A stretch of DNA of 64,000 nt from a virus. Below are positions 1-64,000 of the stretch, piece after piece. The notes under the pieces were generated by a model. It worked only from the letters and a program-made list of their open reading frames with translations. It was not told the origin of the DNA and ran no database searches. Made by a program: the position numbers and the translations under genes. The stretch covers positions 434,001 to 498,000 of the IMG/VR virus record IMGVR_UViG_3300049215_000771; one strand, written 5' to 3'. The stretch's first letter is position 1, and every line of letters begins with the position of its first letter.

Positions 1-240
1 CCTGTGGTTCTTGTCCCTTTTGTTGCGAGGACGGCCATACTCATCTACGCCGTACTCGTCATCTTCACCACAATTGTTGTCATTGATTTGCGTGTTATCT
101 CCAGCCTGACTGCCGTTCAAAGTTGGGGTCGGCTGAGAAGTGGTGTTTGGAGCAACAGTTTCCTGGATACAACTAATGCAAGAAGTAATCAACAGGAAAA
201 ACAGAACACCGAAAATGATGGAAACGATTAGGTTCCTCAT
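1..240 (-). CDS. lipoprotein, C-terminus cut by window edge
   Basis: From ATG at 240 the minus strand gives 80 codons still open at position 1. It starts MRNLIVSIIFGVLFF and has a lipobox-like LLITSC ending at Cys21, so it should be exported and lipidated. The rest is polar, with an Asn/Asp/Glu-rich stretch. A strong ribosome site (GGAGGG, 245-250) precedes the ATG. The plus-strand frame over the same bases has no ribosome site and is a shadow. Function unknown. Confidence 0.7.
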   Translation of the reverse strand, partial: MRNLIVSIIFGVLFFLLITSCISCIQETVAPNTTSQPTPTLNGSQAGDNTQINDNNCGEDDEYGVDEYGRPRNKRDKNHR

Positions 241-302
241 ATATCCCTCCTTGGGTAGTGTGCGTGCGTACTTGCACGTCTACTGTATATATGCGGCAAC
301 AC

Positions 303-1475
303 TCATTTCTCAATGATCGAGTAGGTGCCCTCCAAGTCCTTGTGTACATTATCCAGGCTGTCGATGATCTCCTGGAAGTCTTCCGGCTTGATAGAACTCT
401 CCTGCGCCAAATTCATAGCTGTAGCAATGATGTTGGCAACCAACTCCTTGATCTCCTGGCCCTTTGTTTCCAACTCCTGGACGTTGTAAGTTTCTTCTTT
501 TTCCTCGTGCTGCTTCGACCGGAAACCAGCCGAGCCAAGTTCATCGAGGTCGTTGAGTGATGTTACAATATCGCACTTTGGATTACGTTTGGTAATTTCA
601 CAACGCTTGCCATCGAACGTCCAGGGGGTAGAAATTTTGTCCTTGTTGACTTCAAATCTATGTGCAACAGTCGGCGAAGGTTCACCCTTGTCAATTTTCA
701 AGAACCAAACTTCATCGTTTGGTAGTTCAATTAGTTTCTGTGTTTGTACAAGGCGGGCGACTGAATTACACTCACGAACGCCATCTTCCCAAATCTTGGG
801 TTCCGACACAAAAAACACCTGGCCCAATGCCTCTCTCATGTCAACAATCCAAAGGGGCCGATGCCTATTGCGGAACAACCACAGCTTCCGGTCGTTGTTG
901 ACCGTGGTGCCCCGCTCGCCAATGGCAACTGCCATGTGGCCATCATTGATGAGAGAGAAGATGTCCCGGATGCCGGCCATCCTGTGGGACTCAACCATGC
1001 TGAATAATTCGCCTAAACTTTGAGGGGTTTGATTTTCAGCGGCTTCTAAGATGCGGAGTAAAATCTCAGAATCACATTCCGACTTGACTTCGTACTTCTG
1101 TTTGAGCGGCCCGTACTCATGGTCCTCGATGCGGCCATTGTGGACTAGGCCGATCATTTTGTCGGTGCTGGTGAAAGGGTGATTGTTCTTGTTGCAAGTA
1201 GGTTCGCCGACGCCTTTGGATGCGCCACGAGCATGTACGAGAAGGAGATTCGGATTGTAGCGAGCTACCTTTCGCCAGGCGTCTTTCTTCACGAATACGC
1301 TCGATTTGCCTGGCTCCTTGTGATAGAGAATCTTGCCACTATCCCCGGACTCGACTCCCCAATACCCGGCAGCGTCTACGCCCCGAATCTCACTCTTCTC
1401 GAACAACTTGGAGATTAGTTGAAATGTAAGTACCGGCTTTTTTGCTTCACCGATAAACCCCGCAATACCACACAT
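303..1475 (-). CDS. class II glutamine amidotransferase (Ntn hydrolase)
   Basis: A 390-residue protein beginning MCGIAGFIGE. Once Met is removed Cys2 would be the N-terminal nucleophile typical of class II amidotransferases (GlmS, PurF, AsnB families). Supporting motifs are RGVDAAGYWG near residue 31, LVHARGASKG near 79 and GLVHNGRIED near 108, which match the substrate pocket of the glutaminase domain. No sugar-isomerase or synthetase domain follows. The last 100 residues are charged and probably helical. It would release ammonia from glutamine for an unknown acceptor. The start overlaps the stop of the upstream gene as TAATG, so translation is probably coupled. Confidence 0.85.
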   Translation of the reverse strand: MCGIAGFIGEAKKPVLTFQLISKLFEKSEIRGVDAAGYWGVESGDSGKILYHKEPGKSSVFVKKDAWRKVARYNPNLLLVHARGASKGVGEPTCNKNNHPFTSTDKMIGLVHNGRIEDHEYGPLKQKYEVKSECDSEILLRILEAAENQTPQSLGELFSMVESHRMAGIRDIFSLINDGHMAVAIGERGTTVNNDRKLWLFRNRHRPLWIVDMREALGQVFFVSEPKIWEDGVRECNSVARLVQTQKLIELPNDEVWFLKIDKGEPSPTVAHRFEVNKDKISTPWTFDGKRCEITKRNPKCDIVTSLNDLDELGSAGFRSKQHEEKEETYNVQELETKGQEIKELVANIIATAMNLAQESSIKPEDFQEIIDSLDNVHKDLEGTYSIIEK

Positions 1476-2005
1476 TACTCAATCCCATCTTGGTGACTCC
1501 ACAGCACTTCCATGCGTTCTCGGAAGGGTTTGCCGAAAACCTCTTCGATCAGGCTCCAGTCCCGCTTCTCCAACTCCTCGTATTCTTCAATAGTCGGCCC
1601 GATGCGATTTTTCACCGGAAAATGTTCTTCCATGAAAGCCGCCATCTTCTGCCTTTCTTCCTCCGAAGGCGGTCCCGTCCAGTAACGATGACCGGGAACC
1701 ATCGCTTCCTGCTTGGCTTCATCTTTTTCCATCTCCGGGAAAATCTTCAGTGCCAGGCTGTGGTCGATGTAGCGAAGATCATGGAGCAAACCACAAGTAC
1801 AAGGGGCGTACTTGTACATTTCCATCGCACGATGCGTCTCACAATCGCCAAAGTGAACCAGGTGCCCTTCCGGGTAAGCAATCACAGCCCGAAAATAGCG
1901 ATCCCGAATCTGCTCCAGCCTCGACCGCATCTTGTGGATGTTGTAGAGCCAGGGTTTGGCATCGGCTGGGGGTTCGCCGCCGACGCAGTGAAACTCCCGA
2001 TTCAT
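1475..2005 (-). CDS. conserved phage protein, unknown function
   Basis: A 176-residue soluble protein. It has a short Cys cluster (YAPCTCGLLHDLRYIDH, about 86-102) and several His and Glu residues, but no family I can name. AAGGAG sits 5 nt before the ATG at 2005. Its TAA overlaps the start of the amidotransferase by one base, which suggests co-expression. Confidence 0.75.
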   Translation of the reverse strand: MNREFHCVGGEPPADAKPWLYNIHKMRSRLEQIRDRYFRAVIAYPEGHLVHFGDCETHRAMEMYKYAPCTCGLLHDLRYIDHSLALKIFPEMEKDEAKQEAMVPGHRYWTGPPSEEERQKMAAFMEEHFPVKNRIGPTIEEYEELEKRDWSLIEEVFGKPFRERMEVLWSHQDGIE

Positions 2006-2014
2006 GGAGACTCC

Positions 2015-2542
2015 TTAGAAGGCTTGTAGCGGCCCGGCATTGCCTCCCAGCGGTGCCTGAGCGTCAGGCGGTGGGCCTCCTGGCGCTGGGGGCGGCGGGC
2101 CGGCTGGCTGCTTCATTGTACCAGGCATTGTATCAGATTTCTTTTTTTCTGGCCCTGCCGTGCCCTTCATTTCTTCCTCACCCTCGGCCTTGTCGTCACC
2201 AGCCAGCTTGTGCAGCGGAACGCCTAGCTTGCCGCTCAATTGCTCTAACTCACTGGCGGCAGAAGAAATAACATTGGGCAGATCATCACGCTCGTCAATA
2301 GCCTTCATGATGGCGACCCCGATCTTCTGGAGATGAATCAGATGTTTCTTCTCCTCACGGGGCCACTGGCTATGCAAAATGCGCCGGATTTGATTGACAA
2401 TTTTCTCCGAGAAGCGGGTCAGGTCACGAGTACCCATGTGTTTGGAGTCGTCTCGCAACTCCTGGGCTGCCGTGAGAATATCACCGATCTTCTGTCCAAG
2501 ATACGCACGTTGTTCAATCAGTAGGAATTCTTTGAACCTCAT
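2015..2542 (-). CDS. candidate capsid-targeted internal protein
   Basis: A 175-residue protein starting MRFKEFLLIEQ. This N-terminus resembles the capsid-targeting sequence of T4 internal head proteins (MKTYQEFIAE pattern: Met, aromatic, Phe, hydrophobic, then Glu), normally cleaved after Glu by the prohead protease. The middle is helical and charged; the tail is Pro/Gly-rich (PPPPAPGGPPPDAQ). Similar starts occur at 12475, 25469 and 51969. A CTAAATAA motif lies 5 nt before the ATG. The scaffold or internal-protein role is inference. Confidence 0.6.
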   Translation of the reverse strand: MRFKEFLLIEQRAYLGQKIGDILTAAQELRDDSKHMGTRDLTRFSEKIVNQIRRILHSQWPREEKKHLIHLQKIGVAIMKAIDERDDLPNVISSAASELEQLSGKLGVPLHKLAGDDKAEGEEEMKGTAGPEKKKSDTMPGTMKQPAGPPPPAPGGPPPDAQAPLGGNAGPLQAF

Positions 2543-2546
2543 GCCC

Positions 2547-2554
2547 TTATTTAG
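2547..2554 (-). promoter_or_regulatory. CTAAATAA late-promoter-like motif
   Basis: CTAAATAAGGGC precedes the ATG at 2542. It resembles the T4 late promoter (TATAAATA) but also forms the last codons and TAA of pyrG, so chance is possible. Similar copies lie at 4221, 12484, 28064 and 55836. Confidence 0.4.
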
Positions 2555-4175
2555 AGTTATCTGGCGATATTCTCGTCAAAGCAGCAGCAATCAGCCCACG
2601 AAACAACGGCGCAGCCGCCGTCAGCCGACTTTTGAACTCCGGGTGAGCCTGCGTACCGATGAAATAAGGGTGTAGATTCCTGTCCAATTCCATCATTTCG
2701 ATGAGATCACTGCCTGGGTTTTTCCCACTTACCTTGAAACCTTTCGCCTCGAACTGAGAGATGTATTCCGGGTTGACTTCGTAGCGATGACGATGCCTCT
2801 CCTTCACCAACTTGGTTCCGTACAACTCCATCGCCAAGGAATCTTTCACCAAATCACAATCATAAGCCCCCAGGCGCATGGTGGCAGATTTCTTCTCCAG
2901 ACCCTCCTGGCCCTCTACGAAGTGAATAACAGGGTTCTTGGTGTCCTTGTTGAATTCCAGGCTGTGGGCGTCAACATGCCCCAGCACATTCCTGGCAAAC
3001 TCGATCACGGCGCACTGGAGGCCCAAGCAGATGCCCAGGAAAGGTATTTTCTTCTCTCGGACATACTGAATGGCTTTGATCTTCCCCTCGATGCCCCGAC
3101 TGTCAAAACCTCCGGGAACGATGATGCCATGCAGCCCTTCAAAGTGCTTGGCGAGTCCACGATTGTCTTTGTATTTCTCCAGGTCTTCGGCCTTGATCCA
3201 GCGAACATTCACCTTCACGTCATTGGCAATACCAGCGTGGATCAAAGCCTCCTTCAGCGACATATACGCTTCGTCACAGTTGTCATACTTGCCGAATACG
3301 CCAATCTCAACGCCCTGAAGGTGATTGTTGACGTACTTCTCCACGACTTCCCGGTACTTGTGGATGCTGCACCGGGAACGATTCAGGCGAAACAAATCAA
3401 CAAACATATCATCAACTTGACGTTCGTAGAAGCAAATAGGGACTTGGTAGATCGAGGAAACGTCGGGAGCGTCAAAAACTTGGGTTCGGGGCACGTTGGT
3501 CGTTCGAGACACTTTGTCGATGATTTTTTCCGGTAGCTGGCGGTCCACTCGGCAGAAAATCACATCGGGTTGAAGGCCGTGCCGTTGAAGTTCCTTGACG
3601 GAATTTTGCAAGGGCTTTGTCTTGAACTCCTTGATGGTATTCACCCACAAAATGGGAGCCACCAAAGCAACAAGAACATCGTCCCGGTACTCACCCTTGA
3701 ACTGCCTCATGGCCTCGTAGAAGGCGAAAGACTCACTATCGCCTACCGTCCCGCCAATCTCGGCGATGACTATATCGTTGGATTTTCCCAACTCCAGAAG
3801 CCGGTCCTGAATTTTGTCTGTCAGATGCGGCATGAGTTGGACGGTCTGGCCCAGGAACTTGCCCTTCTCCTGCTCGTCGATCAGTTCCTTGTACAATGTG
3901 CCAGACGTGGCGATATTGTCTTTTGACACAGTGATGCCACAGATGCGCTCGTAGTGGCCCAGGTCCAGGTCTGTTTCTGTACCATCATCGCACAAGAAAC
4001 ACTCGCCATGCTCACGAGGGGCGAGAATGCCGGCATTGACATTGAGGTAGGGGTCGAACTTGATGATGGTGACAGTGTGCCCACGCAGCTTGAGCAGCAA
4101 CCCAAGGCTTGCAGCCGAGACTCCTTTCCCTGTTCCACTGATTACACCGCCAGCCACAATGACGAATTTTGCCAT
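2547..4175 (-). CDS. pyrG: CTP synthase
   Basis: Makes CTP from UTP, ATP and glutamine. The 542-residue protein has the synthetase domain first (GGVISGTGKGVSAASLG near residue 7, FDPYLNVNAG near 36, CDDGTETDLDLGHYER near 59). A class I glutamine amidotransferase follows (GGFDSRG, then FLGICLGLQ with the catalytic Cys, then HPEF near the end). Length is normal for the family. I chose ATG 4175 (MAKFVIVAGG) because AGCGGG sits upstream and homologues begin here; the TTG 24 nt earlier is less likely. It fits a phage nucleotide-supply set with nrdA and nrdB. Confidence 0.95.
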   Translation of the reverse strand: MAKFVIVAGGVISGTGKGVSAASLGLLLKLRGHTVTIIKFDPYLNVNAGILAPREHGECFLCDDGTETDLDLGHYERICGITVSKDNIATSGTLYKELIDEQEKGKFLGQTVQLMPHLTDKIQDRLLELGKSNDIVIAEIGGTVGDSESFAFYEAMRQFKGEYRDDVLVALVAPILWVNTIKEFKTKPLQNSVKELQRHGLQPDVIFCRVDRQLPEKIIDKVSRTTNVPRTQVFDAPDVSSIYQVPICFYERQVDDMFVDLFRLNRSRCSIHKYREVVEKYVNNHLQGVEIGVFGKYDNCDEAYMSLKEALIHAGIANDVKVNVRWIKAEDLEKYKDNRGLAKHFEGLHGIIVPGGFDSRGIEGKIKAIQYVREKKIPFLGICLGLQCAVIEFARNVLGHVDAHSLEFNKDTKNPVIHFVEGQEGLEKKSATMRLGAYDCDLVKDSLAMELYGTKLVKERHRHRYEVNPEYISQFEAKGFKVSGKNPGSDLIEMMELDRNLHPYFIGTQAHPEFKSRLTAAAPLFRGLIAAALTRISPDNSK

Positions 4176-4220
4176 GACATTCCCGCTTTCTTCACACAAT
4201 AGATAAGTAATATCCTACCG

Positions 4221-4227
4221 TATTTAG
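4221..4227 (-). promoter_or_regulatory. CTAAATA late-promoter-like motif
   Basis: CCTAAATACGG lies about 45 nt before the pyrG ATG and just downstream of the nrd terminator, where a promoter for pyrG would be expected. Confidence 0.45.
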
Positions 4228-4252
4228 GGTGAACCCGCCAGGTGTGAAAAGG

Positions 4253-4282
4253 AAAACGGCGGGTCTAAAAACCCGCCGTTTT
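4253..4282 (-). terminator. rho-independent terminator after nrdA
   Basis: A 12-bp perfect stem (AAAACGGCGGGT pairing with ACCCGCCGTTTT) with a 6-nt loop. Read on the minus strand it ends in TTTTCCTTTT. It closes the nrdB-nrdA unit before pyrG. Confidence 0.8.
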
Positions 4283-4331
4283 TCCTTATAGAAACGCCTC
4301 CGCAGGCCCGCTGGCAATACAACGAAGGACG

Positions 4332-5975
4332 TTAGCTTTCACAATTAGTACAAGCCAGGATGTTGCGACTAAATGCCTGTGCAGCATTGATGGAAATCTG
4401 GTAGTACAACGACTTGATTCCCATTTGCCACGCTTCGATGATGAGCGCATTCACATCCTTGATGGGAATCGAGGGATGAATCATCAAGTTGAGTGACTGC
4501 GATTGGTCAATGTACTTCTGCCGGCTTGCCGCCTGCATAATGACTTCCTTCGGGCTGATCTCGGCGAAGGTTTTGAACACATTCTTCTCCAACCCGGAAA
4601 GAAAATCCAGATGTTGAACGCTTCCTCCGTGTTTCAGAATGTCGGCCCACACTTCATCCGTGTTCTTTCCTTTCGCTTCAAGAACCTGCTCCAGATGCGG
4701 ATTTTTGACGGTCCACTTCCCCTTCTGCAAATCCTTGATGAAATAATTGGTTTTGTGTGGCTCGATACCTTCCGACACCTGCCCCAAAATAAAAGCCGAC
4801 GACTTGGTGGGCGCAATGGCAAGCAACGTGGTGTTACGCCGACCATATCCCTTCAGGACTTCTGGTTCGCCATATTCCTCGGCCATCTTCGCAGAAGCGG
4901 CGTAAGCCCTCTCCTTGATGTTCTTGGCGACTTCGACGTTGATCTGTTTCGCCTCCAGGCTCTCGAAGGCGATCATCTTGCTTTGAAGGTAGCTGTGCCA
5001 ACCAATCCAGCCAATACCGAGCGCACGGTGACGCTGGGCGAACTTGACAGCCCGCTTCATGAACCCGATCTTGCTGGCTTTCTGGATGAATTCCGTCATC
5101 ACAGCATCCAGGAAGTAAGTCAGCAACTCGACGGCGTTGGTATCTTTCCACTCGTCATACCGGAAGATATTCATGCTCGACAAATCACACACGAAGGACT
5201 CGTCACACGAGTCAGGAAGCATGATCTCGCTGCACAAATTCGAGTGCGAGATTCGCATCTTCTTGTTCTTGTAGCAGTCCACCGTGTTGTTGTTCGCATT
5301 GTCGCCGAACATGATGTACGGGAAGCCGATGTTGGCCCGGCATTCAAGTACCTTGGCCCATACTTTCCGCTTCTCGGCGTCCCCAGCAATCATCTCCTTC
5401 ATCCACCAGTCGGGCACGACCACCCCAAAAGACAAATCTTGAATGGGATTGCCCTCGCTCCGCATGGCGAGGAATTCCATGATGTCTTTGTGGTCGATGT
5501 CCAGGTAAGCGGCGAAATTGCCACGTCGGGTCCGACCCTGGGACACCACGTTGATGAGAAGGTCGAACAACTGCATGAAGTGAACACTGCCAGATGACTC
5601 GCCATTACGACGAATCTTAGAACCACGCCCACGCAGGTTGCCGAAGTAGCCAGACGTACCGCCGCCGTGCTTCGTCATCATCATGACTTCGGCGTGCGTG
5701 TAGGCAATGTCTTCGGTGTCATCAGCCATGTAGCTGCCGAAACACGAGATCGGCAGGCCACGGTCATTGCCAAAGTTCGTCCAGATGGGCGTACTGAGGC
5801 TGTACCAACCTTTCTGAATGTTTTCCTTGAACGCCTGGGCAAAACCAGGTTTGTTGAGAAGTTTTTCTGCTGCCCCGCAGATTTCATTTACCCGTTCATC
5901 GACGGTCTGCCCGTCCAAGTAGTCCCTTTCGAGAAACTGCTGAGACGCTTCTGTTAGCCATGTGTAACCTGTCAT
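4332..5975 (-). CDS. nrdA: ribonucleoside-diphosphate reductase, large subunit
   Basis: Catalytic subunit of class I ribonucleotide reductase, reducing NDPs to dNDPs with the NrdB radical. Visible are PISCFGSY (first redox Cys), SNLCSEIMLP (NxCxE active site with catalytic Cys and Glu), SLYYQIS near the end (radical-path tyrosines) and a C-terminal CTNCES (CxxC reductant site). At 547 residues it is about 200 shorter than E. coli NrdA, and begins where the catalytic domain starts, so the N-terminal ATP-cone for allosteric activity control is absent. TAATG overlap with nrdB implies coupled translation. Confidence 0.95.
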   Translation of the reverse strand: MTGYTWLTEASQQFLERDYLDGQTVDERVNEICGAAEKLLNKPGFAQAFKENIQKGWYSLSTPIWTNFGNDRGLPISCFGSYMADDTEDIAYTHAEVMMMTKHGGGTSGYFGNLRGRGSKIRRNGESSGSVHFMQLFDLLINVVSQGRTRRGNFAAYLDIDHKDIMEFLAMRSEGNPIQDLSFGVVVPDWWMKEMIAGDAEKRKVWAKVLECRANIGFPYIMFGDNANNNTVDCYKNKKMRISHSNLCSEIMLPDSCDESFVCDLSSMNIFRYDEWKDTNAVELLTYFLDAVMTEFIQKASKIGFMKRAVKFAQRHRALGIGWIGWHSYLQSKMIAFESLEAKQINVEVAKNIKERAYAASAKMAEEYGEPEVLKGYGRRNTTLLAIAPTKSSAFILGQVSEGIEPHKTNYFIKDLQKGKWTVKNPHLEQVLEAKGKNTDEVWADILKHGGSVQHLDFLSGLEKNVFKTFAEISPKEVIMQAASRQKYIDQSQSLNLMIHPSIPIKDVNALIIEAWQMGIKSLYYQISINAAQAFSRNILACTNCES

Positions 5976-6949
5976 TAGAAAATATCCTCCGCTTTGATCG
6001 CTTGCACTTTCTTGGAATATGTAACTGGCTTCTTATGGAAGAAGTCAGTGTTGACTTCGGCGTAGATTTCGTCCTCAAACCACTTCACCGACTTCAACTT
6101 CTCGACATCCACATCGAAAACTTTGGTGCCGCCGATCATAGTGAGGCTATCATTGAACCTGTTCTTCACGAATTCCACCACGACATCCTTTGGCAAGAAC
6201 TCCAATTCGCCCGCCTCGAATATCCAGTCAATGATCCGGCATTCGGCGTCGAAGGCTTTCTTGCACGCACGGTACAACTTGGCGTAGAAATCGTCGTTGA
6301 ACCACTCAGGGAATTCTTTCTGAATCTGCTTGATGACATACATGCCGAACAGCGCATGGATGACTTCTTCCTTCTGCGTGGCCTGCACCACGTTGTCAAT
6401 GTCCTTCAACGCATTCATGTGCTTGTTGAAAGATTTGATGACAAGGAACTGAGAAAACAAACTGACGTTCTCAATGAAAATAGAAAACAACGTCAGTGTC
6501 AGGGTGTATGCTTCGTTGCTGTTGTCGGATGCCCCCTTCAGATATTTCTGAAGGTAATCCACTCGACCTTGAATCCACTCGTTCTCCAACAAATCGTTGA
6601 AATCGTCGTTCAGGCCCAAAACCTGAAGCAAGTGCGAGTAAGCGTCCGAGTGGCGCACTTCCGATTCGCCAAATGTCACGCCCACCTGCTCGAACTCGGC
6701 CTTTGGGAACCTGTCCCCCAGCTTCGTCCAGAACTTCTTGACGGAAACTTCGATCTGTGAAATTGCCAACATAGCGTTCTTGATGGCGCTTTGCTGGACT
6801 TTGTTCAACTTCACATGAAAATCATGGATGTCGGACGTGAAATTCCATTCACTCACCAGCCAATAGCTGTGATTGATTGCGTTCTTGTACTCCAAGATGT
6901 CAGGGTACTCGAAGGGTTTGAACGCAACCCTCTTGTCAAAAATGCTCAT
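5975..6949 (-). CDS. nrdB: ribonucleoside-diphosphate reductase, small subunit
   Basis: Ferritin-like radical-generating subunit, 324 residues. Metal ligands and radical Tyr are visible: EVRHSDAYSHLL (E..H and the Tyr four residues later), ENVSLFSQF and EEVIHALFG. Length is near normal. Ribosome site AAGGGAGACGA before ATG 6949. First gene of a two-gene operon with nrdA. Confidence 0.95.
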   Translation of the reverse strand: MSIFDKRVAFKPFEYPDILEYKNAINHSYWLVSEWNFTSDIHDFHVKLNKVQQSAIKNAMLAISQIEVSVKKFWTKLGDRFPKAEFEQVGVTFGESEVRHSDAYSHLLQVLGLNDDFNDLLENEWIQGRVDYLQKYLKGASDNSNEAYTLTLTLFSIFIENVSLFSQFLVIKSFNKHMNALKDIDNVVQATQKEEVIHALFGMYVIKQIQKEFPEWFNDDFYAKLYRACKKAFDAECRIIDWIFEAGELEFLPKDVVVEFVKNRFNDSLTMIGGTKVFDVDVEKLKSVKWFEDEIYAEVNTDFFHKKPVTYSKKVQAIKAEDIF

Positions 6950-7044
6950 TCGTCTCCCTTACCTTCTGTTTGCTGGGGGAGTATCTAACACTTATGAGCC
7001 GAGATTTTCGGCTATTACTTCTGCCGCCTGGTGAGAGAAAGCTA

Positions 7045-9069
7045 TTAGTTCACCAGCTTGGTAATTCCCTGCTCGTGACGCAAGCTAAGTGTGTCCGCCC
7101 CATTCAACATGCGGATCAAATCCGGGTCATGCGTGGTGACAAAAACCTGTTTTTCTTCGGCCAACTCGCCAATCATGTTGTAGATTCCCTGCACTCCCAG
7201 GGGGTCTATATTCGTAGTCACTTCGTCCAGGAAAACAAGTGAGGGTACGTTCCCCGTAGTAGTCATCATAATGTTGGCAAACGCCTGCGAAACCGCCAGG
7301 TTGATGCGCCGCCGTTGACCAGCAGACATGGCATGATAGACATAAGGATCACCATCAGGCGGATTCCGCTCGATGACTTCGTTCAACTGGTTGTCGAACT
7401 GAATGGTAATCTTGTTGTCAATGAGAAACTGCAACCAATATGCGATACGGCTGTTCAGTGATGGGATAATTCCATCAATGACCCACTTCCTGATGCCATT
7501 ATCGCCATTGGCAGTCATCCAGTAGACATAGTAGGGAATCAGCTTCTCGGCGTTTTTAACCTCAATTTCCTTGTTGGCACAGATGTTCGTAACCTTCTCC
7601 AATTCGGCCCGGTCATTGGTAAGAATGTCCACGAACGGACTTGGCCCTTCTGCCTCGGCTTTCTTCTGCTTGGCTCGTTCCTTCAACTCCTCGATTTGTT
7701 GTTGAAGGAGCAGTTCGGCGCTGTCGGCCTTTGGTTCCCGCACCTGGGAAGCGGCAACCAATTCACTACGAAGTTTTCGCAGTTGGTTCTCGCCATCAGC
7801 GACTTTCGCCTCGCCATCCGAGATAAGCTGCTTGATTTTTTCCTGTTTTGCTTTGATTGGGACAATGCGAGCCTCGAAATCCTTCATCTTGGTCATTTCG
7901 GCGTTGATAAACGTCGTGAACTCGTCGATTTCTCTGCCGGCATCTTTGCAAACGTGTTCGTAATTGGCCTCGTCGATGACGCCATAGCACTGCTCGCAGC
8001 GTGCCCCCTGTTGCTTGTTGTTCAGGTTTTTGACGAAGTGCTTCCTGTCCTTAATCCGCTCCTGGTATTCCTTGATGAGTCGCTGGGATTGATTGAATTC
8101 GTCCGTCAGGGTCCGAGCTTCTTCTCGAATCGCTGCTTCCCTGTTGGCGGCTTCGCTCAGGGCACGCTTACGATCCTCCTGGCGGGCCTCCAGAGCCTCG
8201 ATCTTGGGTGTAAGGGTCTGGATGTCGTCCTGAGCCTTCTGGTACGCCAGGAGAGCCATTCCTGTGTCCGTAGACTTGAGTTCCTTGGTCTTCAGCTTGA
8301 CCAATTCCACCATCTTGGCAGCTTCGGTCAGTTTGGTCTGGACCCAATCTTTCTCCTTCTGGATGGTCTGCTCCAGCCGGCGTTGCGCATCCTGCTTAGT
8401 GCCCATCAAAATCTCGAACTCACGGGCGAGTGTGGCGATGTTAATCTTCAGTTCTTTCAACTCGTTTTTGGCTGTCTCGTGACGGCCCCTGTAGACCCCA
8501 AGGGACAGAAGATTCTCGACAATCTCACGCTTGGCTTTGGCGTCACATTCCAGGAAACAAGAAGATTGGTCGTCAGTGAAAACGCAGATGTTGACAAAGG
8601 CTTCGTAGGAAAGCCCAATGATTTCCTCGATCTTCTTCTGCGTGATCCGCATGTCGCCCAGGGTCAACTCAGTGGAATCGTTCCACTCATGCTTCTCGCT
8701 TTCCCACAGGCGCAGGTAATTGGGCTTCCGGCCCCGCTCAATGCGGTATTTGTCAACAATAATCGCAGTACGGCAGTTCTTCCCCATCAAGTTATGGATT
8801 ACATCGTCCACCTTGATCTTGCTGGGTGCCTTGATGGTCTTGCCGTACAAAGTCCAACACAGAATCTCCTGCAAGGTACTTTTGCCAGTACCATTGCTGG
8901 AGATTTTCACTTCGTCGGATGGGAGATTGTTGTCTATGGGCTTTACATCCAGATTTTCGCCTTTGACGAATATGATGTTGCCCAGCTTATCGAAAAACAA
9001 CTCGATGCCTTGTGGCCCAAAAGGAATGAAGTTCCAGGCACCGGCGTAATAGAATTTGAGTGTTCGCAT
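7045..9069 (-). CDS. gp46-like SbcC/Rad50 recombination ATPase
   Basis: A 674-residue SMC-family ATPase, counterpart of T4 gp46, acting with gp47 in DNA end resection and recombination-dependent replication. Walker A is NGTGKST near residue 59. Two coiled-coil arms flank a zinc-hook CEQC near residue 360. The signature SAGQRRRINLA and Walker B LVFLDEVTTNID lie near the C-terminus, followed by the His switch (VTTHDPD). Start ATG 9069. A GGGGTATATACT motif lies 7-18 nt upstream. The glycosyltransferase gene separates it from gp47. Confidence 0.92.
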   Translation of the reverse strand: MRTLKFYYAGAWNFIPFGPQGIELFFDKLGNIIFVKGENLDVKPIDNNLPSDEVKISSNGTGKSTLQEILCWTLYGKTIKAPSKIKVDDVIHNLMGKNCRTAIIVDKYRIERGRKPNYLRLWESEKHEWNDSTELTLGDMRITQKKIEEIIGLSYEAFVNICVFTDDQSSCFLECDAKAKREIVENLLSLGVYRGRHETAKNELKELKINIATLAREFEILMGTKQDAQRRLEQTIQKEKDWVQTKLTEAAKMVELVKLKTKELKSTDTGMALLAYQKAQDDIQTLTPKIEALEARQEDRKRALSEAANREAAIREEARTLTDEFNQSQRLIKEYQERIKDRKHFVKNLNNKQQGARCEQCYGVIDEANYEHVCKDAGREIDEFTTFINAEMTKMKDFEARIVPIKAKQEKIKQLISDGEAKVADGENQLRKLRSELVAASQVREPKADSAELLLQQQIEELKERAKQKKAEAEGPSPFVDILTNDRAELEKVTNICANKEIEVKNAEKLIPYYVYWMTANGDNGIRKWVIDGIIPSLNSRIAYWLQFLIDNKITIQFDNQLNEVIERNPPDGDPYVYHAMSAGQRRRINLAVSQAFANIMMTTTGNVPSLVFLDEVTTNIDPLGVQGIYNMIGELAEEKQVFVTTHDPDLIRMLNGADTLSLRHEQGITKLVN

Positions 9070-9075
9070 GACGAG

Positions 9076-9087
9076 AGTATATACCCC
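9076..9087 (-). promoter_or_regulatory. GGGGTATATA promoter-like motif
   Basis: GGGGTATATACT sits just before the gp46-like ATG. Nearly the same motif occurs upstream of genes at 11218, 12550, 19498 and 25469, always close to the start codon. Confidence 0.4.
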
Positions 9088-9126
9088 GCCAGCCTATTCA
9101 GCAATATCGACCGGCTGCGAAAATAT

Positions 9127-9867
9127 CTACTCTGGCTTTACAGCCTCAACATGATGAACTCGCTTCAAGAAACTGTGCGTGACCCCCTTGGTCATTGTTG
9201 AATGCCAACGACTGTACAATCCGGGTTGCTGCTCCGCAAAGAAGAAAGATTTGGCTTCAGGCATTGTCTTGTAGATTCCTGTTGGGTGTACAACCCGAAC
9301 AGGTTTACCTTTGTAGGCCAGTTTGCCTTCAATATGACGAAGGGAAGGGAGGGCTGTGAAATTCCAGGTATTGTCCTGAACCGACACCATCTTTGGGAAG
9401 TGAGTGATGAATGCACCGACAATATCTTGGGGCTGAGTGCCAGGACTGAGATTATTCACTGCTTCATAGAACTGAACGAAGAACTTCCACAAATGTTGTG
9501 GACCGCCAACCATGCCGGCGTCCAGGTTCTCCGTGAACACCATCTTCTTCTCAGCAGCCTGGAACAAAGTGTAGACATTATCTTGGAAGTAGGAATCGCC
9601 GTCCCAATAGACAAATGTGCCATCATGATGGTATTCGCTGATAGCTTTCCAGGTAAGATAACGAATATCACCTTCCCCGGAGGCAGGGATCAAAATAACG
9701 TGTTCATCGAGCAGTTTTTTCTCGGCAACAGGCGGCAGCGGCCCGTCATGAACCAATATCAGCCTGCTAGAATCACCGGCAAATTCCTTCCAAGAAGCGA
9801 AGAAAGATACACCCGAAGCATTCCAATATGCTGGGGTGTATCCCGTAACAGTGTATATAAAACCCAT
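9127..9867 (-). CDS. glycosyltransferase-like protein (GT-A fold, DxD)
   Basis: A 246-residue protein with YWDGDSYF (DxD-type metal and nucleotide-sugar site, about 92-99) preceded by hydrophobic strands (RLILVHDGPLP), as in GT-A glycosyltransferases. No family is assigned. Good ribosome site (GAGGTAAT) before ATG 9867. It lies between gp46 and gp47, so it is probably a moron-type insertion acting on host or virion glycans. Confidence 0.6.
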   Translation of the reverse strand: MGFIYTVTGYTPAYWNASGVSFFASWKEFAGDSSRLILVHDGPLPPVAEKKLLDEHVILIPASGEGDIRYLTWKAISEYHHDGTFVYWDGDSYFQDNVYTLFQAAEKKMVFTENLDAGMVGGPQHLWKFFVQFYEAVNNLSPGTQPQDIVGAFITHFPKMVSVQDNTWNFTALPSLRHIEGKLAYKGKPVRVVHPTGIYKTMPEAKSFFFAEQQPGLYSRWHSTMTKGVTHSFLKRVHHVEAVKPE

Positions 9868-9873
9868 ATTACC

Positions 9874-10941
9874 TCAAGAAATTGTTTTTTCGCAGATTTG
9901 CTTCCCAATTTGAAGCAACAGGTCACGGTCCAAACCGTCCGTTCCGACTTCATCAACGTACCGGGCCAGCATCTCATCTTCCTTGTATAAGATAGCTTTG
10001 GCGTCCTGGATTACATGCTCCTCCAGTTTCTTTTTCTGCTGCTTGATCTCCAGACTCCCGAAGTTGTGTTTTTCCGACAACTCCTTGCGCATCTGAATCA
10101 GGTCCGTCGCTCCAATGTCGTCCACCACCAGCCGAACGAAATCGCCATCCAGCTTCATCTTCTTCTTCACATCTTTCTGCCGCAAGATGACGTGTTTGGG
10201 GCTGAAGTCGTTCTCGATATAGGTTTTCTTGCCCGTGTGGACGTTGAAGGCCAAGATATGCTTCTTCTGGTTGGCCTCACCGAAAGAAAGTTCCAGCGGC
10301 GACCCAACATATTCCACAATATCGTTGAGTTGCTGGGCAGCGTGGTAATGTCCCAAAAATACGTTCTTGTAATAGTCGAACAGATCGGGACTAATACGCA
10401 TCATATCTCCGTCATGCTCAATCACCACGTCCGCCGTGTGTTCTCCGTGCAGCACGGCTCCGTCGATGGCAATATGCCCCAGGCAGTATTGGGGCTTGCC
10501 AGGACTCTTTTTCAGTTGCTCCAGCGCACTGATGGGGTCGTGAGTAAAGGGAATGAAGTCCCAGGTGCTACCGGAGAACAACTGGTGCAAACGAATCGGC
10601 TTGTCGATGATCGTGACACCGGGCAGTGACGAGAACGGGATCACACTACTGATGCTGGTATTGTCGTTGAACCACAAATCATGGTTTCCCAGCAACAACC
10701 ACAAGCGAATGTCACCCAGGAGGTTGCGGGCCAAAGTTTCGTAGAGCCGCTGGTAGGTGTAAACCTCGATCTTCTGCCGGTCGTGGAGAAGGTCGCCGCC
10801 GAAAAGGATGTCTGTGATATTTCGCTTGCGGGCTGTCTTGAATACCCAATCGACCACCTTCAGACAATCCTCCATGCGCTCGACCTTGCGCTTATGGGGG
10901 TGGACATGGGCATCAGTGAATATCAAAACCTCATCAGACAT
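9874..10941 (-). CDS. gp47-like SbcD/Mre11 nuclease
   Basis: Calcineurin-like metallophosphoesterase, the nuclease partner of the gp46-like ATPase. Motifs in order: FTDAHVH near residue 8, GGDLLHD near 48, LLGNHD near 85, GHIAIDG and FLGHYHAAQQ near 200. I chose ATG 10941 (MSDEVLIFTDAH) because GGAG lies 8 nt upstream and homologues start here; an in-frame ATG 36 nt earlier has no ribosome site. It overlaps the stop of the upstream DUF4326 gene by 8 nt. Confidence 0.92.
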   Translation of the reverse strand: MSDEVLIFTDAHVHPHKRKVERMEDCLKVVDWVFKTARKRNITDILFGGDLLHDRQKIEVYTYQRLYETLARNLLGDIRLWLLLGNHDLWFNDNTSISSVIPFSSLPGVTIIDKPIRLHQLFSGSTWDFIPFTHDPISALEQLKKSPGKPQYCLGHIAIDGAVLHGEHTADVVIEHDGDMMRISPDLFDYYKNVFLGHYHAAQQLNDIVEYVGSPLELSFGEANQKKHILAFNVHTGKKTYIENDFSPKHVILRQKDVKKKMKLDGDFVRLVVDDIGATDLIQMRKELSEKHNFGSLEIKQQKKKLEEHVIQDAKAILYKEDEMLARYVDEVGTDGLDRDLLLQIGKQICEKTIS

Positions 10942-11218
10942 GATATTTCTCCAGAAGTTCCACCAAGATGTCTCCATGACAGGTTTTGGGTTTACACCAG
11001 CAGCCCAGCACCTTGTCTTTGAGTTCCGGCAAAGCCGCCATCAGGTCAGGTTGAGTGAGTATCCATTCTCGATATTTGGCGAGTGCTTCCTCCCTCGAAG
11101 TCACCCGATATTCAGCCAAAGTATTGGACAGGTGACTGAACGGGTTTCCCCATTTCGACGGGCGACCGATATAGACATCGTATTCGGCCCGTTTGCAATG
11201 AACAACTTTCGTCGCCAT
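10934..11218 (-). CDS. DUF4326 family protein
   Basis: A 94-residue protein with the DUF4326 pattern: KWGNPF near residue 22 and LGCWCKPKTCHGDIL near the end. The family is common in phages; its role is not established as far as I know. Ribosome site AGGAAGATC before ATG 11218, and a GGGGTATATGT motif about 33 nt upstream. Confidence 0.8.
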   Translation of the reverse strand: MATKVVHCKRAEYDVYIGRPSKWGNPFSHLSNTLAEYRVTSREEALAKYREWILTQPDLMAALPELKDKVLGCWCKPKTCHGDILVELLEKYHV

Positions 11219-11250
11219 TTTGATCTTCCTTTCGCAATATCAGGAAGATA

Positions 11251-11261
11251 ACATATACCCC
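11251..11261 (-). promoter_or_regulatory. GGGGTATATG promoter-like motif
   Basis: GGGGTATATGT on the minus strand in the divergent intergenic region, upstream of the DUF4326 gene. Second copy of the motif seen at 9076. Confidence 0.4.
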
Positions 11262-11299
11262 GTTGGGTGTCACCATCACATCTGAAGGAGATGATGGAA

Positions 11300-12079
11300 A
11301 TGTTCAAAACTTTCTGCTTTCTCGCCTTGACTATGGCTGCACAGCCACAACCTGAAGTGAAGGGTCCGCCTCCACCAACGGATGAGATCAAGGCGCTCGT
11401 CAAAGACCTGGGCGATGACAGTTTCCCGACCAGAGAAGCTGCATCTGCCAAACTCAAAAAGCTGGGGTACAAGGCTCTTTCTGCCTGTATTGCGGCACAG
11501 AAAGATAGTGACCTGGAGCGTGCAGCACGGGCTGGGCGAATTGTCGAGGCGTACTACAACGTCTACTACAACGGCAAAGAAAAAGATGTGCCACCTTGCC
11601 CAAGCATCTGGATGCTTGATGAGAAGCATCGCTTCCCGAAAGGCGTCAAGATCGTCAAAGACACGGACCCGCCTGACGCAAATCAGGGGCAAGTCACCGG
11701 GCCGAAAGGCTGGTGCAAGGAAATGACGGGCTACGACCTGTCAGCCTACTACTTCAAAAAAGCCCGCAAGAAGTTCAACGATGGTTTGAAAACAGCGCAA
11801 CTGGCAACTGGCTGGCGGGTTGACGAAGGCGTTTGGATCAACGATCAGATTGAAAAAGACGCCATGCGCATGTACATCCAGGACCAGTTGAATCAAGGCG
11901 TTGATCGTGAAGAAGTACAAAAACTCGTCAACATCAGCGCCAAGATGTGTGTTACCCACAAGCTAATGCACAGACACTACGGCGGCGGTAGTCCTGGCAC
12001 GGTAATTCCTGGCCCGGCAGTGCCGAAAGAAGAAGTCCCCGACAACTCGGAATACCGATTCCAGCAATGGGGCGGCTGA
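11300..12079 (+). CDS. secreted HEAT-like repeat protein
   Basis: A 259-residue protein with a short signal-like start (MFKTFCFLALTMAAQP). It is followed by a helical segment, IKALVKDLGDDSFPTREAASA, with the look of the HEAT-like modules abundant in planctomycete proteins. The rest carries Cys and aromatic residues and ends QQWGG. I chose the third ATG (11300), 9 nt after GAAGGAG; the ATGs at 11291 and 11294 are too close to it. First gene of a plus-strand block. Host-derived cargo is inferred from the sequence style. Confidence 0.7.
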   Translation: MFKTFCFLALTMAAQPQPEVKGPPPPTDEIKALVKDLGDDSFPTREAASAKLKKLGYKALSACIAAQKDSDLERAARAGRIVEAYYNVYYNGKEKDVPPCPSIWMLDEKHRFPKGVKIVKDTDPPDANQGQVTGPKGWCKEMTGYDLSAYYFKKARKKFNDGLKTAQLATGWRVDEGVWINDQIEKDAMRMYIQDQLNQGVDREEVQKLVNISAKMCVTHKLMHRHYGGGSPGTVIPGPAVPKEEVPDNSEYRFQQWGG

Positions 12080-12118
12080 CTTTGTTTCTTCGGATGCGGT
12101 CTGCGTCCTATGGCCGGT

Positions 12119-12475
12119 TTAGCCCTTCGTGCCAGCGGACTTCTTCTCGCTAGATGATGGCTTACCTTCTTGTTGGGCGGAATCGCCCCCGCCCAACAAA
12201 GTTTCCAACACATCCCACACGTTTGTAGCTTTCAATTTCTCAGCAGGCGTTCCGCCACCTGGGGCTGGCGCTCCGGGCATTCCACCCATTCCACCACCAG
12301 GCGGCATTCCACCCATCGCTCCACCAGGAGGCGGCGCACCAGCACCACCAGGCGGGGCACCAGGCAACGCTCCAGGCGCACCCAACCCACCAGGCGCAGG
12401 GGCACCACCTGGGGCCGGGGCAGGCCCGACCTCCATCAACATCTTCTGCTCAAGGAATGACTTGAAAGTATTCAT
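12119..12475 (-). CDS. Pro/Gly-rich candidate capsid-targeted protein
   Basis: A 118-residue protein starting MNTFKSFLEQK, another capsid-targeting-like N-terminus. A long low-complexity region of Gly, Pro, Ala and Met follows (about residues 17-75), then a short helical segment (ATNVWDVLETLLGGG) and a Ser/Lys tail. The start at 12475 keeps that N-terminus and is preceded by CTAAATA. It converges with the plus-strand HEAT-like gene. Confidence 0.65.
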   Translation of the reverse strand: MNTFKSFLEQKMLMEVGPAPAPGGAPAPGGLGAPGALPGAPPGGAGAPPPGGAMGGMPPGGGMGGMPGAPAPGGGTPAEKLKATNVWDVLETLLGGGDSAQQEGKPSSSEKKSAGTKG

Positions 12476-12483
12476 ACTACTCG

Positions 12484-12490
12484 TATTTAG
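12484..12490 (-). promoter_or_regulatory. CTAAATA late-promoter-like motif
   Basis: CCTAAATACGAG lies 8 nt before the ATG at 12475. It shares motif and spacing with the copies before the genes at 2542 and 28057. Confidence 0.45.
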
Positions 12491-12520
12491 GTTTGCCATC
12501 CAGAATTTGTTGTCTTCCAA

Positions 12521-12532
12521 GGGGGTATATAA
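12521..12532 (+). promoter_or_regulatory. GGGGGTATATAA promoter-like motif
   Basis: GGGGGTATATAACT lies 18 nt before the sulfotransferase ATG, ahead of its AAGGAGG ribosome site, in the divergent gap. Confidence 0.45.
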
Positions 12533-12549
12533 CTGTCCCAAGGAGGAAA

Positions 12550-13335
12550 ATGAGAAGGATTCTGATTGTAGGATGCCACAGAAGCGGGACCACGCTCATG
12601 CGCTTGGTTCTCGACTCGCACCCCCTGATTCACTGTTTCGACGAATGGAAGGCATACGACGCCCTGAAGAATGACGAATTCGCAAATGCTAAGAACGCCG
12701 AAATACTCGGCTTCAAAATCCCCAACTGGACCGAATATCTGGTTGATTGCGACGACTTCAAAAAATACTACCAGGATGATGATTACATTATTTTCATGCT
12801 GAGAGATGTGCGTGCCGTCATTGCCTCAATGCTCTCCCTGCGCACCAAACCAGACCGAGTTTGGTTCCAGGGAGCCGTCAACGCCGTCACCAAGAAATGG
12901 CCCATCGACCCCAAACGAAAATTTCTACAAACCTGTGGGGACGAACTCGCCAAAATAGAAACTATGCCCCTGGCCGATTACAGAAAAGCTGCTTTGTACT
13001 GGAGATACAAAACCTCCAAATACCTGGAGATGGTGGCTCTCGGCTGGCGTGTTGTACCTGTGTTCTACGAGAAGTTCGTAGACAGGCCCGAATCACACAT
13101 GCGTATTTTGATGAAAACTCTAAATATACCGTGGAGTGATATGCTCATGCAACACCACCAACTGGCCCATGACGAAGTAACCAATGGCATGGCTGTAGGT
13201 AACACCAATGCCCAGCGTGCAGTAGACACGGGGTCTGTAAACAAATGGGAAGATATTTTGACCGCCGATCAGCAACAAGCCATCATGGAAACAGCGGGCG
13301 AGTTGAATGACTACATTTCCCATCTAAGGAGATAA
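12550..13335 (+). CDS. sulfotransferase-family protein
   Basis: A 261-residue P-loop enzyme. The 5'-phosphosulfate site is at the N-terminus (ILIVGCHRSGTTLM), and a 3'-phosphate-like site follows (FMLRDVRAVIASMLSL near residue 82). This is the layout of PAPS-dependent sulfotransferases. AAGGAGG lies 4 nt before ATG 12550; the frame is open upstream but lacks another plausible start. It may decorate a glycan or the adjacent tail-fibre protein, whose gene begins right after its stop (TAA then ATG). Substrate unknown. Confidence 0.75.
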   Translation: MRRILIVGCHRSGTTLMRLVLDSHPLIHCFDEWKAYDALKNDEFANAKNAEILGFKIPNWTEYLVDCDDFKKYYQDDDYIIFMLRDVRAVIASMLSLRTKPDRVWFQGAVNAVTKKWPIDPKRKFLQTCGDELAKIETMPLADYRKAALYWRYKTSKYLEMVALGWRVVPVFYEKFVDRPESHMRILMKTLNIPWSDMLMQHHQLAHDEVTNGMAVGNTNAQRAVDTGSVNKWEDILTADQQQAIMETAGELNDYISHLRR

Positions 13336-15492
13336 ATGGCAGTTAGCTACGCACAACGAGTTCGGGAAAATACCACGACAACCGGCACAGGGACAATCGA
13401 CCTGGGCGGTGCATCAGCAGGCTACCAGGCTATTTTGGGGGCCGCTGATGACTTTGGCACGATCAATTCCGGCGATACCATCTACTATCTCATTCTCGAT
13501 CAAGTTCACGGCGATTGGGAAGTTGGGCGTGGCACTGTTACATCGGGCAGCCCAAACACCCTCAGTCGAGATGTTGTTTCAGCCAGCAGCAACAGCAACA
13601 GCTTGGTAGACTTCAAATCTGGCACTAAATTCGTTCAACTCCGACAACCAGAACAATACGCCTTCACTCAGCCAGGCAACTTGGTTTTCGCCAGCCCAGC
13701 AGATGGCAGTACAGGCTCGCCCGCCTTCCGTGCCCTGGTAACTGCCGACTTCCCTGCCAGCGGCGCTTCGGCTGCCAGCTATGGTGATGCTACCGACGTA
13801 CCTCAAATCACGGTAGATGCAACAGGAAGGATCACGTCAATAACCACCACGGCCATAACTGGCGTTCCACCAGGAGGGAATGCGGGCGGCGATCTAACAG
13901 GAACTTATCCTAATCCAACACTTATCACCACTGGTGTTGGTGCTGGAACCTACGGCGATGCTACTGATGTACCGCAAATTACTGTCGATGCCAACGGACG
14001 CATTACGTCCGCAACTACTGTAGCTATTTCTGGTGGTTCTCCCACGGGCAGCGCCGGCGGTGACTTGTCGGGAACTTACCCAAACCCAACTGTAGCTCAG
14101 TTGCAAGGCTACCCGGTGTCCAACACAGCCCCAACAGATCAGTATGTACTAACCTGGAGTGCTGGTGGTGGTGCATGGCAACCTGCTGCGGCAAGCGGCG
14201 GTGGCGGAAACACATCTGTAGGCAGCTTGTTGAACGTACAAATTTTCGCCACCAATGGCAGCTATACCTACACGCCAACTACCGGCATGTCTATTTGTAT
14301 TGTTGAATGTGTAGGTTCTGGTGCGGGTGGTGGCGGTGCAACTAGAGGCTCCAGCCAATGTGGGGCCGGTGCCGGTGGCGGTGGTGGCGGGTATTCGAGA
14401 TCGACACTTACTTCTTCTGCAATTGGCAGCAGTCAAACCATCACGGTAGGAGCAGGTGGCAGTGGTGGAGCCAATACAGGCGGCACAGGTAGCAACGGAA
14501 ACCCTTCATCGCTCGGAAGTCTCGTAATCGCCAACGGCGGCACAGGTGGTGCTGGGCAAACAACAGGCTCGGCAGTTGGCATCGTCGCAGGTGGCGCAGG
14601 AGGAACAACAGGTACGGGAGATTTGGCTATCGTCGGTGGCTATGGAGGCCAAGGCATCAGACTTTCTGGTACGGTATGCACCAGCGGACCCGGAGGCGGG
14701 GGTTTTTATTCTCGTTCTGGCCAAAGCCTGAACACCAACGCACAAGGAACAAATGGAATCGGACCTGGAGGCGGGGGCAGCGGCGGCTGCGCCACATCTG
14801 CGAACCAATTGGGTGGCACTGGTGCTGATGGTCTTGTAGTTATTTGGGAATATGGCAATCTGCTGAACGTGCAAATCTTTAACGTCAATGGAAGCTACAC
14901 CTACACACCAACAACCGGCATGAATACTTGTGTTGTTGAATGTCTAGGCTCTGGCGCTGGAGGCGGGGGTGCAACAAGGGGATCAAGTGCTTGTGGTGTT
15001 GGTGCCGGTGGGGGCGGTGGCAGTTACAGCCGGTCTAAACTAACAGCACTACAAGTTGCAGGAGGCCAAACCGTCACAGTAGGAGCAGGTGGCAGCGGTG
15101 GAGCTAACACGGGCGGCACGGGCGGTAGCGGCAATACTTCTTCATTCGGCAGTTTCGTCAGCGCCAACGGCGGTACAGGCGGTGTCGGTATGACAACAGG
15201 CTCCACGGCGGCAATCTCGGCGGGCGGTGCTGGCGGAACAGCAGGCACAGGAGATTTCGCTATTGCTGGCGGCTATGGCGGCAATGGCATTCGGCTCTCC
15301 GGTAGCGTTTGCACAAGTGGTGGTGGCGGCGGCACGGTGTACGGCCCGATTGGTCGTAGCCTAAACGCAAATGCTGTCGGAAGCAATGGCGCTACACCAG
15401 GAGCCGGGGGCAGCGGTGGTTGTGCCATATCTGCCGCCCAGCTAGGAGGAAGCGGCGCTGATGGAATGGTGGTTATTTGGGAATACAGCTAA
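13336..15492 (+). CDS. large glycine-rich tail-fibre / receptor-binding protein
   Basis: A 718-residue protein. Residues 1-110 form an N-terminal attachment-like region. Residues 110-290 hold repeats around [20 protein letters not shown] and [12 protein letters not shown], common in fibre shafts. Then come two tandem copies (about 297-506 and 509-718) of a glycine-rich domain starting [19 protein letters not shown] and ending ADG.VVIWEY. Glycine-rich sandwiches of this kind form the adhesin tip in T4-like gp38 proteins. The duplication probably widens or tunes host range. It follows a sulfotransferase and precedes a glycosyltransferase-like gene. Confidence 0.8.
14227..15489 (+). repeat. tandem duplication of the glycine-rich adhesin domain
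   Basis: Copy 1 spans about 14227-14853 and copy 2 about 14860-15489. They align along their whole length at protein level, with most differences at third codon positions and in the glycine loops. Confidence 0.85.
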
Positions 15493-16097
15493 TGTACTTC
15501 AGTCCGAAACCAAGAATTCTTTGTCCAGGTGCGGCTCGTTACCAGAAGTACCTGCCAGACCTGGAAATTGATACCTTCAGAAAACATCAAAACTACGATC
15601 TGGAGTTGGAACATGAACCAGAAGGTTACGACGGTCTTATTTTCGGCCCTGACATCCGATTCAAAAACAGGGGCTTTGCCGTAGTTTACACAGACCCGGA
15701 TTTGAAGAAATACTACATCTGGTTGAAAGTGCGGGAAGCGTTAGAACCACATGGGGTTCACTTCACGGAGTTGACTGAAAATTGTTCGCCAGAAGATCGC
15801 AACGACATCTACAACCAATGTAAGATCGTAATCCCATTCAACATTGAAGCTGCGGCGTGTGGACTCATTCCACTTTCAGACAAGAAAGAAAAACTAAAAA
15901 ATGTGTTCACAGTTGAAGCAGACCCGCAGGCGTACATCAACCATATTCTCTACTTGAGAGATAACCCCGAAATAACCAAAAATATGCACCGGGGATTGCT
16001 CAAAGAAGTGTACTTCTGGCAAGATCGCTACATGGCGGAATGCTGGGCGGCGTCCGTCGAGAAAGAGTTATTGAAGCGACGGGCATACATATTGTGA
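15492..16097 (+). CDS. glycosyltransferase-like protein
   Basis: A 201-residue protein. The C-terminal half (YNQCKIVIPFNIEAAACGLIPLS then VEADPQAYINHILYLRDNPE) resembles the nucleotide-sugar-binding end of GT4-type glycosyltransferases. The N-terminal domain appears short. Start ATG 15492 overlaps the fibre stop as TAATG; an ATG 15 nt upstream is inside the fibre gene. Probably co-expressed with the fibre. Confidence 0.55.
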   Translation: MYFSPKPRILCPGAARYQKYLPDLEIDTFRKHQNYDLELEHEPEGYDGLIFGPDIRFKNRGFAVVYTDPDLKKYYIWLKVREALEPHGVHFTELTENCSPEDRNDIYNQCKIVIPFNIEAAACGLIPLSDKKEKLKNVFTVEADPQAYINHILYLRDNPEITKNMHRGLLKEVYFWQDRYMAECWAASVEKELLKRRAYIL

Positions 16098-16117
16098 GGT
16101 TTTGAGGGATCAAAACC
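16098..16117 (+). terminator. hairpin after the fibre operon
   Basis: GGTTTTGA and TCAAAACC pair around a GGGA loop just after the last plus-strand stop. No U-tract follows, so termination is uncertain. Confidence 0.4.
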
Positions 16118-16145
16118 CCGGCCAGGCTCATGAAGCGAAAGCAAC

Positions 16146-16162
16146 AAAAAGCCCAGCCGGGC
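16146..16162 (-). terminator. terminator after aspS
   Basis: Minus strand reads GCCCGGCTGGGC followed by TTTTTG, a short GC stem with a U-tract, 7 nt after the aspS stop. Confidence 0.6.
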
Positions 16163-16168
16163 ATGATT

Positions 16169-17644
16169 TCACGGTAGGCCCAATTCCTTGCGGGCAACTT
16201 TGTCAATCGGCAAAGGAGCGCCCATCACAGCCGTTCGTCCGCTCGTCGTCGTGGGGAAGGCGATAACTTCCTTCATCGAGTCCTCCTTGCACGCCAACAT
16301 CACCAGTCGGTCAATACCGAGAGCAATCCCTGCGTGTGGTGGAGTGCCGTAGTCGAAGGCTTCCAGCATATGCCCCACGCTGCGTTCGATCTCCGGTTGA
16401 GAATATCCCATTACCTTGTACGTTGCTTCCAGCATCGCCCTGGTATGTGCCCGAACGCTACCTGACCCGATCTCCATGCCGTTGCACACCAGGTCGTACT
16501 GATGAGCAACGATGTCACCCACGTTCTGACCCTGGAGTAGCCAATCACTGTGTTCTTCCAGCGGGGCCGAAAACGGGTTGTGCATGAAGGTCCACGAGGA
16601 CTTGCTGTCCAGCTTATCAACATCTTCCTTCGCCGGCTTGAACATTGGGAAGCGGACGATCCAGCAAAACATCAATGCGCCGGCGTCCTTCTGTGCCTGC
16701 GTCCTGATGTCGGGCTTGTCCGTGCCCCACCGATTCATCGCTTCTTCGTAGGTGAAGATCGGGAAGCTGTTGCCGATGCCGCCGAGATAGGGATAGCGTT
16801 TTAACTGCCCGCCTTCATAGGTCCACGGCTCGTAGAGTTCTTTTTCTTTCTCGTAGTCCCAAATCTTCAGCTTGTAGAAAATAGAACGAACAACTTCCGT
16901 AGCTGTGTGCAACACGCTACTTTCGGTGCCGAAAGCCATTTCCAGGTCAACCTGGGTAAACTCGAAGCCCCGGTCGGAACGAGGAGTCTCGTCCCTGAAG
17001 CACCGAGCAATCTGGTAGTAGGCCGGCACGCCACCCGTCATCAACAATTGCTTGTACTGCTGCGGGCTTTGTGGCAGGGCATAGAACTCGTTGTGGTAGA
17101 GCCGAGAAGGAACAACGAAGTCCCGTGCCCCTTCCTTTGTGGGAGCCGCCAAGATTGGCGTCTCGATCTCCAGAAAACCTCGCCCGTCCAGACACTCACG
17201 GATCGCCTGAAGGGTCTTGGCACGAACCCGAAGGTTGCGTGCCATACGCTTGCGGCGAAGGTCGATGTATCTGTAGCGAAGGCGCTTGTCGATGTCGGTT
17301 TCGTATCCGTCCGACTGAACTGTGATCGGCAGCGGCTTCGTGGCGTTGAGAACTTCGACGTTCCCGACCACGAACTCCACCTTGCCCGTGTACATATCGG
17401 GATTTTCCATGTGTTCAGGGCGGGCTTTCACCTGGCCATGAAACCTCACAACATCTTCGAGATTCAACCCGGCAAGGGTTTTGTTGCGACCGACACACTG
17501 CACGATGTAACCTTCACCATCCCGAAGGTCAATGAAGGTCATTTTGCCGTGGTCACGCTTGGCGTCCACCCACCCCTGGATGGAAAAAAGAGTCGAAGAC
17601 CCCGCCAAACGGACTGTGGACTCAATGCTTGTGTGTTGAGACAT
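16169..17644 (-). CDS. aspS: aspartyl-tRNA synthetase, bacterial type without GAD insert
   Basis: Class II synthetase charging tRNA with aspartate, 491 residues. The N-terminal OB-fold anticodon domain (IQGWVDAKRDHGKMTFIDLRD) leads to RYRYIDLRRKRM and the catalytic core: PTKEGARDFVVPSR, PQSPQQYKQLLM, motif 2 FRDE, and motif 3 GIALGIDRLVML. Bacterial enzymes of about 590 residues have a GAD domain between GSDKPD.R and the FPMF strand. Here GTDKPDIR joins WIVRFPMF after some 15 residues, so that insert is missing. Start ATG 17644 (MSQHTSIEST) has GAGGAA upstream; the longer frame overlaps another gene. No Asp tRNA is seen in this window. Confidence 0.93.
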   Translation of the reverse strand: MSQHTSIESTVRLAGSSTLFSIQGWVDAKRDHGKMTFIDLRDGEGYIVQCVGRNKTLAGLNLEDVVRFHGQVKARPEHMENPDMYTGKVEFVVGNVEVLNATKPLPITVQSDGYETDIDKRLRYRYIDLRRKRMARNLRVRAKTLQAIRECLDGRGFLEIETPILAAPTKEGARDFVVPSRLYHNEFYALPQSPQQYKQLLMTGGVPAYYQIARCFRDETPRSDRGFEFTQVDLEMAFGTESSVLHTATEVVRSIFYKLKIWDYEKEKELYEPWTYEGGQLKRYPYLGGIGNSFPIFTYEEAMNRWGTDKPDIRTQAQKDAGALMFCWIVRFPMFKPAKEDVDKLDSKSSWTFMHNPFSAPLEEHSDWLLQGQNVGDIVAHQYDLVCNGMEIGSGSVRAHTRAMLEATYKVMGYSQPEIERSVGHMLEAFDYGTPPHAGIALGIDRLVMLACKEDSMKEVIAFPTTTSGRTAVMGAPLPIDKVARKELGLP

Positions 17645-17867
17645 CGTATTCCTCGGTTTCCAAAGGTTCTGTATGTGTTGCCAAAGGCGGCGCAGGGTAG
17701 TGTTCGCACGGAGAAGGCCACCACACAAGTAGCGGCCCCATGACGTTGACTTCCCACCTTCCCCATCGCCCGCCCAAGGCTCGTCTGTAACCACGATACT
17801 CCCAAAAACGACTAGGTTCGCTCGCCTTGCCACGGAGTTTCTTCCAAAGCAAGATCAGGGACCACAT
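17622..17867 (-). CDS. small protein, unknown
   Basis: An 81-residue Trp/Arg-rich protein (MWSLILLWKKLRGK start). Good ribosome site GGAGTACAATC before ATG 17867, and an overlap of 23 nt with aspS. No family recognised. Support is the ribosome site and position. Confidence 0.5.
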   Translation of the reverse strand: MWSLILLWKKLRGKASEPSRFWEYRGYRRALGGRWGRWEVNVMGPLLVWWPSPCEHYPAPPLATHTEPLETEEYDVSTHKH

Positions 17868-17897
17868 GATTGTACTCCGTTTGTTTGAGGTTGTAAA

Positions 17898-19343
17898 TCA
17901 AAAATCAATACCATCTTTGATGATAACCTCGTGACCCTGCTCCTGCAAGATGCGAATTCGTTTCTTGGAGTGATCCAGCAGGTAATCGTTGATGTCGAAC
18001 ACGAAATCGTAGTAATTCAAGCCAGCCTTATCTTCCGCCTTGCGTAGACCTCGGCCCATGCGCTGAACGATTAGGTGATCTGCTTGCCCGCCAGCGGCGT
18101 TGATGAGATTGTGAATGAAAACATTGATGCCTGTGTTGAAGATTTGCTGCGTTGCAATTGCAACAACATCCTGGCTCGATTTCTGAAGCTGCTTGATGAC
18201 ACTTTTCCTGGTTGTCGCATTGTCCTTGCCCTGAACCCACAAGCTGCCAGGAATCAAGCTGTGCAAGGCATCTCCGTGAGCGATGCGATCCACTAAAATC
18301 AACGTCCGGCCTGTTTGTTGGGTCGCCAATCGCTTCACGATGTCGTGGAAGTAGTAGCTTTCAGCAATGCCACGGGTCACGGCATCCATGTAGATGTCAT
18401 GAGGAATTTTTGGTTCGTCGATTGGGTAGAAGATACATTTCGAGGCCGACAAGATGCCACGATTCTGCAATTCCTGTGTTGTCAGGATTCCAGTCGTCGT
18501 AGATTTCTTCAGCTTCAGAACCGGCCCGAAGAAACCTTTGACGTAGAACTTCTGTACTGTGTCCGTCTCGCCAAACTTGAATGGCGTGGCGGACATGGCG
18601 ATCCGTACCGACGCCAACTTCATACGCCTGTACACAGCTTTGGGCATGGCCGACATCATGTCGTGAATTTCGTCAACAATCAAAGCCTTGAACTTTGGCA
18701 GGAGGCGTTCGATTTTCTGTGCCGACTGGACTGTGGCGACTGTGATAAGATTGGGTTTGAACGTACCACCCCAAACCGCCCCGACACCAGGAAACCCCCA
18801 CTGGCAGATTTCATCGTAGTTTTGCTGCGCCAGACCCGCTCGGTTTTGAAGGATCAAAGTAGGAGTGCCTGGAGGCAAAGCCTTCAAAATACCAACCATG
18901 ATGTTGGTTTTACCAGCCGAAGTAGGGGCAAAAACCACGCCTCGGTGGTGTTTGTTGACTAAGTTGATGAATTCAACCTGGTAATCATGGAGGGTGATCG
19001 GGTCTTTGCCTTTCTGGAGCCAGCGGTTGAGAAACTGGTCATCTACCGACTCGATTCCTGTGTTGATACGCTGGCGCTCGTCGATGACCTGGTATTTGAC
19101 TCCCAGCTTATCATCAAGAATAAACTGAACTTCAGGCAGAAGCCCCGTCAGAAACTTTCCTGTCTCGATTTTGAAGAATTCGGTGTAGCCATCCCATAGT
19201 CGTTGTTTGTAACGTCGATTGTGGAAGTAATTCCTTTCACGAAATCGTAGCTTGTCCCACAAGACATGCTTGATACCCATATCATCGGAGATGAAATACG
19301 AGTAGTCATTGCTGATCTTGAGGAGGTTGTTGCTGTTGCTCAT
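17898..19343 (-). CDS. UvsW-like SF2 DNA helicase
   Basis: A 481-residue helicase resembling T4 UvsW, which remodels branched DNA and removes R-loops. Motifs: LHDYQVEFINL (Q-like), FAPTSAGKTN (Walker A, near 140), LIVDEIHDM (DExH), AMSATP (motif III), then IFNTGINV and QRMGRGLRK (motifs V-VI). The N-terminal 110 residues match the small DNA-binding domain of UvsW in size. It joins gp46, gp47 and Dda in a T4-type recombination set. Confidence 0.88.
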   Translation of the reverse strand: MSNSNNLLKISNDYSYFISDDMGIKHVLWDKLRFRERNYFHNRRYKQRLWDGYTEFFKIETGKFLTGLLPEVQFILDDKLGVKYQVIDERQRINTGIESVDDQFLNRWLQKGKDPITLHDYQVEFINLVNKHHRGVVFAPTSAGKTNIMVGILKALPPGTPTLILQNRAGLAQQNYDEICQWGFPGVGAVWGGTFKPNLITVATVQSAQKIERLLPKFKALIVDEIHDMMSAMPKAVYRRMKLASVRIAMSATPFKFGETDTVQKFYVKGFFGPVLKLKKSTTTGILTTQELQNRGILSASKCIFYPIDEPKIPHDIYMDAVTRGIAESYYFHDIVKRLATQQTGRTLILVDRIAHGDALHSLIPGSLWVQGKDNATTRKSVIKQLQKSSQDVVAIATQQIFNTGINVFIHNLINAAGGQADHLIVQRMGRGLRKAEDKAGLNYYDFVFDINDYLLDHSKKRIRILQEQGHEVIIKDGIDF

Positions 19344-19458
19344 TAGTACCTTTGCTCAGTGATGCCAACTGGTTGCGTATCGGGTTGGCGAGGGATATTT
19401 TACCCGATTTGTGCCCCCGGCGTCGAGTCTTCTTCTTGGGTTTTCTTCCACAACACAT
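19306..19458 (-). CDS. small basic protein
   Basis: A 50-residue protein, MCCGRKPKKKTRRRGHK start, Gln-rich end. Strong ribosome site GGAGGCAAT before ATG 19458; the 3' end overlaps the helicase start. May bind nucleic acid through its basic patch. No family recognised. Confidence 0.5.
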   Translation of the reverse strand: MCCGRKPKKKTRRRGHKSGKISLANPIRNQLASLSKGTNEQQQQPPQDQQ

Positions 19459-19467
19459 ATTGCCTCC

Positions 19468-19490
19468 AGGGTATATATGGTCGGGTATAA
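19468..19490 (+). promoter_or_regulatory. AGGGTATATATGG and CGGGTATAAT motifs
   Basis: Two GGGTATA-type motifs in tandem directly upstream of the ATG at 19498. There is no ribosome site, so the message may be leaderless or nearly so. Confidence 0.4.
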
Positions 19491-19497
19491 TTACTTC

Positions 19498-19812
19498 ATG
19501 ATCCAGCCGATTCTCGAACTTGATCCTTTGGTGGTGTGCAACCAGAACCGGAAGTTGAAAGCTGTCTGGTCGATGGAAGCACAGCAAGATGTTCGTGCCA
19601 TGCACAACATCCCGGCAGCCAGTGCGCTCGCTGCGCAGATAGCGGCAGAAATCAACGCCGAGATCGACCAGGAAATACTCAACGACTTGAGGAATGCTAT
19701 AAATCCATTCCCACAGTACATCCCACCACCCGCCCCGAAACCTGAAGTGTGGGGCGTCAAGAAGAAAGCCCGCAAGCAGTACCGTTCGATTGATGATCCG
19801 TGGGAGAAGTGA
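19498..19812 (+). CDS. mini-protein with gp23-like capsid segment and RSIDD tail
   Basis: A 104-residue protein. Residues 18-62 (RKLKAVWSMEAQQDVRAMHN and the helix that follows, EINAEIDQEILNDL) match a conserved stretch of T4-type major capsid protein gp23, which is normally over 500 residues. A Pro-rich linker follows (PFPQYIPPPAPKPE) and the protein ends ARKQYRSIDDPWEK, one of six copies of a C-terminal tag in this window. ATG 19477 is an alternative start inside the promoter-like motif. It may be a capsid decoy, peptide or relic; function unknown. Confidence 0.65.
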   Translation: MIQPILELDPLVVCNQNRKLKAVWSMEAQQDVRAMHNIPAASALAAQIAAEINAEIDQEILNDLRNAINPFPQYIPPPAPKPEVWGVKKKARKQYRSIDDPWEK

Positions 19813-19819
19813 ATAAATA
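19812..19819 (+). promoter_or_regulatory. AATAAATA late-promoter-like motif
   Basis: GAATAAATACTTT overlaps the end of the gp23-like gene, 15 nt before the next ATG. It resembles the T4 late consensus. Confidence 0.35.
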
Positions 19820-19834
19820 CTTTACTGGAGGTAT

Positions 19835-19921
19835 ATGGACATACAGAAGAAAATCTACTTGTTGAACAAGTTCCCCAACATTGGGAACGTCATACCCGGC
19901 ATGAGGGTGGTGAAGGTATGA
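19835..19921 (+). CDS. 28-residue leader peptide or 5' part of the next gene
   Basis: Short frame MDIQKKIYLLNKFP... with a strong site (GGAGGTAT) before its ATG, ending in ATGA overlapping the next start. The peptide (PNIGNVIPGMRVVKV) reads naturally into the next protein (NYQCVGSGG). It is either a coupled leader peptide or the first exon-like part of one protein split by a -1 shift. Confidence 0.45.
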   Translation: MDIQKKIYLLNKFPNIGNVIPGMRVVKV

Positions 19922-20265
19922 ATTACCAATGTGTCGGAAGTGGCGGGGTAAGTGTAGGCGGCTGTGCCCCAACTGAGAAATTCATATTCTTGTACTTCAA
20001 GTACGGCGAGGGGTCCATTGTTTTTAACGCCGCCAAAGCCGCTAAAGGTGTGTTGGAAGCCATAGCAATAAAACACGTCCGCCTGGTAAACAACAAGCGG
20101 ACGTATGGGAAAACTCTCCCTTTGTATCAAGACACCCTGAACGGTCTGTGGAACGAAAATGAACTCATTCCCGAAGACGAGGCCCGTACCATTGCAGGAA
20201 TGTACCTGGCACAGCAAATGGCCCTGCTCAAGCAGGGCCAACTTACCTGCCCAACTTCTTCCTGA
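19918..20265 (+). CDS. conserved small protein, unknown
   Basis: A 115-residue protein with a Gly/Val/Cys-rich N-terminus and a helical end (EDEARTIAGMYLAQQMALL). It has no ribosome site of its own and starts in the ATGA of the preceding 28-codon frame, so it depends on coupling or a frameshift. It converges with and overlaps the exonuclease gene by 23 nt. Confidence 0.6.
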   Translation: MNYQCVGSGGVSVGGCAPTEKFIFLYFKYGEGSIVFNAAKAAKGVLEAIAIKHVRLVNNKRTYGKTLPLYQDTLNGLWNENELIPEDEARTIAGMYLAQQMALLKQGQLTCPTSS

Positions 20266-20839
20266 CAAGTTGAACGACCAGCAGGGCATCTTCGACGGCG
20301 GTGTGCGGAGACTCGCCGCCGAGTCCGGCCCGTTCAAGGCACGTTTTGGTATCAGGCAATCCATCATCCTTGCTGGGGTCGAAGTAGAGGATGGACGGGT
20401 CGATGACCCGATGCTTGAAATAAACCTCGTGGTAGTTCTTCTCATCCGGCCAGCGACCGGGGATGTGTTCCTTCAAGAACGGGATGTCGAATCCGGCAGC
20501 ATTTTTGCCGGCGACGTTGACTTCGTACCGCTTCTTTTTCTCGTTGAAAGGGTAGTGAATCTTGTCGAGCCAGTTGACGAGCGACCACATTAGGCCACTG
20601 AGAGGGATCACGTTGTCGCCATCGCCCGGTTTGGCGATTTTCTTGAAAATCGCCGGGTGCATGGACAAAGCATAGGGGTCGCCCCGGTAGACAGACTTCT
20701 TGATATACGCATGGAAGCGAGGAAGTTGGTCGAGCGGCAGCGGGTTGGCAAGGTCGTCGAAGACGGCACCGAACTCGATAATGTCATGAAGTTTGGGTTC
20801 GAGGCCAGTTGTTTCAATATCAAGAGCTATGTAATGCAC
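20243..20839 (-). CDS. DEDDh 3'-5' exonuclease
   Basis: A 198-residue DnaQ/RNase T-fold exonuclease. Exo I is LDIETTGLEP (residues 6-15), Exo II lies in NAAGFDIPFL and Exo III is HTAVEDALLV, giving D, E, D, H, D. It is free-standing, not fused to a polymerase. Candidate roles are DNA proofreading in trans, or tRNA 3' trimming given the tRNA array. Substrate not deducible. Confidence 0.82.
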   Translation of the reverse strand: MHYIALDIETTGLEPKLHDIIEFGAVFDDLANPLPLDQLPRFHAYIKKSVYRGDPYALSMHPAIFKKIAKPGDGDNVIPLSGLMWSLVNWLDKIHYPFNEKKKRYEVNVAGKNAAGFDIPFLKEHIPGRWPDEKNYHEVYFKHRVIDPSILYFDPSKDDGLPDTKTCLERAGLGGESPHTAVEDALLVVQLVRKKLGR

Positions 20840-21504
20840 AAAACACCTTCTTTCGCAGATTTGAACAGTCTCTCGGCTTCCTTCTTATCCAACACCACGA
20901 CCCGCACCGGCTTGATGTGGTCGTTGGTGTAGCATATCTTCTTCCACTGCTTGTCGCAATAGATACCTTCACTTGTTTTGTATCGTCCTTGAGCAACACG
21001 GAGCGTAAATTCGCTTTTGATTTCTATGAAACTTTCTGATTCCTCGAAGTCTGGCTTGTAAGTTCCATGAGGGGTGCGCAGCCGGCGACGACATAAACTA
21101 GGCAAAGGCATCTGATTCTCGAAAAGATGTTGCAAATACGCCACTTCGTACTTGCCGAGAACCTTACCAACGACTGTTTGATAGGTTCTTGACTTGCCAA
21201 TGATCGCTTCTCGATTGCCTTTTCGCCATGATTTCCGGCCAGAAGCAGCGATTTGTTTCTTTGAGGCCGCTGTGTGATGGCGACCACTAAACCCTGGAGT
21301 CGAGCCGTATACCTGCCTTATTGTCTTGCTTATATCCGACCTGGATATAGAATCAACACCCCACTTAGCAAGCCAGTAGGCGATATTGTAATCCGAGCGT
21401 CCAAACAACGATCCGATATATTTCTTCCCCCGGTGTTCTACAGTGTAGAGTCTAATGATTTCAGCTTTTTCCTCTTCGGAGAAGCCGCCTTTGTGTGCTG
21501 CCAT
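20827..21504 (-). CDS. homing-type nuclease, PD-(D/E)XK-like
   Basis: A 225-residue protein with an N-terminal helix-turn-helix region (FSEEEKAEIIRLYTVEH) and a C-terminal nuclease-like motif TYKPDF...FIEIKSEF (D, ExK). This layout is seen in free-standing homing and HNH/Vsr-like endonucleases of T4-like phages. Start ATG 21504 with GGAGGACATC. It overlaps the exonuclease start and probably moves by homing. Confidence 0.6.
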   Translation of the reverse strand: MAAHKGGFSEEEKAEIIRLYTVEHRGKKYIGSLFGRSDYNIAYWLAKWGVDSISRSDISKTIRQVYGSTPGFSGRHHTAASKKQIAASGRKSWRKGNREAIIGKSRTYQTVVGKVLGKYEVAYLQHLFENQMPLPSLCRRRLRTPHGTYKPDFEESESFIEIKSEFTLRVAQGRYKTSEGIYCDKQWKKICYTNDHIKPVRVVVLDKKEAERLFKSAKEGVLCIT

Positions 21505-21656
21505 GATGTCCTCCAGAACATTATAGGGCAGCCACAATAAGTTTCAATATCAATAGATGAAACCAATATCAATGGATACATACTTCATTGAAGTTACTCC
21601 TGTGTATAGGCGACCTCGCTATGTTATATTTTCCTCACAACGAAGGGAATACCAAA

Positions 21657-22463
21657 ATGAAGAAGAAGTTGGGTGGGTCGGTATTCATCCATAACGGTAT
21701 CGAATTCGACTACTGCCTCGAAGCATCTGTATCCAGTCTGGCGGCGCTGTGCGATGAAGTAGTCCTACTTGATGCTTCTAGCACCGATGGGACAACTGAC
21801 TTATGCCTTCAGTTGGCGCAACGCCTTCCCATCAAAGTAATTACGGGCGTGCCGTGGGAACAAGCCCCGAACCATGTACGACTCCCAATCCTTGCCAATA
21901 TCGCAAAATCCCATCTCAATACCGAGTGGCATTTCATGCTCCAGGCCGACGAAGTTATCCACGAAGATAGTTTCGATACAATCCGCCGTGTTATTCATGA
22001 CCCCACCAAGAAGTCTTACTTCAATCGTCGCCTGAACTTCTTTGGCGATTTTAACCACTACATCAAACTTAACCAGGATGGTGCCAACAAGCCTTGTAGC
22101 GACGTGATTATTCGACTGGCGACCATTGAGAACCCGGCTGTTGGTGATGCGGAGTCCCTGGGTGTGGACCCGGCCTTCTGCTCCGAGAGGTACATTGACG
22201 ACATCGTGATCTTCCACTACGGCATGGTGCGACAGGACGAGAAACACATCCAGAAGATTTTGTCAATGCAAAGTTGGTTTTGGGGACCGGGCAGTAACCC
22301 GGACCACAGGGTTCAGGAAATGCACAAGAAAGGCGACGGAATCTTCGATTGGCGCACGATGAAAACCCTGGAGATGTTGGAACCACTCACCAGAAGTCAT
22401 CCGAAGTTTGCTAAGGAATATGTCGAGTCAAGGCAGGCGTTGAAGAAAATCCCGGTGAATTAA
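21657..22463 (+). CDS. family 2 glycosyltransferase
   Basis: A 268-residue GT-A enzyme: FIHNGIEFDYCLEASVSSL, then LLDASSTDGTTD (nucleotide-sugar pocket) and MLQADEVIHED (metal-binding site in place of DxD). ATG 21657 has GAAGGG upstream. Two earlier ATGs lack a ribosome site. It sits directly before a zinc-ribbon gene (TAA, ATG). Confidence 0.75.
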   Translation: MKKKLGGSVFIHNGIEFDYCLEASVSSLAALCDEVVLLDASSTDGTTDLCLQLAQRLPIKVITGVPWEQAPNHVRLPILANIAKSHLNTEWHFMLQADEVIHEDSFDTIRRVIHDPTKKSYFNRRLNFFGDFNHYIKLNQDGANKPCSDVIIRLATIENPAVGDAESLGVDPAFCSERYIDDIVIFHYGMVRQDEKHIQKILSMQSWFWGPGSNPDHRVQEMHKKGDGIFDWRTMKTLEMLEPLTRSHPKFAKEYVESRQALKKIPVN

Positions 22464-23003
22464 ATGCTTGACGAATGGTTCAAATGCGCAGTGTGCGGAT
22501 CGAAAGAAGCACCCATCATGAGCATGGGGTACATTTCCCAATGCTATTGTCGAGATTGCGCCGACAACAAAAAAGAAGATTGCAACGCAGCCTTCAAGAA
22601 GGTCCACGACGAAGCTGTGCTTGAAGAAGCCTTTCGCCCCAAAATCAAACACGATGAAATTGACGTGAGAGATGATTACTTTCAGTACATCGTACAAAAC
22701 AAACAAGAACCAGAACTGGAGATGTGCTTCAGGAGAATTGCCGAGCAGGTGTACCTTCTAAAAACTACCACCAAGAAAGATTGGCATAACAACTGGCGCT
22801 GGATTCCTTTCATCGAAAACGTCGATAAAGGGACGTGGCAAGAAGTCCCCAAAGATTTTGTGGAGGCGGCGATCCCGTATTGTTACGACAGGTTGAAAAC
22901 ATACGATGCAGGCAGGGCCACAGCGAAAGATTACTTCACTGCGGCCTGCTGCGGTTTGTATGAGTATGCAAAACTGCACAACTGGCGAGATTGGGCGTAC
23001 TAA
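22464..23003 (+). CDS. zinc-ribbon protein, unknown
   Basis: A 179-residue protein. The N-terminus carries two Cys pairs (CAVC at 8-11, CRDC at 29-32) able to bind zinc. The rest is helical, Trp/Tyr-rich and unrecognised. Its end overlaps the end of valS by 4 nt. Confidence 0.65.
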   Translation: MLDEWFKCAVCGSKEAPIMSMGYISQCYCRDCADNKKEDCNAAFKKVHDEAVLEEAFRPKIKHDEIDVRDDYFQYIVQNKQEPELEMCFRRIAEQVYLLKTTTKKDWHNNWRWIPFIENVDKGTWQEVPKDFVEAAIPYCYDRLKTYDAGRATAKDYFTAACCGLYEYAKLHNWRDWAY

Positions 23004-24421
23004 TACAACTTCCGGTCTTCCGCCTCAAGAATCTTGCCCAAGTTGGGAAAGAAAATTTCCCACCACTCCGTCATCTCGTGCATGATGTCCTGGAGAGTGT
23101 CATAGATTGGGGTTTTCTTGCACTCCTCAATCCACTTGTCACAGTAGGTGTGCCAGAAGAAGTCCGTGAGGGTCTTCAAACCCAGCGGCCAGTTCAGGTC
23201 GTGTTCGATGTAGGTTTGTAATCTCCCAGCGGTCTTGATCCACTCCAGGTAGTATTCCTGGTTCTCTCCCCCAGGACAACCTGGCTCCCAATCCTCCAGC
23301 CCCCACTTCCCATTGCCGTGGATGAACCTGTAGGCATTGACCAGCTTGTTGAGCAGGGCTTTGCCTTTCTTCATGACGGCTTCATCACAGCGGGTGTCCG
23401 TGCCGACCTGGTTGCACGCCGCCCAATAACGAACACCCTCCATGCCGTACTTCTCAACGTAGACGTGCGGCTCGACGAAGTTGCCCGCCGTTTTGCTGAT
23501 CTTGTGGCCGTGCTTGTCCAGGGCGTGGCCGCTGATAATGATTTTCTTCCACGGAACCTGATCGCTGTGATAGAGACTTTTGACGATGGTGAAGAATGCC
23601 CACGTCCTGATGATGTCGTGCGCCTGGAACCTGGCGTCGAAGATCGGGGGATGAAGGGTAGGAATCTTCGTGTGTGCCGCCCACGTCATCTGCGGCGACA
23701 AGCTGGAAGTAAACCAGGTGTCAAAAACGATGTTGTCGGGTTCCCCCGGAATGTGGATGCCGTAGTTACGCTCACGGGAAATAGACCAATCCATCGTGAG
23801 GCCATCCAGCCAGCGATGCAGCCGCTCCTGAAAGACCTTGGGATGCCACTGGATCAGGTCGATAGCCTGCCTGAGACGGTCCAGGTGGTCACGGATGTTG
23901 ATGAACCAGCCCTCGCCTGTCCGTAGCTCGACTTTCTCACCAGAACGCTCGTAGCGGCCTTCCTCGTCGATCTCGGCCTGAGAAACGGAGACACGGGTTT
24001 TGGGGCACCAGAAATAGTCCCTGACGGCTTTGTAGGCGTAGCCCTTCTTGACCAGATCGTGGAACGACATCTCGGCCAAGGCGATGGCGTGGCGGTCATA
24101 GGTGTGGTAGTGATGCTTGCTCCAGCCCATGCCGATTTGTTGGAACAAGTCGGAGTACATCTTCGACGTATTCTCGGCAAACCTGACGATACCGGGCGTA
24201 TCGAAGATTTTGTCCTTCTGTGCCAACTTCTCGGTCGGCAGGCCGTTGCAATCAAAACAGAAAGGGTACAGAAGGGGGTCTTCCTTCTGGCCATCTTCGG
24301 TGAGATGGAAACGCTTGGCCCTGGCAACAAAGTCCATGTGGCAGTACGAGAAAACATGGCCCATATGCAACAGGCCAGAGATCGTCGGCGGCGGAACGTC
24401 GATAAGGTATTTTGGGTCCAT
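23000..24421 (-). CDS. valS: valyl-tRNA synthetase, minimal form without CP1 editing domain
   Basis: Class I synthetase, 473 residues against about 800-950 for cellular ValRS. HMGH lies at 19-22 in PPPTISGLLHMGHVFSY; NGLPTEK, DTWFTSSLSPQM, KISKT at 307-311 and GTDTRCDEAVMKKGKALLNK all match the archaeal/spirochaete-like ValRS branch. Between SQAEIDEE (150) and GWFINI (171) only about 20 residues remain where the CP1 editing domain should be. The C-terminal coiled coil is also absent. Without CP1, Thr mischarged on tRNA-Val could not be cleared. ATG 24421 is chosen for its match to the family. Confidence 0.85.
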   Translation of the reverse strand: MDPKYLIDVPPPTISGLLHMGHVFSYCHMDFVARAKRFHLTEDGQKEDPLLYPFCFDCNGLPTEKLAQKDKIFDTPGIVRFAENTSKMYSDLFQQIGMGWSKHHYHTYDRHAIALAEMSFHDLVKKGYAYKAVRDYFWCPKTRVSVSQAEIDEEGRYERSGEKVELRTGEGWFINIRDHLDRLRQAIDLIQWHPKVFQERLHRWLDGLTMDWSISRERNYGIHIPGEPDNIVFDTWFTSSLSPQMTWAAHTKIPTLHPPIFDARFQAHDIIRTWAFFTIVKSLYHSDQVPWKKIIISGHALDKHGHKISKTAGNFVEPHVYVEKYGMEGVRYWAACNQVGTDTRCDEAVMKKGKALLNKLVNAYRFIHGNGKWGLEDWEPGCPGGENQEYYLEWIKTAGRLQTYIEHDLNWPLGLKTLTDFFWHTYCDKWIEECKKTPIYDTLQDIMHEMTEWWEIFFPNLGKILEAEDRKLY

Positions 24422-24432
24422 GCCAGATGATA

Positions 24433-24621
24433 CTACGATTTTGTGAGTTTGTAAGGTCGCAATTGTTTTTCGGTGAGCGGTATCCACGGCAAATCGGGAC
24501 GATTTTCCATGCACCCGCCACAAGGACGAGAAACGTCCTTGTGGCAGGGATGGACTCTATCTTCCGGGAGGAAACCCACGTCCTTGGCGTATCTCCAAGG
24601 ACATTTACTGCATTGGCTCAT
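24433..24621 (-). CDS. small Cys-rich zinc protein
   Basis: A 62-residue protein with CSKCPW, CHKD and CGGC, likely one zinc site. Strong ribosome site GGGAGGGAAAA before ATG 24621. Stop is 11 nt before the valS start, so it may be co-translated. Function unknown. Confidence 0.65.
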   Translation of the reverse strand: MSQCSKCPWRYAKDVGFLPEDRVHPCHKDVSRPCGGCMENRPDLPWIPLTEKQLRPYKLTKS

Positions 24622-25000
24622 TTTTCCCTCCCGTTTGATAGTGATGCCGATGTCCGTTTTTGCATCGGATGGAGGAAGTAATCGGCTTGTTGTAGACACG
24701 AAGTTCAATCTGTTGGTCGCAGCCTTCTTCCTTGCAAGGTACGGCGATCTTCTGTTGAACTACCAGGTCTTTGCCCAGGGCTTCACTGGACCAGTCGAGG
24801 CGATTCTTCTCTCCATCTTCAGATTCGTAAAGGGCCAGACCCCCTGCATGAATCGTTACTTCGATGTCTTCGGCACACACCTTGTAGTCCGTGAACTTGC
24901 TACGGTCCTTCTCGTCATAGACACGGAAGAAGTGTCGCTTCGTGAAAGGGTTGTAGAGAAAGAAACCACGGACACCTGTTGCGGACTTCTCATTCATCAT
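24605..25000 (-). CDS. unknown protein with zinc-ribbon-like end
   Basis: A 131-residue protein, mostly beta, with CKEEGCDQQIELRVY and a single later Cys (SIRCKNGH). It overlaps both neighbours, in an operon reading into valS. No family recognised. Confidence 0.65.
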   Translation of the reverse strand: MMNEKSATGVRGFFLYNPFTKRHFFRVYDEKDRSKFTDYKVCAEDIEVTIHAGGLALYESEDGEKNRLDWSSEALGKDLVVQQKIAVPCKEEGCDQQIELRVYNKPITSSIRCKNGHRHHYQTGGKNEPMQ

Positions 25001-25382
25001 TCACCCGCCTTTTATGAAGGCGTTCGATAAGGATGGGGTACTTGTCGGAAATGATGTCGAAAGCCAGAATGTAGTAGTACCCAGGTTTCAGGTTTCCAGC
25101 TTCTCGACGTTGCTCGAACACCTTGACGGAGCAGTAGTCCCGGCTCCTGTACTCGACGTAGTAGGCTTCCGGGTGTTTGCGCCGCCAAAGCATGGGTTGT
25201 GGGACACAGATATTGGCGAGATTCAGGTGTTTCTCCAGAAACTCCACCATCGGGCCTTTTTCGGTCATCACAACTCCGTTATAGCCATCAGCCAAAGGCA
25301 GGCCATTGGGAGTCATGAAGCGGACATTTTCTTCGGTCGGGTAGAGCGGCAGATGAAGTCGCTCCATATATCGAGTAGGCAT
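24990..25382 (-). CDS. unknown protein
   Basis: A 130-residue protein, Tyr/Arg-rich (YYVEYRSRDYCSVKVFEQRR). ATG 25382 has GGAG 6 nt upstream; two in-frame residues further out lack one. First gene of the minus-strand unit that runs into valS. Confidence 0.65.
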   Translation of the reverse strand: MPTRYMERLHLPLYPTEENVRFMTPNGLPLADGYNGVVMTEKGPMVEFLEKHLNLANICVPQPMLWRRKHPEAYYVEYRSRDYCSVKVFEQRREAGNLKPGYYYILAFDIISDKYPILIERLHKRRVNDE

Positions 25383-25453
25383 TGTTGACTCCAACAGTTA
25401 CGTCTTGGGGGCTTGTTCAGTTTAGCATATCCGATGAGGATGTCCATATCAAC

Positions 25454-25464
25454 AGGGTATATAT
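25454..25464 (+). promoter_or_regulatory. AGGGTATATAT promoter-like motif
   Basis: AGGGTATATATTGGC lies immediately before ATG 25469, which has no ribosome site. Fifth copy of this motif. Confidence 0.4.
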
Positions 25465-25468
25465 TGGC

Positions 25469-25861
25469 ATGAATTTCCGTCAATTCCTTGAACATGAATT
25501 CCGCTTCCAGGGAGAAACTGTTGGTATCATTACGGCATATAACCCCAATGGTGAAACAATATCCTCCCGTGAGAACCGTAAACTGAATAAACGGCTCTGG
25601 AACGATCTGCGGGCCACTGGATATGACCCGTGGGCGATCAAAGGCAACTACAAAGGAGCCGCAGAACAGTCGTTCTTGGTTTCTGATATTTCTCGTGCGG
25701 ATTTGATCCGCCTGGCTAAGAAATACGACCAGGAGGCCGTCGTGTGGGGCAGGAAAACAGACAATGGCTATGACGTTGAATGGATTGAAGGCGAAGAAAC
25801 AACAAAACGTGACAAGGTGTCCAACATCAGGTCGTTAATTTCGCAGTCAACGAAATTCTGA
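25469..25861 (+). CDS. DUF3293-like protein with capsid-targeting-like N-terminus
   Basis: A 130-residue protein. Residues 1-10 (MNFRQFLEHE) resemble the T4 capsid-targeting peptide with Glu at the expected cleavage position. The body (IITAYNPNGE, then SFLVSDISRADLIRLAKKYD and AVVWGRK) has the pattern of DUF3293. No ribosome site; the start abuts a TATA-like motif. Convergent overlap with the YqeY-tail gene. Confidence 0.65.
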   Translation: MNFRQFLEHEFRFQGETVGIITAYNPNGETISSRENRKLNKRLWNDLRATGYDPWAIKGNYKGAAEQSFLVSDISRADLIRLAKKYDQEAVVWGRKTDNGYDVEWIEGEETTKRDKVSNIRSLISQSTKF

Positions 25862-26435
25862 CCTCGTTGGCATCTGCCTTGCCCTTCAGTTCCTTCATCA
25901 CCTGGCCGACCAAGGAGTTGAGCGCCGCCTGTTTGCCCTTCTTGAAGTCGGCTACCGCTTTGGCGTTTCCTGCAATCACCTTGTCAACGGCATCGGCCAG
26001 TGCGTCCCCGCCCTCGCCAAAAAATCCGTCTCGGCAAATTACATCGAAAGCCGCCACGCCTTCCCAGCATTCCTCGAAAACATCTCGCACTTGCTTCGCA
26101 GAAAGTACGCCGTGGTGACGCAGAAACAACAGATATGCGATGTCTTCTTGGAGCCAGGGGCGATATTCTTTCACTTCTGCAATGGACTCGCCCGCTTCAT
26201 CCATCTTGACCTTGAACTCGTTCGTGAGAAACTTGGCGATAGAAACAGCAAACTGCGCTCGCTCCAGCTTCTCACGCACTGTGTCTATTATACCCAAATT
26301 GGTCAGTCCCCAAGGCCAGCAGGACATGAATTCACATAAAAAAGCAGCGGCATTCAGCCTTCCCTGGGGAGTCTTCAGGTCTTTCTGAAACTCGAACCAG
26401 TAGTGCCGAACGACGGCCAGTTCTTCGTTTGTCAT
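25827..26435 (-). CDS. GatB/YqeY-tail domain protein
   Basis: A 202-residue protein. The C-terminal half (AKQVRDVFEECWEG, then IAGNAKAVADFKKGKQAALN and LVGQVMKELKGKADANEV) has the hallmarks of the GatB/YqeY tail, which binds tRNA in the GatCAB amidotransferase. No GatB catalytic domain is present. The N-terminal 100 residues are helical and unassigned. A tRNA-related role fits the neighbourhood but is inference. ATGA overlap with the next gene upstream. Confidence 0.75.
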   Translation of the reverse strand: MTNEELAVVRHYWFEFQKDLKTPQGRLNAAAFLCEFMSCWPWGLTNLGIIDTVREKLERAQFAVSIAKFLTNEFKVKMDEAGESIAEVKEYRPWLQEDIAYLLFLRHHGVLSAKQVRDVFEECWEGVAAFDVICRDGFFGEGGDALADAVDKVIAGNAKAVADFKKGKQAALNSLVGQVMKELKGKADANEVRISLTAKLTT

Positions 26436-27031
26436 TCTTGATCGAGGCGGTACACGATGTCTGATCGCAGGACGGTTTTGACGCCCTTTGTGACCATCAT
26501 ACCTTCGTGACGTAATTCGTGCGGGAAGATCAACGCCGTTCCCAGCTTCGGCTTTACGATACCCAGCCCCTCAAAACGTGTCTCGCCACCCTCGAAGTCA
26601 TCATTGAGATAGACGATGAACGTCAAGAACGTCCTAGTAATGTCGTCGATCCTGAACATGATGTCGAAGTGCGTGGCGAACCGATGCCCAGGCTCATATT
26701 TGTAATATCGCAACCGCTCATTGAGGCCAATAGGGTTGTGGAACTCGTGTTTCTCTTCCCACAACTTATCGAAGTCCACGAAGGGGTCCGGGCGCAAGTC
26801 TTTATAGAACTGCTCAAGGGATGGGAAGAAGCGAACCCGGTCCCATATCTGCGCAGCCCGTATTGGGTCATCTTTCACAGCCCTGTATCGGGCTTCGGGT
26901 TGACCTTGGCTTGTGTATCGTTGTTCTTGCCAGCCGGCAGCGTCGGCGTATTCCAACTCAGCCTGGCATTCTTCAGGTGTGTAGAAACCGTGGAGCAGAA
27001 GGACATTGGGGAAAACATCTTCGTAGATCAT
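26432..27031 (-). CDS. 2-oxoglutarate/Fe(II) oxygenase, prolyl-4-hydroxylase type
   Basis: A 199-residue double-stranded beta-helix enzyme. HFDIMF supplies the HxD pair (near 118-120), FPHELRHEG the distal His, and TVLRSDIVYRL the 2OG-binding basic residue. FEGGETRF is typical of P4H-like enzymes. It hydroxylates an unknown protein or small molecule; such genes are frequent in large phages. Confidence 0.85.
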   Translation of the reverse strand: MIYEDVFPNVLLLHGFYTPEECQAELEYADAAGWQEQRYTSQGQPEARYRAVKDDPIRAAQIWDRVRFFPSLEQFYKDLRPDPFVDFDKLWEEKHEFHNPIGLNERLRYYKYEPGHRFATHFDIMFRIDDITRTFLTFIVYLNDDFEGGETRFEGLGIVKPKLGTALIFPHELRHEGMMVTKGVKTVLRSDIVYRLDQE

Positions 27032-27759
27032 TCTTCATCTTCCTTGAAGATTTCATCGGCGGGGATCAGTTTGGCGGTGCCGTCTTTGATGGAATCAACA
27101 CGCTCCATCAACTCCCCCAACTTCTCACGTTTGTCCTGGGGATCGCCGTGGAAGCTAATCTCCCAATAAATAGCGTCCAGTACGTCCTGGAGGCTGAAGC
27201 AGCGTTCACCTGCCACGATGGGCTTGCGGCCAACCTTGTAGTCCTTCGGCTTGAAAAACTCTACAGTTTTGTCAAGTTTAACCGGCAAATCGGCCAACTT
27301 GTACATCGGGCTGAAGTCGATGGCCCAGCGCATGATGCCATCGCTGCTGTGTTCGGCGTTCTTGCCAAGGGCGGGGCCAACACCGTGGAAACTGGGGCTA
27401 AGTTCGATGTAGGCAGGGTCTTTGGTGAACTTGCTGTAGTCGGCGTGCCAGTAAATTTCCAGGTGAGTCATCTTCTCATCCGGGTCTTCTTCCTCGCCGC
27501 TCAGGTCGGGTTCCTCGGCCTGAGCATGGAAAGCGTCGATGGCCCCACACCAGGAGTATTGGGCAATGAACATCTTCAGCGCTTTGTACTGATCGACAAT
27601 GCGGAAGATGTCGAGAAGGGTAACGCCATCCTCGATCTCGCAGGCGTCACGCAGATGGCTCCAGACCGACAGCTTCTTCACCCGGCGACGGATGTATTTC
27701 TGCTTGTCGCCGTTCCATTTCTCATAGAACAAGCCAGCCTTGTTGAAGAATACAGTCAT
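27028..27759 (-). CDS. unknown protein
   Basis: A 243-residue acidic protein with no recognised motif; it has an Asp/Glu-rich loop (EEPDLSGEEEDPDEK). Ribosome site AGGGGACTGAC before ATG 27759; ATGA overlap with the oxygenase start. Probably one operon. Confidence 0.7.
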   Translation of the reverse strand: MTVFFNKAGLFYEKWNGDKQKYIRRRVKKLSVWSHLRDACEIEDGVTLLDIFRIVDQYKALKMFIAQYSWCGAIDAFHAQAEEPDLSGEEEDPDEKMTHLEIYWHADYSKFTKDPAYIELSPSFHGVGPALGKNAEHSSDGIMRWAIDFSPMYKLADLPVKLDKTVEFFKPKDYKVGRKPIVAGERCFSLQDVLDAIYWEISFHGDPQDKREKLGELMERVDSIKDGTAKLIPADEIFKEDEE

Positions 27760-27760
27760 G

Positions 27761-28057
27761 TCAGTCCCCTGTAGGAATCAATCTCGACTTCGTATGCAGA
27801 ATTCTAGCCTTGAATGTGTCACAAACAAGGCTCGAAACCGGGATGTACTTGCGGTCGTACATATGTTTGTTGAACATATGTTCGAGCGTTTGTGGGTCCA
27901 GGTTCTTGTAGGAGCCTACAAAATCGTGCATGTCCTTCTGGAAATCGGCCTCAGTCTTGCCTTTATTGGCCCAATACAGCGTGGTATTTTCTATCTGGAC
28001 CGCAAATATGCGGTAGGAGGATTTTCCGTCATTCCCATGACGTATAGGGTGCATCAT
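27761..28057 (-). CDS. unknown small protein
   Basis: A 98-residue protein with a helical middle (EADFQKDMHDFVGSYKN). Two ATGs are adjacent (28057, 28054). CTAAATAAGGG lies just upstream, so it may be expressed late. Confidence 0.65.
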   Translation of the reverse strand: MMHPIRHGNDGKSSYRIFAVQIENTTLYWANKGKTEADFQKDMHDFVGSYKNLDPQTLEHMFNKHMYDRKYIPVSSLVCDTFKARILHTKSRLIPTGD

Positions 28058-28063
28058 ACACCC

Positions 28064-28071
28064 TTATTTAG
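28064..28071 (-). promoter_or_regulatory. CTAAATAA late-promoter-like motif
   Basis: GGCTAAATAAGGGTGT fills the 15-nt gap between two genes, 6 nt before ATG 28057. AAGGG may double as the ribosome site. Confidence 0.45.
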
Positions 28072-28072
28072 C

Positions 28073-28558
28073 CTACGTCCCCTCAATCTCCCGAATGTAG
28101 TGGCGAGCCATTTCAATGCCGCTGGGGTTGGGAATCATTGCCGCCTTCTGTCCCAGGAGGCAGGCGGCGATGAGGGCCGCATCCAAAGGCGGAACCGCCG
28201 CAAAGGTCGGCCCAGGCCCGGTGATCCTCACCATGCTGATATGATACCGATGAGGCGTGCAGTAGGTATCTTTCGACATCTCCACCGAGATGATGCAGTG
28301 GTCATCACGGCGACGGTCGATCACCCGGCACAAACCAACCTCAACCTGCCACATGCCGTTTCGAGGGCATTTGTCGGGATTCTCCACCTGCCATCGACTG
28401 CGCTCCACTGCTTCGCATTCGGTGTTGGAGTACACCGGGCTTTCTTCAGCCGGGTACTTGTCCGCAGCTTCCCTCATCTCGACGCCCATCTGAATCATGG
28501 CGGCGATGGTGTAGGGAACGAAATCATCAGGACTTCGCTTCTTCGTTTCCATAGTCAT
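28073..28558 (-). CDS. unknown protein with helical C-terminus
   Basis: A 161-residue protein (MTMETKKRSPDDFVPYTIA start). The middle carries several Cys/His (CPRNGMWQVEVGLC, DDHCIISVE), and the end is helical (LDAALIAACLLGQ). ATG 28558 or 28552 could be used, both inside the thrS 3' end. No family. Confidence 0.6.
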   Translation of the reverse strand: MTMETKKRSPDDFVPYTIAAMIQMGVEMREAADKYPAEESPVYSNTECEAVERSRWQVENPDKCPRNGMWQVEVGLCRVIDRRRDDHCIISVEMSKDTYCTPHRYHISMVRITGPGPTFAAVPPLDAALIAACLLGQKAAMIPNPSGIEMARHYIREIEGT

Positions 28559-29753
28559 ACCCGAAATCGAACTCGTTGAGGTAAGCTGCCTCGGCGAAGA
28601 AATCTCGCTTCGGCAAGGTCTTGTTAGTTCCGTCCCGCTCTCGAACAGTGACGGTTTCGGCTTCCACTTCCCGGTCCCCGATGATGAGCATTCGGGGGAT
28701 GTATTTCTCCTGAGCGATGGCAACCATCTGCGCCACCCGTTTGCCGGAAAGATCAACCATCGGACGAAGTTTCCAGTTCTCCAGCTTCACCTTCAGATCG
28801 AAACAGTAGCCCCTGGCCTTGTCAGTAACAGGCAGGATGGCGTACTGAATGGGGGCGAGCCACACAGGAAGGTGCCCCTGGTAGTGTTCGAGCAGGATGC
28901 CGATGAACCGCTCGAAGCTGCCATAAATGGCACGGTGTACAACCACAGGGGTTTTGCGGGCGTTGTCATGGTCAGTGTACTCCAAACCGAACCGAATGGG
29001 AAGCTGGAAATCCAACTGAATCGTTGCGGTCTGCCATTCCCGGCCTTGGCTGTCTTTCACGAAGAAGTCGATCTTGGGGCCGTAGAATGCCCCTCCACGG
29101 GGGTCTTCGGTGTAATTGGCGTAAGAACCCTGGAGCGAGGCCCGAAGATCGTCTTCAGCCTTGTCCCAGGTCGCCACTTCGCCCATGAAGTTCACCGGCC
29201 TGGTGGACAGCACGGCCCGGAGTTCCATGCCCAGCTTCCAATAGACACGCTGGACCATGACACAAAGCATGGTGATTTCTTTGTCGATTTGATCGGGAGC
29301 GAGGAAGATGTGAGCGTCGTCCTGGCAGAAGGAGCGACAGCGAGTGAGGCCGCTGAGAGCGCCGGAAACCTCGTCACGATGCAGAACACCTTGGTCGGCG
29401 ATGCGGAGGGGAAGTTCTTCGATGGAGCGAGCGCCTTTGGCCTTGTAGATTTCCATGTGGCCGGGGCAGTTCATTGGTTTCGGGATCAACAGGACATCTT
29501 CATCTTTGCCGTGGACCCCGAACATATTCTCTTTGTAGTGTTCCCAATGCCCGGAGATTTCGTACAACTCACGCTTCCACAGGATCGGAGTGCGTACTTC
29601 CTGGTAGTTCCATTGCTTCTGGATGGCCCGAATCTTGTCCTGGAGGATGGTGTAAACGATGTTGCCGTTGGGAAGCCAGATGGGGCAGCCGGGGGCCAGG
29701 TCGGAGAACATGAACAGGTCCATCTCACGACCGATTTCACGATGATCTTTCAT
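28527..29753 (-). CDS. thrS: threonyl-tRNA synthetase lacking TGS and editing domains
   Basis: Class II synthetase, 408 residues against about 640 for bacterial ThrRS. It starts directly at the catalytic core (MFSDLAPGCPIWLPNG; PMNCPGHMEIYK with zinc Cys; LHRDEVSGALSGLTRCRSF motif 2; VVVHRAIYGSFERF motif 3), and keeps the C-terminal anticodon domain. The TGS and N2 editing domains are missing, so Ser-tRNA-Thr could not be cleared in cis. Start ATG 29753 lies 17 nt after a strong hairpin. Weak ribosome site. Confidence 0.92.
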   Translation of the reverse strand: MKDHREIGREMDLFMFSDLAPGCPIWLPNGNIVYTILQDKIRAIQKQWNYQEVRTPILWKRELYEISGHWEHYKENMFGVHGKDEDVLLIPKPMNCPGHMEIYKAKGARSIEELPLRIADQGVLHRDEVSGALSGLTRCRSFCQDDAHIFLAPDQIDKEITMLCVMVQRVYWKLGMELRAVLSTRPVNFMGEVATWDKAEDDLRASLQGSYANYTEDPRGGAFYGPKIDFFVKDSQGREWQTATIQLDFQLPIRFGLEYTDHDNARKTPVVVHRAIYGSFERFIGILLEHYQGHLPVWLAPIQYAILPVTDKARGYCFDLKVKLENWKLRPMVDLSGKRVAQMVAIAQEKYIPRMLIIGDREVEAETVTVRERDGTNKTLPKRDFFAEAAYLNEFDFGYDYGNEEAKS

Positions 29754-29769
29754 GGTTGTCTCGCAAACG

Positions 29770-29799
29770 AGAACGTCCGGCGAAGTTGCCGGACGTTCT
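29770..29799 (-). terminator. perfect 12-bp hairpin between thrS and upstream gene
   Basis: AGAACGTCCGGC pairs exactly with GCCGGACGTTCT around a 6-nt loop. No long U-tract; may be a weak terminator or a 5' stabiliser for thrS mRNA. Confidence 0.5.
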
Positions 29800-29818
29800 G
29801 TGTGACACGAATTCCTCG

Positions 29819-30319
29819 CTAAAGGTTCACGACCAATCCCAATTTTTGCGCCACATCCATCAGGGCTTCGTTGACCATCTCGACCTCAGCCAGCGATAGA
29901 ATGATCGGCGGGCGTTGGTACATCTTGGACGGGGCGGTGGCAGCCACAGCCACGGTTTTCTGTTTCTTTGGCTGTTTCTTGGGTTTGGGAAACTCCAAGA
30001 TTTCCTTCTGTTCAGGCACAGGCTTCTTCGCCCGCTTCTTCGGCGTCATCTTAGCGCCGTGTTCGTCGGTGATGACTGTCACCAAACGATACTCAGTGAT
30101 TGTTACGGACTCCAGCACAAACAGGATTTCGTCCTTGACTGTGTATACGGAGTAAGGAAGGCGGGGCATGGGATAGGGAAGAAGTTCCTTTTTCTTCACC
30201 ACCCTCGATTCCTTCACGGCCTTGACGATTTCATTGACTCCTTCATTTGCGTGAACCGCCGCCCGCTGTCGCCAGCGGAGCAGTGCATGGTCGGTCACAT
30301 GCACGATTTCGGCCCTCAT
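29819..30319 (-). CDS. unknown, N-terminal DUF4258-like fold, basic middle
   Basis: A 166-residue protein. The start (VHVTDHALLRWRQRA) and the strand pair DEILFVLESVTITEYRLVTVIT resemble small DUF4258/RelE-like domains. A Lys/Pro-rich linker (KKQPKKQK) follows, then a short helix. Its ribosome site AAGGAGG lies right after the RNase P RNA 3' end. Confidence 0.6.
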   Translation of the reverse strand: MRAEIVHVTDHALLRWRQRAAVHANEGVNEIVKAVKESRVVKKKELLPYPMPRLPYSVYTVKDEILFVLESVTITEYRLVTVITDEHGAKMTPKKRAKKPVPEQKEILEFPKPKKQPKKQKTVAVAATAPSKMYQRPPIILSLAEVEMVNEALMDVAQKLGLVVNL

Positions 30320-30344
30320 CGTGGTCCTCCTTCAAGTTCAGAGA

Positions 30345-30550
30345 ACCATCCCCGTAGCCTGGATTCTGTTCTATGTCGTCATTTATCTCAGGTTTCCCTG
30401 GCCTTGCGGCTGCACCAACCAGACCGTCACAGCCCTGCTCACCGGCTAGGTCAAATTTGGCTTGCACCCTCCGAAGTGCGAACGATACTTCCCTTGCGGG
30501 TGTCTCTCCTTCGTTAAGCAGTAGTGTCCAGAACTTCCTCTAAGGATTAC
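30345..30550 (-). ncRNA. rnpB: compact RNase P RNA
   Basis: Minus strand begins TAGAGGAAGTTCTGGACAC, matching the conserved 5' box of bacterial RNase P RNA (GAGGAAAGTCC...). It ends GAGATAAATGACG, then AACAGAATCCAGGCTAC, matching the conserved 3' boxes (AGATGAATGA and ACAGAACCCGGCTTA in E. coli). The two boxes can form helix P4. GGCCAGGGAAACCTG lies just before the 3' box. Bacterial RNAs are about 350-400 nt; here the conserved ends are about 200 nt apart, so many helices are lost. It would mature the 5' ends of phage tRNAs. Ends are approximate; the 5' end overlaps the stop of the upstream gene. Confidence 0.82.
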
Positions 30551-30923
30551 TCCCCAGCGACGACTCGGAATGGTTCTCCGTCCCTGATTGTACCACGATT
30601 TTGGCCGGTTTGCTATACTCCTCCCCACGATATTTGTCACAGCCCGCCTTGAATTCTTCTTCTGGCGGTAGGGCCGGCTCCACGGTCATCTTGACACCGT
30701 AGATAGCGGCCAGCTTCCTGAACAAGTCCGGGTAATACCAGCAGCGATTATGCCCCTGCTGATCCACCCATTCCTGCAAGATAGACCGTGCAATCCGCTC
30801 ACGGTTCACAGTTTCTTCCAGTTTCTCGAAGTTTTCCTGCGCCCAATGCCAGGTTTCGTCATCGCAGGTGTGCGGGGAATCCCCGAAAACTTGCTGGAGG
30901 AAATCAATGAAAGTCTGATCCAT
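30540..30923 (-). CDS. unknown protein
   Basis: A 127-residue protein starting MDQTFIDFLQQVFGD. Ribosome site GGAGAGCTACGA. A winged-helix-like stretch (RKLAAIYGVKMTVEP) is the only visible feature. Its stop lies at the RNase P RNA 5' end, so processing could cut its message. Confidence 0.6.
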   Translation of the reverse strand: MDQTFIDFLQQVFGDSPHTCDDETWHWAQENFEKLEETVNRERIARSILQEWVDQQGHNRCWYYPDLFRKLAAIYGVKMTVEPALPPEEEFKAGCDKYRGEEYSKPAKIVVQSGTENHSESSLGSNP

Positions 30924-31296
30924 TCGTAGCTCTCCGGTTCTGCCCATCTTGAACGGGCTGCGACCCCAGCGCCATTTTGCGCCAGCAAACGATGCAAATG
31001 CCGTCCATCAGGCTGCCGTTGTCGATAATGCCGTTACAACCCTTGCACAAACTTTCGTTCTTGCGTGGCGAAGCCGCCCGCATGTCTTCACGATTGGGAA
31101 CGTAGTGGCCGGCTTGCTTCAGAATGGCAACGGCCTCCTCGTCAGTTTTGTGCAGCGACAGGACGACACGGTTGAAGGGAATGCCACCTGTCTGTCGCTC
31201 ATCAACAAACTTGGTGTTGCCCTGGCGCATGATCTCGATGTCTTTCTCGGAAAGCATCAAAAACATCGAACCATCTTTGCCGGTGACGAAGATCAT
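30904..31296 (-). CDS. zinc-binding protein, unknown
   Basis: A 130-residue protein. CKGCNGIIDNGSLMDGICIVC gives a four-Cys zinc site near the C-terminus, and the N-terminal half is alpha/beta. AGGAGTTCAA before ATG 31296, ATGA overlap with the upstream stop. Confidence 0.65.
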   Translation of the reverse strand: MIFVTGKDGSMFLMLSEKDIEIMRQGNTKFVDERQTGGIPFNRVVLSLHKTDEEAVAILKQAGHYVPNREDMRAASPRKNESLCKGCNGIIDNGSLMDGICIVCWRKMALGSQPVQDGQNRRATNGSDFH

Positions 31297-31667
31297 TTGA
31301 ACTCCTTCTTCACGGGGTCGTAGGAATCGTCTTCTTGAACGAATTGTCGCATGAGGGTGCGAAGAGGTTCCGGCATCTGCTCCGTGATCTCGTAGTACAT
31401 TCCCTGTCCAAGAATACCTAGCACGACACGCACAGTGTTCTTGGCATGGCCACTATTGTCAGCGAGGCCAACCGAAAGATGCCAGGCTTGTTTGTCAATT
31501 TCGGGCGTGAAGTATTCGTAGGTCAACATGATGTTGAGCAATTCATCATTGAACTCAACATTCTCCCACAGACAGATTTCCGGGGCAAAGGGGCTACGAC
31601 ACGGATTGTGCGGGTTGGCAAGTGCTGTTTCCCGCATCTTCTTGACGAGTTCGATGTCCAGCTTCAT
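31293..31667 (-). CDS. unknown protein
   Basis: A 124-residue protein with a helical N-terminus (MKLDIELVKKMRETALAN) and QMPEPLRTLMRQFVQED near the end. ATG 31667 has GAGG upstream; a TTG nine bases earlier is less likely. It overlaps the 3' end of the glycosyltransferase by 74 nt. Confidence 0.6.
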   Translation of the reverse strand: MKLDIELVKKMRETALANPHNPCRSPFAPEICLWENVEFNDELLNIMLTYEYFTPEIDKQAWHLSVGLADNSGHAKNTVRVVLGILGQGMYYEITEQMPEPLRTLMRQFVQEDDSYDPVKKEFK

Positions 31668-32502
31668 GATGTACAAACCTCGGTCTAAATCCCTTCTTCA
31701 GTTGGTTTGCCGAGAACACTTCGGCAATTCTGTCCACCATTTTGGCCTGCGTCAGATGCTCCAAAGCATATGCTTGCCCGGCGCTGCCGATTTCTCTAAC
31801 TTTCTTCGGGTTCATCAAAGCCCACTTGATGGTTGGAATCAAATCCGCCAGGCTCTCCTTCGCTGGAATGTAATGAACCCAAGGCTTCAACGACTCGAAA
31901 TAAAACCCCTGCTCGAAAGAACGGTCAATCACCACCACTGGCCTGCCAGTTGCCAACAGGAATGGTAATCTTCCACTAAACCCCCAACCTTGGATGTCTA
32001 CAAGTAGACAAAATTTGCAGAAATCAACAAGGGGCACAAACTCCGACTCATCCGAAGACCGAAAATCACAAACATCCTTTCCCCGCTTCCAGCCAAGGTA
32101 AATCATCTGGTTGCGACTTGGATGCGAGCCAGGCGTGCCGATCCAGAAAGCCTTCTCAACAGTAGGGTCTTGTTTGCCAGCCTCCACCAGCGACGTTATC
32201 ATGGTTGGATAATCGTCTATCTTACCCTCAGCCCACTTGTCAAAAAAAGGAGAAGGAAACCACCAGTTGGCATCTTCCTTCTTTGTGGAGAAAGCATACA
32301 TCCTTTCTTCTACATCGCCCCTATCAGCAACACTAACACCGAAATTGGCGCTAATGTCAAGTTTTTCAGCAGCTTTACTTGCCAGGGCGATAACAGACCC
32401 ATGCCGGCCCTCCTGGGTATAAGTTTCGACTATCAGGCGGTTGTTAGCCAAGGTGAAGAACAAGCGCCGGGCATTATCCAGTGGTTTGAATTCGATCTCC
32501 AT
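31594..32502 (-). CDS. GT90-like (CAP10/Rumi type) glycosyltransferase
   Basis: A 302-residue protein. WIGTPGSHPSRNQMIYL and GWGFSGRLPFLLATGRPVV, then VHYIPAKESLADLI, form the characteristic core of family 90 O-glycosyltransferases, better known from eukaryotes and some bacteria. The last 30 residues are polar and overlap the next gene, so the true end may be shorter. Acceptor unknown. Confidence 0.7.
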   Translation of the reverse strand: MEIEFKPLDNARRLFFTLANNRLIVETYTQEGRHGSVIALASKAAEKLDISANFGVSVADRGDVEERMYAFSTKKEDANWWFPSPFFDKWAEGKIDDYPTMITSLVEAGKQDPTVEKAFWIGTPGSHPSRNQMIYLGWKRGKDVCDFRSSDESEFVPLVDFCKFCLLVDIQGWGFSGRLPFLLATGRPVVVIDRSFEQGFYFESLKPWVHYIPAKESLADLIPTIKWALMNPKKVREIGSAGQAYALEHLTQAKMVDRIAEVFSANQLKKGFRPRFVHHEAGHRTRQEDAGNSTCQPAQSVS

Positions 32503-32519
32503 GTACTAAGAAAGTAGCT

Positions 32520-33632
32520 TCACGCCAAATACGAAGGAATGTACCTTGCCGATTCGATCCAAATCAAACCACGCTTGGCTCGGCTGGCGGCTGTGTAGGC
32601 CCAGCGGCGGTGGTCCCACTTGTCACAAACCTGTTCATACACAATCACGTTGTCCCACTCGTCACCCTGGGCTTTGTGACAAGTGATGGCATAGGCGTAA
32701 TCGAATGGATTGGCGGATTGCGTGAAGTTGAAATCGTTGGTTTCCCTGCCGAACTGTTCAGGGTCGTATCGAATCTTCTCGAACTTCTCGCCATCACAAA
32801 CAAAATCGAAGTAAAACTTGTCTTCATCTCCACCCGATTCTTCAAGTGTCCATACACGGGTCACGACACCTTGCATCCCGTTGAACAACCGCTCACGCCG
32901 ATTGTTGCGGAGGCACATGATCTTGTCGCCCACGGAGATGTAGGCGAAGTTGATCTTCTTCTCGGCTCGAACTTGTTCGTTGATCTTCACCCTGGTCCGG
33001 TTGTAGGCACAAATCACCTGATCGGTGCTTGCCAGGTGTCGAGGTTGGACGGCTTTCTCACCGATGATCTGGACGCTTTTTGTGCCGGCGAACTTTCTTG
33101 GCACACCACCAGTGCGAAGATGCTGGGCGAAGTGGGCGATCTCGCCTGCATTGCGATGAACTTCCTCCAGCCTGTGCATCGGCTTCGCCATCAAGTTGAA
33201 CTTGGTGCCACCAACAGGTTCAAGTTGTCCGTGGTCCCCGACATAAATGATGGGCAATCCGAAACTACGAAGATCGGCGTCGATTTCCTGATTCACCATC
33301 GAGGCTTCGTCGATGATGAAACCTCCGATCCTTTCAAGCCACGGATCGTACTTGGACGCCAGGTTCCAGACCGTTTGTCCGTCCTTGTCCTGGAACGGGC
33401 GGTAAATGTAGCTGTGAATGGTCGAAGCGCCACCGAGTCCCTTCTTCCTCATCACGTTGGCCGCTTTGCCGGTGTACGCTGCACAAGCAAACATCGGTTT
33501 CATCTTCGCCAGGGTGCGAATCAACGTCGTTTTGCCGGTGCCTGCAAATCCGCCGAGTGTTTGAATTTGATTGTTGTCAAGGTCTTTGACAATCTTGCGA
33601 AGGACATCTTTCTGTTCCGTGGTAAGCTGCAT
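32520..33632 (-). CDS. Dda-like SF1B DNA helicase
   Basis: A 370-residue helicase of the RecD2/Dda group (T4 Dda: 5'-3' helicase that frees stalled forks). Walker A GGFAGTGKTT near 27; FIIDEASMVN (motif II); VGDHGQLEPVGG (motif III); YAITCHKAQGDEWDN (motif V); YTAASRAKRGL (motif VI). ATG 33632 overlaps the HNH stop as TGATG, with GGGGAG upstream. Confidence 0.9.
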   Translation of the reverse strand: MQLTTEQKDVLRKIVKDLDNNQIQTLGGFAGTGKTTLIRTLAKMKPMFACAAYTGKAANVMRKKGLGGASTIHSYIYRPFQDKDGQTVWNLASKYDPWLERIGGFIIDEASMVNQEIDADLRSFGLPIIYVGDHGQLEPVGGTKFNLMAKPMHRLEEVHRNAGEIAHFAQHLRTGGVPRKFAGTKSVQIIGEKAVQPRHLASTDQVICAYNRTRVKINEQVRAEKKINFAYISVGDKIMCLRNNRRERLFNGMQGVVTRVWTLEESGGDEDKFYFDFVCDGEKFEKIRYDPEQFGRETNDFNFTQSANPFDYAYAITCHKAQGDEWDNVIVYEQVCDKWDHRRWAYTAASRAKRGLIWIESARYIPSYLA

Positions 33633-34141
33633 CAATATCTCCCCTTGCCATATAGCAAAATGTTGGGATCAGTCTCACCGGCTTCTTCGCAAGCCAACTC
33701 CCAGGTGACGCTGCTTGGTCCTTCGTTGAGTTCAAGAACCAGCCGCCGCTCAACCTTCTGGACTGCTGTGAGACGATTCCAACTATCTAGTGATCGGGCC
33801 TTCTCGTCATCTGGATCGAGGCCAAACGACATTTGCACAGCCCAATCATAACTCGAACTGACCTTTGCGTATAGATCAGACGGGCTATATCCTGGGTGAG
33901 CTACGCCGGTCACATGATACAACTCGGCCAACTCGTGGCATTGGGGGCAAAGACTGATGCCGTTCTGAGGTACATAACCCCCGAACGGCATCAAGCTACG
34001 GTCGGTAATATGGTGGGCGTCCAGTGGTAACTTCTCACACTTCCAGTCTTCCGCTGTAGGCGTGAACCCACACATTCGACAACGGTGCTTATCACGCTCG
34101 AAAGTTCGAGTACGAAACCGTTCTCGGATTTCCTTCTTCAT
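33632..34141 (-). CDS. HNH endonuclease
   Basis: A 169-residue protein with RCRMCGF, then LDAHHITDRS and NGISLCPQCHELAE, which form an HNH/beta-beta-alpha-metal site with two zinc-binding CxxC pairs. The C-terminal half is unassigned. ATG 34141 overlaps the upstream stop as ATGA. Could be a homing enzyme or a DNA-processing nuclease. Confidence 0.8.
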   Translation of the reverse strand: MKKEIRERFRTRTFERDKHRCRMCGFTPTAEDWKCEKLPLDAHHITDRSLMPFGGYVPQNGISLCPQCHELAELYHVTGVAHPGYSPSDLYAKVSSSYDWAVQMSFGLDPDDEKARSLDSWNRLTAVQKVERRLVLELNEGPSSVTWELACEEAGETDPNILLYGKGRY

Positions 34142-34404
34142 AGTTCGACGCCACTCAGCCTGAGTATCCAGATCATCAGCCCGACAAACAGGCCGATGAT
34201 GGTCCCGGTGGTGACGGCCCAAAATGTCCGGTAAACAAGCGTTCGTTCTTTCCGTTGCTTCAGATACCAGAACTTGAACCGCCGCCACTGCGAAGTCTGA
34301 TAGTATTCGATCTTGCGAACAACAGCGAGGTTCCTATCCAACAGTTCCTCGGCGTGTTCTTTGTCTACTTCCTGCTTCGATTTTGTTTTGGGACGCTGTT
34401 TCAT
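34138..34404 (-). CDS. small single-pass membrane protein
   Basis: An 88-residue protein. The basic N-terminal half is followed by one transmembrane segment (TTGTIIGLFVGLMIWIL). ATGA overlaps on both sides. Function unknown. Confidence 0.65.
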   Translation of the reverse strand: MKQRPKTKSKQEVDKEHAEELLDRNLAVVRKIEYYQTSQWRRFKFWYLKQRKERTLVYRTFWAVTTGTIIGLFVGLMIWILRLSGVEL

Positions 34405-34784
34405 CGGGTTTTCCTCTCCGTTTTGATGTCGTCCCTGGTGTCGAACACGCCGTCAGGTCCGGCTGAAACCACAATCACCCGCTCGCCGGTACGGATGATG
34501 CCGGTCGATTGGTAGGTGATTCGGAGAGCATTTCCCCAGGGATCAATCGGCACTTCTCCGTGGAAGTGATGGTATTTGTAATTGTTCTTTCCGTCTCGAT
34601 CTCCGTGAAGCTGGTCGGCGAAAGATTCAACTTGTCTGTTGGCTTCTTGCTTCTGCCGTTCCAGTTCCGCCCATCTCTCGGCATTTTGTTGGACATAGGC
34701 ATTCCACCCGAACCAGCCCAGCCCGCCGAAAACAACAAGGCCCAGGAAGAAAAGCCCGATAATCCAAGGATGCTTCACTGTCAT
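34401..34784 (-). CDS. membrane-anchored pseudopilin-like protein
   Basis: A 127-residue protein: N-terminal transmembrane helix (IIGLFFLGLVVFGGLGWFGW), short coiled coil, then DPWGNALRITYQ and VVSAGPDGVFDTRDDI. The last two resemble the C-terminal calcium-binding part of GspG-type pseudopilins. No prepilin peptidase site is evident. Start 34784 is 8 nt from AAGGG. Host-derived cargo is inferred. Confidence 0.6.
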   Translation of the reverse strand: MTVKHPWIIGLFFLGLVVFGGLGWFGWNAYVQQNAERWAELERQKQEANRQVESFADQLHGDRDGKNNYKYHHFHGEVPIDPWGNALRITYQSTGIIRTGERVIVVSAGPDGVFDTRDDIKTERKTR

Positions 34785-35398
34785 GACCATTTCCCTTCAA
34801 GGTAGGATTGGATGACCTGCGGGTACATGATCCTTTCGGCTTCTTGCACCCTAGAGGCCAGGGAAACCAACGTATCGTCCTCACGCACTGGCACCCTGGT
34901 TTGCGCCAAGATCATTCCGTGGTCATACTCGTTATCCACAACATGAACGGTACTACCAGTCCATTTTTCTTTTGCCGCCATTACAGCCTGGTAGACATGA
35001 AGGCCATACATGCCCTTGCCGCCGTATTTGGGGAGCAAAGAAGGGTGGATGTTGAGTATTTTTCCTTCCCATTCAGGAGTCACGACCAGTTTGCAAGTTT
35101 TCACGACCAGACTTGGTGATTTGTGCCGGTTACGTTTGGCATGGCCGAGTATCTTGCCGCTGTGTTCTTCGTCGCTGTACTTGCCGTACCAGTCGGTATC
35201 GTGGCCGAAGTCCTTCGGAATGATGACGTAGGGAACCAGTCCATTCCGCTTGGCAACTTCCGACGCCCCACATTCCCGCTTATTGGTGATTACAGCGTCG
35301 ATCCGGGCGTTTTTGATGATACCAGACTCAATCGCCTTGGCGATGGCGTTCAAAATCGTGCCAGCGCCGGAAACGAGAACCACCAATCGTTTCTTCAT
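34781..35398 (-). CDS. purN: PurN-like formyltransferase
   Basis: A 205-residue protein of the phosphoribosylglycinamide formyltransferase fold. LVSGAGTILNAIAKAI is the ribonucleotide loop, NIHPSLLPKYGGKGMYG has the Asn and His of the catalytic triad, and VHVVDNEYDHGMIL the Asp. Normal PurN size. It would move a formyl group from 10-formyl-THF to GAR in purine synthesis. The substrate might differ in a phage. ATG 35398, ATGA overlaps. Confidence 0.85.
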   Translation of the reverse strand: MKKRLVVLVSGAGTILNAIAKAIESGIIKNARIDAVITNKRECGASEVAKRNGLVPYVIIPKDFGHDTDWYGKYSDEEHSGKILGHAKRNRHKSPSLVVKTCKLVVTPEWEGKILNIHPSLLPKYGGKGMYGLHVYQAVMAAKEKWTGSTVHVVDNEYDHGMILAQTRVPVREDDTLVSLASRVQEAERIMYPQVIQSYLEGKWS

Positions 35399-35682
35399 GT
35401 CACCTTTGCGAACATCGGCTTGTCTTCCAGCCATTCCCGTTGAAACTTGTTCAGGGCGTAGATCATTTCCTTCTTGTCGGCAATGTCCTCCCCTGTCTCC
35501 AGGTACTTCGTCAGCACCCGGCGAACCTGTGATCGCTTCCCGTACAGGCCGTTGTCCTTCGTTCTGTACCAATGTGCTGTCTCATTAAGAAATAAGTCAA
35601 CCAGGTCTTTGGCACTGAACACAAACCTGCCCTGATACTCAGGGGTCAGTCGGTACGTCGGCTTTTTCTTCTTTGCGCTCAT
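35395..35682 (-). CDS. unknown protein
   Basis: A 95-residue basic protein starting MSAKKKKPTYRLTPEYQGR, helical. It overlaps the upstream gene by 44 nt and purN by ATGA. No family recognised. Confidence 0.6.
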   Translation of the reverse strand: MSAKKKKPTYRLTPEYQGRFVFSAKDLVDLFLNETAHWYRTKDNGLYGKRSQVRRVLTKYLETGEDIADKKEMIYALNKFQREWLEDKPMFAKVT

Positions 35683-35965
35683 CTTCAAACACCTTCTTGA
35701 AGGCGGCGAACAACTTCTCCGACACCTTGTCGGTATGATGCGTTGCACGAAGGAAGTTGTACAACATCGCCCGCATGTCGCCAATGTCCATGATGAGATT
35801 CACATCAACCCTGTCTTCCTCGTCGTTGCCGACGCTCAGACAAGTCACGACAGTCTCATCGCCTTCCGGCCCGCCGATGCGTCCCAGGTACGTTTCCTTG
35901 TACTTGGCGTAGGTCAGCTTCAGGTTGATTAGGGCGTTCACCGGGCGTCCGTCATCACTTGCCAT
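35639..35965 (-). CDS. unknown protein
   Basis: A 108-residue protein (MASDDGRPVNALINLKLTYA start) with an acidic strand-rich middle. ATG 35965 lies inside the end of the ATP-grasp gene, with GGAG 11 nt upstream. No family recognised. Confidence 0.6.
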   Translation of the reverse strand: MASDDGRPVNALINLKLTYAKYKETYLGRIGGPEGDETVVTCLSVGNDEEDRVDVNLIMDIGDMRAMLYNFLRATHHTDKVSEKLFAAFKKVFEDERKEEKADVPTDP

Positions 35966-37100
35966 ATTTATGTCTGCTCCCGTAAACATGGGGCACAAAC
36001 CGAGAAAGATTGCCGGTGATGATGGAGTCGTCTTCTCGGATGCCGACGCCACAAGCCCATCCGTTGATGATCCAGCTTCCAATGCAGGGGTGCTTGCCAT
36101 CGAAGTTGGGCAATTCCCAAATCTGCTGGTAGATGCCGGGTCCGTCGTATGGTCCCTCAGTTTTCAGGTACAACTTGCCATGCTCGAAAATCTGAATGTT
36201 CGCTCCCTCCCGGCTGAAAATCGGCTTCTTGACGTAGTTGCCGTCAGCGGGTGGGTCGAAAGTTGTACGAAGCAGGTTCGGATGGTCAGGGAACAACTCC
36301 CAAAGGACAGGAAGGATCGCCTTGTTGGAAAGGATGGCTTTCCACGGCGCTTCCAGCCAATTCGTAGTTCGCTCCAGGACCATCGGGCCAAACTGCTCCC
36401 GTTGCATCCATTCCCAGGGATATAACTTGAAGCAGTTGGTGATTTCGTTTTCGTCCAGGTCAGTGAAAACCCGGCGTTCGGGATGCCAGCCGATGTTCTC
36501 AACGTCGATGTAAGCCGTCTCCCAGCCCGCTTGCGTGGCGACATCACGGAGATAGTTGACGTTCATGTAGTCTTCGACGTGGCCGGCAAGGGCGGCGAAG
36601 TACATGATTCCAGGGCGTTGAGTCTTGACGGCTTTCCAGGCTTCGATCAGCCGCTCGTGAATGCTGTTGAACTGGTTCCTGGTGGGGAATTTGTCGTTCA
36701 ACCAAAACCACTGGCCCACGGCGGCTTCCAGCAACCCGGTTGGAGTATCTGCGTTGTACTCCAACATCTTCGGCTCGTAAGACCCATTGAACACAAGATC
36801 GAACCGACCGTAGATGGTGTGTTCGTCGTTCTCCCAGGAGTCCCGAATGTACTGGCGAAACTCACGAGGAATGAGGAACTGATCGAAACGGTCTTCGTCG
36901 ATGACGTGCTGAATCGCCTCCAGGCAGATACGATTCAACTCGTAAGTTGCGGCTTCAAGCTGGTCCACTTCCTGTGGCGTGAACTCGTAGTAAACACTCT
37001 CGTCCCAATAAGGCACGCCGTCTACCGTGTGGTAGTACATGCCCTGGGATTCGACTGTTTTCTGCCAGTCGGGACGAACATCCGTTGTGTGCCGTTGCAT
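35955..37100 (-). CDS. glutathionylspermidine synthase-like ATP-grasp ligase
   Basis: A 381-residue protein matching the synthetase half of glutathionylspermidine synthase: FDLVFNGSYEPKMLEYNADTP (glutathione-binding), YVKKPIFSREGANI (ATP-grasp lysine region), and CGVGIREDDSIITGNLSRFVPH at the end. The amidase half is absent. Free-standing forms are common in bacteria and large phages, with uncertain amine substrate. Starts right after the TAA of the upstream gene. Confidence 0.85.
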   Translation of the reverse strand: MQRHTTDVRPDWQKTVESQGMYYHTVDGVPYWDESVYYEFTPQEVDQLEAATYELNRICLEAIQHVIDEDRFDQFLIPREFRQYIRDSWENDEHTIYGRFDLVFNGSYEPKMLEYNADTPTGLLEAAVGQWFWLNDKFPTRNQFNSIHERLIEAWKAVKTQRPGIMYFAALAGHVEDYMNVNYLRDVATQAGWETAYIDVENIGWHPERRVFTDLDENEITNCFKLYPWEWMQREQFGPMVLERTTNWLEAPWKAILSNKAILPVLWELFPDHPNLLRTTFDPPADGNYVKKPIFSREGANIQIFEHGKLYLKTEGPYDGPGIYQQIWELPNFDGKHPCIGSWIINGWACGVGIREDDSIITGNLSRFVPHVYGSRHKYGK

Positions 37101-37433
37101 TTAGTCCTCGCCAGCAATCGCCAACTCCGGGTAACGCTCGTTGTCACCATCGAAGTTTTCGATGAATTTCACGACGGCGGCGGGCGGCTTCACACTGAAA
37201 ATTTCATCACCGAATTCGATGTCGATAGTATCGCTATCGACAGCGATCTCGGTTGCGCTCCTGAAAAGTTTCTTCACGAACTTCGCCGTAGGACAGTCGG
37301 TAGCACTGCCACGCTCTCCCATGCACTTCTTGGCAAGAAGCGCCTCGGCGACCTTGTTGGGACCAGTGCCCAATTCCTTCAACGCAGGCAGAAGCCGTTC
37401 TTCCACCTTCTCCTGGGTCCATTTTGTTGCCAT
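37101..37433 (-). CDS. unknown protein
   Basis: A 110-residue protein. An N-terminal helical part has two Cys (CMGERGSATDC), and the C-terminal half is strand-rich and acidic. AAGGAGATTCGGA before ATG 37433. Co-transcribed with the ATP-grasp gene. Confidence 0.65.
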   Translation of the reverse strand: MATKWTQEKVEERLLPALKELGTGPNKVAEALLAKKCMGERGSATDCPTAKFVKKLFRSATEIAVDSDTIDIEFGDEIFSVKPPAAVVKFIENFDGDNERYPELAIAGED

Positions 37434-37444
37434 TCCGAATCTCC

Positions 37445-37747
37445 TTATGCGCCCGCCGTGGCCGCATGGCCCATAGAGCCAAAACCGCCACGAACCGAGC
37501 TAACTGATGGTGACGAACTGAAACCCCTAGACGATCCTCCTGCTGTAACAGTCACGCCGGATGGCGTTGTTGGAACATAACCGCCGTGCCCGCCTTGAAA
37601 ATACCACCATGATGGTGCAGTCTGAACAGGCGGGGCCGATTCTTCTTTTTCTTCTGAGTGGCTAGAGCATCCACTCAAGATTAGCGACGAAGAAATCAAC
37701 ACGAGGCCGATCTTCTTCGTCAACCTTGACGGACGTAATAGTTTCAT
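37445..37747 (-). CDS. lipoprotein
   Basis: A 100-residue protein with signal peptide (LTKKIGLVLISSSLIL) and lipobox LSGC, then a Ser/Gly/Pro-rich low-complexity tail. ATG 37747 has GGTGG upstream. An overlapping frame on the same strand is not favoured. Confidence 0.65.
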   Translation of the reverse strand: MKLLRPSRLTKKIGLVLISSSLILSGCSSHSEEKEESAPPVQTAPSWWYFQGGHGGYVPTTPSGVTVTAGGSSRGFSSSPSVSSVRGGFGSMGHAATAGA

Positions 37748-37905
37748 GGCCCACCAGGACAAAATACACTGACCGGGTATAACCGCTCAACCCTTCCGAA
37801 CTCGGCAAGCCGGTGGCCGGAAGTCGTTTGTCCCTTGGTTTGAAATGCTTATAAGGCATTAACCGAACCTAGCGGGAAGGCAAAGCCTTGCATACCCGGC
37901 CAGTG

Positions 37906-38160
37906 TTAATGGATCACGTTGGCAGCGATGTAAGCGATGCCGCCGATGAGAGCGAGCATCGTCACCGACACCACGATGGCGACGGCGATGTTGCCCTTCT
38001 TCAGTTCATCGGTGAAATGCAGATCGGGAAGCAGTCGGTCGAACACCTTGTAACCGATCACCATTCCCACGATAAGCAGGAACAGCCCAATCAGCCCGAA
38101 GATGCCGGAACCGGCAGCCCCGACCCAAAAATTGTCAGGAATGGTCAAGTCTGCGAACAT
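37906..38160 (-). CDS. DUF350-like inner-membrane protein
   Basis: An 84-residue protein with two transmembrane segments (GIFGLIGLFLLIVGMVIGY and AVAIVVSVTMLALIGGIAYI). Between them is FTDELKKGNIAVAI, the hallmark loop of DUF350 proteins. AAGGAGTTCAACC before ATG 38160. Confidence 0.7.
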   Translation of the reverse strand: MFADLTIPDNFWVGAAGSGIFGLIGLFLLIVGMVIGYKVFDRLLPDLHFTDELKKGNIAVAIVVSVTMLALIGGIAYIAANVIH

Positions 38161-38232
38161 GGTTGAACTCCTTGAATCAGTTGAACCGCAGCACACAGGA
38201 AGATGATACTACCTTCCCCCTCGGTTGTAAAG

Positions 38233-38832
38233 TCACTTCAGAACATAACGCTTCTTGTCAGGGTCGTACTGAGCGAACAGACGTAACTCCTTGAGTCCCT
38301 TCCTGTTCCAGATACACCCGGAGGCACAATCCCACCCGTAATACCAGATAGATTCAAGCCGGCGCTTCCACTGATACGGAGTAATTTCCAGTGCCGAGTA
38401 TTGCTTGGACAATTTCGGCCAGTCGATATGCAAGCTGAGACGGCGCATCATATCAGGCATGGCCGGCAGCATAAAATCCAGGCCAGCATTTTTAGCCCGA
38501 AGCATGTATGCCGGCAGGCTCCCATATTCATCCTCGAACTCGTCGAACTCATCCAGATTGGAAATACGAAGCACCCTTTCTTCATCCACGACGACTTCGT
38601 AGATGTAGGGCTGGAACCAGTTACACCCAGCTTCCATCATCCAGTCGAACCAGGAGTCATTGAATCCATACCAAATACCCGTGGGCTTCATCTCAATACG
38701 CTGGCGCTTCGAGATGAACTTCTCGATGGGGTCTTTGGAAATATGCAAACGCCGGGGCTTGTCGTCGAACAGGTGATCGGCGATGAAGTCCTTGATGGCA
38801 GGGATCAGTGGAATCTTTGCGTCTTTCGGCAT
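38233..38832 (-). CDS. unknown protein
   Basis: A 199-residue Trp/Tyr-rich soluble protein (WYGFNDSWFDWMMEAG near residue 55; EFDEFEDEYGSLP). ATG 38832 has GGAGGG upstream. It lies just downstream of the terminator of the tRNA-Ser unit. Confidence 0.7.
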   Translation of the reverse strand: MPKDAKIPLIPAIKDFIADHLFDDKPRRLHISKDPIEKFISKRQRIEMKPTGIWYGFNDSWFDWMMEAGCNWFQPYIYEVVVDEERVLRISNLDEFDEFEDEYGSLPAYMLRAKNAGLDFMLPAMPDMMRRLSLHIDWPKLSKQYSALEITPYQWKRRLESIWYYGWDCASGCIWNRKGLKELRLFAQYDPDKKRYVLK

Positions 38833-38851
38833 CGGTCCCTCCATGAAAACG

Positions 38852-38877
38852 AAAAAACCCGCACGATGGCGGGTTTT
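38852..38877 (-). terminator. terminator after tRNA-Ser(UGA)
   Basis: AAAACCCGC pairs with GCGGGTTTT around a 6-nt loop. The minus strand ends in TTTTTT. It lies between the tRNA and the next gene; it may work in both directions. Confidence 0.75.
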
Positions 38878-38882
38878 ACAAG

Positions 38883-38967
38883 CGGAAGGTGAGGGAATCG
38901 AACCCTCTTCCCTTTCGGGAAACGCTTTTCAAGAGCGCCGCAGCCAACCAATATCTGCCTACCTTCC
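38883..38967 (-). tRNA. tRNA-Ser(UGA)
   Basis: Type II tRNA. Acceptor GGAAGGT with ACCTTCC, anticodon loop CTTGAAA, variable arm TTCCC-GAAA-GGGAA, T-loop TTCGATT, discriminator G, no encoded CCA. Reads UCA. Confidence 0.92.
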
Positions 38968-39022
38968 AAAACCCCTGGTTGATTATGCCATAACATAAGA
39001 GCAATAGCCAGAGGACTGCAAG

Positions 39023-39111
39023 CGGAAGGTGAGAGAATCGAACTCTCGGCCCCCGTTAGGGGGCACCACCTTTCCAGGGTGGCGTGACGAACCAACAGTC
39101 ACCTACCTTCC
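39023..39111 (-). tRNA. tRNA-Ser(GGA)
   Basis: Same acceptor as the neighbouring tRNA-Ser. Anticodon loop CTGGAAA, long variable arm GCCCCC-TAAC-GGGGGC, discriminator G. Reads UCC and UCU. Confidence 0.93.
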
Positions 39112-39134
39112 ATCGACCGTGAAGGGAACTGCTC

Positions 39135-39407
39135 TTATGGTAGTATAGATGCCGCCAATTTTTCCTTCAAGGCCAGAACCTCTGCCTCGGCGTCAGAATC
39201 CAGCAGTCCCTCCGCAAGATAGACATCGACAAAGACGAGAAGGTTCGCTTTTTCTTCGATAGAAAGTGGCTCATTTCTTTCCAGCTTATCACGCATATTC
39301 CAGGCCACCTTGCCCTGCCATCGGTCTTCAATGGCTGGGTAGGTGGCTTTGATGTAAGCGTAGCAAGCGTCAGCGAGGTATTCGACCTCTTGCGGCGTAA
39401 ACTCCAT
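39135..39407 (-). CDS. small helical protein
   Basis: A 90-residue all-helical acidic protein (MEFTPQEVEYLADACYAYIK). Start 39407 shares TGATG with the upstream stop. Unknown function. Confidence 0.65.
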   Translation of the reverse strand: MEFTPQEVEYLADACYAYIKATYPAIEDRWQGKVAWNMRDKLERNEPLSIEEKANLLVFVDVYLAEGLLDSDAEAEVLALKEKLAASILP

Positions 39408-40051
39408 CACTGCGTCCCGCTTTCCACACTCGGCTCGGCAGCATGGACCCCAGCGATCCCTGCGAAGTTGATGGGAACCTCGCTGTCCACGACCAGCGTG
39501 CCCACGGCGTCGTGCAGCACGATATTGCGAGCGCCCAGGGCGGCGATGGCGTCCTGAACGGCCTGCGGGTTGGCGTCATCGGTGAGGGTCACGATATACT
39601 GGTACTGACCAACTTCCTTCACTTCCTGGCTGTTCTCAACGCCACTGATGGCGGCGAAGTTGAGGGGAACCTCGCTGTCAACGGTCATGAGGCCCATGCC
39701 GTGAATCTCGATGTTGCGAGCGCCCTGCGCCGCCACAGCTTGTTTCACGGCCTCCAGGGTAGCCGTCGAGTCGAGGGCTTCCGCCGTCAGGGTCAGGACG
39801 TACTTCTTCATCTTCGTCTTGCCTTTCTTCTTGCGTGCTTCGTACTCGGCGATTTTGTTCGACATGAGGACCATGTGGGTCAAACCGCCAACAAACCCCA
39901 GCACTACGGATATGATCGTGATCCAGGGCATAGTTCCTAGACGGGAATCTAGGAATATGCCCAGGATCATCGGGGCGACCATTTCCATGCCGCACTGAGC
40001 AAGGGCCATATACATGCCCATTTCTTTGCGATCACCGTCGTTCGGGATCAT
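39407..40051 (-). CDS. AtpZ/AtpI-like membrane segment fused to two beta-alpha modules
   Basis: A 214-residue protein. Residues 1-75 have two transmembrane helices and look like AtpZ/AtpI-type proteins (MALAQCGMEMVAPMILGIFL; ISVVLGFVGGLTHMVLMSN). Residues 81-210 are two repeats of a beta-alpha module (YVLTLTAEA... and YIVTLTDDA..., each with ARNI..H......VDSEVP.NFA). I know no standard family with this fusion. ATG 81 could be a second start but lacks a ribosome site. Probably host-derived cargo. Confidence 0.6.
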   Translation of the reverse strand: MIPNDGDRKEMGMYMALAQCGMEMVAPMILGIFLDSRLGTMPWITIISVVLGFVGGLTHMVLMSNKIAEYEARKKKGKTKMKKYVLTLTAEALDSTATLEAVKQAVAAQGARNIEIHGMGLMTVDSEVPLNFAAISGVENSQEVKEVGQYQYIVTLTDDANPQAVQDAIAALGARNIVLHDAVGTLVVDSEVPINFAGIAGVHAAEPSVESGTQ

Positions 40052-40431
40052 TGCTTGCCCGCCGCCACCCGTTGTGCAGACATCAGGATATTGTAGTTGC
40101 TCATGCGCTGCTGCGCTTCAGCATTCGCTGCCGCTCGATTCTGTGCCCGCTGGATATTGATGGCCTTGTGCGCCGCCCAGGTCTGCTGTTGAAGCATGAG
40201 TCGCTGATTGTAGTAATCGAGCGGCGTCATCAACGTCTTGGTCGGCAACGGAGTCGTGAGTGTCGAAGGCAGCGTCGGCAATGCCTTCATCAGATCGGCA
40301 CGGGTCGGCGCACATTGCGCCGTACATTTTCCGTTCTTGCAGGAGAAGGTCGGTGGTCCGCCGATCACCGGCGCTTGCCCGAAGGCAGTTGCGGAAAATA
40401 CCAACACGGCGAGCAAAGACAGAATTCTCAT
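40048..40431 (-). CDS. secreted protein
   Basis: A 127-residue protein with a clear signal peptide (MRILSLLAVLVFSATAFGQA), then CKNGKCTAQC and a Gln/Asn-rich helical tail. ATGA overlaps on both sides. Unknown function. Confidence 0.7.
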   Translation of the reverse strand: MRILSLLAVLVFSATAFGQAPVIGGPPTFSCKNGKCTAQCAPTRADLMKALPTLPSTLTTPLPTKTLMTPLDYYNQRLMLQQQTWAAHKAINIQRAQNRAAANAEAQQRMSNYNILMSAQRVAAGKQ

Positions 40432-40955
40432 AGCTTCTTCCTCCGGTAATGGGAACGCTGGCGGTTTTCAAACGCCCAGCACTTGAACACTGTTTTCAGT
40501 TCTTCAGGTGAGGAAGCCCGGCGAAGCACGGTCCCGTCGATCATTTCTTCAGTCAAAACCGTAATCAGGATGGGAGGTTCGCCTTCTCTGTCATTCTCTC
40601 CAATGCAAAAAACAGCCCTACCAGATTGGTAGAACTCAAATTCCTCGCCCTCGGAGCGCTGCTCTTTCTTGAATGCTGCCAAGAACAACGGATCGACAAC
40701 CCTGGCCCCTGCTTCCTTGGCCTCCCGATACCGCTGAACAATTGAACGGTCGATGTACCTGGCCCCGATGTAAATGGCCTCTCGAATGTCCCGCTGAAGA
40801 TTGGCACAAGTCACACAACCTGGACACTTCCCCAGGTGTTCGTAACGCTTGGGATCAGCGATGCGCTCGATCCAGCGTTCACGAGCATGAGGCGTAATGA
40901 TGATAAGGTATGGCTTGCGAACAGGCACATCAGGGGTTGGAGGCTGCTCGTCCAT
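40428..40955 (-). CDS. DUF4258-like protein with Cys motif
   Basis: A 175-residue protein. IITPHARERWIERI near the N-terminus and the strands FEFYQSGRAVFCIGE and ILITVLTEEMIDG near the C-terminus resemble DUF4258/RelE-like domains. An insert holds CPGCVTC. Related in style to the gene at 29819. Function unknown. Confidence 0.6.
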   Translation of the reverse strand: MDEQPPTPDVPVRKPYLIIITPHARERWIERIADPKRYEHLGKCPGCVTCANLQRDIREAIYIGARYIDRSIVQRYREAKEAGARVVDPLFLAAFKKEQRSEGEEFEFYQSGRAVFCIGENDREGEPPILITVLTEEMIDGTVLRRASSPEELKTVFKCWAFENRQRSHYRRKKL

Positions 40956-40964
40956 ACCCCCATC

Positions 40965-41459
40965 TTACCCTGAAAAATCCTGGTTGTAAAGTCCCTTGCG
41001 AAGATACCACCGATTTGCTTCAAGGTACTGGAGGGTTCCGTTAAACTCCTCCTGCGGCACCCGGCTGAAATACTGGTTGATCCAGTTTTGCGCCTCGACG
41101 TTACTGGCCGGCATTGTCGGCACGGGAATGAAGTACAAGGTGATTGTGGTCGGGTTGCATAGCTCGAACAGTTCGCCTTCGGGAATCTCCTCGAACTGGT
41201 CGAGCAGCATCATGAAAGCACAACAAACTCGATGCTCCTCGTCGATGCCGATGAGAAACATCCCTTCCGGCCACTTATTGGGAGGAAGATACATCTGATG
41301 CGTTCGCATGTAGCGAACGCAATTCGCCATCCGACTCAGGGTCGGATCATCCTCGAAGAAACCTTCGTCACGTTTGAGTGGGTTGTCGGGATCGACGAGT
41401 TTGTGAATAGGAACAAGAATCGGCTTCAACGCTCCAAGTTCCCAATCAGGACTGTCCAT
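40965..41459 (-). CDS. unknown protein
   Basis: A 164-residue protein (MDSPDWELGALKPILVPIH). I start it at ATG 41459, because the longer frame would overlap a zinc-ribbon gene and GGATGGT precedes this ATG. No family recognised. Confidence 0.65.
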   Translation of the reverse strand: MDSPDWELGALKPILVPIHKLVDPDNPLKRDEGFFEDDPTLSRMANCVRYMRTHQMYLPPNKWPEGMFLIGIDEEHRVCCAFMMLLDQFEEIPEGELFELCNPTTITLYFIPVPTMPASNVEAQNWINQYFSRVPQEEFNGTLQYLEANRWYLRKGLYNQDFSG

Positions 41460-41460
41460 G

Positions 41461-41757
41461 TTACCATCCAGCTTGATAGAAGTAGTGACATCCAGGACAC
41501 TGCATCCGTACAGGGTCGCCGGCCTCAACGAAATACGGTTCTTTCTTCTCAAGAACCGTGCCGCATCTCGGACAAAACGTACTTCTGGCAACTGGAAGGT
41601 CTTTGGTGCATTGCTCATTCATAAGCCGCTGACTTTCCAGCAAGACCGCCGTGGTTTGTCGGGACCACTTATCGGAGATGCCTTTCAGCAAGCCATGCTT
41701 ATTCCACCGTGCCTCCAGTTGTTTTGCTTCTTCGAGGAAACGATGATTCGGGTTCAT
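41461..41757 (-). CDS. zinc-ribbon protein
   Basis: A 98-residue protein with a helical N-terminus and C-terminal FCPRCGTVL plus MQCPGCHYF, a four-Cys zinc ribbon. Its TAA sits just before the next ATG. Confidence 0.7.
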   Translation of the reverse strand: MNPNHRFLEEAKQLEARWNKHGLLKGISDKWSRQTTAVLLESQRLMNEQCTKDLPVARSTFCPRCGTVLEKKEPYFVEAGDPVRMQCPGCHYFYQAGW

Positions 41758-42257
41758 TTCACTATCACCTTATTCCCATCAACAACGATCAACTTCTCAC
41801 CTTCGACGATCTCGATGGGTTTTTCTTTTTTCTTTTTTTCTGGTGGCGGGTCATCGGGGAACATCTTCTTGTAGACTTTGATGTACACAATGTACAAAGT
41901 CAACGAAATGATGAGGAAGTCCAAGAATGCTTTTATCAGGTGGCCTATCTCAACATTCATGCCGGCGACCGGATGGATCACCATATCCCGCCAGTTCCCA
42001 GCAGAAGCCCCTCCGTTGACAAAATAATTGACGACTGGCATCAGGGCGTAGTCGCAAATTGCAGTCACGACCTTGTTGAAAGCAGCCGCCATAATAAGAC
42101 CCACAGCGACTTGCATCATATCTTTGTTGAAAGCGAACTTCTTGTATTCCTCCAACTCCTTGCTTGGGTCAATGACTATCGGGCCGAGCATTTTCTGTGT
42201 TGCATTGCCCGGCTCAGGTGGTGTAGGTTGTGGAGGAAGCGGCGTCACGTTGTTCAT
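41754..42257 (-). CDS. mscL: MscL-like mechanosensitive channel
   Basis: A 167-residue protein matching MscL architecture: EYKKFAFNKDMMQVAVGLIM leading into TM1 (AAFNKVVTAICDYALMPVV), periplasmic loop, TM2 (KAFLDFLIISLTLYIVYIKVYKK), then a charged tail. A Pro-rich N-terminal extension (about 40 residues) and basic tail make it longer than the usual 135. It would form a tension-gated pore in the host inner membrane; a lysis or osmotic role is conjecture. Start 42257 is 3 nt after the tRNA-Leu 3' end. Confidence 0.75.
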   Translation of the reverse strand: MNNVTPLPPQPTPPEPGNATQKMLGPIVIDPSKELEEYKKFAFNKDMMQVAVGLIMAAAFNKVVTAICDYALMPVVNYFVNGGASAGNWRDMVIHPVAGMNVEIGHLIKAFLDFLIISLTLYIVYIKVYKKMFPDDPPPEKKKKEKPIEIVEGEKLIVVDGNKVIVK

Positions 42258-42259
42258 AG

Positions 42260-42342
42260 TGGCCTGGGTGGGAGTCGAACCCACATGGTCTTGCGACCGG
42301 CAGATTTTGAGTCTGCTGCGTATACCGTTTCGCCACCAGGCC
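42260..42342 (-). tRNA. tRNA-Leu(CAA)
   Basis: Type II. Acceptor GGCCTGG/CCAGGCC, anticodon loop CTCAAAA, variable arm GGTC-GCAA-GACC, discriminator A. Reads UUG. Confidence 0.93.
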
Positions 42343-42347
42343 AACCA

Positions 42348-42548
42348 TCATGTGGTATTGTAGAATGACGACATGATGAGTCCAATCTGGATTGGTTTTG
42401 CGCCACCAGCCTTGGTAACTTCCAACCACGCCCGCTCGCACGCTGCGACTTCCACGGCATTGTCGGTCCAAGGTTCAAGCGGAACTTCCACTGTCATCTT
42501 CGTCCAGGTTCCGTCTTTCCACAGTAGGTACACTTCCACCTTCTTCAT
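42348..42548 (-). CDS. small protein
   Basis: A 66-residue alpha/beta protein (MKKVEVYLLWKDGTWTKMTV). GAGGAAGAAAA before ATG 42548, which shares ATGA with the upstream stop. Unknown. Confidence 0.6.
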   Translation of the reverse strand: MKKVEVYLLWKDGTWTKMTVEVPLEPWTDNAVEVAACERAWLEVTKAGGAKPIQIGLIMSSFYNTT

Positions 42549-42693
42549 TTTTCTTCCTCAGTGTGACCTTCACCCCGCCGTAACTTAACGACATCTCGGA
42601 GATGAAGGGGAAGTCCGCCAAAATTCCCGACGCCTGTTTCATCACTTGCCTGACGATTTGCAGGTCGTCGGCTGGGTTCTCGCTCCCTTTCAT
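42475..42693 (-). CDS. small protein overlapping two neighbours
   Basis: A 72-residue frame (MKGSENPADDLQIVRQVMKQ) with good site GGAGAATTGC and GC-rich third positions. It overlaps the tail of the next gene upstream (42545-43183) in another frame. Either both are made or the upstream gene ends earlier through a frameshift. Confidence 0.45.
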   Translation of the reverse strand: MKGSENPADDLQIVRQVMKQASGILADFPFISEMSLSYGGVKVTLRKKNEEGGSVPTVERRNLDEDDSGSSA

Positions 42694-43183
42694 GCAATTC
42701 TCCATCCAAATACGCCTTGAGGATCACCAGCACGTCAGCTTGTTTCATCCCCATTTCTTTGGCGACTTCTGCCAGAGCTACTTCGTGATCCCTCGGATAG
42801 AGCCTGGTTTTCAAGTAGATCAGAAACAACACTTGCCAGGGACGTTTTTCTTTACTGTACTCCCTTTTGAGAAAGAAATCCGTGCCCTGCTTGCCAGTAA
42901 TCTCCGGGAACCTGAAAACGAGCGGTTTTGGTTTTTCCTTCACCGGCTTTGCCTTCGGCATCCCTTTCTTGTAGTTTCTGATGTTCCTGTAAACTTCAGG
43001 CACAGGAACTTTCGCCATCTCAGCAACTTGTTCCGGCTTGTAGCCCAGGCGAAGATACAACAAACATTCGAGGAACTTGTTGCCTGGCTTTGCTTCGAGC
43101 AGCGTCCGAATCTCGGCAGCTTCGTGTTGCCATTCAACCTTGGGGGCGAGTTTTTTCTTTCTCCATCGCCAGCGCCATGTCAT
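42545..43183 (-). CDS. helix-turn-helix protein
   Basis: A 212-residue basic protein. LRLGYKPEQVAEMAKVPVPE and VALAEVAKEMGMKQADVLVI are two helix-turn-helix-like segments, suggesting DNA binding or transcription control. The last 50 residues are low-quality coding and overlap the frame at 42475-42693. ATG 43183 shares ATGA with the upstream stop. Confidence 0.6.
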   Translation of the reverse strand: MTWRWRWRKKKLAPKVEWQHEAAEIRTLLEAKPGNKFLECLLYLRLGYKPEQVAEMAKVPVPEVYRNIRNYKKGMPKAKPVKEKPKPLVFRFPEITGKQGTDFFLKREYSKEKRPWQVLFLIYLKTRLYPRDHEVALAEVAKEMGMKQADVLVILKAYLDGELHEREREPSRRPANRQASDETGVGNFGGLPLHLRDVVKLRRGEGHTEEEK

Positions 43184-43428
43184 CGTGTAGTCCACCAGCG
43201 TTTGAGTCGTTGCCACCAGGTATGGTAAATGCGTTGATGATGCTGATGTTCCTTCATCCTTTCGAGGGCCAAAGTCTTGAACCCACAATCGACACACTGG
43301 TACTCAATGTCAAGTTCACTACCATCCAGAACTTGACCATCCTTCAGGCCAATGGTCGGGATCAGGATATTTGCCGCAGTCCTGGGCGGTATCTCGCCCA
43401 GGTTGTCGATATGAACGCTCATGTTCAT
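43180..43428 (-). CDS. zinc-finger protein
   Basis: An 82-residue protein. YQCVDCGFKTLALERMKEHQ then HQRIYH forms a C2H2-like finger in a basic C-terminal region. ATGA overlap with the next gene. Confidence 0.6.
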   Translation of the reverse strand: MNMSVHIDNLGEIPPRTAANILIPTIGLKDGQVLDGSELDIEYQCVDCGFKTLALERMKEHQHHQRIYHTWWQRLKRWWTTR

Positions 43429-43634
43429 GGTGGTTGATCCGGGTATACCCGGTCCAGTTCGTGTTCTTCTTCAATCAGCTTGTTCAACTTTCGGAAGTAG
43501 GCGATGGCGTCCTCAACATTGCCGGTCGTGGGGACTTTGAGCGCCACCCTGCGGTCGGCAAGGTCTTGCAATCGCCTCATCTTCTCGGCCTCGGTGATCT
43601 GGTTGGGCGGCGTGCCCAGCAGGATATTTCTCAC
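43425..43634 (-). CDS. small helical protein
   Basis: A 69-residue helical protein (AYFRKLNKLIEEEHELDRVY end). ATGA overlaps on both sides. Unknown. Confidence 0.6.
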   Translation of the reverse strand: MRNILLGTPPNQITEAEKMRRLQDLADRRVALKVPTTGNVEDAIAYFRKLNKLIEEEHELDRVYPDQPP

Positions 43635-44236
43635 TTCGGGGCCACCTTCCTGAACTCGGTAGCCAACTCATTGTAGATGGGTTGGTACTTGGTTTTGAAG
43701 TAAGCCCAATCATAATGCGGGTCGTTCAGGATGTCAAACCAGAATTGGTTCGCCGCCCCGAAATCCAAAATCTGCCCATGATCGGCGATTTGCTTGCCGA
43801 AGTTGAGTATTCTCAACGAGTGGAATAGGCTTTTCCAACCGATGTAGAAGTCTTTCTCAACCTCGATCTTCTTCTTCGCCTTCACGAAACTGTGAGACGC
43901 CTTCGCCGACAACTCGTTGCGAAGGCTGCCCAGGTTCAGCTTGAACTTGAATCGCTTCTTCACCTGACCGTCAGGATGGAAATATCCCTCCAGGGTGTGA
44001 ATCTTGTGCAGGTCCAGTTGTTGCTGCCAGTCCCGCTTGTTGTAAATGTGAATGTTCACATTGTCGTGGCGGAACTCAGTCCCGGTATCGGCACGACGAT
44101 TCTCAGGCACGATAGCCATGTAGTCGTAGTCCGACTTGTCGCTATGCGTACCATAAACCCGGCTGCCGTAGGGGACAAGAACCACATCCCTGTCCGACAG
44201 CCCGTAGGTCGCCTTGAAATAGTCAATGCCGTTCAT
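43631..44236 (-). CDS. nucleotidyltransferase-fold protein
   Basis: A 201-residue protein. YGSRVYGTHSDKSDYDYMAI near residue 20 is the GS...DxD motif of the pol-beta nucleotidyltransferase superfamily. RNELSAKASHSFVKAKKKIE forms a later helical part. Phage members are often called predicted nucleotidyltransferases. Possible substrates are tRNA ends or small molecules; not resolved. Confidence 0.75.
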   Translation of the reverse strand: MNGIDYFKATYGLSDRDVVLVPYGSRVYGTHSDKSDYDYMAIVPENRRADTGTEFRHDNVNIHIYNKRDWQQQLDLHKIHTLEGYFHPDGQVKKRFKFKLNLGSLRNELSAKASHSFVKAKKKIEVEKDFYIGWKSLFHSLRILNFGKQIADHGQILDFGAANQFWFDILNDPHYDWAYFKTKYQPIYNELATEFRKVAPK

Positions 44237-44240
44237 GACA

Positions 44241-44597
44241 TCACTGAGGGCAGGCCGGACTAATATGGTCGAACCACAACGGGGCCGGCTCACAATTCCC
44301 GATATTGACGAGACGCTGAACTGCACCGTCATCTTTGTGGATCGAAAAACTCACACCGCAAACCAGCGACATGGCTGTATACTCAATGCCAGTCGTATCC
44401 AGGTAAGCCTTCACACCTTTCTGTTGCTCGTCGGCGTGATCCTTGCGCCATTGTCTTTTGTCGTAAACGCCTGCGGGCACGTCATCCGGGTCGTCGAAAT
44501 GAAGGTACACGTCAAGCCGATCACCATCATCCTCGACATGCCTCCGCAGATGCGGCGTACACCGCTTTTCCTGGGCTGCCCATTCAGCAAGTGTCAT
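44241..44597 (-). CDS. unknown protein
   Basis: A 118-residue acidic protein (RLDVYLHFDDPDDVP). ATGA overlap with the upstream gene. No family. Confidence 0.6.
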   Translation of the reverse strand: MTLAEWAAQEKRCTPHLRRHVEDDGDRLDVYLHFDDPDDVPAGVYDKRQWRKDHADEQQKGVKAYLDTTGIEYTAMSLVCGVSFSIHKDDGAVQRLVNIGNCEPAPLWFDHISPACPQ

Positions 44598-44923
44598 GTT
44601 GGCCTCAGTTTCATCCTCGCCCGTAATGCCAGCCTGCTTTTCAGCAACGGGCTGTCCTGGCGAGTCTTCCTTTCGTCGTTATCGTCGATGCTCCTGTGTT
44701 GCTTCTCTCCGACAACCACCAAGTCATCGGGATTGTAACCATAACGAAGGTTACTCGGCTGCCACCGCACATCCACTTCCGGCCCCTGGAAGGTTCCGTA
44801 GTCCAGAAGCCCATCCACAACGCCGATGCAATCACCAAACTCTTCAATATGTTCAGCGCAACCATTGCCGATCATGGCCTGCTTGAGTTCTTCCGACATT
44901 CTTACTAGGGTGCCAGGTTTCAT
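44594..44923 (-). CDS. SH3-like small protein with RSIDD motif
   Basis: A 109-residue protein. An N-terminal helix precedes a beta-barrel-like middle (CIGVVDGLLDYGTFQGPEVD), then EKQHRSIDDNDERK and a basic 25-residue extension. This is the only copy of the [YHW]RSIDD motif not within about 12 residues of the terminus, apart from the one that reads into a tRNA. Confidence 0.65.
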   Translation of the reverse strand: MKPGTLVRMSEELKQAMIGNGCAEHIEEFGDCIGVVDGLLDYGTFQGPEVDVRWQPSNLRYGYNPDDLVVVGEKQHRSIDDNDERKTRQDSPLLKSRLALRARMKLRPT

Positions 44924-45228
44924 AGCTTCTCAATCTGCTTACAAAGGTCACGAAGGAACCTGTTCCTCCTGGCTTCGATTGCCTCCCGAAGCATCGACAC
45001 GAGTGCGCCGCCGTGATCCTGAACCGTCACCCGCCCCATCTCCCAGCCTCCCCTGGAGAGAATATGGAAGCTGTCGTCTACACTAAAAGACGCCTCAGCC
45101 CGCTCAAGGTTCAGATTAAAAACTTCCGGCTCGCCCCCGCTGGTGTGCCAGATGAAGCGGTCTTCGTTGGTTGCGTGGACCAACTCTTCGAGGATGACGG
45201 AAACTTTCTCGGTGTCAAGTAACGGCAT
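44920..45228 (-). CDS. unknown protein
   Basis: A 102-residue alpha/beta protein (SVILEELVHATNEDRFIWHT). ATGA overlap downstream. No family recognised. Confidence 0.6.
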   Translation of the reverse strand: MPLLDTEKVSVILEELVHATNEDRFIWHTSGGEPEVFNLNLERAEASFSVDDSFHILSRGGWEMGRVTVQDHGGALVSMLREAIEARRNRFLRDLCKQIEKL

Positions 45229-45496
45229 CTTGCGTCTTCTCGTGCTTCAAGCAATGGTAGTGTTCCAGACCACGGGTCGGGAAAACGTAGTACCCACAGT
45301 GTTCCGTGAAGACAGCAATTTCTTCTCGCTGCTCGTCACGCACCAGGAAAGCGTAGTTGAAGAACATATTCGAGCCGTCCTCAAACTGGATCGACACGAA
45401 CGAATTGAACTGGCTCAGGTCGAACCAGTTGTTCTTCTTGATGTAGTCCTGCCAGTGTTTGGGCAAGTTGTTGAAAAACTTGTCAATGACGTTCAT
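45215..45496 (-). CDS. unknown protein
   Basis: A 93-residue protein (MNVIDKFFNNLPKHWQDYIK), strand-rich middle. Overlaps its neighbours by a few bases. No family recognised. Confidence 0.6.
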   Translation of the reverse strand: MNVIDKFFNNLPKHWQDYIKKNNWFDLSQFNSFVSIQFEDGSNMFFNYAFLVRDEQREEIAVFTEHCGYYVFPTRGLEHYHCLKHEKTQDAVT

Positions 45497-45771
45497 TTCT
45501 TCTTCCTGTATCGACCGTCGATCTCTTCTTCCCGGAACTCATCCACCACGTTTTTCTCGACGTGATGGAGTTTGTACCAGTGTTCCTTATGGATTCCAGT
45601 TGTGTAGCGACCGACGACCACGGCAATTGCGCCATTCCAGTAGTAGGGCGTCTGGCCGTCCTTGGATCGTCCCTTCAGGACACGAACTTTCTGACCTGGC
45701 TCGTACAAATAGGGTTTAGGGTCCGGGCGGTTGTATGCTTTCACCAACAGGTCCATGAAGGTGTCGCTCAT
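45493..45771 (-). CDS. SH3-like small protein
   Basis: A 92-residue protein with a barrel-like region (GQKVRVLKGRSKDG, then YYWNGAIAVVVGRYTTG). Similar in style to the genes at 44594, 46694 and 50736 but ending GRYRKKK without the RSIDD tag. Confidence 0.6.
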   Translation of the reverse strand: MSDTFMDLLVKAYNRPDPKPYLYEPGQKVRVLKGRSKDGQTPYYWNGAIAVVVGRYTTGIHKEHWYKLHHVEKNVVDEFREEEIDGRYRKKK

Positions 45772-45947
45772 ACCTCAGTCAACTCCAATCCAAGGTCTTC
45801 ACACAACTCGCTGGCAGCCTCCATCGAGCGGTTGTAGACCGTTTTACCTTGCCGATCATTGATGAACAATTCACCGCCGTTGTAGTAGCCAGCAAGTCCA
45901 TGATCGGATTTCTTACAGGCTTCACGCAATTGTTTCAGCGCCAACAT
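45768..45947 (-). CDS. 59-residue protein
   Basis: Start MLALKQLREACKKSDHGLAG, end CEDLGLELTEV. AAGGAGAAGATA lies before ATG 45947 and the stop overlaps the next start as ATGA, both strong support. Located directly after tRNA-Leu(UAG). Function unknown. Confidence 0.65.
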   Translation of the reverse strand: MLALKQLREACKKSDHGLAGYYNGGELFINDRQGKTVYNRSMEAASELCEDLGLELTEV

Positions 45948-45960
45948 TATCTTCTCCTTG

Positions 45961-46041
45961 TGACCGGGGAGGGAGTCGAACCCTCACGCCTTTCGGCACA
46001 GCGTTCTAAGCGCTGCGTGGCTGCCATTACACCACCCGGCC
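45961..46041 (-). tRNA. tRNA-Leu(UAG)
   Basis: Type II. Acceptor GGCCGGG/CCCGGTC with one G-U, anticodon loop CTTAGAA, variable arm GCC-GAAA-GGC, discriminator A. Reads CUA and CUG by wobble. The stop of the HNH gene upstream lies in its D-loop. Confidence 0.92.
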
Positions 46042-46473
46042 ATATTGACTATGACAATTAGGACATCTGAATTCCAAATTTCCCAACCTGTTGTCAAGCC
46101 AGTTCCCATTTTTGTGATTGACTTCCAACACAATCGGAAGTCCGTTCCAAGTGTCTCTGACAGGACAACAGGCACACTTGTACTCCACGCCACTTTCAAT
46201 CATCGCCCGCCGTAATCGGGCGGCTGCTTCCCTTGATCCACTCTCACGCAACACCAGGATGTCTTCTGCATCCTTCCGGTTCAATCCGGGCTGCAAGAAA
46301 TCGGTCGGCTTTTTGAAATGCGAAACATCAATCTTATACTCAGCCAATCGCCGTTTGATATGACTGAAGTTTCCACCAGCCTCCCTAAGCCCTAGTTTTC
46401 TGATTACATCGGCGACCGATTCACTATCAGAAACAATCGCCTGGAGCATGTCACGAGTATATTTGATTCTCAT
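46027..46473 (-). CDS. HNH homing-type endonuclease next to tRNA-Leu(UAG)
   Basis: A 148-residue protein. The N-terminal helix-turn-helix-like part (SVADVIRKLGLREAGGNFSH) precedes EYKCACC, IVLEVNHKNGNWLDNR and FRCPNCHSQ, an HNH core with two CxxC zinc pairs. Paralogue of the gene at 57868. Its stop codon is 13-15 nt inside the tRNA. Free-standing HNH genes of this kind spread by homing. Confidence 0.8.
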   Translation of the reverse strand: MRIKYTRDMLQAIVSDSESVADVIRKLGLREAGGNFSHIKRRLAEYKIDVSHFKKPTDFLQPGLNRKDAEDILVLRESGSREAAARLRRAMIESGVEYKCACCPVRDTWNGLPIVLEVNHKNGNWLDNRLGNLEFRCPNCHSQYGRVV

Positions 46474-46503
46474 GACATATTGTAGTAGCCTGGCTGTAGA
46501 AAA

Positions 46504-46704
46504 CTACGGCGTGTCTTCCTTTTTTTCTCGTTCCTTCTGGATCGACTCCATAATGGAGTTGGTGAAAGCATACCCGCATCTGGTACATTTCCACATGCGC
46601 TCGCTTTCTGGAGCCTTGTACGGATCGGCGTACCGATCTTCCATGTATTCCAGGTCCAGTTCACAATCACCGCCGCAGATGCAACAAGTCGTGTCATGTA
46701 GCAT
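46504..46704 (-). CDS. two-CxxC zinc protein
   Basis: A 66-residue protein, CCICGGDCEL and MWKCTRCGYAF. Its ribosome site and ATG (AGGAGCATCGACGATG) are embedded in the RSIDD codons of the upstream gene, so the two are tightly coupled. Confidence 0.65.
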   Translation of the reverse strand: MLHDTTCCICGGDCELDLEYMEDRYADPYKAPESERMWKCTRCGYAFTNSIMESIQKEREKKEDTP

Positions 46705-46942
46705 CGTCGATGCTCCTGTGTTTCTTGTTGACCACCACTTCGATGGGATCAACACAAACAACACTCCCATCTGCCAGTTCCACAATTATACAAAGACCGT
46801 GGGAGTCGTGGTACTCTCGAACGTACCCGACTCCCTCCACCGGCTCTCCGTGATGTTCTGTGTCGTATTCGTTGCCGTTGGTGCCTCGGAAGTATACCGT
46901 TTTACCAACGGCATCACGACACTTCTCCCACAAATTTCTCAT
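46694..46942 (-). CDS. SH3-like small protein ending KKHRSIDDAT
   Basis: An 82-residue protein: GKTVYFRGTNGNEYDTEHHG then CIIVELADGSVVCVDPIEVV, a barrel-like fold. C-terminal tag HRSIDD, two residues before the end. The tag codons contain the ribosome site and ATG of the next gene. Confidence 0.7.
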   Translation of the reverse strand: MRNLWEKCRDAVGKTVYFRGTNGNEYDTEHHGEPVEGVGYVREYHDSHGLCIIVELADGSVVCVDPIEVVVNKKHRSIDDAT

Positions 46943-48141
46943 TTCTTCAACACCACCGAAGAACCATCGCTCCGATCCCGAATCTCACAACCCAGGTCGA
47001 TGATCCTTCTTTTCAGGGCATCGGCCCCAGCCCAATTTCGCTGCCGCCTGCATTCCTCTCGGAGTTTGGCAAGCTGGATGGCGTCGTCGGGAGCATCCTC
47101 ATCCGAGAACATCTGGAAACCGAGTAATTCGGCTTGCTCCAGGCTGGGATTCACGAAAGTCGCTGCGATGGCTTCCGAAGTATTCAGGTTGGCGTCCATC
47201 GCCTTGGCGAAATCTTCCGAAACTCCATGTTCTGGTGCCGACTTCAGCCGATTCCTCAAAGCCTTCCACTGTTGCGCCGAAGTCCCATCCAACAACCCTT
47301 CAACGGATAAAGGTTTGGCATAACTGGCCGAGAGAATCCAGAAGCGAATCACGTTGGGGTCCGTGCCATTCGCCCGATAGTCCCGGATGTTGACGGCGTT
47401 CCCCTCGGATTTTCCCATCCTCCTGTCGCCGATCTGAACCATCCCATTGTGGAGCCAGATGTCCGCCAAGGGCGATCCGGCATGAAGGCATTCGGACTGA
47501 GCGATCTCATTCTCGTGATGCGGAAACTTCAAATCGTCGCCGCCCACATGAATATCCACCGTGAACCCAATGGTCCTTTCAATCATGATGGAGCATTCAA
47601 GATGCCAACCAGGTCGCCCCTTGGGGAATTCAGACTCATTGGCCTTCGGCCCCTTCCACAAAACGAAATCTTCCGCCGTTTTCCGACGTGAAAGTTTCCC
47701 ATATCCAGGGAACGTCTTCGTTTTGAAGCGAATGTCGCCATCTTTGTGGTAAGCATGGCCACTTTCGACAAGCGCCGTAGCTGCAACCTTCATCGGGATC
47801 ATGTAGTCCGTCACACGGGGGTACAAGTCCGCCTTCTGGACGTTCAGCCAGCCCATGTCATTGAAATAGTCGTCGATGAAGCGGTCAGCCAGTTCTTTGC
47901 TGGTCACGCCCTCCTTTGCCGCCCGATCCACGATTTTGTCGTCCACGTCCGTAAAATTCTGAACGTGGTAGACCTTCTGCCGGCGTTTGAGCCAGCGTTT
48001 CAGCACGTCCCACACAACATAGCTCCTGGCGTGTCCCAGGTGGCAGTAGTCGTAGACCGTTACACCACAAGCGTACATAGTGATCGGGCGGTCACTAGGG
48101 ACTTCTTTTTCACGCCGGGTTAGGGAGTCGTGCAGTTTCAT
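46939..48141 (-). CDS. cysS: cysteinyl-tRNA synthetase
   Basis: Class I synthetase, 400 residues (about 460 in E. coli). YACGVTVYDYCHLGHARSYV holds the zinc Cys and HxGH motif; HHENEIAQSE and WLHNGMVQIGDRRMGKSEGN (KMSKS as MGKSE) follow. A shortened helical anticodon region ends ADALKRRIIDLGCEI. No tRNA-Cys is seen in the window. ATG 48141 chosen; the longer frame runs back through the tRNA. Confidence 0.93.
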   Translation of the reverse strand: MKLHDSLTRREKEVPSDRPITMYACGVTVYDYCHLGHARSYVVWDVLKRWLKRRQKVYHVQNFTDVDDKIVDRAAKEGVTSKELADRFIDDYFNDMGWLNVQKADLYPRVTDYMIPMKVAATALVESGHAYHKDGDIRFKTKTFPGYGKLSRRKTAEDFVLWKGPKANESEFPKGRPGWHLECSIMIERTIGFTVDIHVGGDDLKFPHHENEIAQSECLHAGSPLADIWLHNGMVQIGDRRMGKSEGNAVNIRDYRANGTDPNVIRFWILSASYAKPLSVEGLLDGTSAQQWKALRNRLKSAPEHGVSEDFAKAMDANLNTSEAIAATFVNPSLEQAELLGFQMFSDEDAPDDAIQLAKLREECRRQRNWAGADALKRRIIDLGCEIRDRSDGSSVVLKK

Positions 48142-48177
48142 GCGCCCATAGTACCCCGATTTAGAAGAAGTGTAAAG

Positions 48178-48256
48178 TAGCCTCGGTGGGAGTCGAACCC
48201 ACATCCTTTCGGCACCGGGTTTAAGCCGGCTGCGTATACCGTTCCGCCACGAGGCC
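48178..48256 (-). tRNA. tRNA-Leu(UAA)
   Basis: Type II with a short variable arm (GCC-GAAA-GGA). Anticodon loop CTTAAAC, D-arm GCGGAACGGTATACGC, discriminator A. Reads UUA and UUG. Confidence 0.9.
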
Positions 48257-48260
48257 ATTC

Positions 48261-48302
48261 AACCAAATCGGTTGAAAGTTGGTGTTTTCAACCGATTTGG
48301 TT
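48261..48302 (-). terminator. perfect 17-bp hairpin between pheS and tRNA-Leu(UAA)
   Basis: AACCAAATCGGTTGAAA pairs exactly with TTTCAACCGATTTGGTT, 8-nt loop. It starts at the pheS stop codon and ends 5 nt before the tRNA. No U-tract, so it may be an RNase III site or mRNA end cap rather than a terminator. Confidence 0.5.
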
Positions 48303-49369
48303 TATCTAATCTCGACCTTCAATTCCTTCATCCGGTCACGAAGCTGTTGCTGACGGGCGTTGATTTCCTCGTTCGTCAGCACCCGATCCATCGACCTGTA
48401 GGTGATGCGGTAGCAATGAGATTCCCGCTCACCTTTTTTGAAAGAATCCAGCAGCTTGACACTTTCAACCAGATCGCCGTGTAGATCACGAACAATCTGG
48501 TAGAAATCGTTCTCGCTGTAGCCAGCCGGAATCCAGAACGCCATGTCTTTGACACACGGCGGCTGGACCGAGAATGGCTTGAATTTAGAGTCCAGGTCTT
48601 TGAACTGGTTGAGGAAGCGTTCGTCCTCACTCCAGAACAATCGGATGTCCGGGATGTCGAAAACAAGCATTGCCAGCCGCTCCAGGCCAACACCGAACGC
48701 CCAGCCCTGGGTGTAGTCACTGTAGTTGTCACCAAGAGGCCCAAGGGCTTCACAGCGCTTGATAACATCGGGATGGACGATGCCACAACCCGCTACTTCC
48801 AGCCACTCGCCATTCCATTCGATCTCCAACTCCCAAGAAGGGTTCGTGAACGGGAAGTAGGAGTCCACGAATCTGTAGTTCAACTGCCGGTTATGTGGGC
48901 TGTACGGGATGTTGAGAACTCGTTCTATCATGTCGAACATATGTTCCTTCAACATCCTCTCAAGGTCCAATGTCTGATATTTCGCCTTGTGAAAAAGGCC
49001 CACGCCTTCAACCTGGTGGAACACCGGGTAATGCGTGCGATCAATGGTGTCTCGCCGGTACACGTCGCCACAGACCAGGAACTTCATGTGTCCCTTGTTG
49101 ATGAGCATGTGCTGATGGGCGCTGGTATGCGTCCTCAGAACGTGCTTCTCGTCAACGTAGTAGGTGTCAGAAGGCCGGCGAGAGGGATGGTCGGGTGGAA
49201 TCAGCAGATGGTCGAAGTTATCTTCCACTGTCACCACCGGCCCGAACGTCTCGTAGATTTCGTGGCCGGGGAAGGCCATATAGATAGCCTTCTTGACAAT
49301 TTCGAGCGGGTGTCGTTCCTTCAGATGGAGGTTACGCCCCATTTTTTCTTTGATGCTCGGCGGGATCAT
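48302..49369 (-). CDS. pheS: single-chain phenylalanyl-tRNA synthetase, mitochondrial type
   Basis: A 355-residue fusion of a PheRS alpha catalytic core and a C-terminal FDX-ACB domain. Core motifs: LRTHTSAHQH, VCGDVYRRDTIDRTHYPVFH (motif 2), EWLEVAGCGIVHP and GWAFGVGLERLAM (motif 3). The last 90 residues (VKDMAFWIPAG, VRDLHGDLVESVKLLDSF, CYRITYRSMDRVLTNEE) are the anticodon-binding domain that bacterial enzymes carry at the end of the beta chain. This one-chain layout is that of mitochondrial PheRS and has no B3/B4 editing site. No beta-subunit gene is visible. ATGA overlap with a small membrane gene. Confidence 0.92.
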   Translation of the reverse strand: MIPPSIKEKMGRNLHLKERHPLEIVKKAIYMAFPGHEIYETFGPVVTVEDNFDHLLIPPDHPSRRPSDTYYVDEKHVLRTHTSAHQHMLINKGHMKFLVCGDVYRRDTIDRTHYPVFHQVEGVGLFHKAKYQTLDLERMLKEHMFDMIERVLNIPYSPHNRQLNYRFVDSYFPFTNPSWELEIEWNGEWLEVAGCGIVHPDVIKRCEALGPLGDNYSDYTQGWAFGVGLERLAMLVFDIPDIRLFWSEDERFLNQFKDLDSKFKPFSVQPPCVKDMAFWIPAGYSENDFYQIVRDLHGDLVESVKLLDSFKKGERESHCYRITYRSMDRVLTNEEINARQQQLRDRMKELKVEIR

Positions 49370-49521
49370 GGCTTACCGTCCTGATCGACCCAAATCATGC
49401 GGAAGTTTTTGCCGCTCCACTCCATGTGGTAGCCTTGGCTTTTCATGTAGGCGTAGTGCATGGCGGCAATGCCAAAAACCACGGCGAACAACAAAACATA
49501 CCAACGAATTTCTTTCCACAT
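49366..49521 (-). CDS. 51-residue membrane protein
   Basis: One transmembrane segment (WYVLLFAVVFGIAAMHYAY) and a short polar tail. AAGGGTGAAAT before ATG 49521 and ATGA overlap with pheS. Found between tRNA-Ser(CGA) and pheS. Confidence 0.65.
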   Translation of the reverse strand: MWKEIRWYVLLFAVVFGIAAMHYAYMKSQGYHMEWSGKNFRMIWVDQDGKP

Positions 49522-49536
49522 ATTTCACCCTTTCAG

Positions 49537-49627
49537 CGGAAGAGAAGGGAATTGAACCCTTGCCGGACAATTAAGCCGGGCCAGTTTTCGAGACTGGTGC
49601 AGCAATCACAACATCTGCCTCTCTTCC
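49537..49627 (-). tRNA. tRNA-Ser(CGA)
   Basis: Type II. Acceptor GGAAGAG/CTCTTCC, anticodon loop CTCGAAA, variable arm CCGG-CTTAATTGT-CCGG, T-loop TTCAATT, discriminator G. Reads UCG. Confidence 0.92.
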
Positions 49628-50208
49628 TTGGAGCCGCACTACGACCATCGTGGCCCCCACGCCTATCGTAGTTTTCGCAACCGGGCCTGAGAACGGCTTT
49701 TGACGGCCAACACAGGACTTAACTGGTGCTGGATGCGGCATAAATAGGGACCGTGCTGCGACCATCATAGTCCTCGACGAATGTATCGCAACTTTTCCAG
49801 CCGGACTTACCGAACGTGTTTTCGTTCTTGCCCCCGGCGCTCCAGGCGAAGGTCTTTTTCAACCATAGGAGTCGGTAAGGCAGCTTGAACTATTCACTCG
49901 GATACTGTTTGGATACGGCCCTCGTCGAACAGTCCTCCCAGGCTTGTAGGATTTCTCGTTCGGGCAAGGTTGTGCGCACAACCTTGTCGGGTCCAAAGCG
50001 ACTCAGCCAGTGTGCTATTACGCCAAAAGGATTGCACACCAGGTAGCCTAACCTGGGTGCGTTTACTCCCACTCTTTGAATGGTGGCTGCCTCTAAGCCA
50101 ACATCCTGGCTATCTCCGTTTAGCTTTGGCGGCGAGTTTATACAGCCCGCCGTGATATATCCCGATTCCTTCATCCTGGTGGATGCCCAACCATTTCGAT
50201 GAAGGAAG
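49628..50208 (-). ncRNA. about 580-nt structured non-coding RNA candidate between two tRNAs
   Basis: No credible coding frame. The stretch is rich in hairpins: ACTACGA...TCGTAGT enclosing CGTGG-GGG-CCACG near 49635-49670; GAACG-AAAACA-CGTTC near 49820; self-complementary GGTTGTGCGCACAACC near 49975; and the rRNA-like domain at 50000-50117. Size and place between tRNAs recall phage RNAs such as GOLLD and ROOL, but I cannot match it to either from memory. Ends are set by the flanking tRNAs. Confidence 0.55.
50000..50117 (-). ncRNA. 23S rRNA GTPase-associated-centre (L11-binding) mimic
   Basis: Minus strand 50110-50092 reads GCCAGGATGTTGGCTTAGA, identical to E. coli 23S from position 1051. It continues with GGCAGCCACCATTCAAAGA (E. 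coli AGCAGCCATCATTTAAAGA). After about 47 inserted nt comes GGCGTAATAGCACACTGGC (E. coli AGCGTAATAGCTCACTGGT). The equivalents of A1067 (50094) and A1095 (50019) are kept, and the outer stem can still pair (GATAGCCAG with CTGGCTGAGTC). The insert falls in the junction between helices 43 and 44 and itself forms a hairpin (CCAGG...CCTGG) with some likeness to a tRNA-Leu arm. In ribosomes this RNA binds L11 and contacts EF-Tu and EF-G. Confidence 0.8.
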
Positions 50209-50291
50209 TGTCCAAGGTGGGAGTCGAACCCACAAGTCCTTGCGGACGCCAGCCCCTCAAGCTGGTGCGTTTACCGTTTCGCCACTTGGAC
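50209..50291 (-). tRNA. tRNA-Leu(GAG)
   Basis: Type II. Acceptor GTCCAAG/CTTGGAC, anticodon loop TTGAGGG, variable arm GTCC-GCAA-GGAC, discriminator A. Reads CUC and CUU. The upstream reading frame ends at the TGA in its anticodon loop. Confidence 0.92.
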
Positions 50292-50490
50292 AAAAATCGT
50301 CGTCTATGCTTCTCCAATCTTTCGGTTTTGCTGGTGGAAGTTTGCGAGCAAACCTCCCGTAATGCCTTTCGTCTACCACAAGACCGCCCCAGCCTTTACC
50401 AAACCATCGCTTCCCGGTCCATTCTTTGTCTTCCGGTCGGACGGTTTCACCAACTTCAAGAAACCGATACCCTGGAGGCGGTTTTCTCAT
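50257..50490 (-). CDS. small protein with WRSIDDD tag reading into tRNA-Leu
   Basis: A 77-residue protein (MRKPPPGYRFLEVGETVRPE, then KGWGGLVVDERHYG). The tag KDWRSIDDD is followed by 12 residues encoded in the tRNA gene, with the stop at tRNA nt 33-35. RNase P cleavage would remove the stop codon. AGGTG before ATG 50490. Confidence 0.65.
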   Translation of the reverse strand: MRKPPPGYRFLEVGETVRPEDKEWTGKRWFGKGWGGLVVDERHYGRFARKLPPAKPKDWRSIDDDFCPSGETVNAPA

Positions 50491-50743
50491 CTTGCACCTG
50501 AACAAAACACGTCCCTGGAGGCAAGTAGAAACTTTTCACCCTCCATGTCATTTCCGGCAGGACGTATTCGATCTCAATGATCCTACCTTCTTTCACCAAC
50601 TCATCCAGTAAGTCGGGCACGTCGATGTCGTTCATCGACAGCTTCGTGACCACTTCCTCGTCCGCAGCAAGCTGCGTTGCTTTGCACCCCTGAAGGGAGA
50701 TGATCTTGTCCACAAGAAACTGCTTGGCCTCGTCCCTATTCAT
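50456..50743 (-). CDS. winged-helix-like small protein
   Basis: A 95-residue protein. LLDELVKEGRIIEIEYVLPE and WRVKSFYLPPGT suggest a small winged helix. Its ATG is the end of the upstream gene's RSIDDE codons (CGGAGTATCGACGATG). Confidence 0.65.
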   Translation of the reverse strand: MNRDEAKQFLVDKIISLQGCKATQLAADEEVVTKLSMNDIDVPDLLDELVKEGRIIEIEYVLPEMTWRVKSFYLPPGTCFVQVQDEKTASRVSVS

Positions 50744-51089
50744 CGTCGATACTCCGGTACTTGCGTTGCTTTGGTGTTGGTTCGGGCTTCTTCCGAATCA
50801 ATTCTATATCAACTTCCCAACAAGTACCAGGACTACCATCACGAATTGACTTGACGTTATATGCCGCCATCGGCTCCCCGCCACGACCATCCAGACCGCA
50901 TCCATATCCATTGCACGGAACATACCTGTCCGTGATCTCACATTCGCTGTAGTCACGGCCCGACGCCAGTTCGGGACTGGCCCATTTTCCTGATGATGGC
51001 AAAATCCGAATGATGTCGCCTACCTCGAACTTGTAGAGGTAAAACGGCGGGTTATTGTGCGGGGGATACGGGTTGGGTGGCACTGGCAT
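50736..51089 (-). CDS. SH3-like small protein ending KYRSIDDE
   Basis: A 117-residue protein: Pro-rich N-terminus, barrel-like middle (FEVGDIIRILPSSGKW, then CYVP-type loop NGYGCGLDGRGG), and C-terminal QRKYRSIDDE. AAGGAGACAAGACA before ATG 51089. Coupled to the next gene through the tag codons. Confidence 0.7.
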   Translation of the reverse strand: MPVPPNPYPPHNNPPFYLYKFEVGDIIRILPSSGKWASPELASGRDYSECEITDRYVPCNGYGCGLDGRGGEPMAAYNVKSIRDGSPGTCWEVDIELIRKKPEPTPKQRKYRSIDDE

Positions 51090-51264
51090 TGTCTTGTCTC
51101 CTTGCACAGACAGGACAAAGCATAACATAATGCTTGGACTTTGGCAACCTCACCATTTTCCAGCCATCTTTTTCGCCCCAACCGCCACTTTTCTTACTGC
51201 CCCCAAGCGGTTGCTTCCGTGTGCAGGTGTGACACTTGAGCGTGCTATGTTTCTTGAAGCCCAT
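51052..51264 (-). CDS. zinc-ribbon protein
   Basis: A 70-residue basic protein with KCHTCTRKQ and LCPVCARRQ, a four-Cys zinc site. Overlaps both neighbours. Confidence 0.6.
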   Translation of the reverse strand: MGFKKHSTLKCHTCTRKQPLGGSKKSGGWGEKDGWKMVRLPKSKHYVMLCPVCARRQDNASATQPVSPAQ

Positions 51265-51481
51265 CTAACCACTCCCTGAACGAGAGTTTCTGAAACGTGT
51301 TGATCGGGCGGCTGGGGTCTTGAAGTAACTTCTGAACCTCACGCTGCCCCGTGCTGCCCGTCAAATCCTTCCAGGCTTTCTCCCTGGTTTGTCGGGCGTA
51401 TTTCTTGAAGACACCAGACAGGCTCGACGCCATGTCCACGATAGCCTTCTTGATATTTGTGTCAGGCGTTTTCTTCGTCAT
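51245..51481 (-). CDS. small helical protein
   Basis: A 78-residue helical basic protein ending FQKLSFREWLDGLQET. ATGA overlap with the upstream gene. Unknown. Confidence 0.6.
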   Translation of the reverse strand: MTKKTPDTNIKKAIVDMASSLSGVFKKYARQTREKAWKDLTGSTGQREVQKLLQDPSRPINTFQKLSFREWLDGLQET

Positions 51482-51969
51482 CCTACCCCCGTTGGCGGAT
51501 TGACCGGGGGCTTAACTTTCTTCGGCTTCGGCAAGCTGGGAGCGTCAGGTTTGTCCTGCCCACTACCACGAGCCTTTGTCTGGACGTAAAACACGAAAGA
51601 AGTTTTGTTCTCGAATGCCTGGGACGGCGAGTCGGTTTCCCGGTAAACCAGTTGTAGTTTTGTCTGAGGCGTCTCAAAATTGAGAAATTCCTTCAGACGA
51701 GCGAGTACCGAGCCAATGAACTCAGGTGAGCCGGTGATCCGAACGCCGTCCTGGGCATACGTCGTACCTTGGTGATCGTACCGAATCGGCGACATCTGGA
51801 TCGGCGTATCTGGCCGAAGATTTCGCCAATACTGTACAATCTGGTCCTTAGTCGCCTTCCATTTCTTCTGGACAGGCTTCTTCGAGGGCGTTCCCTGGAC
51901 CGGCTGTGCTGTCGGTTTTGGTTGTGCCTCCCCAGGTTGTTCGTTCATCCACTCGCTGAAACTCTTCAT
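51478..51969 (-). CDS. candidate capsid-targeted protein
   Basis: A 163-residue protein starting MKSFSEWMNEQ, resembling the T4 capsid-targeting sequence with Glu10. A Pro/Gln/Lys-rich linker leads to an alpha/beta body (IRYDHQGTTYAQDGVRITGS, LVYRETDSPSQAFENKTSF) and a Pro-rich tail. Start 51969 chosen to keep this N-terminus. No ribosome site seen. Confidence 0.55.
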   Translation of the reverse strand: MKSFSEWMNEQPGEAQPKPTAQPVQGTPSKKPVQKKWKATKDQIVQYWRNLRPDTPIQMSPIRYDHQGTTYAQDGVRITGSPEFIGSVLARLKEFLNFETPQTKLQLVYRETDSPSQAFENKTSFVFYVQTKARGSGQDKPDAPSLPKPKKVKPPVNPPTGVG

Positions 51970-52144
51970 ACCAAGTATGTAGAGCGTGCGAGTTGTTTTC
52001 ACGGCGGATTCGGCGGCTCATGCACTTCTTGACGTAATGCCAACGACCGGCATTTTTCGCCATGCAATCCCGCCAACGATGCGGAGGCGAACCAACACAG
52101 TCATGTTCGTCGCCATTCCGGGCCTTGTAGCGATGTCCCATCAT
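51848..52144 (-). CDS. small Cys/His-rich protein
   Basis: A 98-residue frame (MMGHRYKARNGDEHDCVGSP) with strong AAGGAGTCTTAC before ATG 52144. His/Trp/Cys-rich first half. The last 40 residues overlap the next gene in another frame and look non-conserved. Confidence 0.5.
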   Translation of the reverse strand: MMGHRYKARNGDEHDCVGSPPHRWRDCMAKNAGRWHYVKKCMSRRIRRENNSHALHTWYEEFQRVDERTTWGGTTKTDSTAGPGNALEEACPEEMEGD

Positions 52145-52229
52145 GTAAGACTCCTTGGTTAGAGACTTACATTGGACACCTTGCCTTTCCTCTCATGGGT
52201 TCCTCCCGCACACTGACTGTGCGTATTTG

Positions 52230-52439
52230 TCACAAGTCTTCGAGCATCGGGATGGGTGGGCCGAGAAACTTCAGCGGCATCCTCTCACCCTTCATCTCAA
52301 ATTCGCACGGATCGTTGTAGTGTTTTCGCCTCTCATCAAGGCATTTTCCGTCTTTATACCATTGGCAGCCAGGGCAGGCAGCGAAAATTTGCCAGTCGGT
52401 TGCAATGATGGGCAGCTTCTTCAGTTGTTTGCAGTACAT
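52230..52439 (-). CDS. Cys-rich small protein
   Basis: A 69-residue protein: CPGCQWYKDGKC and a further Cys in YNDPCEF, likely zinc binding. GAAGGTGCTAT before ATG 52439. Confidence 0.6.
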   Translation of the reverse strand: MYCKQLKKLPIIATDWQIFAACPGCQWYKDGKCLDERRKHYNDPCEFEMKGERMPLKFLGPPIPMLEDL

Positions 52440-52493
52440 ATAGCACCTTCTTTCAGGAAGGTATACTGCAAATAACACGCCAAAGGACTGTAG

Positions 52494-53084
52494 TTAGTGG
52501 CTTACCTCCGACTTGTTCTTGGCATCTCGCTCGGCCTGGACCTTGGCAAAATCCCATTCGGCATCCATCAGGTCTTCGACCAGGCGCTCCGTTCCGGCCA
52601 GCATATCATCGCCTCGCTCCAGCAATTCCCACCACTTGGGAACCTTCTTCAGCTTCTTGTCGAACTCCTGGGCCAGCCAATGAGAGTTTGCTTCCTCGCC
52701 AGGCGGGTTGAAACCCATCAATTCGACGCCATGAATCGTCCAAAGTGTCACGACCCGACCGGGAACCGGCCCACGTTCATATTCGTCCTGATGCGGCGGA
52801 TCGTAGGGTTCCTTCTTCGTGAGCCAGTTTATGTACTCAGCGGTGTTATGCCTGTCGTCGGCGAAATCGCCACGGTTCTTGACTTCGCCGGTCGGATAGC
52901 CGTCGTGGTCGATGCCATAGAACTCGACGAGGAACCACCGCTTGTCATCTCGATACTTCGCCGGTTGACGATGCTCCCAATAACAGATAACCCCATAGGG
53001 TCGCTCATGTTTGGCTGGTTCTGCTTGGGCTTGAACCTCAGTCTGAGGCTCACCCTGATAGTGATGTTTCTCTCGCTTCGGCAT
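52494..53084 (-). CDS. unknown protein
   Basis: A 196-residue charged protein. Trp/Tyr-rich first half (PYGVICYWEHRQPAKYRDDK), helical second half. GAGAGGTTGTC before ATG 53084. No family recognised. Confidence 0.65.
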   Translation of the reverse strand: MPKREKHHYQGEPQTEVQAQAEPAKHERPYGVICYWEHRQPAKYRDDKRWFLVEFYGIDHDGYPTGEVKNRGDFADDRHNTAEYINWLTKKEPYDPPHQDEYERGPVPGRVVTLWTIHGVELMGFNPPGEEANSHWLAQEFDKKLKKVPKWWELLERGDDMLAGTERLVEDLMDAEWDFAKVQAERDAKNKSEVSH

Positions 53085-53098
53085 GACAACCTCTCAAG

Positions 53099-53184
53099 TG
53101 GGCACTGAGGGAGTTGAACCCCTCGACGACCGCCTGGATGTTTAACGTCACGAGTTTTACAGACTCGCACCAGGAACAGCGCCC
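53099..53184 (-). tRNA. tRNA-Tyr(GUA)-like, abnormal D-arm
   Basis: Acceptor GGGCGCT/AGTGCCC, T-arm GAGGG-TTCAACT-CCCTC and anticodon arm CGAGT-CTGTAAA-ACTCG are good. Only 10 nt separate acceptor and anticodon stems, so there is no normal D-arm. The variable region is long (about 26 nt) and holds CCAGG, complementary to CCTGG in the D position. May be a damaged copy or an unusual fold. A normal tRNA-Tyr lies 450 bp away. Confidence 0.6.
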
Positions 53185-53241
53185 AAATCATACCCCAATT
53201 TTAGGGCATTGTAAACCAGGTCTTGCTAACTACAATTCACC

Positions 53242-53673
53242 ATGCACAAAAACTCCAAGAAACAAGGTGATGCCTGCCTCGGTGGTGCAATCGCTTATTT
53301 CACTCACAAGGGCTACGGCGTATCAATACCATTAACCGACAGTCAGGATTATGACCTGATCGTAGACATTGACGACACGCTCAATCGTGTGCAAGTCAAA
53401 ACTACTTATTTCGCTCGCCCAAACAGCAAGGGACAATTGGAATACTACGTTTCTCTTTCTACCAAGGGCGGCAACAAATCACGCCAAACCATCAAATACT
53501 TCGATCCGAACCGTGTCGAAATACTGTACATCGTCACGCACGGCGGGGATCACTACTGTATCCCGATGAAGGATGGTTTCAGCGCCAAAAGCACACTTAG
53601 GTTGTCCTCCAAATACGACCGTTACAAAGTGCATCCGGCAGGAATCGAACCTGCAAGTCCCGAAGGAAGCTGA
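53242..53673 (+). CDS. PD-(D/E)XK homing endonuclease (I-Ssp6803I type)
   Basis: Rare plus-strand gene in this region, up to 143 residues. KKQGDACLGGAIAYFTHKGY, IPLTDSQDYDLIVDID and NRVQVKTTYFA match the intron-endonuclease group PDDEXK_5 (catalytic D and Q/E..K). I-Ssp6803I of this group sits in a tRNA intron in cyanobacteria; here no intron is evident. It lies between two tRNA-Tyr genes of opposite strand. The last 15 codons are the antisense of tRNA-Tyr, so it may have lost its original end. Confidence 0.75.
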   Translation: MHKNSKKQGDACLGGAIAYFTHKGYGVSIPLTDSQDYDLIVDIDDTLNRVQVKTTYFARPNSKGQLEYYVSLSTKGGNKSRQTIKYFDPNRVEILYIVTHGGDHYCIPMKDGFSAKSTLRLSSKYDRYKVHPAGIEPASPEGS

Positions 53674-53713
53674 TTTACAGTCAGCTAGGCCCACCACACT
53701 GCCCAACGGATGC
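53630..53713 (-). tRNA. tRNA-Tyr(GUA)
   Basis: Acceptor GCATCCG/CGGATGC, anticodon loop CTGTAAA, variable arm TCC-TTC-GGGA, T-loop TTCGATT, discriminator A. Reads UAC and UAU. Confidence 0.93.
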
Positions 53714-53728
53714 GTTCGTAGCCAACAC

Positions 53729-54193
53729 TCATTTACACGGTTCAACGACGACGGCGACATGCGCCGGCGTTTCCATCGGCCTCCAGTTCATGGCCTTGTA
53801 GTCGAAAAACATATCGACAAAACCCAGGACCAGTTCCTTCTCCAACGGCAGTTTGTAATTGTCCACGATGGTCAACTGCCCTACCCGCCCCATCTGCGGA
53901 ACGTCCATCTCATAATAGCACAACTGGAGAGCGTGCAGTCCGAGACGGATGTACTTGTTGTACTCCTTGCAAGCCGAAGTAGCGTCCGGCCCATGAATCC
54001 TCAACATCGGGCCGACCATTTCTTTGTCCACTGTCTCGTCTGCCTGAGCAGTTTTGCACGCCTTCAGGAAGTCGAATGGCGGATCAGCCTTCGCCTTTGC
54101 CTTCATCTGTTCGACCAGCGACTCCAATTCCTCCCAAGAAACTTCCTTGTAAAACAAGTCGCCGTTTTCGTCTTTCAGGTTGAAACCAAACAT
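53729..54193 (-). CDS. unknown protein
   Basis: A 154-residue protein (MFGFNLKDENGDLFYKEVSW). Helical middle, possibly a small-molecule binding alpha/beta fold. GGAGAACCTGAA before ATG 54193. No family recognised. Confidence 0.65.
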   Translation of the reverse strand: MFGFNLKDENGDLFYKEVSWEELESLVEQMKAKAKADPPFDFLKACKTAQADETVDKEMVGPMLRIHGPDATSACKEYNKYIRLGLHALQLCYYEMDVPQMGRVGQLTIVDNYKLPLEKELVLGFVDMFFDYKAMNWRPMETPAHVAVVVEPCK

Positions 54194-54213
54194 TTCAGGT
54201 TCTCCAAGGCGAG

Positions 54214-54289
54214 TAGCCGGGAGGGGACTCGAACCCCTAAGACTCTAGGTTTGAGCTAGAGATGTCTGCCAAGATTGCATCACCCGGCC
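54214..54289 (-). tRNA. tRNA with leucine anticodon CAA but short variable loop
   Basis: Acceptor GGCCGGG/CCCGGCT, D-arm ATGCAATCTTGGCAGACAT, anticodon arm TCTAG-CTCAAAC-CTAGA, variable loop only GTCTT, T-arm AGGGG-TTCGAGT-CCCCT, discriminator A. A type I body with Leu anticodon; a normal type II tRNA-Leu(CAA) is at 42260. Amino-acid identity is uncertain. Confidence 0.8.
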
Positions 54290-54666
54290 AAATCTTCCAA
54301 CAACTGATCCACACAACTTTCCAGGTCCACCAGCGATTCACCCTCGAAAGTGAATTCCAACAAATGTTCCGCTTCAACATCCCTCATCTCAGGCATGAAT
54401 GGATACGCCTTCAAGAAGGCTCTCGTCTTGTCGGGATATTCCTCGTCCCAAAACAAGTGCAAGTTCGTCTTGCCGAAGCGACCAACATGGGTCACACACT
54501 GACACTTCTTCTGGCAGAACTCCTTGATCTCCTTCAGAATCTCGAAACTGAGCAGCTTGAACTGGAACGTCACAGCCCTGGTCTGGACCTGAACCTCCAG
54601 GTCGTCACCCAGCATTACATCCCAATTGTCAGTATGGGCCACCGCCGCCACGCCAGACTCAGCCAT
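54280..54666 (-). CDS. unknown protein whose stop lies in a tRNA
   Basis: A 128-residue protein with CQKKCQC in the middle and an acidic end. The frame ends GAT TTG GCC GGG TGA, with the TGA at nt 8-10 of the next tRNA, so RNase P cleavage would leave a message without stop. Confidence 0.65.
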   Translation of the reverse strand: MAESGVAAVAHTDNWDVMLGDDLEVQVQTRAVTFQFKLLSFEILKEIKEFCQKKCQCVTHVGRFGKTNLHLFWDEEYPDKTRAFLKAYPFMPEMRDVEAEHLLEFTFEGESLVDLESCVDQLLEDLAG

Positions 54667-54904
54667 CTTTCGTTACCACCGTTCCTTCTGGAATCTCAAC
54701 ATCTTGAATGTTGCGAAACATCAAGGCCACTCCCTCGCCGGCCTTGGCGGACTCCCTCAAGCGAGCGTAGTTTTCGATGGCGGACAGGACGGCGGTGTGC
54801 GAGCCGATGGTCAGTTTCTCACCAACCCGCACATCGCATTCCAGTCTGCCAACAAGCTGTGTGCCCTTGACTCGGTACACACGCTCAACGGTCATCACCT
54901 TCAT
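54659..54904 (-). CDS. free-standing EF-Tu domain-2-like beta-barrel protein
   Basis: An 81-residue protein: VERVYRVKGTQLVGRLECDV, VGEKLTIG, then AGEGVALMFRNIQDVEIPEG. This is the order of strands and signature turns of translation-factor domain 2 (in EF-Tu: RGTVVTGR..., [18 protein letters not shown]...I.RG). No G domain is attached. It lies 1 kb downstream of the tuf gene. It may bind ribosomes or charged tRNA; role unknown. Confidence 0.75.
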   Translation of the reverse strand: MKVMTVERVYRVKGTQLVGRLECDVRVGEKLTIGSHTAVLSAIENYARLRESAKAGEGVALMFRNIQDVEIPEGTVVTKDG

Positions 54905-55187
54905 TGAATTCCTTCAACTGTTCCTTGAAGGACAATTCCGACAAGATTTCGTGTTCGTGTTTGCTCCGCTTGGGAAACTTGTCACTGTGGCAGACTCCAC
55001 ACTGAGTATTGCCGCAGTCCCAGGCGTCCTTCTTGCGGAACCGACCGATCTGTTCGTCGCATTCACAATCAACGACGTAGGGATCAGCGCCGATCTTGCC
55101 TCGGTCCTTGTTGCTCTCGACGTGCATACGCCGATGTTTCTTCCACTCACGACGAGCAATCCGCTCATCTTCGTGCCATCGTTTCAT
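54885..55187 (-). CDS. Cys/His-rich basic protein
   Basis: A 100-residue protein with DCECDEQIG and CGNTQCGVCH, a likely zinc site, in a very charged sequence. Overlaps both neighbours. Confidence 0.6.
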   Translation of the reverse strand: MKRWHEDERIARREWKKHRRMHVESNKDRGKIGADPYVVDCECDEQIGRFRKKDAWDCGNTQCGVCHSDKFPKRSKHEHEILSELSFKEQLKEFNEGDDR

Positions 55188-55254
55188 CAGTACCTCCGTA
55201 ATGGGAATAGAAGTTAGGCTTCTGTTCCCCGGAGATACGAACGAAATTACACAT
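55165..55254 (-). CDS. 29-residue peptide
   Basis: Start MCNFVRISGEQKP. AGGAGTAGCC before ATG 55254 comes from the last codons of the upstream zinc protein. Its end overlaps the next start. Possibly a coupling peptide. Confidence 0.4.
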   Translation of the reverse strand: MCNFVRISGEQKPNFYSHYGGTDETMARR

Positions 55255-55492
55255 GGCTACTCCTGCATGTAGGGCAAAGAACTGTCCAATCTTCCCAGGA
55301 ATGGCCCCCTTCAGTCCTGGTGATGTCTTCAACCAGCCACCCCGCATCTTTGGCTACTTGTGCCATACTTGCCCAGGTAGCTCCCGGCTCGTGCTGTTTG
55401 CCGTCCTCGTAGGTGTTGCATTTCTCGCAAATGAACCCGGCATAAACCAGCGCCACAAGTTCATATGGGTCGTCAGCATTAGTCGCTTCCAT
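55247..55492 (-). CDS. zinc protein (CEKC...CPTC)
   Basis: An 81-residue protein: FICEKCNTYED, helix AQVAKDAGWLVED, then VLCPTCRSSHV. GAGGGCG before ATG 55492. Function unknown. Confidence 0.65.
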   Translation of the reverse strand: MEATNADDPYELVALVYAGFICEKCNTYEDGKQHEPGATWASMAQVAKDAGWLVEDITRTEGGHSWEDWTVLCPTCRSSHV

Positions 55493-55676
55493 CGCCCTCG
55501 CTCTCCTTAACATGCTTGTCGAATTCTTCCATCAACATCTCGGTCTGAGCGACCAATTCCGGTGATGGCTCCGTTGTCCAGGGGATAGAAGGAACCTTCA
55601 TTCGCCACTTGCGACAAGTACACCAGTGAGTTTCCGTTTTACGGGTGAACTTCATTTCGTGTCTGATCTTACCCAT
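55479..55676 (-). CDS. small protein after tRNA
   Basis: A 65-residue frame starting MGKIRHEMKFTRKTETHWC, 2 nt after the tRNA 3' end. CTCRKW may bind metal; acidic helical tail. ATG 55655 is an alternative start. Confidence 0.5.
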   Translation of the reverse strand: MGKIRHEMKFTRKTETHWCTCRKWRMKVPSIPWTTEPSPELVAQTEMLMEEFDKHVKESEGDGSD

Positions 55677-55678
55677 AG

Positions 55679-55755
55679 TGCCCAGGGTGGGACTCGAACC
55701 CACAAGACCCTCGTTCTGAGCGAGAGATGTCTGCCTATTTTTGCATCACCTGGGC
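55679..55755 (-). tRNA. tRNA with leucine anticodon CAG but short variable loop
   Basis: Acceptor GCCCAGG/CCTGGGC, D-arm ATGCAAAAATAGGCAGACAT, anticodon arm TCTCG-CTCAGAA-CGAGG, variable loop GTCTT, discriminator A. Sister of the tRNA at 54214; a normal type II tRNA-Leu(CAG) is at 57174. Confidence 0.8.
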
Positions 55756-55835
55756 ATATTGTAGGGACGTATTCGATGACCTTTGCTCCCCGTAGTTGAG
55801 AACAGCTTTCGCTTGGGGTCATCTAGCCCCTACAG

Positions 55836-55842
55836 TATTTAG
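55836..55842 (-). promoter_or_regulatory. CTAAATA late-promoter-like motif
   Basis: GTCTAAATACTGT in the gap between tuf and the tRNA at 55679, pointing towards the tRNA and the small genes after it. Confidence 0.4.
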
Positions 55843-55870
55843 ACGCACCTGCGTCCAAGAGGTTCGCAAT

Positions 55871-57052
<1,182 letters not shown>

Positions 57053-57173
57053 TTCAAACTCCTAGTTGGTTCCAACGAGGAACCGTTCAGGGCCATTAGT
57101 CCCGCCAACCCAACCCTTTCGAGTCTTTTCACCACAACGAGTGAATGCCAGAGTTGTCAAAGAACCGATGCAG
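57053..57173 (-). promoter_or_regulatory. tuf leader: promoter-like TTGACA and hairpin
   Basis: Gene-free 121 nt between tRNA-Leu(CAG) and tuf. TTGACA is present near 57152, without a good -10 box. A GGTTCC-TCGTT-GGAACC hairpin lies just before the ribosome site and could regulate tuf translation. Confidence 0.35.
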
Positions 57174-57256
57174 TGCGGCGGGTGGGAGTCGAACCCACAA
57201 GGGCTTTCGCCCGCAGCGTTCTGAGCGCTGTGCGTTTACCGTTTCGCCACCGCCGC
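57174..57256 (-). tRNA. tRNA-Leu(CAG)
   Basis: Type II. Acceptor GCGGCGG/CCGCCGC, anticodon loop CTCAGAA, variable arm GGGC-GAAA-GCCC, discriminator A. Reads CUG. Confidence 0.93.
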
Positions 57257-57259
57257 AAC

Positions 57260-57463
57260 TTACTTCTTCATTTCGTCGTACACTTGCAAGGCAAAATCAA
57301 CCCACTTCGCCTTGACATCAGGAGGCATCCCCTTCTCGTCGGCCTTCGCCTCGCAGAGATGTTGATACGCCTCACGGGAGTCAGCTTGTTGGTAAAAAGC
57401 CAACAGCGTGTTCTGCATGTCGTTGAGAACTTCGTCTTCGCTGGGAACCGCATTCCAGGCCAT
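57260..57463 (-). CDS. small helical protein
   Basis: A 67-residue helical protein (MAWNAVPSEDEVLNDMQNTL). AAGGAGAGAATA before ATG 57463. Unknown. Confidence 0.6.
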   Translation of the reverse strand: MAWNAVPSEDEVLNDMQNTLLAFYQQADSREAYQHLCEAKADEKGMPPDVKAKWVDFALQVYDEMKK

Positions 57464-57473
57464 TATTCTCTCC

Positions 57474-57719
57474 TTATCCACACGCTCCATCTTCGATCTT
57501 GACGATCACCTTGTCAGTTTTCACCGCATAGGTCAGCATCGTCCAGTCGGCGTCCTTTTCCTTCACCTTCGCCGCTTGCAAGGCCACCTTCTTAAACCTC
57601 TCCACGACGGCGAGGGCAGCCCGCAACTCGTCAGTTTCCTGCTTCGTTGCCGAGATCACCACCGAGCGTTCGCCACGCACGGCCCCGTCGTAACCCTTGA
57701 TGACTTCTTCAGCTTTCAT
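57474..57719 (-). CDS. unknown small protein
   Basis: An 81-residue protein: helix (TDELRAALAVVERFKKVAL) then strands (LTYAVKTDKVIVKIEDG). CGAGGCAACT before ATG 57719. Confidence 0.6.
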   Translation of the reverse strand: MKAEEVIKGYDGAVRGERSVVISATKQETDELRAALAVVERFKKVALQAAKVKEKDADWTMLTYAVKTDKVIVKIEDGACG

Positions 57720-57735
57720 AGTTGCCTCGCAGAAA

Positions 57736-57826
57736 TTGGCAAGGTGGGATTCGATACCCACACGGTAGATTCGTCAACCTACCAACCCCCTCTAGCGGGG
57801 GCTGCGTCTTCTTCCGCCACTTGCCA
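57736..57826 (-). tRNA. type II tRNA-like gene, anticodon unclear
   Basis: Acceptor TGGCAAG/CTTGCCA, D-arm GCGGAAGAAGACGC without GG, anticodon stem GCCCC with an 8-nt loop CGCTAGAG, long variable arm (GGTAG...CTACC), and a T-loop one base too long (TATCGAAT). CTA or TAG could be the anticodon. Leu-like; probably degenerate or specialised. Confidence 0.5.
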
Positions 57827-57827
57827 G

Positions 57828-57903
57828 TGTCCAAGGTGGGACTCGAACCCACAAAATCACCAGATTCTCAACCTGGCGGCTTTGCCAATTTGCCTACCTG
57901 GAC
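57828..57903 (-). tRNA. tRNA with leucine anticodon GAG but short variable loop
   Basis: Acceptor GTCCAGG/CTTGGAC, D-arm GGCAAATTGGCAAAGCC, anticodon arm CCAGG-TTGAGAA-TCTGG, variable loop TGATTTT, T-arm GTGGG-TTCGAGT-CCCAC, discriminator A. Third type I tRNA with a Leu anticodon. Confidence 0.8.
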
Positions 57904-58347
57904 AATTCTCTGGCTATGACAATTAGGACATAGAAACTGCAAGTTTTCTTTCCTGTTGTCGAGCCAGTTATCGTTCTTGTGGTCAACTTCCAACACCAAC
58001 GGTTTGCCGTTCCATACATCCGTTTGACCACAACACGCACATTTATACTCAACTCCCGATTCGATCAATGCCCGCCGCAGCATATACCCGTGAGTTCTGC
58101 GGTCGCCCTCGGACAACACCAGTATTTCAGACCAGTGCTTCTTCAGTCCGTTCGTCAATCCCTTCCGTGACGCTTGCCCCAAAAAATGAGTCGTATCAAT
58201 CTCGTATCTTTTGAGAAGAGCCTTAATATGCGATTGACTCCCCCCGGTCAGCTTGAGGCCCAACATTCGCAAAACATCACGAATGCAAATGGACTCCTTG
58301 GCAATTTCCCCAAGCAACTCTTTGGTGTATTTCGTCTTGTTTCCCAT
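57868..58347 (-). CDS. HNH homing-type endonuclease reading into tRNA
   Basis: A 159-residue paralogue of the gene at 46027: helix-turn-helix-like CIRDVLRMLGLKLTGG, EYKCACCGQ, LVLEVDHKNDNWLDNR and LCPNCHSQ. The last 11 codons and the stop lie in the tRNA at 57828-57903 (stop at tRNA nt 34-36). Both HNH genes sit immediately upstream of a Leu-anticodon tRNA. Confidence 0.8.
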   Translation of the reverse strand: MGNKTKYTKELLGEIAKESICIRDVLRMLGLKLTGGSQSHIKALLKRYEIDTTHFLGQASRKGLTNGLKKHWSEILVLSEGDRRTHGYMLRRALIESGVEYKCACCGQTDVWNGKPLVLEVDHKNDNWLDNRKENLQFLCPNCHSQRIVQVGKLAKPPG

Positions 58348-58372
58348 GAAGACATTATAGCAAACATATCTG

Positions 58373-58612
58373 TCATTTGCAAGTAATGTCTTCCAGTCTC
58401 GTGTACTGCCAGAAGTAAATGCTACCCTTGTCGCTGTTCAACTTGTTCAGCCGCTTCACTTCCGCTTCTGCCCGTTCCGGCGTCGGAACTACCTTCTTCA
58501 CCGTGAGTCGCATCTTCAACTCGTCCGGCGTCAGTTTCACCGCTCCCGACGCTATCTCGGTTGGTTCTAAGTCCAGCCTCAGTACGGCGTAAGCAGGGGC
58601 TAGGGGAATCAT
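58373..58612 (-). CDS. small conserved-looking protein
   Basis: A 79-residue alpha/beta protein (AVLRLDLEPTEIASGAVKLT, then AEAEVKRLNKLNSDKGSIYF). ATG 58612 lies within the frame upstream, with GAGG 10 nt before it. Unknown. Confidence 0.6.
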   Translation of the reverse strand: MIPLAPAYAVLRLDLEPTEIASGAVKLTPDELKMRLTVKKVVPTPERAEAEVKRLNKLNSDKGSIYFWQYTRLEDITCK

Positions 58613-58721
58613 CGAACAACAACCTCATGTAATTGTCCACTGTTCTCGTCTGAATCTGACCGCCTCTCTCGAAGCGGTCCCACTGTTTTTCAGAGATACC
58701 AGTAAACTCATCGCTCGTCAT
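58422..58721 (-). CDS. small protein, possibly split by frameshift
   Basis: Frame from ATG 58721 (MTSDEFTGISEKQWDRFERG) with GGGAAG upstream. The first 37 residues look real; the rest overlaps the next gene in another frame and is low quality. It may be the N-terminal part of the gene at 58373. Confidence 0.4.
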   Translation of the reverse strand: MTSDEFTGISEKQWDRFERGGQIQTRTVDNYMRLLFDDSPSPCLRRTEAGLRTNRDSVGSGETDAGRVEDATHGEEGSSDAGTGRSGSEAAEQVEQRQG

Positions 58722-58995
58722 CGCCGACTTCCCGGAGGGTGCGGTCGGCTTTTTCGATCTTGTCGAAGTCTTCGTTGTAGAGGGCGAACCGGATTTCTTG
58801 CGTTTCGTCATTGGAAAGTACCGCCCGGATTGGGAAGTCAACCACAATGGTCGTCGGTTCCTCCAGTTCCACGCTGGCCTCGTCGCCTTCTTCCTCCGCA
58901 GGCATGTCGATCCGCATGAACTGAGAAAGATTGATGGTATAATCCAACAAGTGCGGCTCGGCTTCCGCCATCTCAACCAAATCACGCAGTTTCAT
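58708..58995 (-). CDS. acidic small protein
   Basis: A 95-residue protein (MKLRDLVEMAEAEPHLLDYT start). Helical start, then strands with an acidic loop (AEEEGDEASVELEE). AAGGAAAAAC before ATG 58995. Confidence 0.6.
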   Translation of the reverse strand: MKLRDLVEMAEAEPHLLDYTINLSQFMRIDMPAEEEGDEASVELEEPTTIVVDFPIRAVLSNDETQEIRFALYNEDFDKIEKADRTLREVGDDER

Positions 58996-59197
58996 GTTTT
59001 TCCTTATCGTGGATGCGCCACCCAGGACGTTCCTTGTAGAGAATGTCGTTGATGGCATCGCCGTAAACAAACCCCGCCTTCGCCTCGGTCGTCATCAGGC
59101 TGTGGGAAAGTTCTTCCAACTCGCTCACCATCTCCTGATAGTCCTGAACGACTGCGATCAGTTCTTCCTTGGTCAGTTCGTGCAGTTGTCGTTGCAT
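58982..59197 (-). CDS. short coiled-coil protein
   Basis: A 71-residue protein: LTKEELIAVVQDYQEMVSEL suggests a coiled coil. Start 59197 follows the clpS stop by one base. Confidence 0.6.
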   Translation of the reverse strand: MQRQLHELTKEELIAVVQDYQEMVSELEELSHSLMTTEAKAGFVYGDAINDILYKERPGWRIHDKEKHETA

Positions 59198-59198
59198 G

Positions 59199-59540
59199 TT
59201 AGTTCGCCGGCTCGATCTCACACTTCATGCTCCCCTTGCAGCGTGCCACACGCTTGTCAGGGCCGAAGCTGTGAACTTGTTCTTGTTTCAGTTCCGCCAG
59301 TTCCTTGCTGCAAGTCTTCAAAATGGCCCGGCCTTTGTGATGGACCGTTTCGGCAACCTTCTTCCCGTGCTGTACCGAGTGTCCAAACACCTTCTGGCAC
59401 AACTCGATAACATAGTCAACCGTGTGATCGTCGTCATTGACCAAGATCACATTGTACGGAGGAAGAATCTTGTTCTTCGTCTCGTTGTCGGTTTGATCTT
59501 CCACGTCGATGCCCAAGTCGGGCAGAGTCGTTGTACTCAT
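59199..59540 (-). CDS. clpS: ClpS-like N-end-rule adaptor
   Basis: A 113-residue protein. PPYNVILVNDDDHTVDYVIE, then CQKVFGHS, VHHKGRAIL and LAELKQEQVHSFG match ClpS, which delivers proteins with N-terminal Leu, Phe, Tyr or Trp to ClpAP. The NDDxH-type pocket residues are kept. The N-terminal tail that inhibits or engages ClpA is present (about 30 residues). It may redirect host proteolysis. ATG 59540 chosen; AAGGA lies 12 nt upstream. Confidence 0.88.
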   Translation of the reverse strand: MSTTTLPDLGIDVEDQTDNETKNKILPPYNVILVNDDDHTVDYVIELCQKVFGHSVQHGKKVAETVHHKGRAILKTCSKELAELKQEQVHSFGPDKRVARCKGSMKCEIEPAN

Positions 59541-59793
59541 TCGTCTGTTTCTTCCTTTCAAGAACTTCTTCAAAGTGAGCGATGACCTTGGCTCCACGCA
59601 CCGGGCAGAAGCGGCCCTCGTTCACTTCTCTACGGTAGTAAGCGATCCAACCTTCCAGTTCTTTGACACTCCCCTGCTTCCGCAGGTTCATGTGCCCGCC
59701 GTAGATTCCCCGTCGCTGGGCGAGTTGTTGTCCCGCCCGATGTCGGGACTGCATTTCCCCTCGGATGATTCCGATTCTTGTTGATTCTGACAT
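59434..59793 (-). CDS. small basic protein
   Basis: A 119-residue frame (MSESTRIGIIRGEMQSRHRA). GWIAYYRREVNEGRFCPVRG and AHFEEVLERKKQT are helical. The last 35 residues overlap clpS in another frame. GAAAGTACCG before ATG 59793. Confidence 0.5.
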   Translation of the reverse strand: MSESTRIGIIRGEMQSRHRAGQQLAQRRGIYGGHMNLRKQGSVKELEGWIAYYRREVNEGRFCPVRGAKVIAHFEEVLERKKQTNEYNDSARLGHRRGRSNRQRDEEQDSSSVQCDLGQ

Positions 59794-60317
59794 CGGTACT
59801 TTCCTGGTAATGGCCCTATCCAACCCTTTGGCAAACCATCGCCAACCGGAATATACCATCCGGTCGCCGTTTCGGGATGCCCTGTCTGTTGAAGAATCCC
59901 GATCAGTTCGCCGTTGAACTCACAGCCTTCGGGATAATCATCCGTACTGTATTTCGCCAGTACACCCTGAATGGCCTCGTTCAGTTCCTTCTTGATTTTC
60001 TCGATCACACTCATTTCTGCGCCCCACGCCTTATGCCCGCCAACTTCTTGCAAGATCGGCTCGTAGTATTTCCAGGCCGTAGCGTAAGGAATGTTGGTGT
60101 CACACCCTTCACAATCTTCTTCCAGCAAATGATGCCCAACACCTTCTTCAGCACAAGCCGGGTCCGGGCAATGCCTCATTGGAGCATGACAGTTCGGACA
60201 AACGTAGTAAAACTTCCTGCCACTGGCGTCGGTACTCCATTCAATCGACCGGGCCTGAAACTCCCTCCAAGTGATCGCCCCATCTTCGTACAACTTGCGA
60301 AGTCGGCGGGGGTCCAT
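59688..60317 (-). CDS. zinc-binding protein, unknown
   Basis: A 209-residue protein with CPNCHAPMRHCPDPAC and CEGC (zinc sites near residues 39-70), a helical middle, and GWIGPLPGKYRCQNQQES before a low-complexity tail overlapping the next gene. Start ATG 60317; an alternative start could lie upstream. Confidence 0.55.
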   Translation of the reverse strand: MDPRRLRKLYEDGAITWREFQARSIEWSTDASGRKFYYVCPNCHAPMRHCPDPACAEEGVGHHLLEEDCEGCDTNIPYATAWKYYEPILQEVGGHKAWGAEMSVIEKIKKELNEAIQGVLAKYSTDDYPEGCEFNGELIGILQQTGHPETATGWYIPVGDGLPKGWIGPLPGKYRCQNQQESESSEGKCSPDIGRDNNSPSDGESTAGT

Positions 60318-60361
60318 CTTCTTGTATGGTCCAGCCGGGCCGTTGATGGTTATGAGCCGTC

Positions 60362-60703
60362 TCAGGTATCTTTGAGCGCCTTCATCACGGCGTTGAACGC
60401 TGCTGTCGCCCGTTCCTTGTCCCCGATCTTGTTGACCGCCCATAACATCAACCTCAAGTCGTTCGCTTGAGCCTCCAGCGCCGTTTGCGGGATTGGGAAA
60501 GCATCTCCATTGCGGTCATGCTTGCCGTACCTGTCGATTTTTCGAGCCTCGGCGATGGCTTCTTCGTCGCCTTCGAGGATGCGTTGCACCAGACCACGTT
60601 CGTTGAGAGCCGCCAGGAAATTGAAAACTTCACCTTTGCTGATGGTCAACTTCTCGGCCAGCATTTCACACAGCTTCCAGCGATCCTTCATCGACATCGC
60701 CAT
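60362..60703 (-). CDS. helical small protein
   Basis: A 113-residue protein: MLAEKLTISKGEVFNFLAAL looks like a helix-turn-helix or winged helix. GGAGAACAGTT before ATG 60703. Directly after tRNA-Phe. Confidence 0.65.
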   Translation of the reverse strand: MAMSMKDRWKLCEMLAEKLTISKGEVFNFLAALNERGLVQRILEGDEEAIAEARKIDRYGKHDRNGDAFPIPQTALEAQANDLRLMLWAVNKIGDKERATAAFNAVMKALKDT

Positions 60704-60718
60704 AACTGTTCTCCAAGT

Positions 60719-60799
60719 GCCTCCCCAGGGGATTGAACCCTAACCTTCTGCTTTTCAGGCAGATGTGCAGACCAAATGGAACCACTACACCAGAGAGGC
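60719..60799 (-). tRNA. tRNA-Phe(GAA), enlarged D-loop
   Basis: Acceptor GCCTCTC/GGGAGGC, 26-nt D-arm, anticodon arm TCTGC-CTGAAAA-GCAGA, T-loop TTCAATC, discriminator A. Reads UUC and UUU. A candidate substrate of the phage PheRS. Confidence 0.85.
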
Positions 60800-60801
60800 A
60801 A

Positions 60802-60999
60802 TCATTCATCCCACAACTGATACCGCCAATGCTTTGGGATAGAAGCAAGGGGGATTTTCGTCGGTTTGTCACACGCCGCACACACGCAATAGGCTCCCAC
60901 TTCCATCGCATCCTTGATGTCTTCTACCGTCACCGCCAGAACCGACTTGCAGTGTTCGCATACCACCCGAATGGTGTTGTTATTTTCAACAATTCTCAT
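60802..60999 (-). CDS. zinc-ribbon protein
   Basis: A 65-residue protein with VVCEHCKSVL and VCAACDKPT, four-Cys site. GAGGCTTCC before ATG 60999; it overlaps no tRNA. Confidence 0.65.
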   Translation of the reverse strand: MRIVENNNTIRVVCEHCKSVLAVTVEDIKDAMEVGAYCVCAACDKPTKIPLASIPKHWRYQLWDE

Positions 61000-61006
61000 G
61001 GAAGCC

Positions 61007-61270
61007 TCAATCTTCCGGTCGTCCCCACCGATGATGGTCGTGATCGTCCCTGGCGTAATCATCCGGGTTGAAGTATTGCAAGTTGCCGGACCAGTGATCG
61101 ACTTGCTCCACGAATGCCCGCAGGCTGTTATAAACTTCCAATATCCCGGCTTTCTGCATCTTATTGTAGTTCCGAGACTCGCCCTTGGTTGCCGTGGTTT
61201 CCTCGATGAACTTCACTAACGTCCGTGCTTCGTCCACAGTAAGCACTGACCACTGAAAAGGCAATAGCAT
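61007..61270 (-). CDS. unknown small protein
   Basis: An 87-residue helical protein with His/Asp-rich end (DDHDHHRWG). Starts where the upstream gene stops (61270). Unknown. Confidence 0.6.
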   Translation of the reverse strand: MLLPFQWSVLTVDEARTLVKFIEETTATKGESRNYNKMQKAGILEVYNSLRAFVEQVDHWSGNLQYFNPDDYARDDHDHHRWGRPED

Positions 61271-61530
61271 TACAACTCCAAACCACCGTTGACCAGAATT
61301 TCTCGAACCTCAGCAGAACTACCGATGGGTTCCAGGGCGGCATACAACTGCTCGGCGACATAAACCTCGCTTGCGCCCTCATGGTTGACCACCCGAACCT
61401 GAGTCGGGTCCGCCTCAACCGGAAACGCCTCGTACTCACCTGTGACGAAAACCAGGAAGCAGTGATTGATCTGCTTGATCCTTTCTTCGTCATCGAGAGC
61501 AGGCGGAAGAAACTCGTTCCAATAACCCAT
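61270..61530 (-). CDS. unknown small protein
   Basis: An 86-residue protein (MGYWNEFLPPALDDEERIKQ). GGAGAAAAAAAC before ATG 61530. Immediately downstream of a tRNA-Ser-like gene. Confidence 0.65.
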   Translation of the reverse strand: MGYWNEFLPPALDDEERIKQINHCFLVFVTGEYEAFPVEADPTQVRVVNHEGASEVYVAEQLYAALEPIGSSAEVREILVNGGLEL

Positions 61531-61545
61531 GTTTTTTTCTCCTGG

Positions 61546-61632
61546 CGGTAACGAAGGGAATTGAACCCATAAGGCGGTTTCCCGCTCGGCGGCTCTTGTG
61601 CCGTTGCCTTCTCCACTTAGGCTTGCGCTACC
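61546..61632 (-). tRNA. tRNA-Ser-like, anticodon unclear
   Basis: Type II, acceptor GGTAGCG/CGTTACC, D-arm with GCC/GGC, variable arm GCGG-GAAA-CCGC, T-loop TTCAATT, discriminator G as in the other Ser tRNAs. The anticodon arm CGGC-ACAAGA-GCCG has a wrong loop and no U33; AGA or CAA could be read depending on pairing. Confidence 0.55.
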
Positions 61633-61698
61633 AGATTTCGCCATTTGCTCCGCTGTTGATGGCATTGATCGACTCATCATCCATCCTTGCTCTACCAG

Positions 61699-61772
61699 TG
61701 CCCAGGGTCGGACTTGAACCGACGACCTTCTGCTCTTCAGGCAGACGCTACTACCAACTGAGCTACCTGGGC
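61699..61772 (-). tRNA. tRNA-Phe(GAA)
   Basis: Acceptor GCCCAGG/CCTGGGC, D-arm GCTCAGTTGGTAGTAGC, anticodon arm TCTGC-CTGAAGA-GCAGA, T-arm GTCGG-TTCAAGT-CCGAC, discriminator A. Second tRNA-Phe. Confidence 0.93.
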
Positions 61773-61791
61773 CAAACCATTCAGTAAAAAA

Positions 61792-61899
61792 GGGCGTGCA
61801 GGATGATGGGACTCGAACCCACCTGTACCTACCTTGCACGGCTTGCGCCGCTTGGGGACTCGCTGCCAACTGCTCATTACGGTCACACCCTGCACGCCC
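61792..61899 (-). ncRNA. tRNA-like element with 14-bp closing helix
   Basis: A good T-arm (GTGGG-TTCGAGT-CCCAT) and a 7-bp acceptor (CAGGGTG/CATCCTG) are extended by GGGCGTG/CACGCCC to a 14-bp helix. The interior has a CGGC-GCAA-GCCG hairpin but no clear anticodon arm. Could be a degenerate type II tRNA or a tRNA mimic. Confidence 0.45.
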
Positions 61900-61961
61900 T
61901 TGGTCCTTAGCCCCTCACTCGCCCGTGAACCGTTCGCTTCCTGCGACGGTTGAACCGGAAG

Positions 61962-62087
61962 TTATTCCAGTAGGCTTTTCGCCTCCAGACGCCTTGGGAC
62001 TTTTTCTTCTTCCTTTGTTTCAACTTTGCCTCCGCAGTTGAGGAATTGGTAGTTTCCAACGCCGTTGCAGAGGACGCAGATGACCAT
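61962..62087 (-). CDS. 41-residue Cys-containing protein
   Basis: Frame MVICVLCNGVGNYQFLNCGG followed by a Lys/Glu tail. GGGAG lies 8 nt before ATG 62087, formed by the end of the upstream frame. A CxxC plus Cys may bind zinc. Confidence 0.5.
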   Translation of the reverse strand: MVICVLCNGVGNYQFLNCGGKVETKEEEKVPRRLEAKSLLE

Positions 62088-62088
62088 T

Positions 62089-62247
62089 TTATTTACTCCC
62101 AGGTTGCGGCCTTTTCTTCAACCAAGGCGTATGCCGCTTCGCCTGACACTCGGCTGTGCAGAAATGCAGCAGCCGCCTTTTGCCACGAACCGTGTGATAT
62201 GGGCCTTCAATCACTGTGCGGCAACCGTCGCACACAACTCCACCCAT
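62089..62247 (-). CDS. 52-residue zinc-finger-like protein
   Basis: Frame MGGVVCDGCRTVIEGPYHTV, then FCTAECQAKRH, giving a four-Cys site as in treble-clef mini-proteins. It follows the upstream stop by two bases and is probably translated by re-initiation. Confidence 0.55.
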   Translation of the reverse strand: MGGVVCDGCRTVIEGPYHTVRGKRRLLHFCTAECQAKRHTPWLKKRPQPGSK

Positions 62248-62249
62248 TT

Positions 62250-62495
62250 TTAACACGACTCGTCTCCCGAACGCTCGAAAAGTGAACCCTTCACTTCATG
62301 TCCGATGCCGACACACTTGACGCCAGCCTGGACAACGTGACTTCCCAGCCGCCCCTTGTGGACCTTCACGACCTTGCTACACCAGGGACATTTGACTTCC
62401 TTCAGCTTCGACAAATCTTTCTTCTCATAGCCCCTGTGAACCTTCTTTCGTTCAAGGTGCTTGCCGGTATTTGTCGGAATGTTCTTGTTTGCCAT
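62250..62495 (-). CDS. zinc-finger basic protein
   Basis: An 81-residue Lys-rich protein with KCPWCSKVVKVHKG and a later VKCVGIGH. May bind nucleic acid. Weak ribosome site before ATG 62495. Confidence 0.6.
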   Translation of the reverse strand: MANKNIPTNTGKHLERKKVHRGYEKKDLSKLKEVKCPWCSKVVKVHKGRLGSHVVQAGVKCVGIGHEVKGSLFERSGDESC

Positions 62496-62505
62496 GTTAC
62501 ACCAG

Positions 62506-62623
62506 CGGATCAGAACGGGACTCGAACCCGCAACATGAATTTGGGTAGCGATTTTGCTACAAGACCCCCATGTACCTTACCTTTTTAGGGCTTAGTGCTT
62601 CTGCCGTTTCTGCCACCTGATCC
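62506..62623 (-). ncRNA. tRNA-Ser-like element with long insert
   Basis: 118 nt. Acceptor GGATCAG/CTGATCC, D-arm-like GCAGAAACGGCAGAAGC, T-arm GCGGG-TTCGAGT-CCCGT, discriminator G as in Ser tRNAs. The centre holds an extra hairpin (GTAGC-AAAATC-GCTAC inside GGGT...ACCC), and the anticodon arm is not clear. Possibly a tRNA with a small insertion. Confidence 0.45.
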
Positions 62624-62625
62624 AG

Positions 62626-62713
62626 CGGAAGGTGCGGGAGTCGAACTCGCAACACCCCTTTCAGGGTGTGTCCCGTTTCGAGCGGGGTGGGCCTGCCAAT
62701 GCCCAAACCTTCC
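62626..62713 (-). tRNA. tRNA-Ser(CGA), second copy
   Basis: Type II. Acceptor GGAAGGT/ACCTTCC, anticodon loop CTCGAAA, variable arm ACACCC-TGAA-AGGGGTGT, discriminator G. One mismatch each in the anticodon and T stems. Confidence 0.88.
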
Positions 62714-62715
62714 AG

Positions 62716-62976
62716 TTACATTCTTGCTCTGACATCACACCATCGAATCCGACGAACGGTGTAAGCACCACGAAGTTCACCATCTTCAATCGCCGCCAGC
62801 GCCTCTTCTTCCGTATCATACGACATCGTGTATATCGACGCCGTGTTGAGGTTGAGAATTCGCCATTCCTTCGACCGACCATCAAAAATAGCCGTCTCGA
62901 AGATGAGAGTACCAGTCCTTCGGACACCCTTCAACCACTCCATGTCTTCAGGACCGCCAGTGATGAAATCACCCAT
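62716..62976 (-). CDS. unknown small protein
   Basis: An 86-residue alpha/beta protein (TGTLIFETAIFDGRSKEWRI, then EEEALAAIEDGELRGAYTVR). GGAGGATTTGTT before ATG 62976. Confidence 0.65.
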   Translation of the reverse strand: MGDFITGGPEDMEWLKGVRRTGTLIFETAIFDGRSKEWRILNLNTASIYTMSYDTEEEALAAIEDGELRGAYTVRRIRWCDVRARM

Positions 62977-62991
62977 AACAAATCCTCCAAG

Positions 62992-63080
62992 CGGAAGGTG
63001 AGGGAGTTGAACCCTCAGCCCCCTTGCGGGGGCACCAACTTAGCAGGTTGGCGTGACGAACCGATAGTCACCTACCTTCC
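62992..63080 (-). tRNA. tRNA-Ser(GCU)
   Basis: Type II. Acceptor GGAAGGT/ACCTTCC, anticodon loop CTGCTAA, variable arm GCCCCC-GCAA-GGGGGC, discriminator G. Reads AGC and AGU. Confidence 0.93.
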
Positions 63081-63085
63081 AAACA

Positions 63086-63280
63086 TCACTCAATCTCACT
63101 GACAAATTCTACACGTCGCCCACGTCGTTTAACATCCTTGTTCAAATCAATTCTCATCCAGCAGTATTGCCCGGTCGATATTCCCATTTCAGCCAGGTAC
63201 TTCTGGCACGCTTCGACGATTTCACTTTCCGTCAGGGTCACGACCGCCTTCTTATTGCCCTTCGCTTTGCGGAATCGCAT
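63086..63280 (-). CDS. small basic protein
   Basis: A 64-residue basic protein (MRFRKAKGNKKAVVTLTESE). The ATG at 63280 and its GGAG lie within the RSIDDD codons of the upstream gene; a TTG 9 nt earlier is an alternative. Confidence 0.6.
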   Translation of the reverse strand: MRFRKAKGNKKAVVTLTESEIVEACQKYLAEMGISTGQYCWMRIDLNKDVKRRGRRVEFVSEIE

Positions 63281-63446
63281 CGTCGTCAATGCTCCGGTAC
63301 TTCGGCTTCTTCAGCAGCGGCTTGCCATCCCACAATCGCTTCAGATTTTCCCACTCCCACACAGTCCTGGCTCGTAGCTCGAAGGCTTCTTCCAGGTTCC
63401 AGCCCGCCGCCCGAAGGTTGGCGATTTCTTCCTCGTTAAATAGCAT
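63252..63446 (-). CDS. small helical protein with KYRSIDDD tag
   Basis: A 64-residue helical protein (MLFNEEEIANLRAAGWNLEE) with tag KPKYRSIDDDAIPQSEGQ at its end. AAGGAC before ATG 63446, overlapping the upstream stop. Confidence 0.65.
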   Translation of the reverse strand: MLFNEEEIANLRAAGWNLEEAFELRARTVWEWENLKRLWDGKPLLKKPKYRSIDDDAIPQSEGQ

Positions 63447-63921
63447 CGAGCATGTCCTTGATCTTGGCGTACTTCTCCCACACGATCTGAGCGTCGTGCT
63501 TGTTGATATAACCGAACGAGAAAAAGCAAGGATAGCCATTCACCCCACGAGGACCAGCTTTGTCGTAATACTCGTAGATCATGCCGATGTCTTGCTTGTA
63601 CTCGTCCGTGGCGTCGGCAAACGCTCCCAGGACGAGCGGCATGAAAATCATGCCCAGGTGCGTGATGTCAAATTCCCGAACATGCCGGTCAGTAAACACC
63701 AGGTTCATGGCGATGTCTTTCGCCAATTGCGTCAGGTACTCCGATGGCTTGTTGTCGATTGCCTTGGGCTTCAACGCCCCGACAGCCCAATCTCCCTTCA
63801 TGGGGGCTTCTGAAACTTCTTCTTTCACCATCATTGCCTCAGTACAGCGTTCACAGTCGCATTCACAACCACCCATGCGCCAGCTTGTCTGACACAACCC
63901 CTGGCGACAATGTTCTACCAT
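63436..63921 (-). CDS. unknown protein with Cys cluster
   Basis: A 161-residue protein. N-terminal CRQGLCQTSWRMGGCECDC and ERC could bind zinc. The body is helical (EYLTQLAKDIAMNLVF, GMIFMPLVLGAFADATDEY). Start 63921 has a weak ribosome site; 63876 is an alternative. Confidence 0.6.
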   Translation of the reverse strand: MVEHCRQGLCQTSWRMGGCECDCERCTEAMMVKEEVSEAPMKGDWAVGALKPKAIDNKPSEYLTQLAKDIAMNLVFTDRHVREFDITHLGMIFMPLVLGAFADATDEYKQDIGMIYEYYDKAGPRGVNGYPCFFSFGYINKHDAQIVWEKYAKIKDMLDAI

Positions 63922-63953
63922 GAAGACACCGAAAACGCTGCAAGGTTCGTGTT

Positions 63954-63984
63954 CCGGGCGGATTTTGGCGAGGAATCCGCCCGG
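63954..63984. repeat. perfect 11-bp inverted repeat at window end
   Basis: CCGGGCGGATT and AATCCGCCCGG separated by 9 nt. Strong hairpin in the gap upstream of the last gene; no U-tract. May be a terminator stem or operator. Confidence 0.45.
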
Positions 63985-64000
63985 ATCACGTTTCGACCTT

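Follow-up and report, generated by a model that had tools for sequence, protein, structure and literature searches.

Can a valyl-tRNA synthetase (ValRS) that has lost its CP1 editing domain still serve a phage as a charging enzyme, given that in ValRS and LeuRS such domains are usually regarded as near-obligatory for accurate translation? This question is raised by a gene at positions 23000..24421 (minus strand) of a 64,000-nt window, the whole stretch of DNA analyzed here, which comprises bases 434001-498000 of the 532,729-base IMG/VR record IMGVR_UViG_3300049215_000771. The record is that of a large tailed phage (a huge phage), judging by its genes for a tail-fibre assembly protein, an SbcCD-like nuclease, a Dda-like helicase and ribonucleotide reductase. 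The gene encodes 473 amino acids, from an ATG start matching those of the relatives L030, L032 and L041 to a TAG stop, and some 12 nt separate its start from the end of the preceding upstream ORF. An upstream TTG start (507 aa) was discarded, as the relatives begin at the position of the ATG. Read-through of the TAG was considered owing to predicted amber-suppressor-like tRNAs and was rejected as well, the frame past the stop giving only about 22 more residues and no domain. In the long ORFs of this phage TAG serves as an ordinary stop (20 of 153), and nothing in their stop usage points to TAG being recoded genome-wide. ARAGORN predicts tRNAs with amber (CTA) and opal (TCA) anticodons, candidate suppressors, at 1393-1540 of L012, 837-930 of L010 and 57736-57826 of the window.

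The gene is flanked on one side by a protein of unknown family (27028-27759, minus strand) and on the other by a UvsW-like helicase (17898-19343, minus strand). By eye, homologues of both also flank the corresponding gene in L030 and L161, so that the neighborhood appears conserved, and a homologue of the unknown-family protein is present in L031 too. A DUF3293 protein weakly similar to S-adenosylmethionine lyase, possibly acting in counter-defence, is encoded at 25382-25861 (plus strand), and at the tRNA-rich genome end (L007, 12078-13943) lies an ORF that by eye resembles a TROVE/Ro60 RNA-binding protein, including a VWA-like part.

Family profiles identify the product, here termed mini-ValRS, as a ValRS. 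Its top NCBIfam family is ValRS NF009687/PRK13208 with 353 bits, followed by IleRS (159), LeuRS (88) and MetRS (73). It scores below the full-length family cut-offs (353 versus 738 bits for the NCBIfam ValRS), as expected for a core-only protein from which so much sequence is absent, and is therefore classed as a CP1-less variant and not as a canonical ValRS. Although the best PDB match in phmmer is an IleRS (8c9e, 97.5 bits), with ValRS close behind at 89.4 bits, the profile libraries and the pocket residues favor ValRS. P10/P11, W236 and W274 align with P41/P42, W456 and W495 of Thermus thermophilus ValRS, which we take to be the valine-pocket residues of structure 1gax, and P10/P11 belong to the PPP motif of ValRS, which reads GPP in IleRS. 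Alignments place the HIGH motif, here HMGH, at residues 19-22 (H19-H22, within PPPTISGLLHMGHVFSY; 24356..24367, minus strand) and the KMSKS-type loop, here KISKT, at residues 307-311 (K307-T311; 23489..23503, minus strand). Pocket residues and loop are conserved in every mini-ValRS with sequence at those positions, S309 and K310 of the loop being kept in all. In a tree with phage IleRSs as outgroup the protein groups inside ValRS with 100/100 support. Identity as a MetRS, a synthetase of similarly compact architecture, was ruled out by the low score, by PPPTISG, which is not a MetRS-type motif, and by the presence of a separate MetRS in the phage.

Alignments with full-length bacterial-type and archaeal-type bacterial ValRSs put the gap of mini-ValRS exactly at CP1. 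Between the "..QAE.E" and "ERSG" strands cellular archaeal-type ValRSs have 147-187 residues (nearly all 147-163), and mini-ValRS has 6 (QAEI-DEEGRY-ERSG). The junction, residues 148-172 (QAEIDEEGRYERSGEKVELRTGEGW; 23906..23980, minus strand), marks the site of the missing domain of about 150 residues and is modeled as a short beta ribbon. Further losses comprise some 45 N-terminal residues, the Zn-knob-like insertion before FDTWF and about 100-150 residues of the C-terminal tRNA-binding region. The C-terminal coiled coil is absent too, which is, on this comparison, ancestral and outside the phage reduction, because full-length cellular archaeal-type ValRSs (for example L063, L064 and L091) also end without one.

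An AlphaFold2 model built on an alignment of 39 sequences (pLDDT 91.1, pTM 0.90) has a confident MetRS-like core. Model secondary structure and alignment delimit a shortened helical anticodon-binding domain of five helices at residues 347-473 (23003..23383, minus strand), a bundle resembling that of class Ia synthetases. In Foldseek, with TM normalized by query (TMq), the model reaches 0.83 to T. thermophilus ValRS (1gax) and 0.79 to MetRS; the BFVD library of viral models contains giant-virus MetRS, IleRS and LeuRS and one ValRS fragment, and no mini-ValRS. The preliminary description of this locus, made from the sequence, had called the protein a ValRS without CP1 but with intact catalytic motifs and had proposed alignment with full-length ValRS and structure prediction as checks. 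Its assignment is borne out by the family ranking, by the alignments, which locate the deletion precisely at CP1, and by the modeled class Ia core, and its view of the motifs by HMGH, KISKT and the valine-pocket residues. It had also counted about 20 residues remaining at CP1 and listed the coiled coil among the missing parts. The editing domain is indeed gone, with 6 residues left and the figure of 20 including the retained ribbon strands; the coiled coil is truly absent, as it is from cellular enzymes of the archaeal type.

The same CP1 deletion occurs in seven further phage records at 44-57% identity (L030, 57%; L161, L162 and L163, 52-55%; L032, 45%; L041 and L164, 44-45%), besides one frameshifted record. 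Of these, L032 is LR745206, a 634.8-kb uncultured huge phage, and L163, which lacks its N-terminus because the contig ends there, is otherwise identical to L162. The phage form measures about 440-483 aa, and GC3 of the genes spans 0.76 to 0.23. All archaeal-type ValRSs found by the IMG/VR scan are of the short form, and none is short among the best 80 bacterial genome matches, nearly all of which span residues ~5-435 over 1.8-2.1 kb, that is, with CP1. Comparison of the window gene with L030 gives dN 0.38, dS 1.70 and dN/dS ~0.22, a ratio that is indicative only, with dS near saturation, and that points to purifying selection in the window lineage. Chance or artefact as the source of the deletion is, on these comparisons, excluded, because seven other phage records carry it. 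One could suspect decay into a pseudogene or faulty assembly from the homologue in L031 (5941-7362), which is broken by several frameshifts, perhaps through sequencing errors or decay; with a clean identical deletion in seven other records, an independent one in a cultured phage, purifying selection and a confident fold, however, this explanation has next to no probability for the window gene.

The independent case is found in Stenotrophomonas phages RAS14 and CM1, which encode a 449-aa ValRS, annotated in RAS14 simply as "valyl-tRNA synthetase", without CP1. Like the window phage, RAS14 has a tRNA-Val gene (UAC) beside its mini-ValRS. The RAS14/CM1 enzyme differs in retaining the N-terminal extension and in that the CP1 stalk is gone as well. 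It matches best another ValRS model, one of bacterial type, and in the tree RAS14 falls with bacterial ValRS (100/98), whereas the other four mini-ValRSs form a 100/100 clade nested among archaeal-type bacterial enzymes. A single origin of all mini-ValRSs was rejected (AU test, p=0.0001), with RAS14 on a long branch. CP1 loss in phage ValRS thus appears to have happened at least twice independently, on support that is strong but model-dependent. A scan of IMG/VR with the RAS14 protein found no relatives of it.

What would such an enzyme charge? ARAGORN predicts 56 tRNAs, 14 of them in the window and 42 in the remaining record. Four are tRNA-Vals (GAC, GAC, CAC and UAC) in which, by eye, A73, A35, C36 and G3-C70 match the published valine identity (PMC9976931); position 4-69 looks C-G where E. 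coli has U-A. The phage further encodes about 15 synthetase genes including ValRS. It is improbable, against this background, that mini-ValRS is a synthetase-like protein with another job, such as supplying aminoacyl-AMP or aminoacyl groups as a donor enzyme, or binding tRNA or host factors as a decoy. Duplicated synthetases do acquire nontranslational roles, according to a review (PMC9437257), and the tRNA-binding parts of mini-ValRS are reduced. An anticodon-type helical bundle is nevertheless modeled with high confidence, tRNA-Val genes and a large synthetase set are at hand, and the neighbors scanned include no peptide-ligase or carrier-protein genes.

If mini-ValRS charges tRNA-Val, its proofreading might reside elsewhere in the genome, and the preliminary description had named a separately encoded editing domain as an objection to its reading. 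A profile built from 18 cellular CP1 domains matches, in the window phage and LR745206 alike, IleRS only, and across four further records its sole match is the IleRS of G007. No tRNA_SAD domain was found in the window phage genome, and neither it nor four relatives yielded a YbaK/ProX domain, these negatives applying to records that may be incomplete and to hydrolases not so diverged as to escape profile searches. Mini-ValRS thus fits the editing-deficient pattern of host-restricted organisms (Mycoplasma, Microsporidia), with the domain deleted and no recognized replacement in trans in a possibly incomplete record. That CP1 is also missing in related huge phages and, independently, in RAS14/CM1 suggests that these phages can dispense with ValRS proofreading or rely on the host for it. 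Alternatively, the enzyme could be accurate without editing, its synthetic site, or pretransfer hydrolysis there, discriminating better against Thr and alpha-aminobutyrate (Abu) and making CP1 dispensable. Some way of coping with error must exist, given an intact synthetic site in both phage lineages and constraint in the window lineage, and nothing singles out this one. The pocket residues are unchanged, and the PPPT motif near the site is common to full-length, CP1-bearing archaeal-type ValRSs and is hence no compensating change. Thr is almost isosteric with Val, and under the double-sieve model (PMC9023258) ValRS requires a second sieve for that reason. We consider improved discrimination unlikely.

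Our preferred reading, to which we assign a probability of roughly 0.7, is that mini-ValRS is a compact, working phage ValRS of archaeal-type origin, probably error-prone, that charges tRNA-Val without proofreading of its own. It would activate valine and charge tRNA-Val, probably the phage's own four tRNA-Vals, by means of the intact class Ia active site and the shortened helical anticodon domain seen in the model, and would itself contribute no hydrolytic proofreading. It would descend from a full-length cellular archaeal-type ValRS that, within a huge-phage lineage, shed CP1 together with the N-terminal extension, the knob and the C-terminal part. Against this reading, the tRNA-binding region is heavily cut, with no C-terminal alpha/beta part, so that affinity for tRNA could be low. 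Removal of Thr- and Abu-tRNA is normally the task of CP1 in ValRS (PMC11295145), and we infer that mischarging of tRNA-Val with Thr and Abu would be more frequent than with cellular ValRS. Such error may be tolerable in a short infection during which the quality control of the host persists in the cell; short infections, mild effects of Val-to-Thr replacement and remaining host capacity would be the simplest reasons for a tolerated loss. The preliminary description had supposed that host ValRS might clear the misacylated tRNA, and had suggested that the enzyme may trade accuracy for speed or permit statistical proteins. In E. coli, ValRS deals with Thr-tRNA(Val) chiefly in cis and EF-Tu makes little difference (PMC9023258), so that rescue by host ValRS may be incomplete and weaker than was supposed.

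The other synthetases bear on whether lost editing is a by-product or itself an advantage. The window holds a ThrRS of 408 aa with catalytic and anticodon domains only and no N-terminal editing domain (28527..29753, minus strand; TIGR00418, 452.7 bits, profile 171-549/565) and an AspRS of 554 aa (16169..17833, minus strand; PRK00476, 522.7 bits, above cut-off). A single-chain mitochondrial-type PheRS of 355 aa (48302..49369, minus strand; TIGR00469, 385.7 bits, cut-off 258) belongs to a nonediting type and, as there is no beta subunit, has no B3/B4 editing domain. The 439-aa ORF at 46939..48258 (minus strand), considered as a mini-LeuRS and rejected, is a CysRS (TIGR00435, 335.6 bits) whose true start is probably near 48141; a search with PF00133 found no LeuRS in the window phage. 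The phage also encodes IleRS (922 aa), GluRS, MetRS, LysRS and TyrRS, together with AlaRS-like (337 aa), HisRS-like (205 aa), ArgRS-like and weakly GlyRS-like proteins. Several of the phage's synthetases, namely SerRS and the HisRS-like, AlaRS-like and GlyRS-like proteins, are cut down to cores; the SerRS lacks its N-terminal arm, and the HisRS-like and GlyRS-like C-termini are trimmed. Among normally editing families, ThrRS and the AlaRS-like protein are both without an editing domain. CP1-less mini-LeuRSs of 422-427 aa (TIGR00396, 380-418 bits) accompany mini-ValRS in four records: L167 (G004), L168 (G005), L169 (G007) and L170 (LR745206). IleRS, on the other hand, was found in three records (the window phage, LR745206 and G007), and in each its CP1 looks intact, with the motifs TTTPWT/WTTQPWT and GTG.VH..GHG.DD in the first two. 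In LR745206 an apparent phage elongation factor G, recognized by its sequence (L032, 11714-13678), adjoins mini-ValRS and MetRS.

The co-occurrence of mini-ValRS and mini-LeuRS in four records, and the ThrRS and AlaRS-like genes of the window phage, could be taken to mean that mistranslation is useful, low-fidelity charging with Val (and Leu, Thr and Ala) diversifying phage proteins into a statistical proteome or burdening the host. The intact-looking CP1 of IleRS is not what a general drive toward mistranslation would lead one to expect, and the trimming of the SerRS arm, the HisRS/GlyRS-like C-termini and the ValRS C-terminus fits size reduction better; we hold useful mistranslation to be quite unlikely. 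With nonediting parts trimmed in this genome too, the balance favors size reduction over selected mistranslation as the driver, and the preserved CP1 of IleRS indicates that not all editing is expendable. Within the reading of mini-ValRS as a compact, error-prone enzyme, we tentatively raise a wider proposal, which we hold at somewhat less than even odds: huge phages may have dismantled proofreading repeatedly and selectively, in ValRS twice and in LeuRS, ThrRS and AlaRS, with PheRS a one-chain nonediting enzyme and IleRS alone still editing. If true, a lytic virus would translate with a charging system that owes part of its accuracy to the host, and the tolerated error rates and the isoleucine exception would become directly testable in cultured phages. 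With ValRS, and in relatives LeuRS, lacking CP1 and IleRS retaining it, one may ask what kinds of error are too costly for a virus. Naturally occurring ValRSs of 440-480 residues from which CP1 is cleanly gone, under selection and reached twice, are minimal enzymes for studying the purpose of CP1 and compact scaffolds for biochemistry, and they offer a test of whether host proofreading serves viral tRNAs in trans.

Of known systems, archaeal-type bacterial ValRS (NF009687/PRK13208; Rickettsiales, Clostridia and many others) shares with mini-ValRS the core, the PPPT signature, the DDNGLPTE/AHDIIRTWAF-type motifs and the lack of a coiled coil; at ~750-900 aa it carries the CP1, N-terminal extension, knob and C-terminal part that the phage form lacks. 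Among class Ia synthetases without CP1 a likeness is found in the LeuRS of Mycoplasma mobile (PDB 3ziu; Foldseek TMq 0.71); that enzyme is a cellular LeuRS of 637 aa, and the mini-LeuRSs of the phages are smaller still. Editing-domain mutations or deletions are established in Mollicutes synthetases (PMC4014445), and editing-deficient synthetases in Microsporidia (PMC11415595). Huge phages, the same kind of genome, were reported to carry up to 15 synthetases per genome (Al-Shayeb et al. 2020, PMC7162821), the accessible text treating synthetase presence and phylogeny and not missing editing domains. Our literature search, covering few subscription journals, found no account of a CP1-less ValRS or of missing editing domains in phage synthetases. 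What appears to be new, then, is a CP1-less ValRS in phages; editing-deficient synthetases as such, in Mollicutes and Microsporidia, and a functional viral example were already known. The latter, a precedent for the reading of mini-ValRS as a working enzyme, is the Tupanvirus mini-AlaRS: although it lacks both the editing domain and C-Ala, it charges tRNA-Ala and can take the place of AlaRS in yeast (PMC10036535). It resembles mini-ValRS as a virus synthetase stripped of editing and tRNA-binding domains, its function having been demonstrated, and it differs in being a class II enzyme of a eukaryotic giant virus; in that class of enzyme the editing domain lost was a C-terminal one and not an insertion into the catalytic domain.
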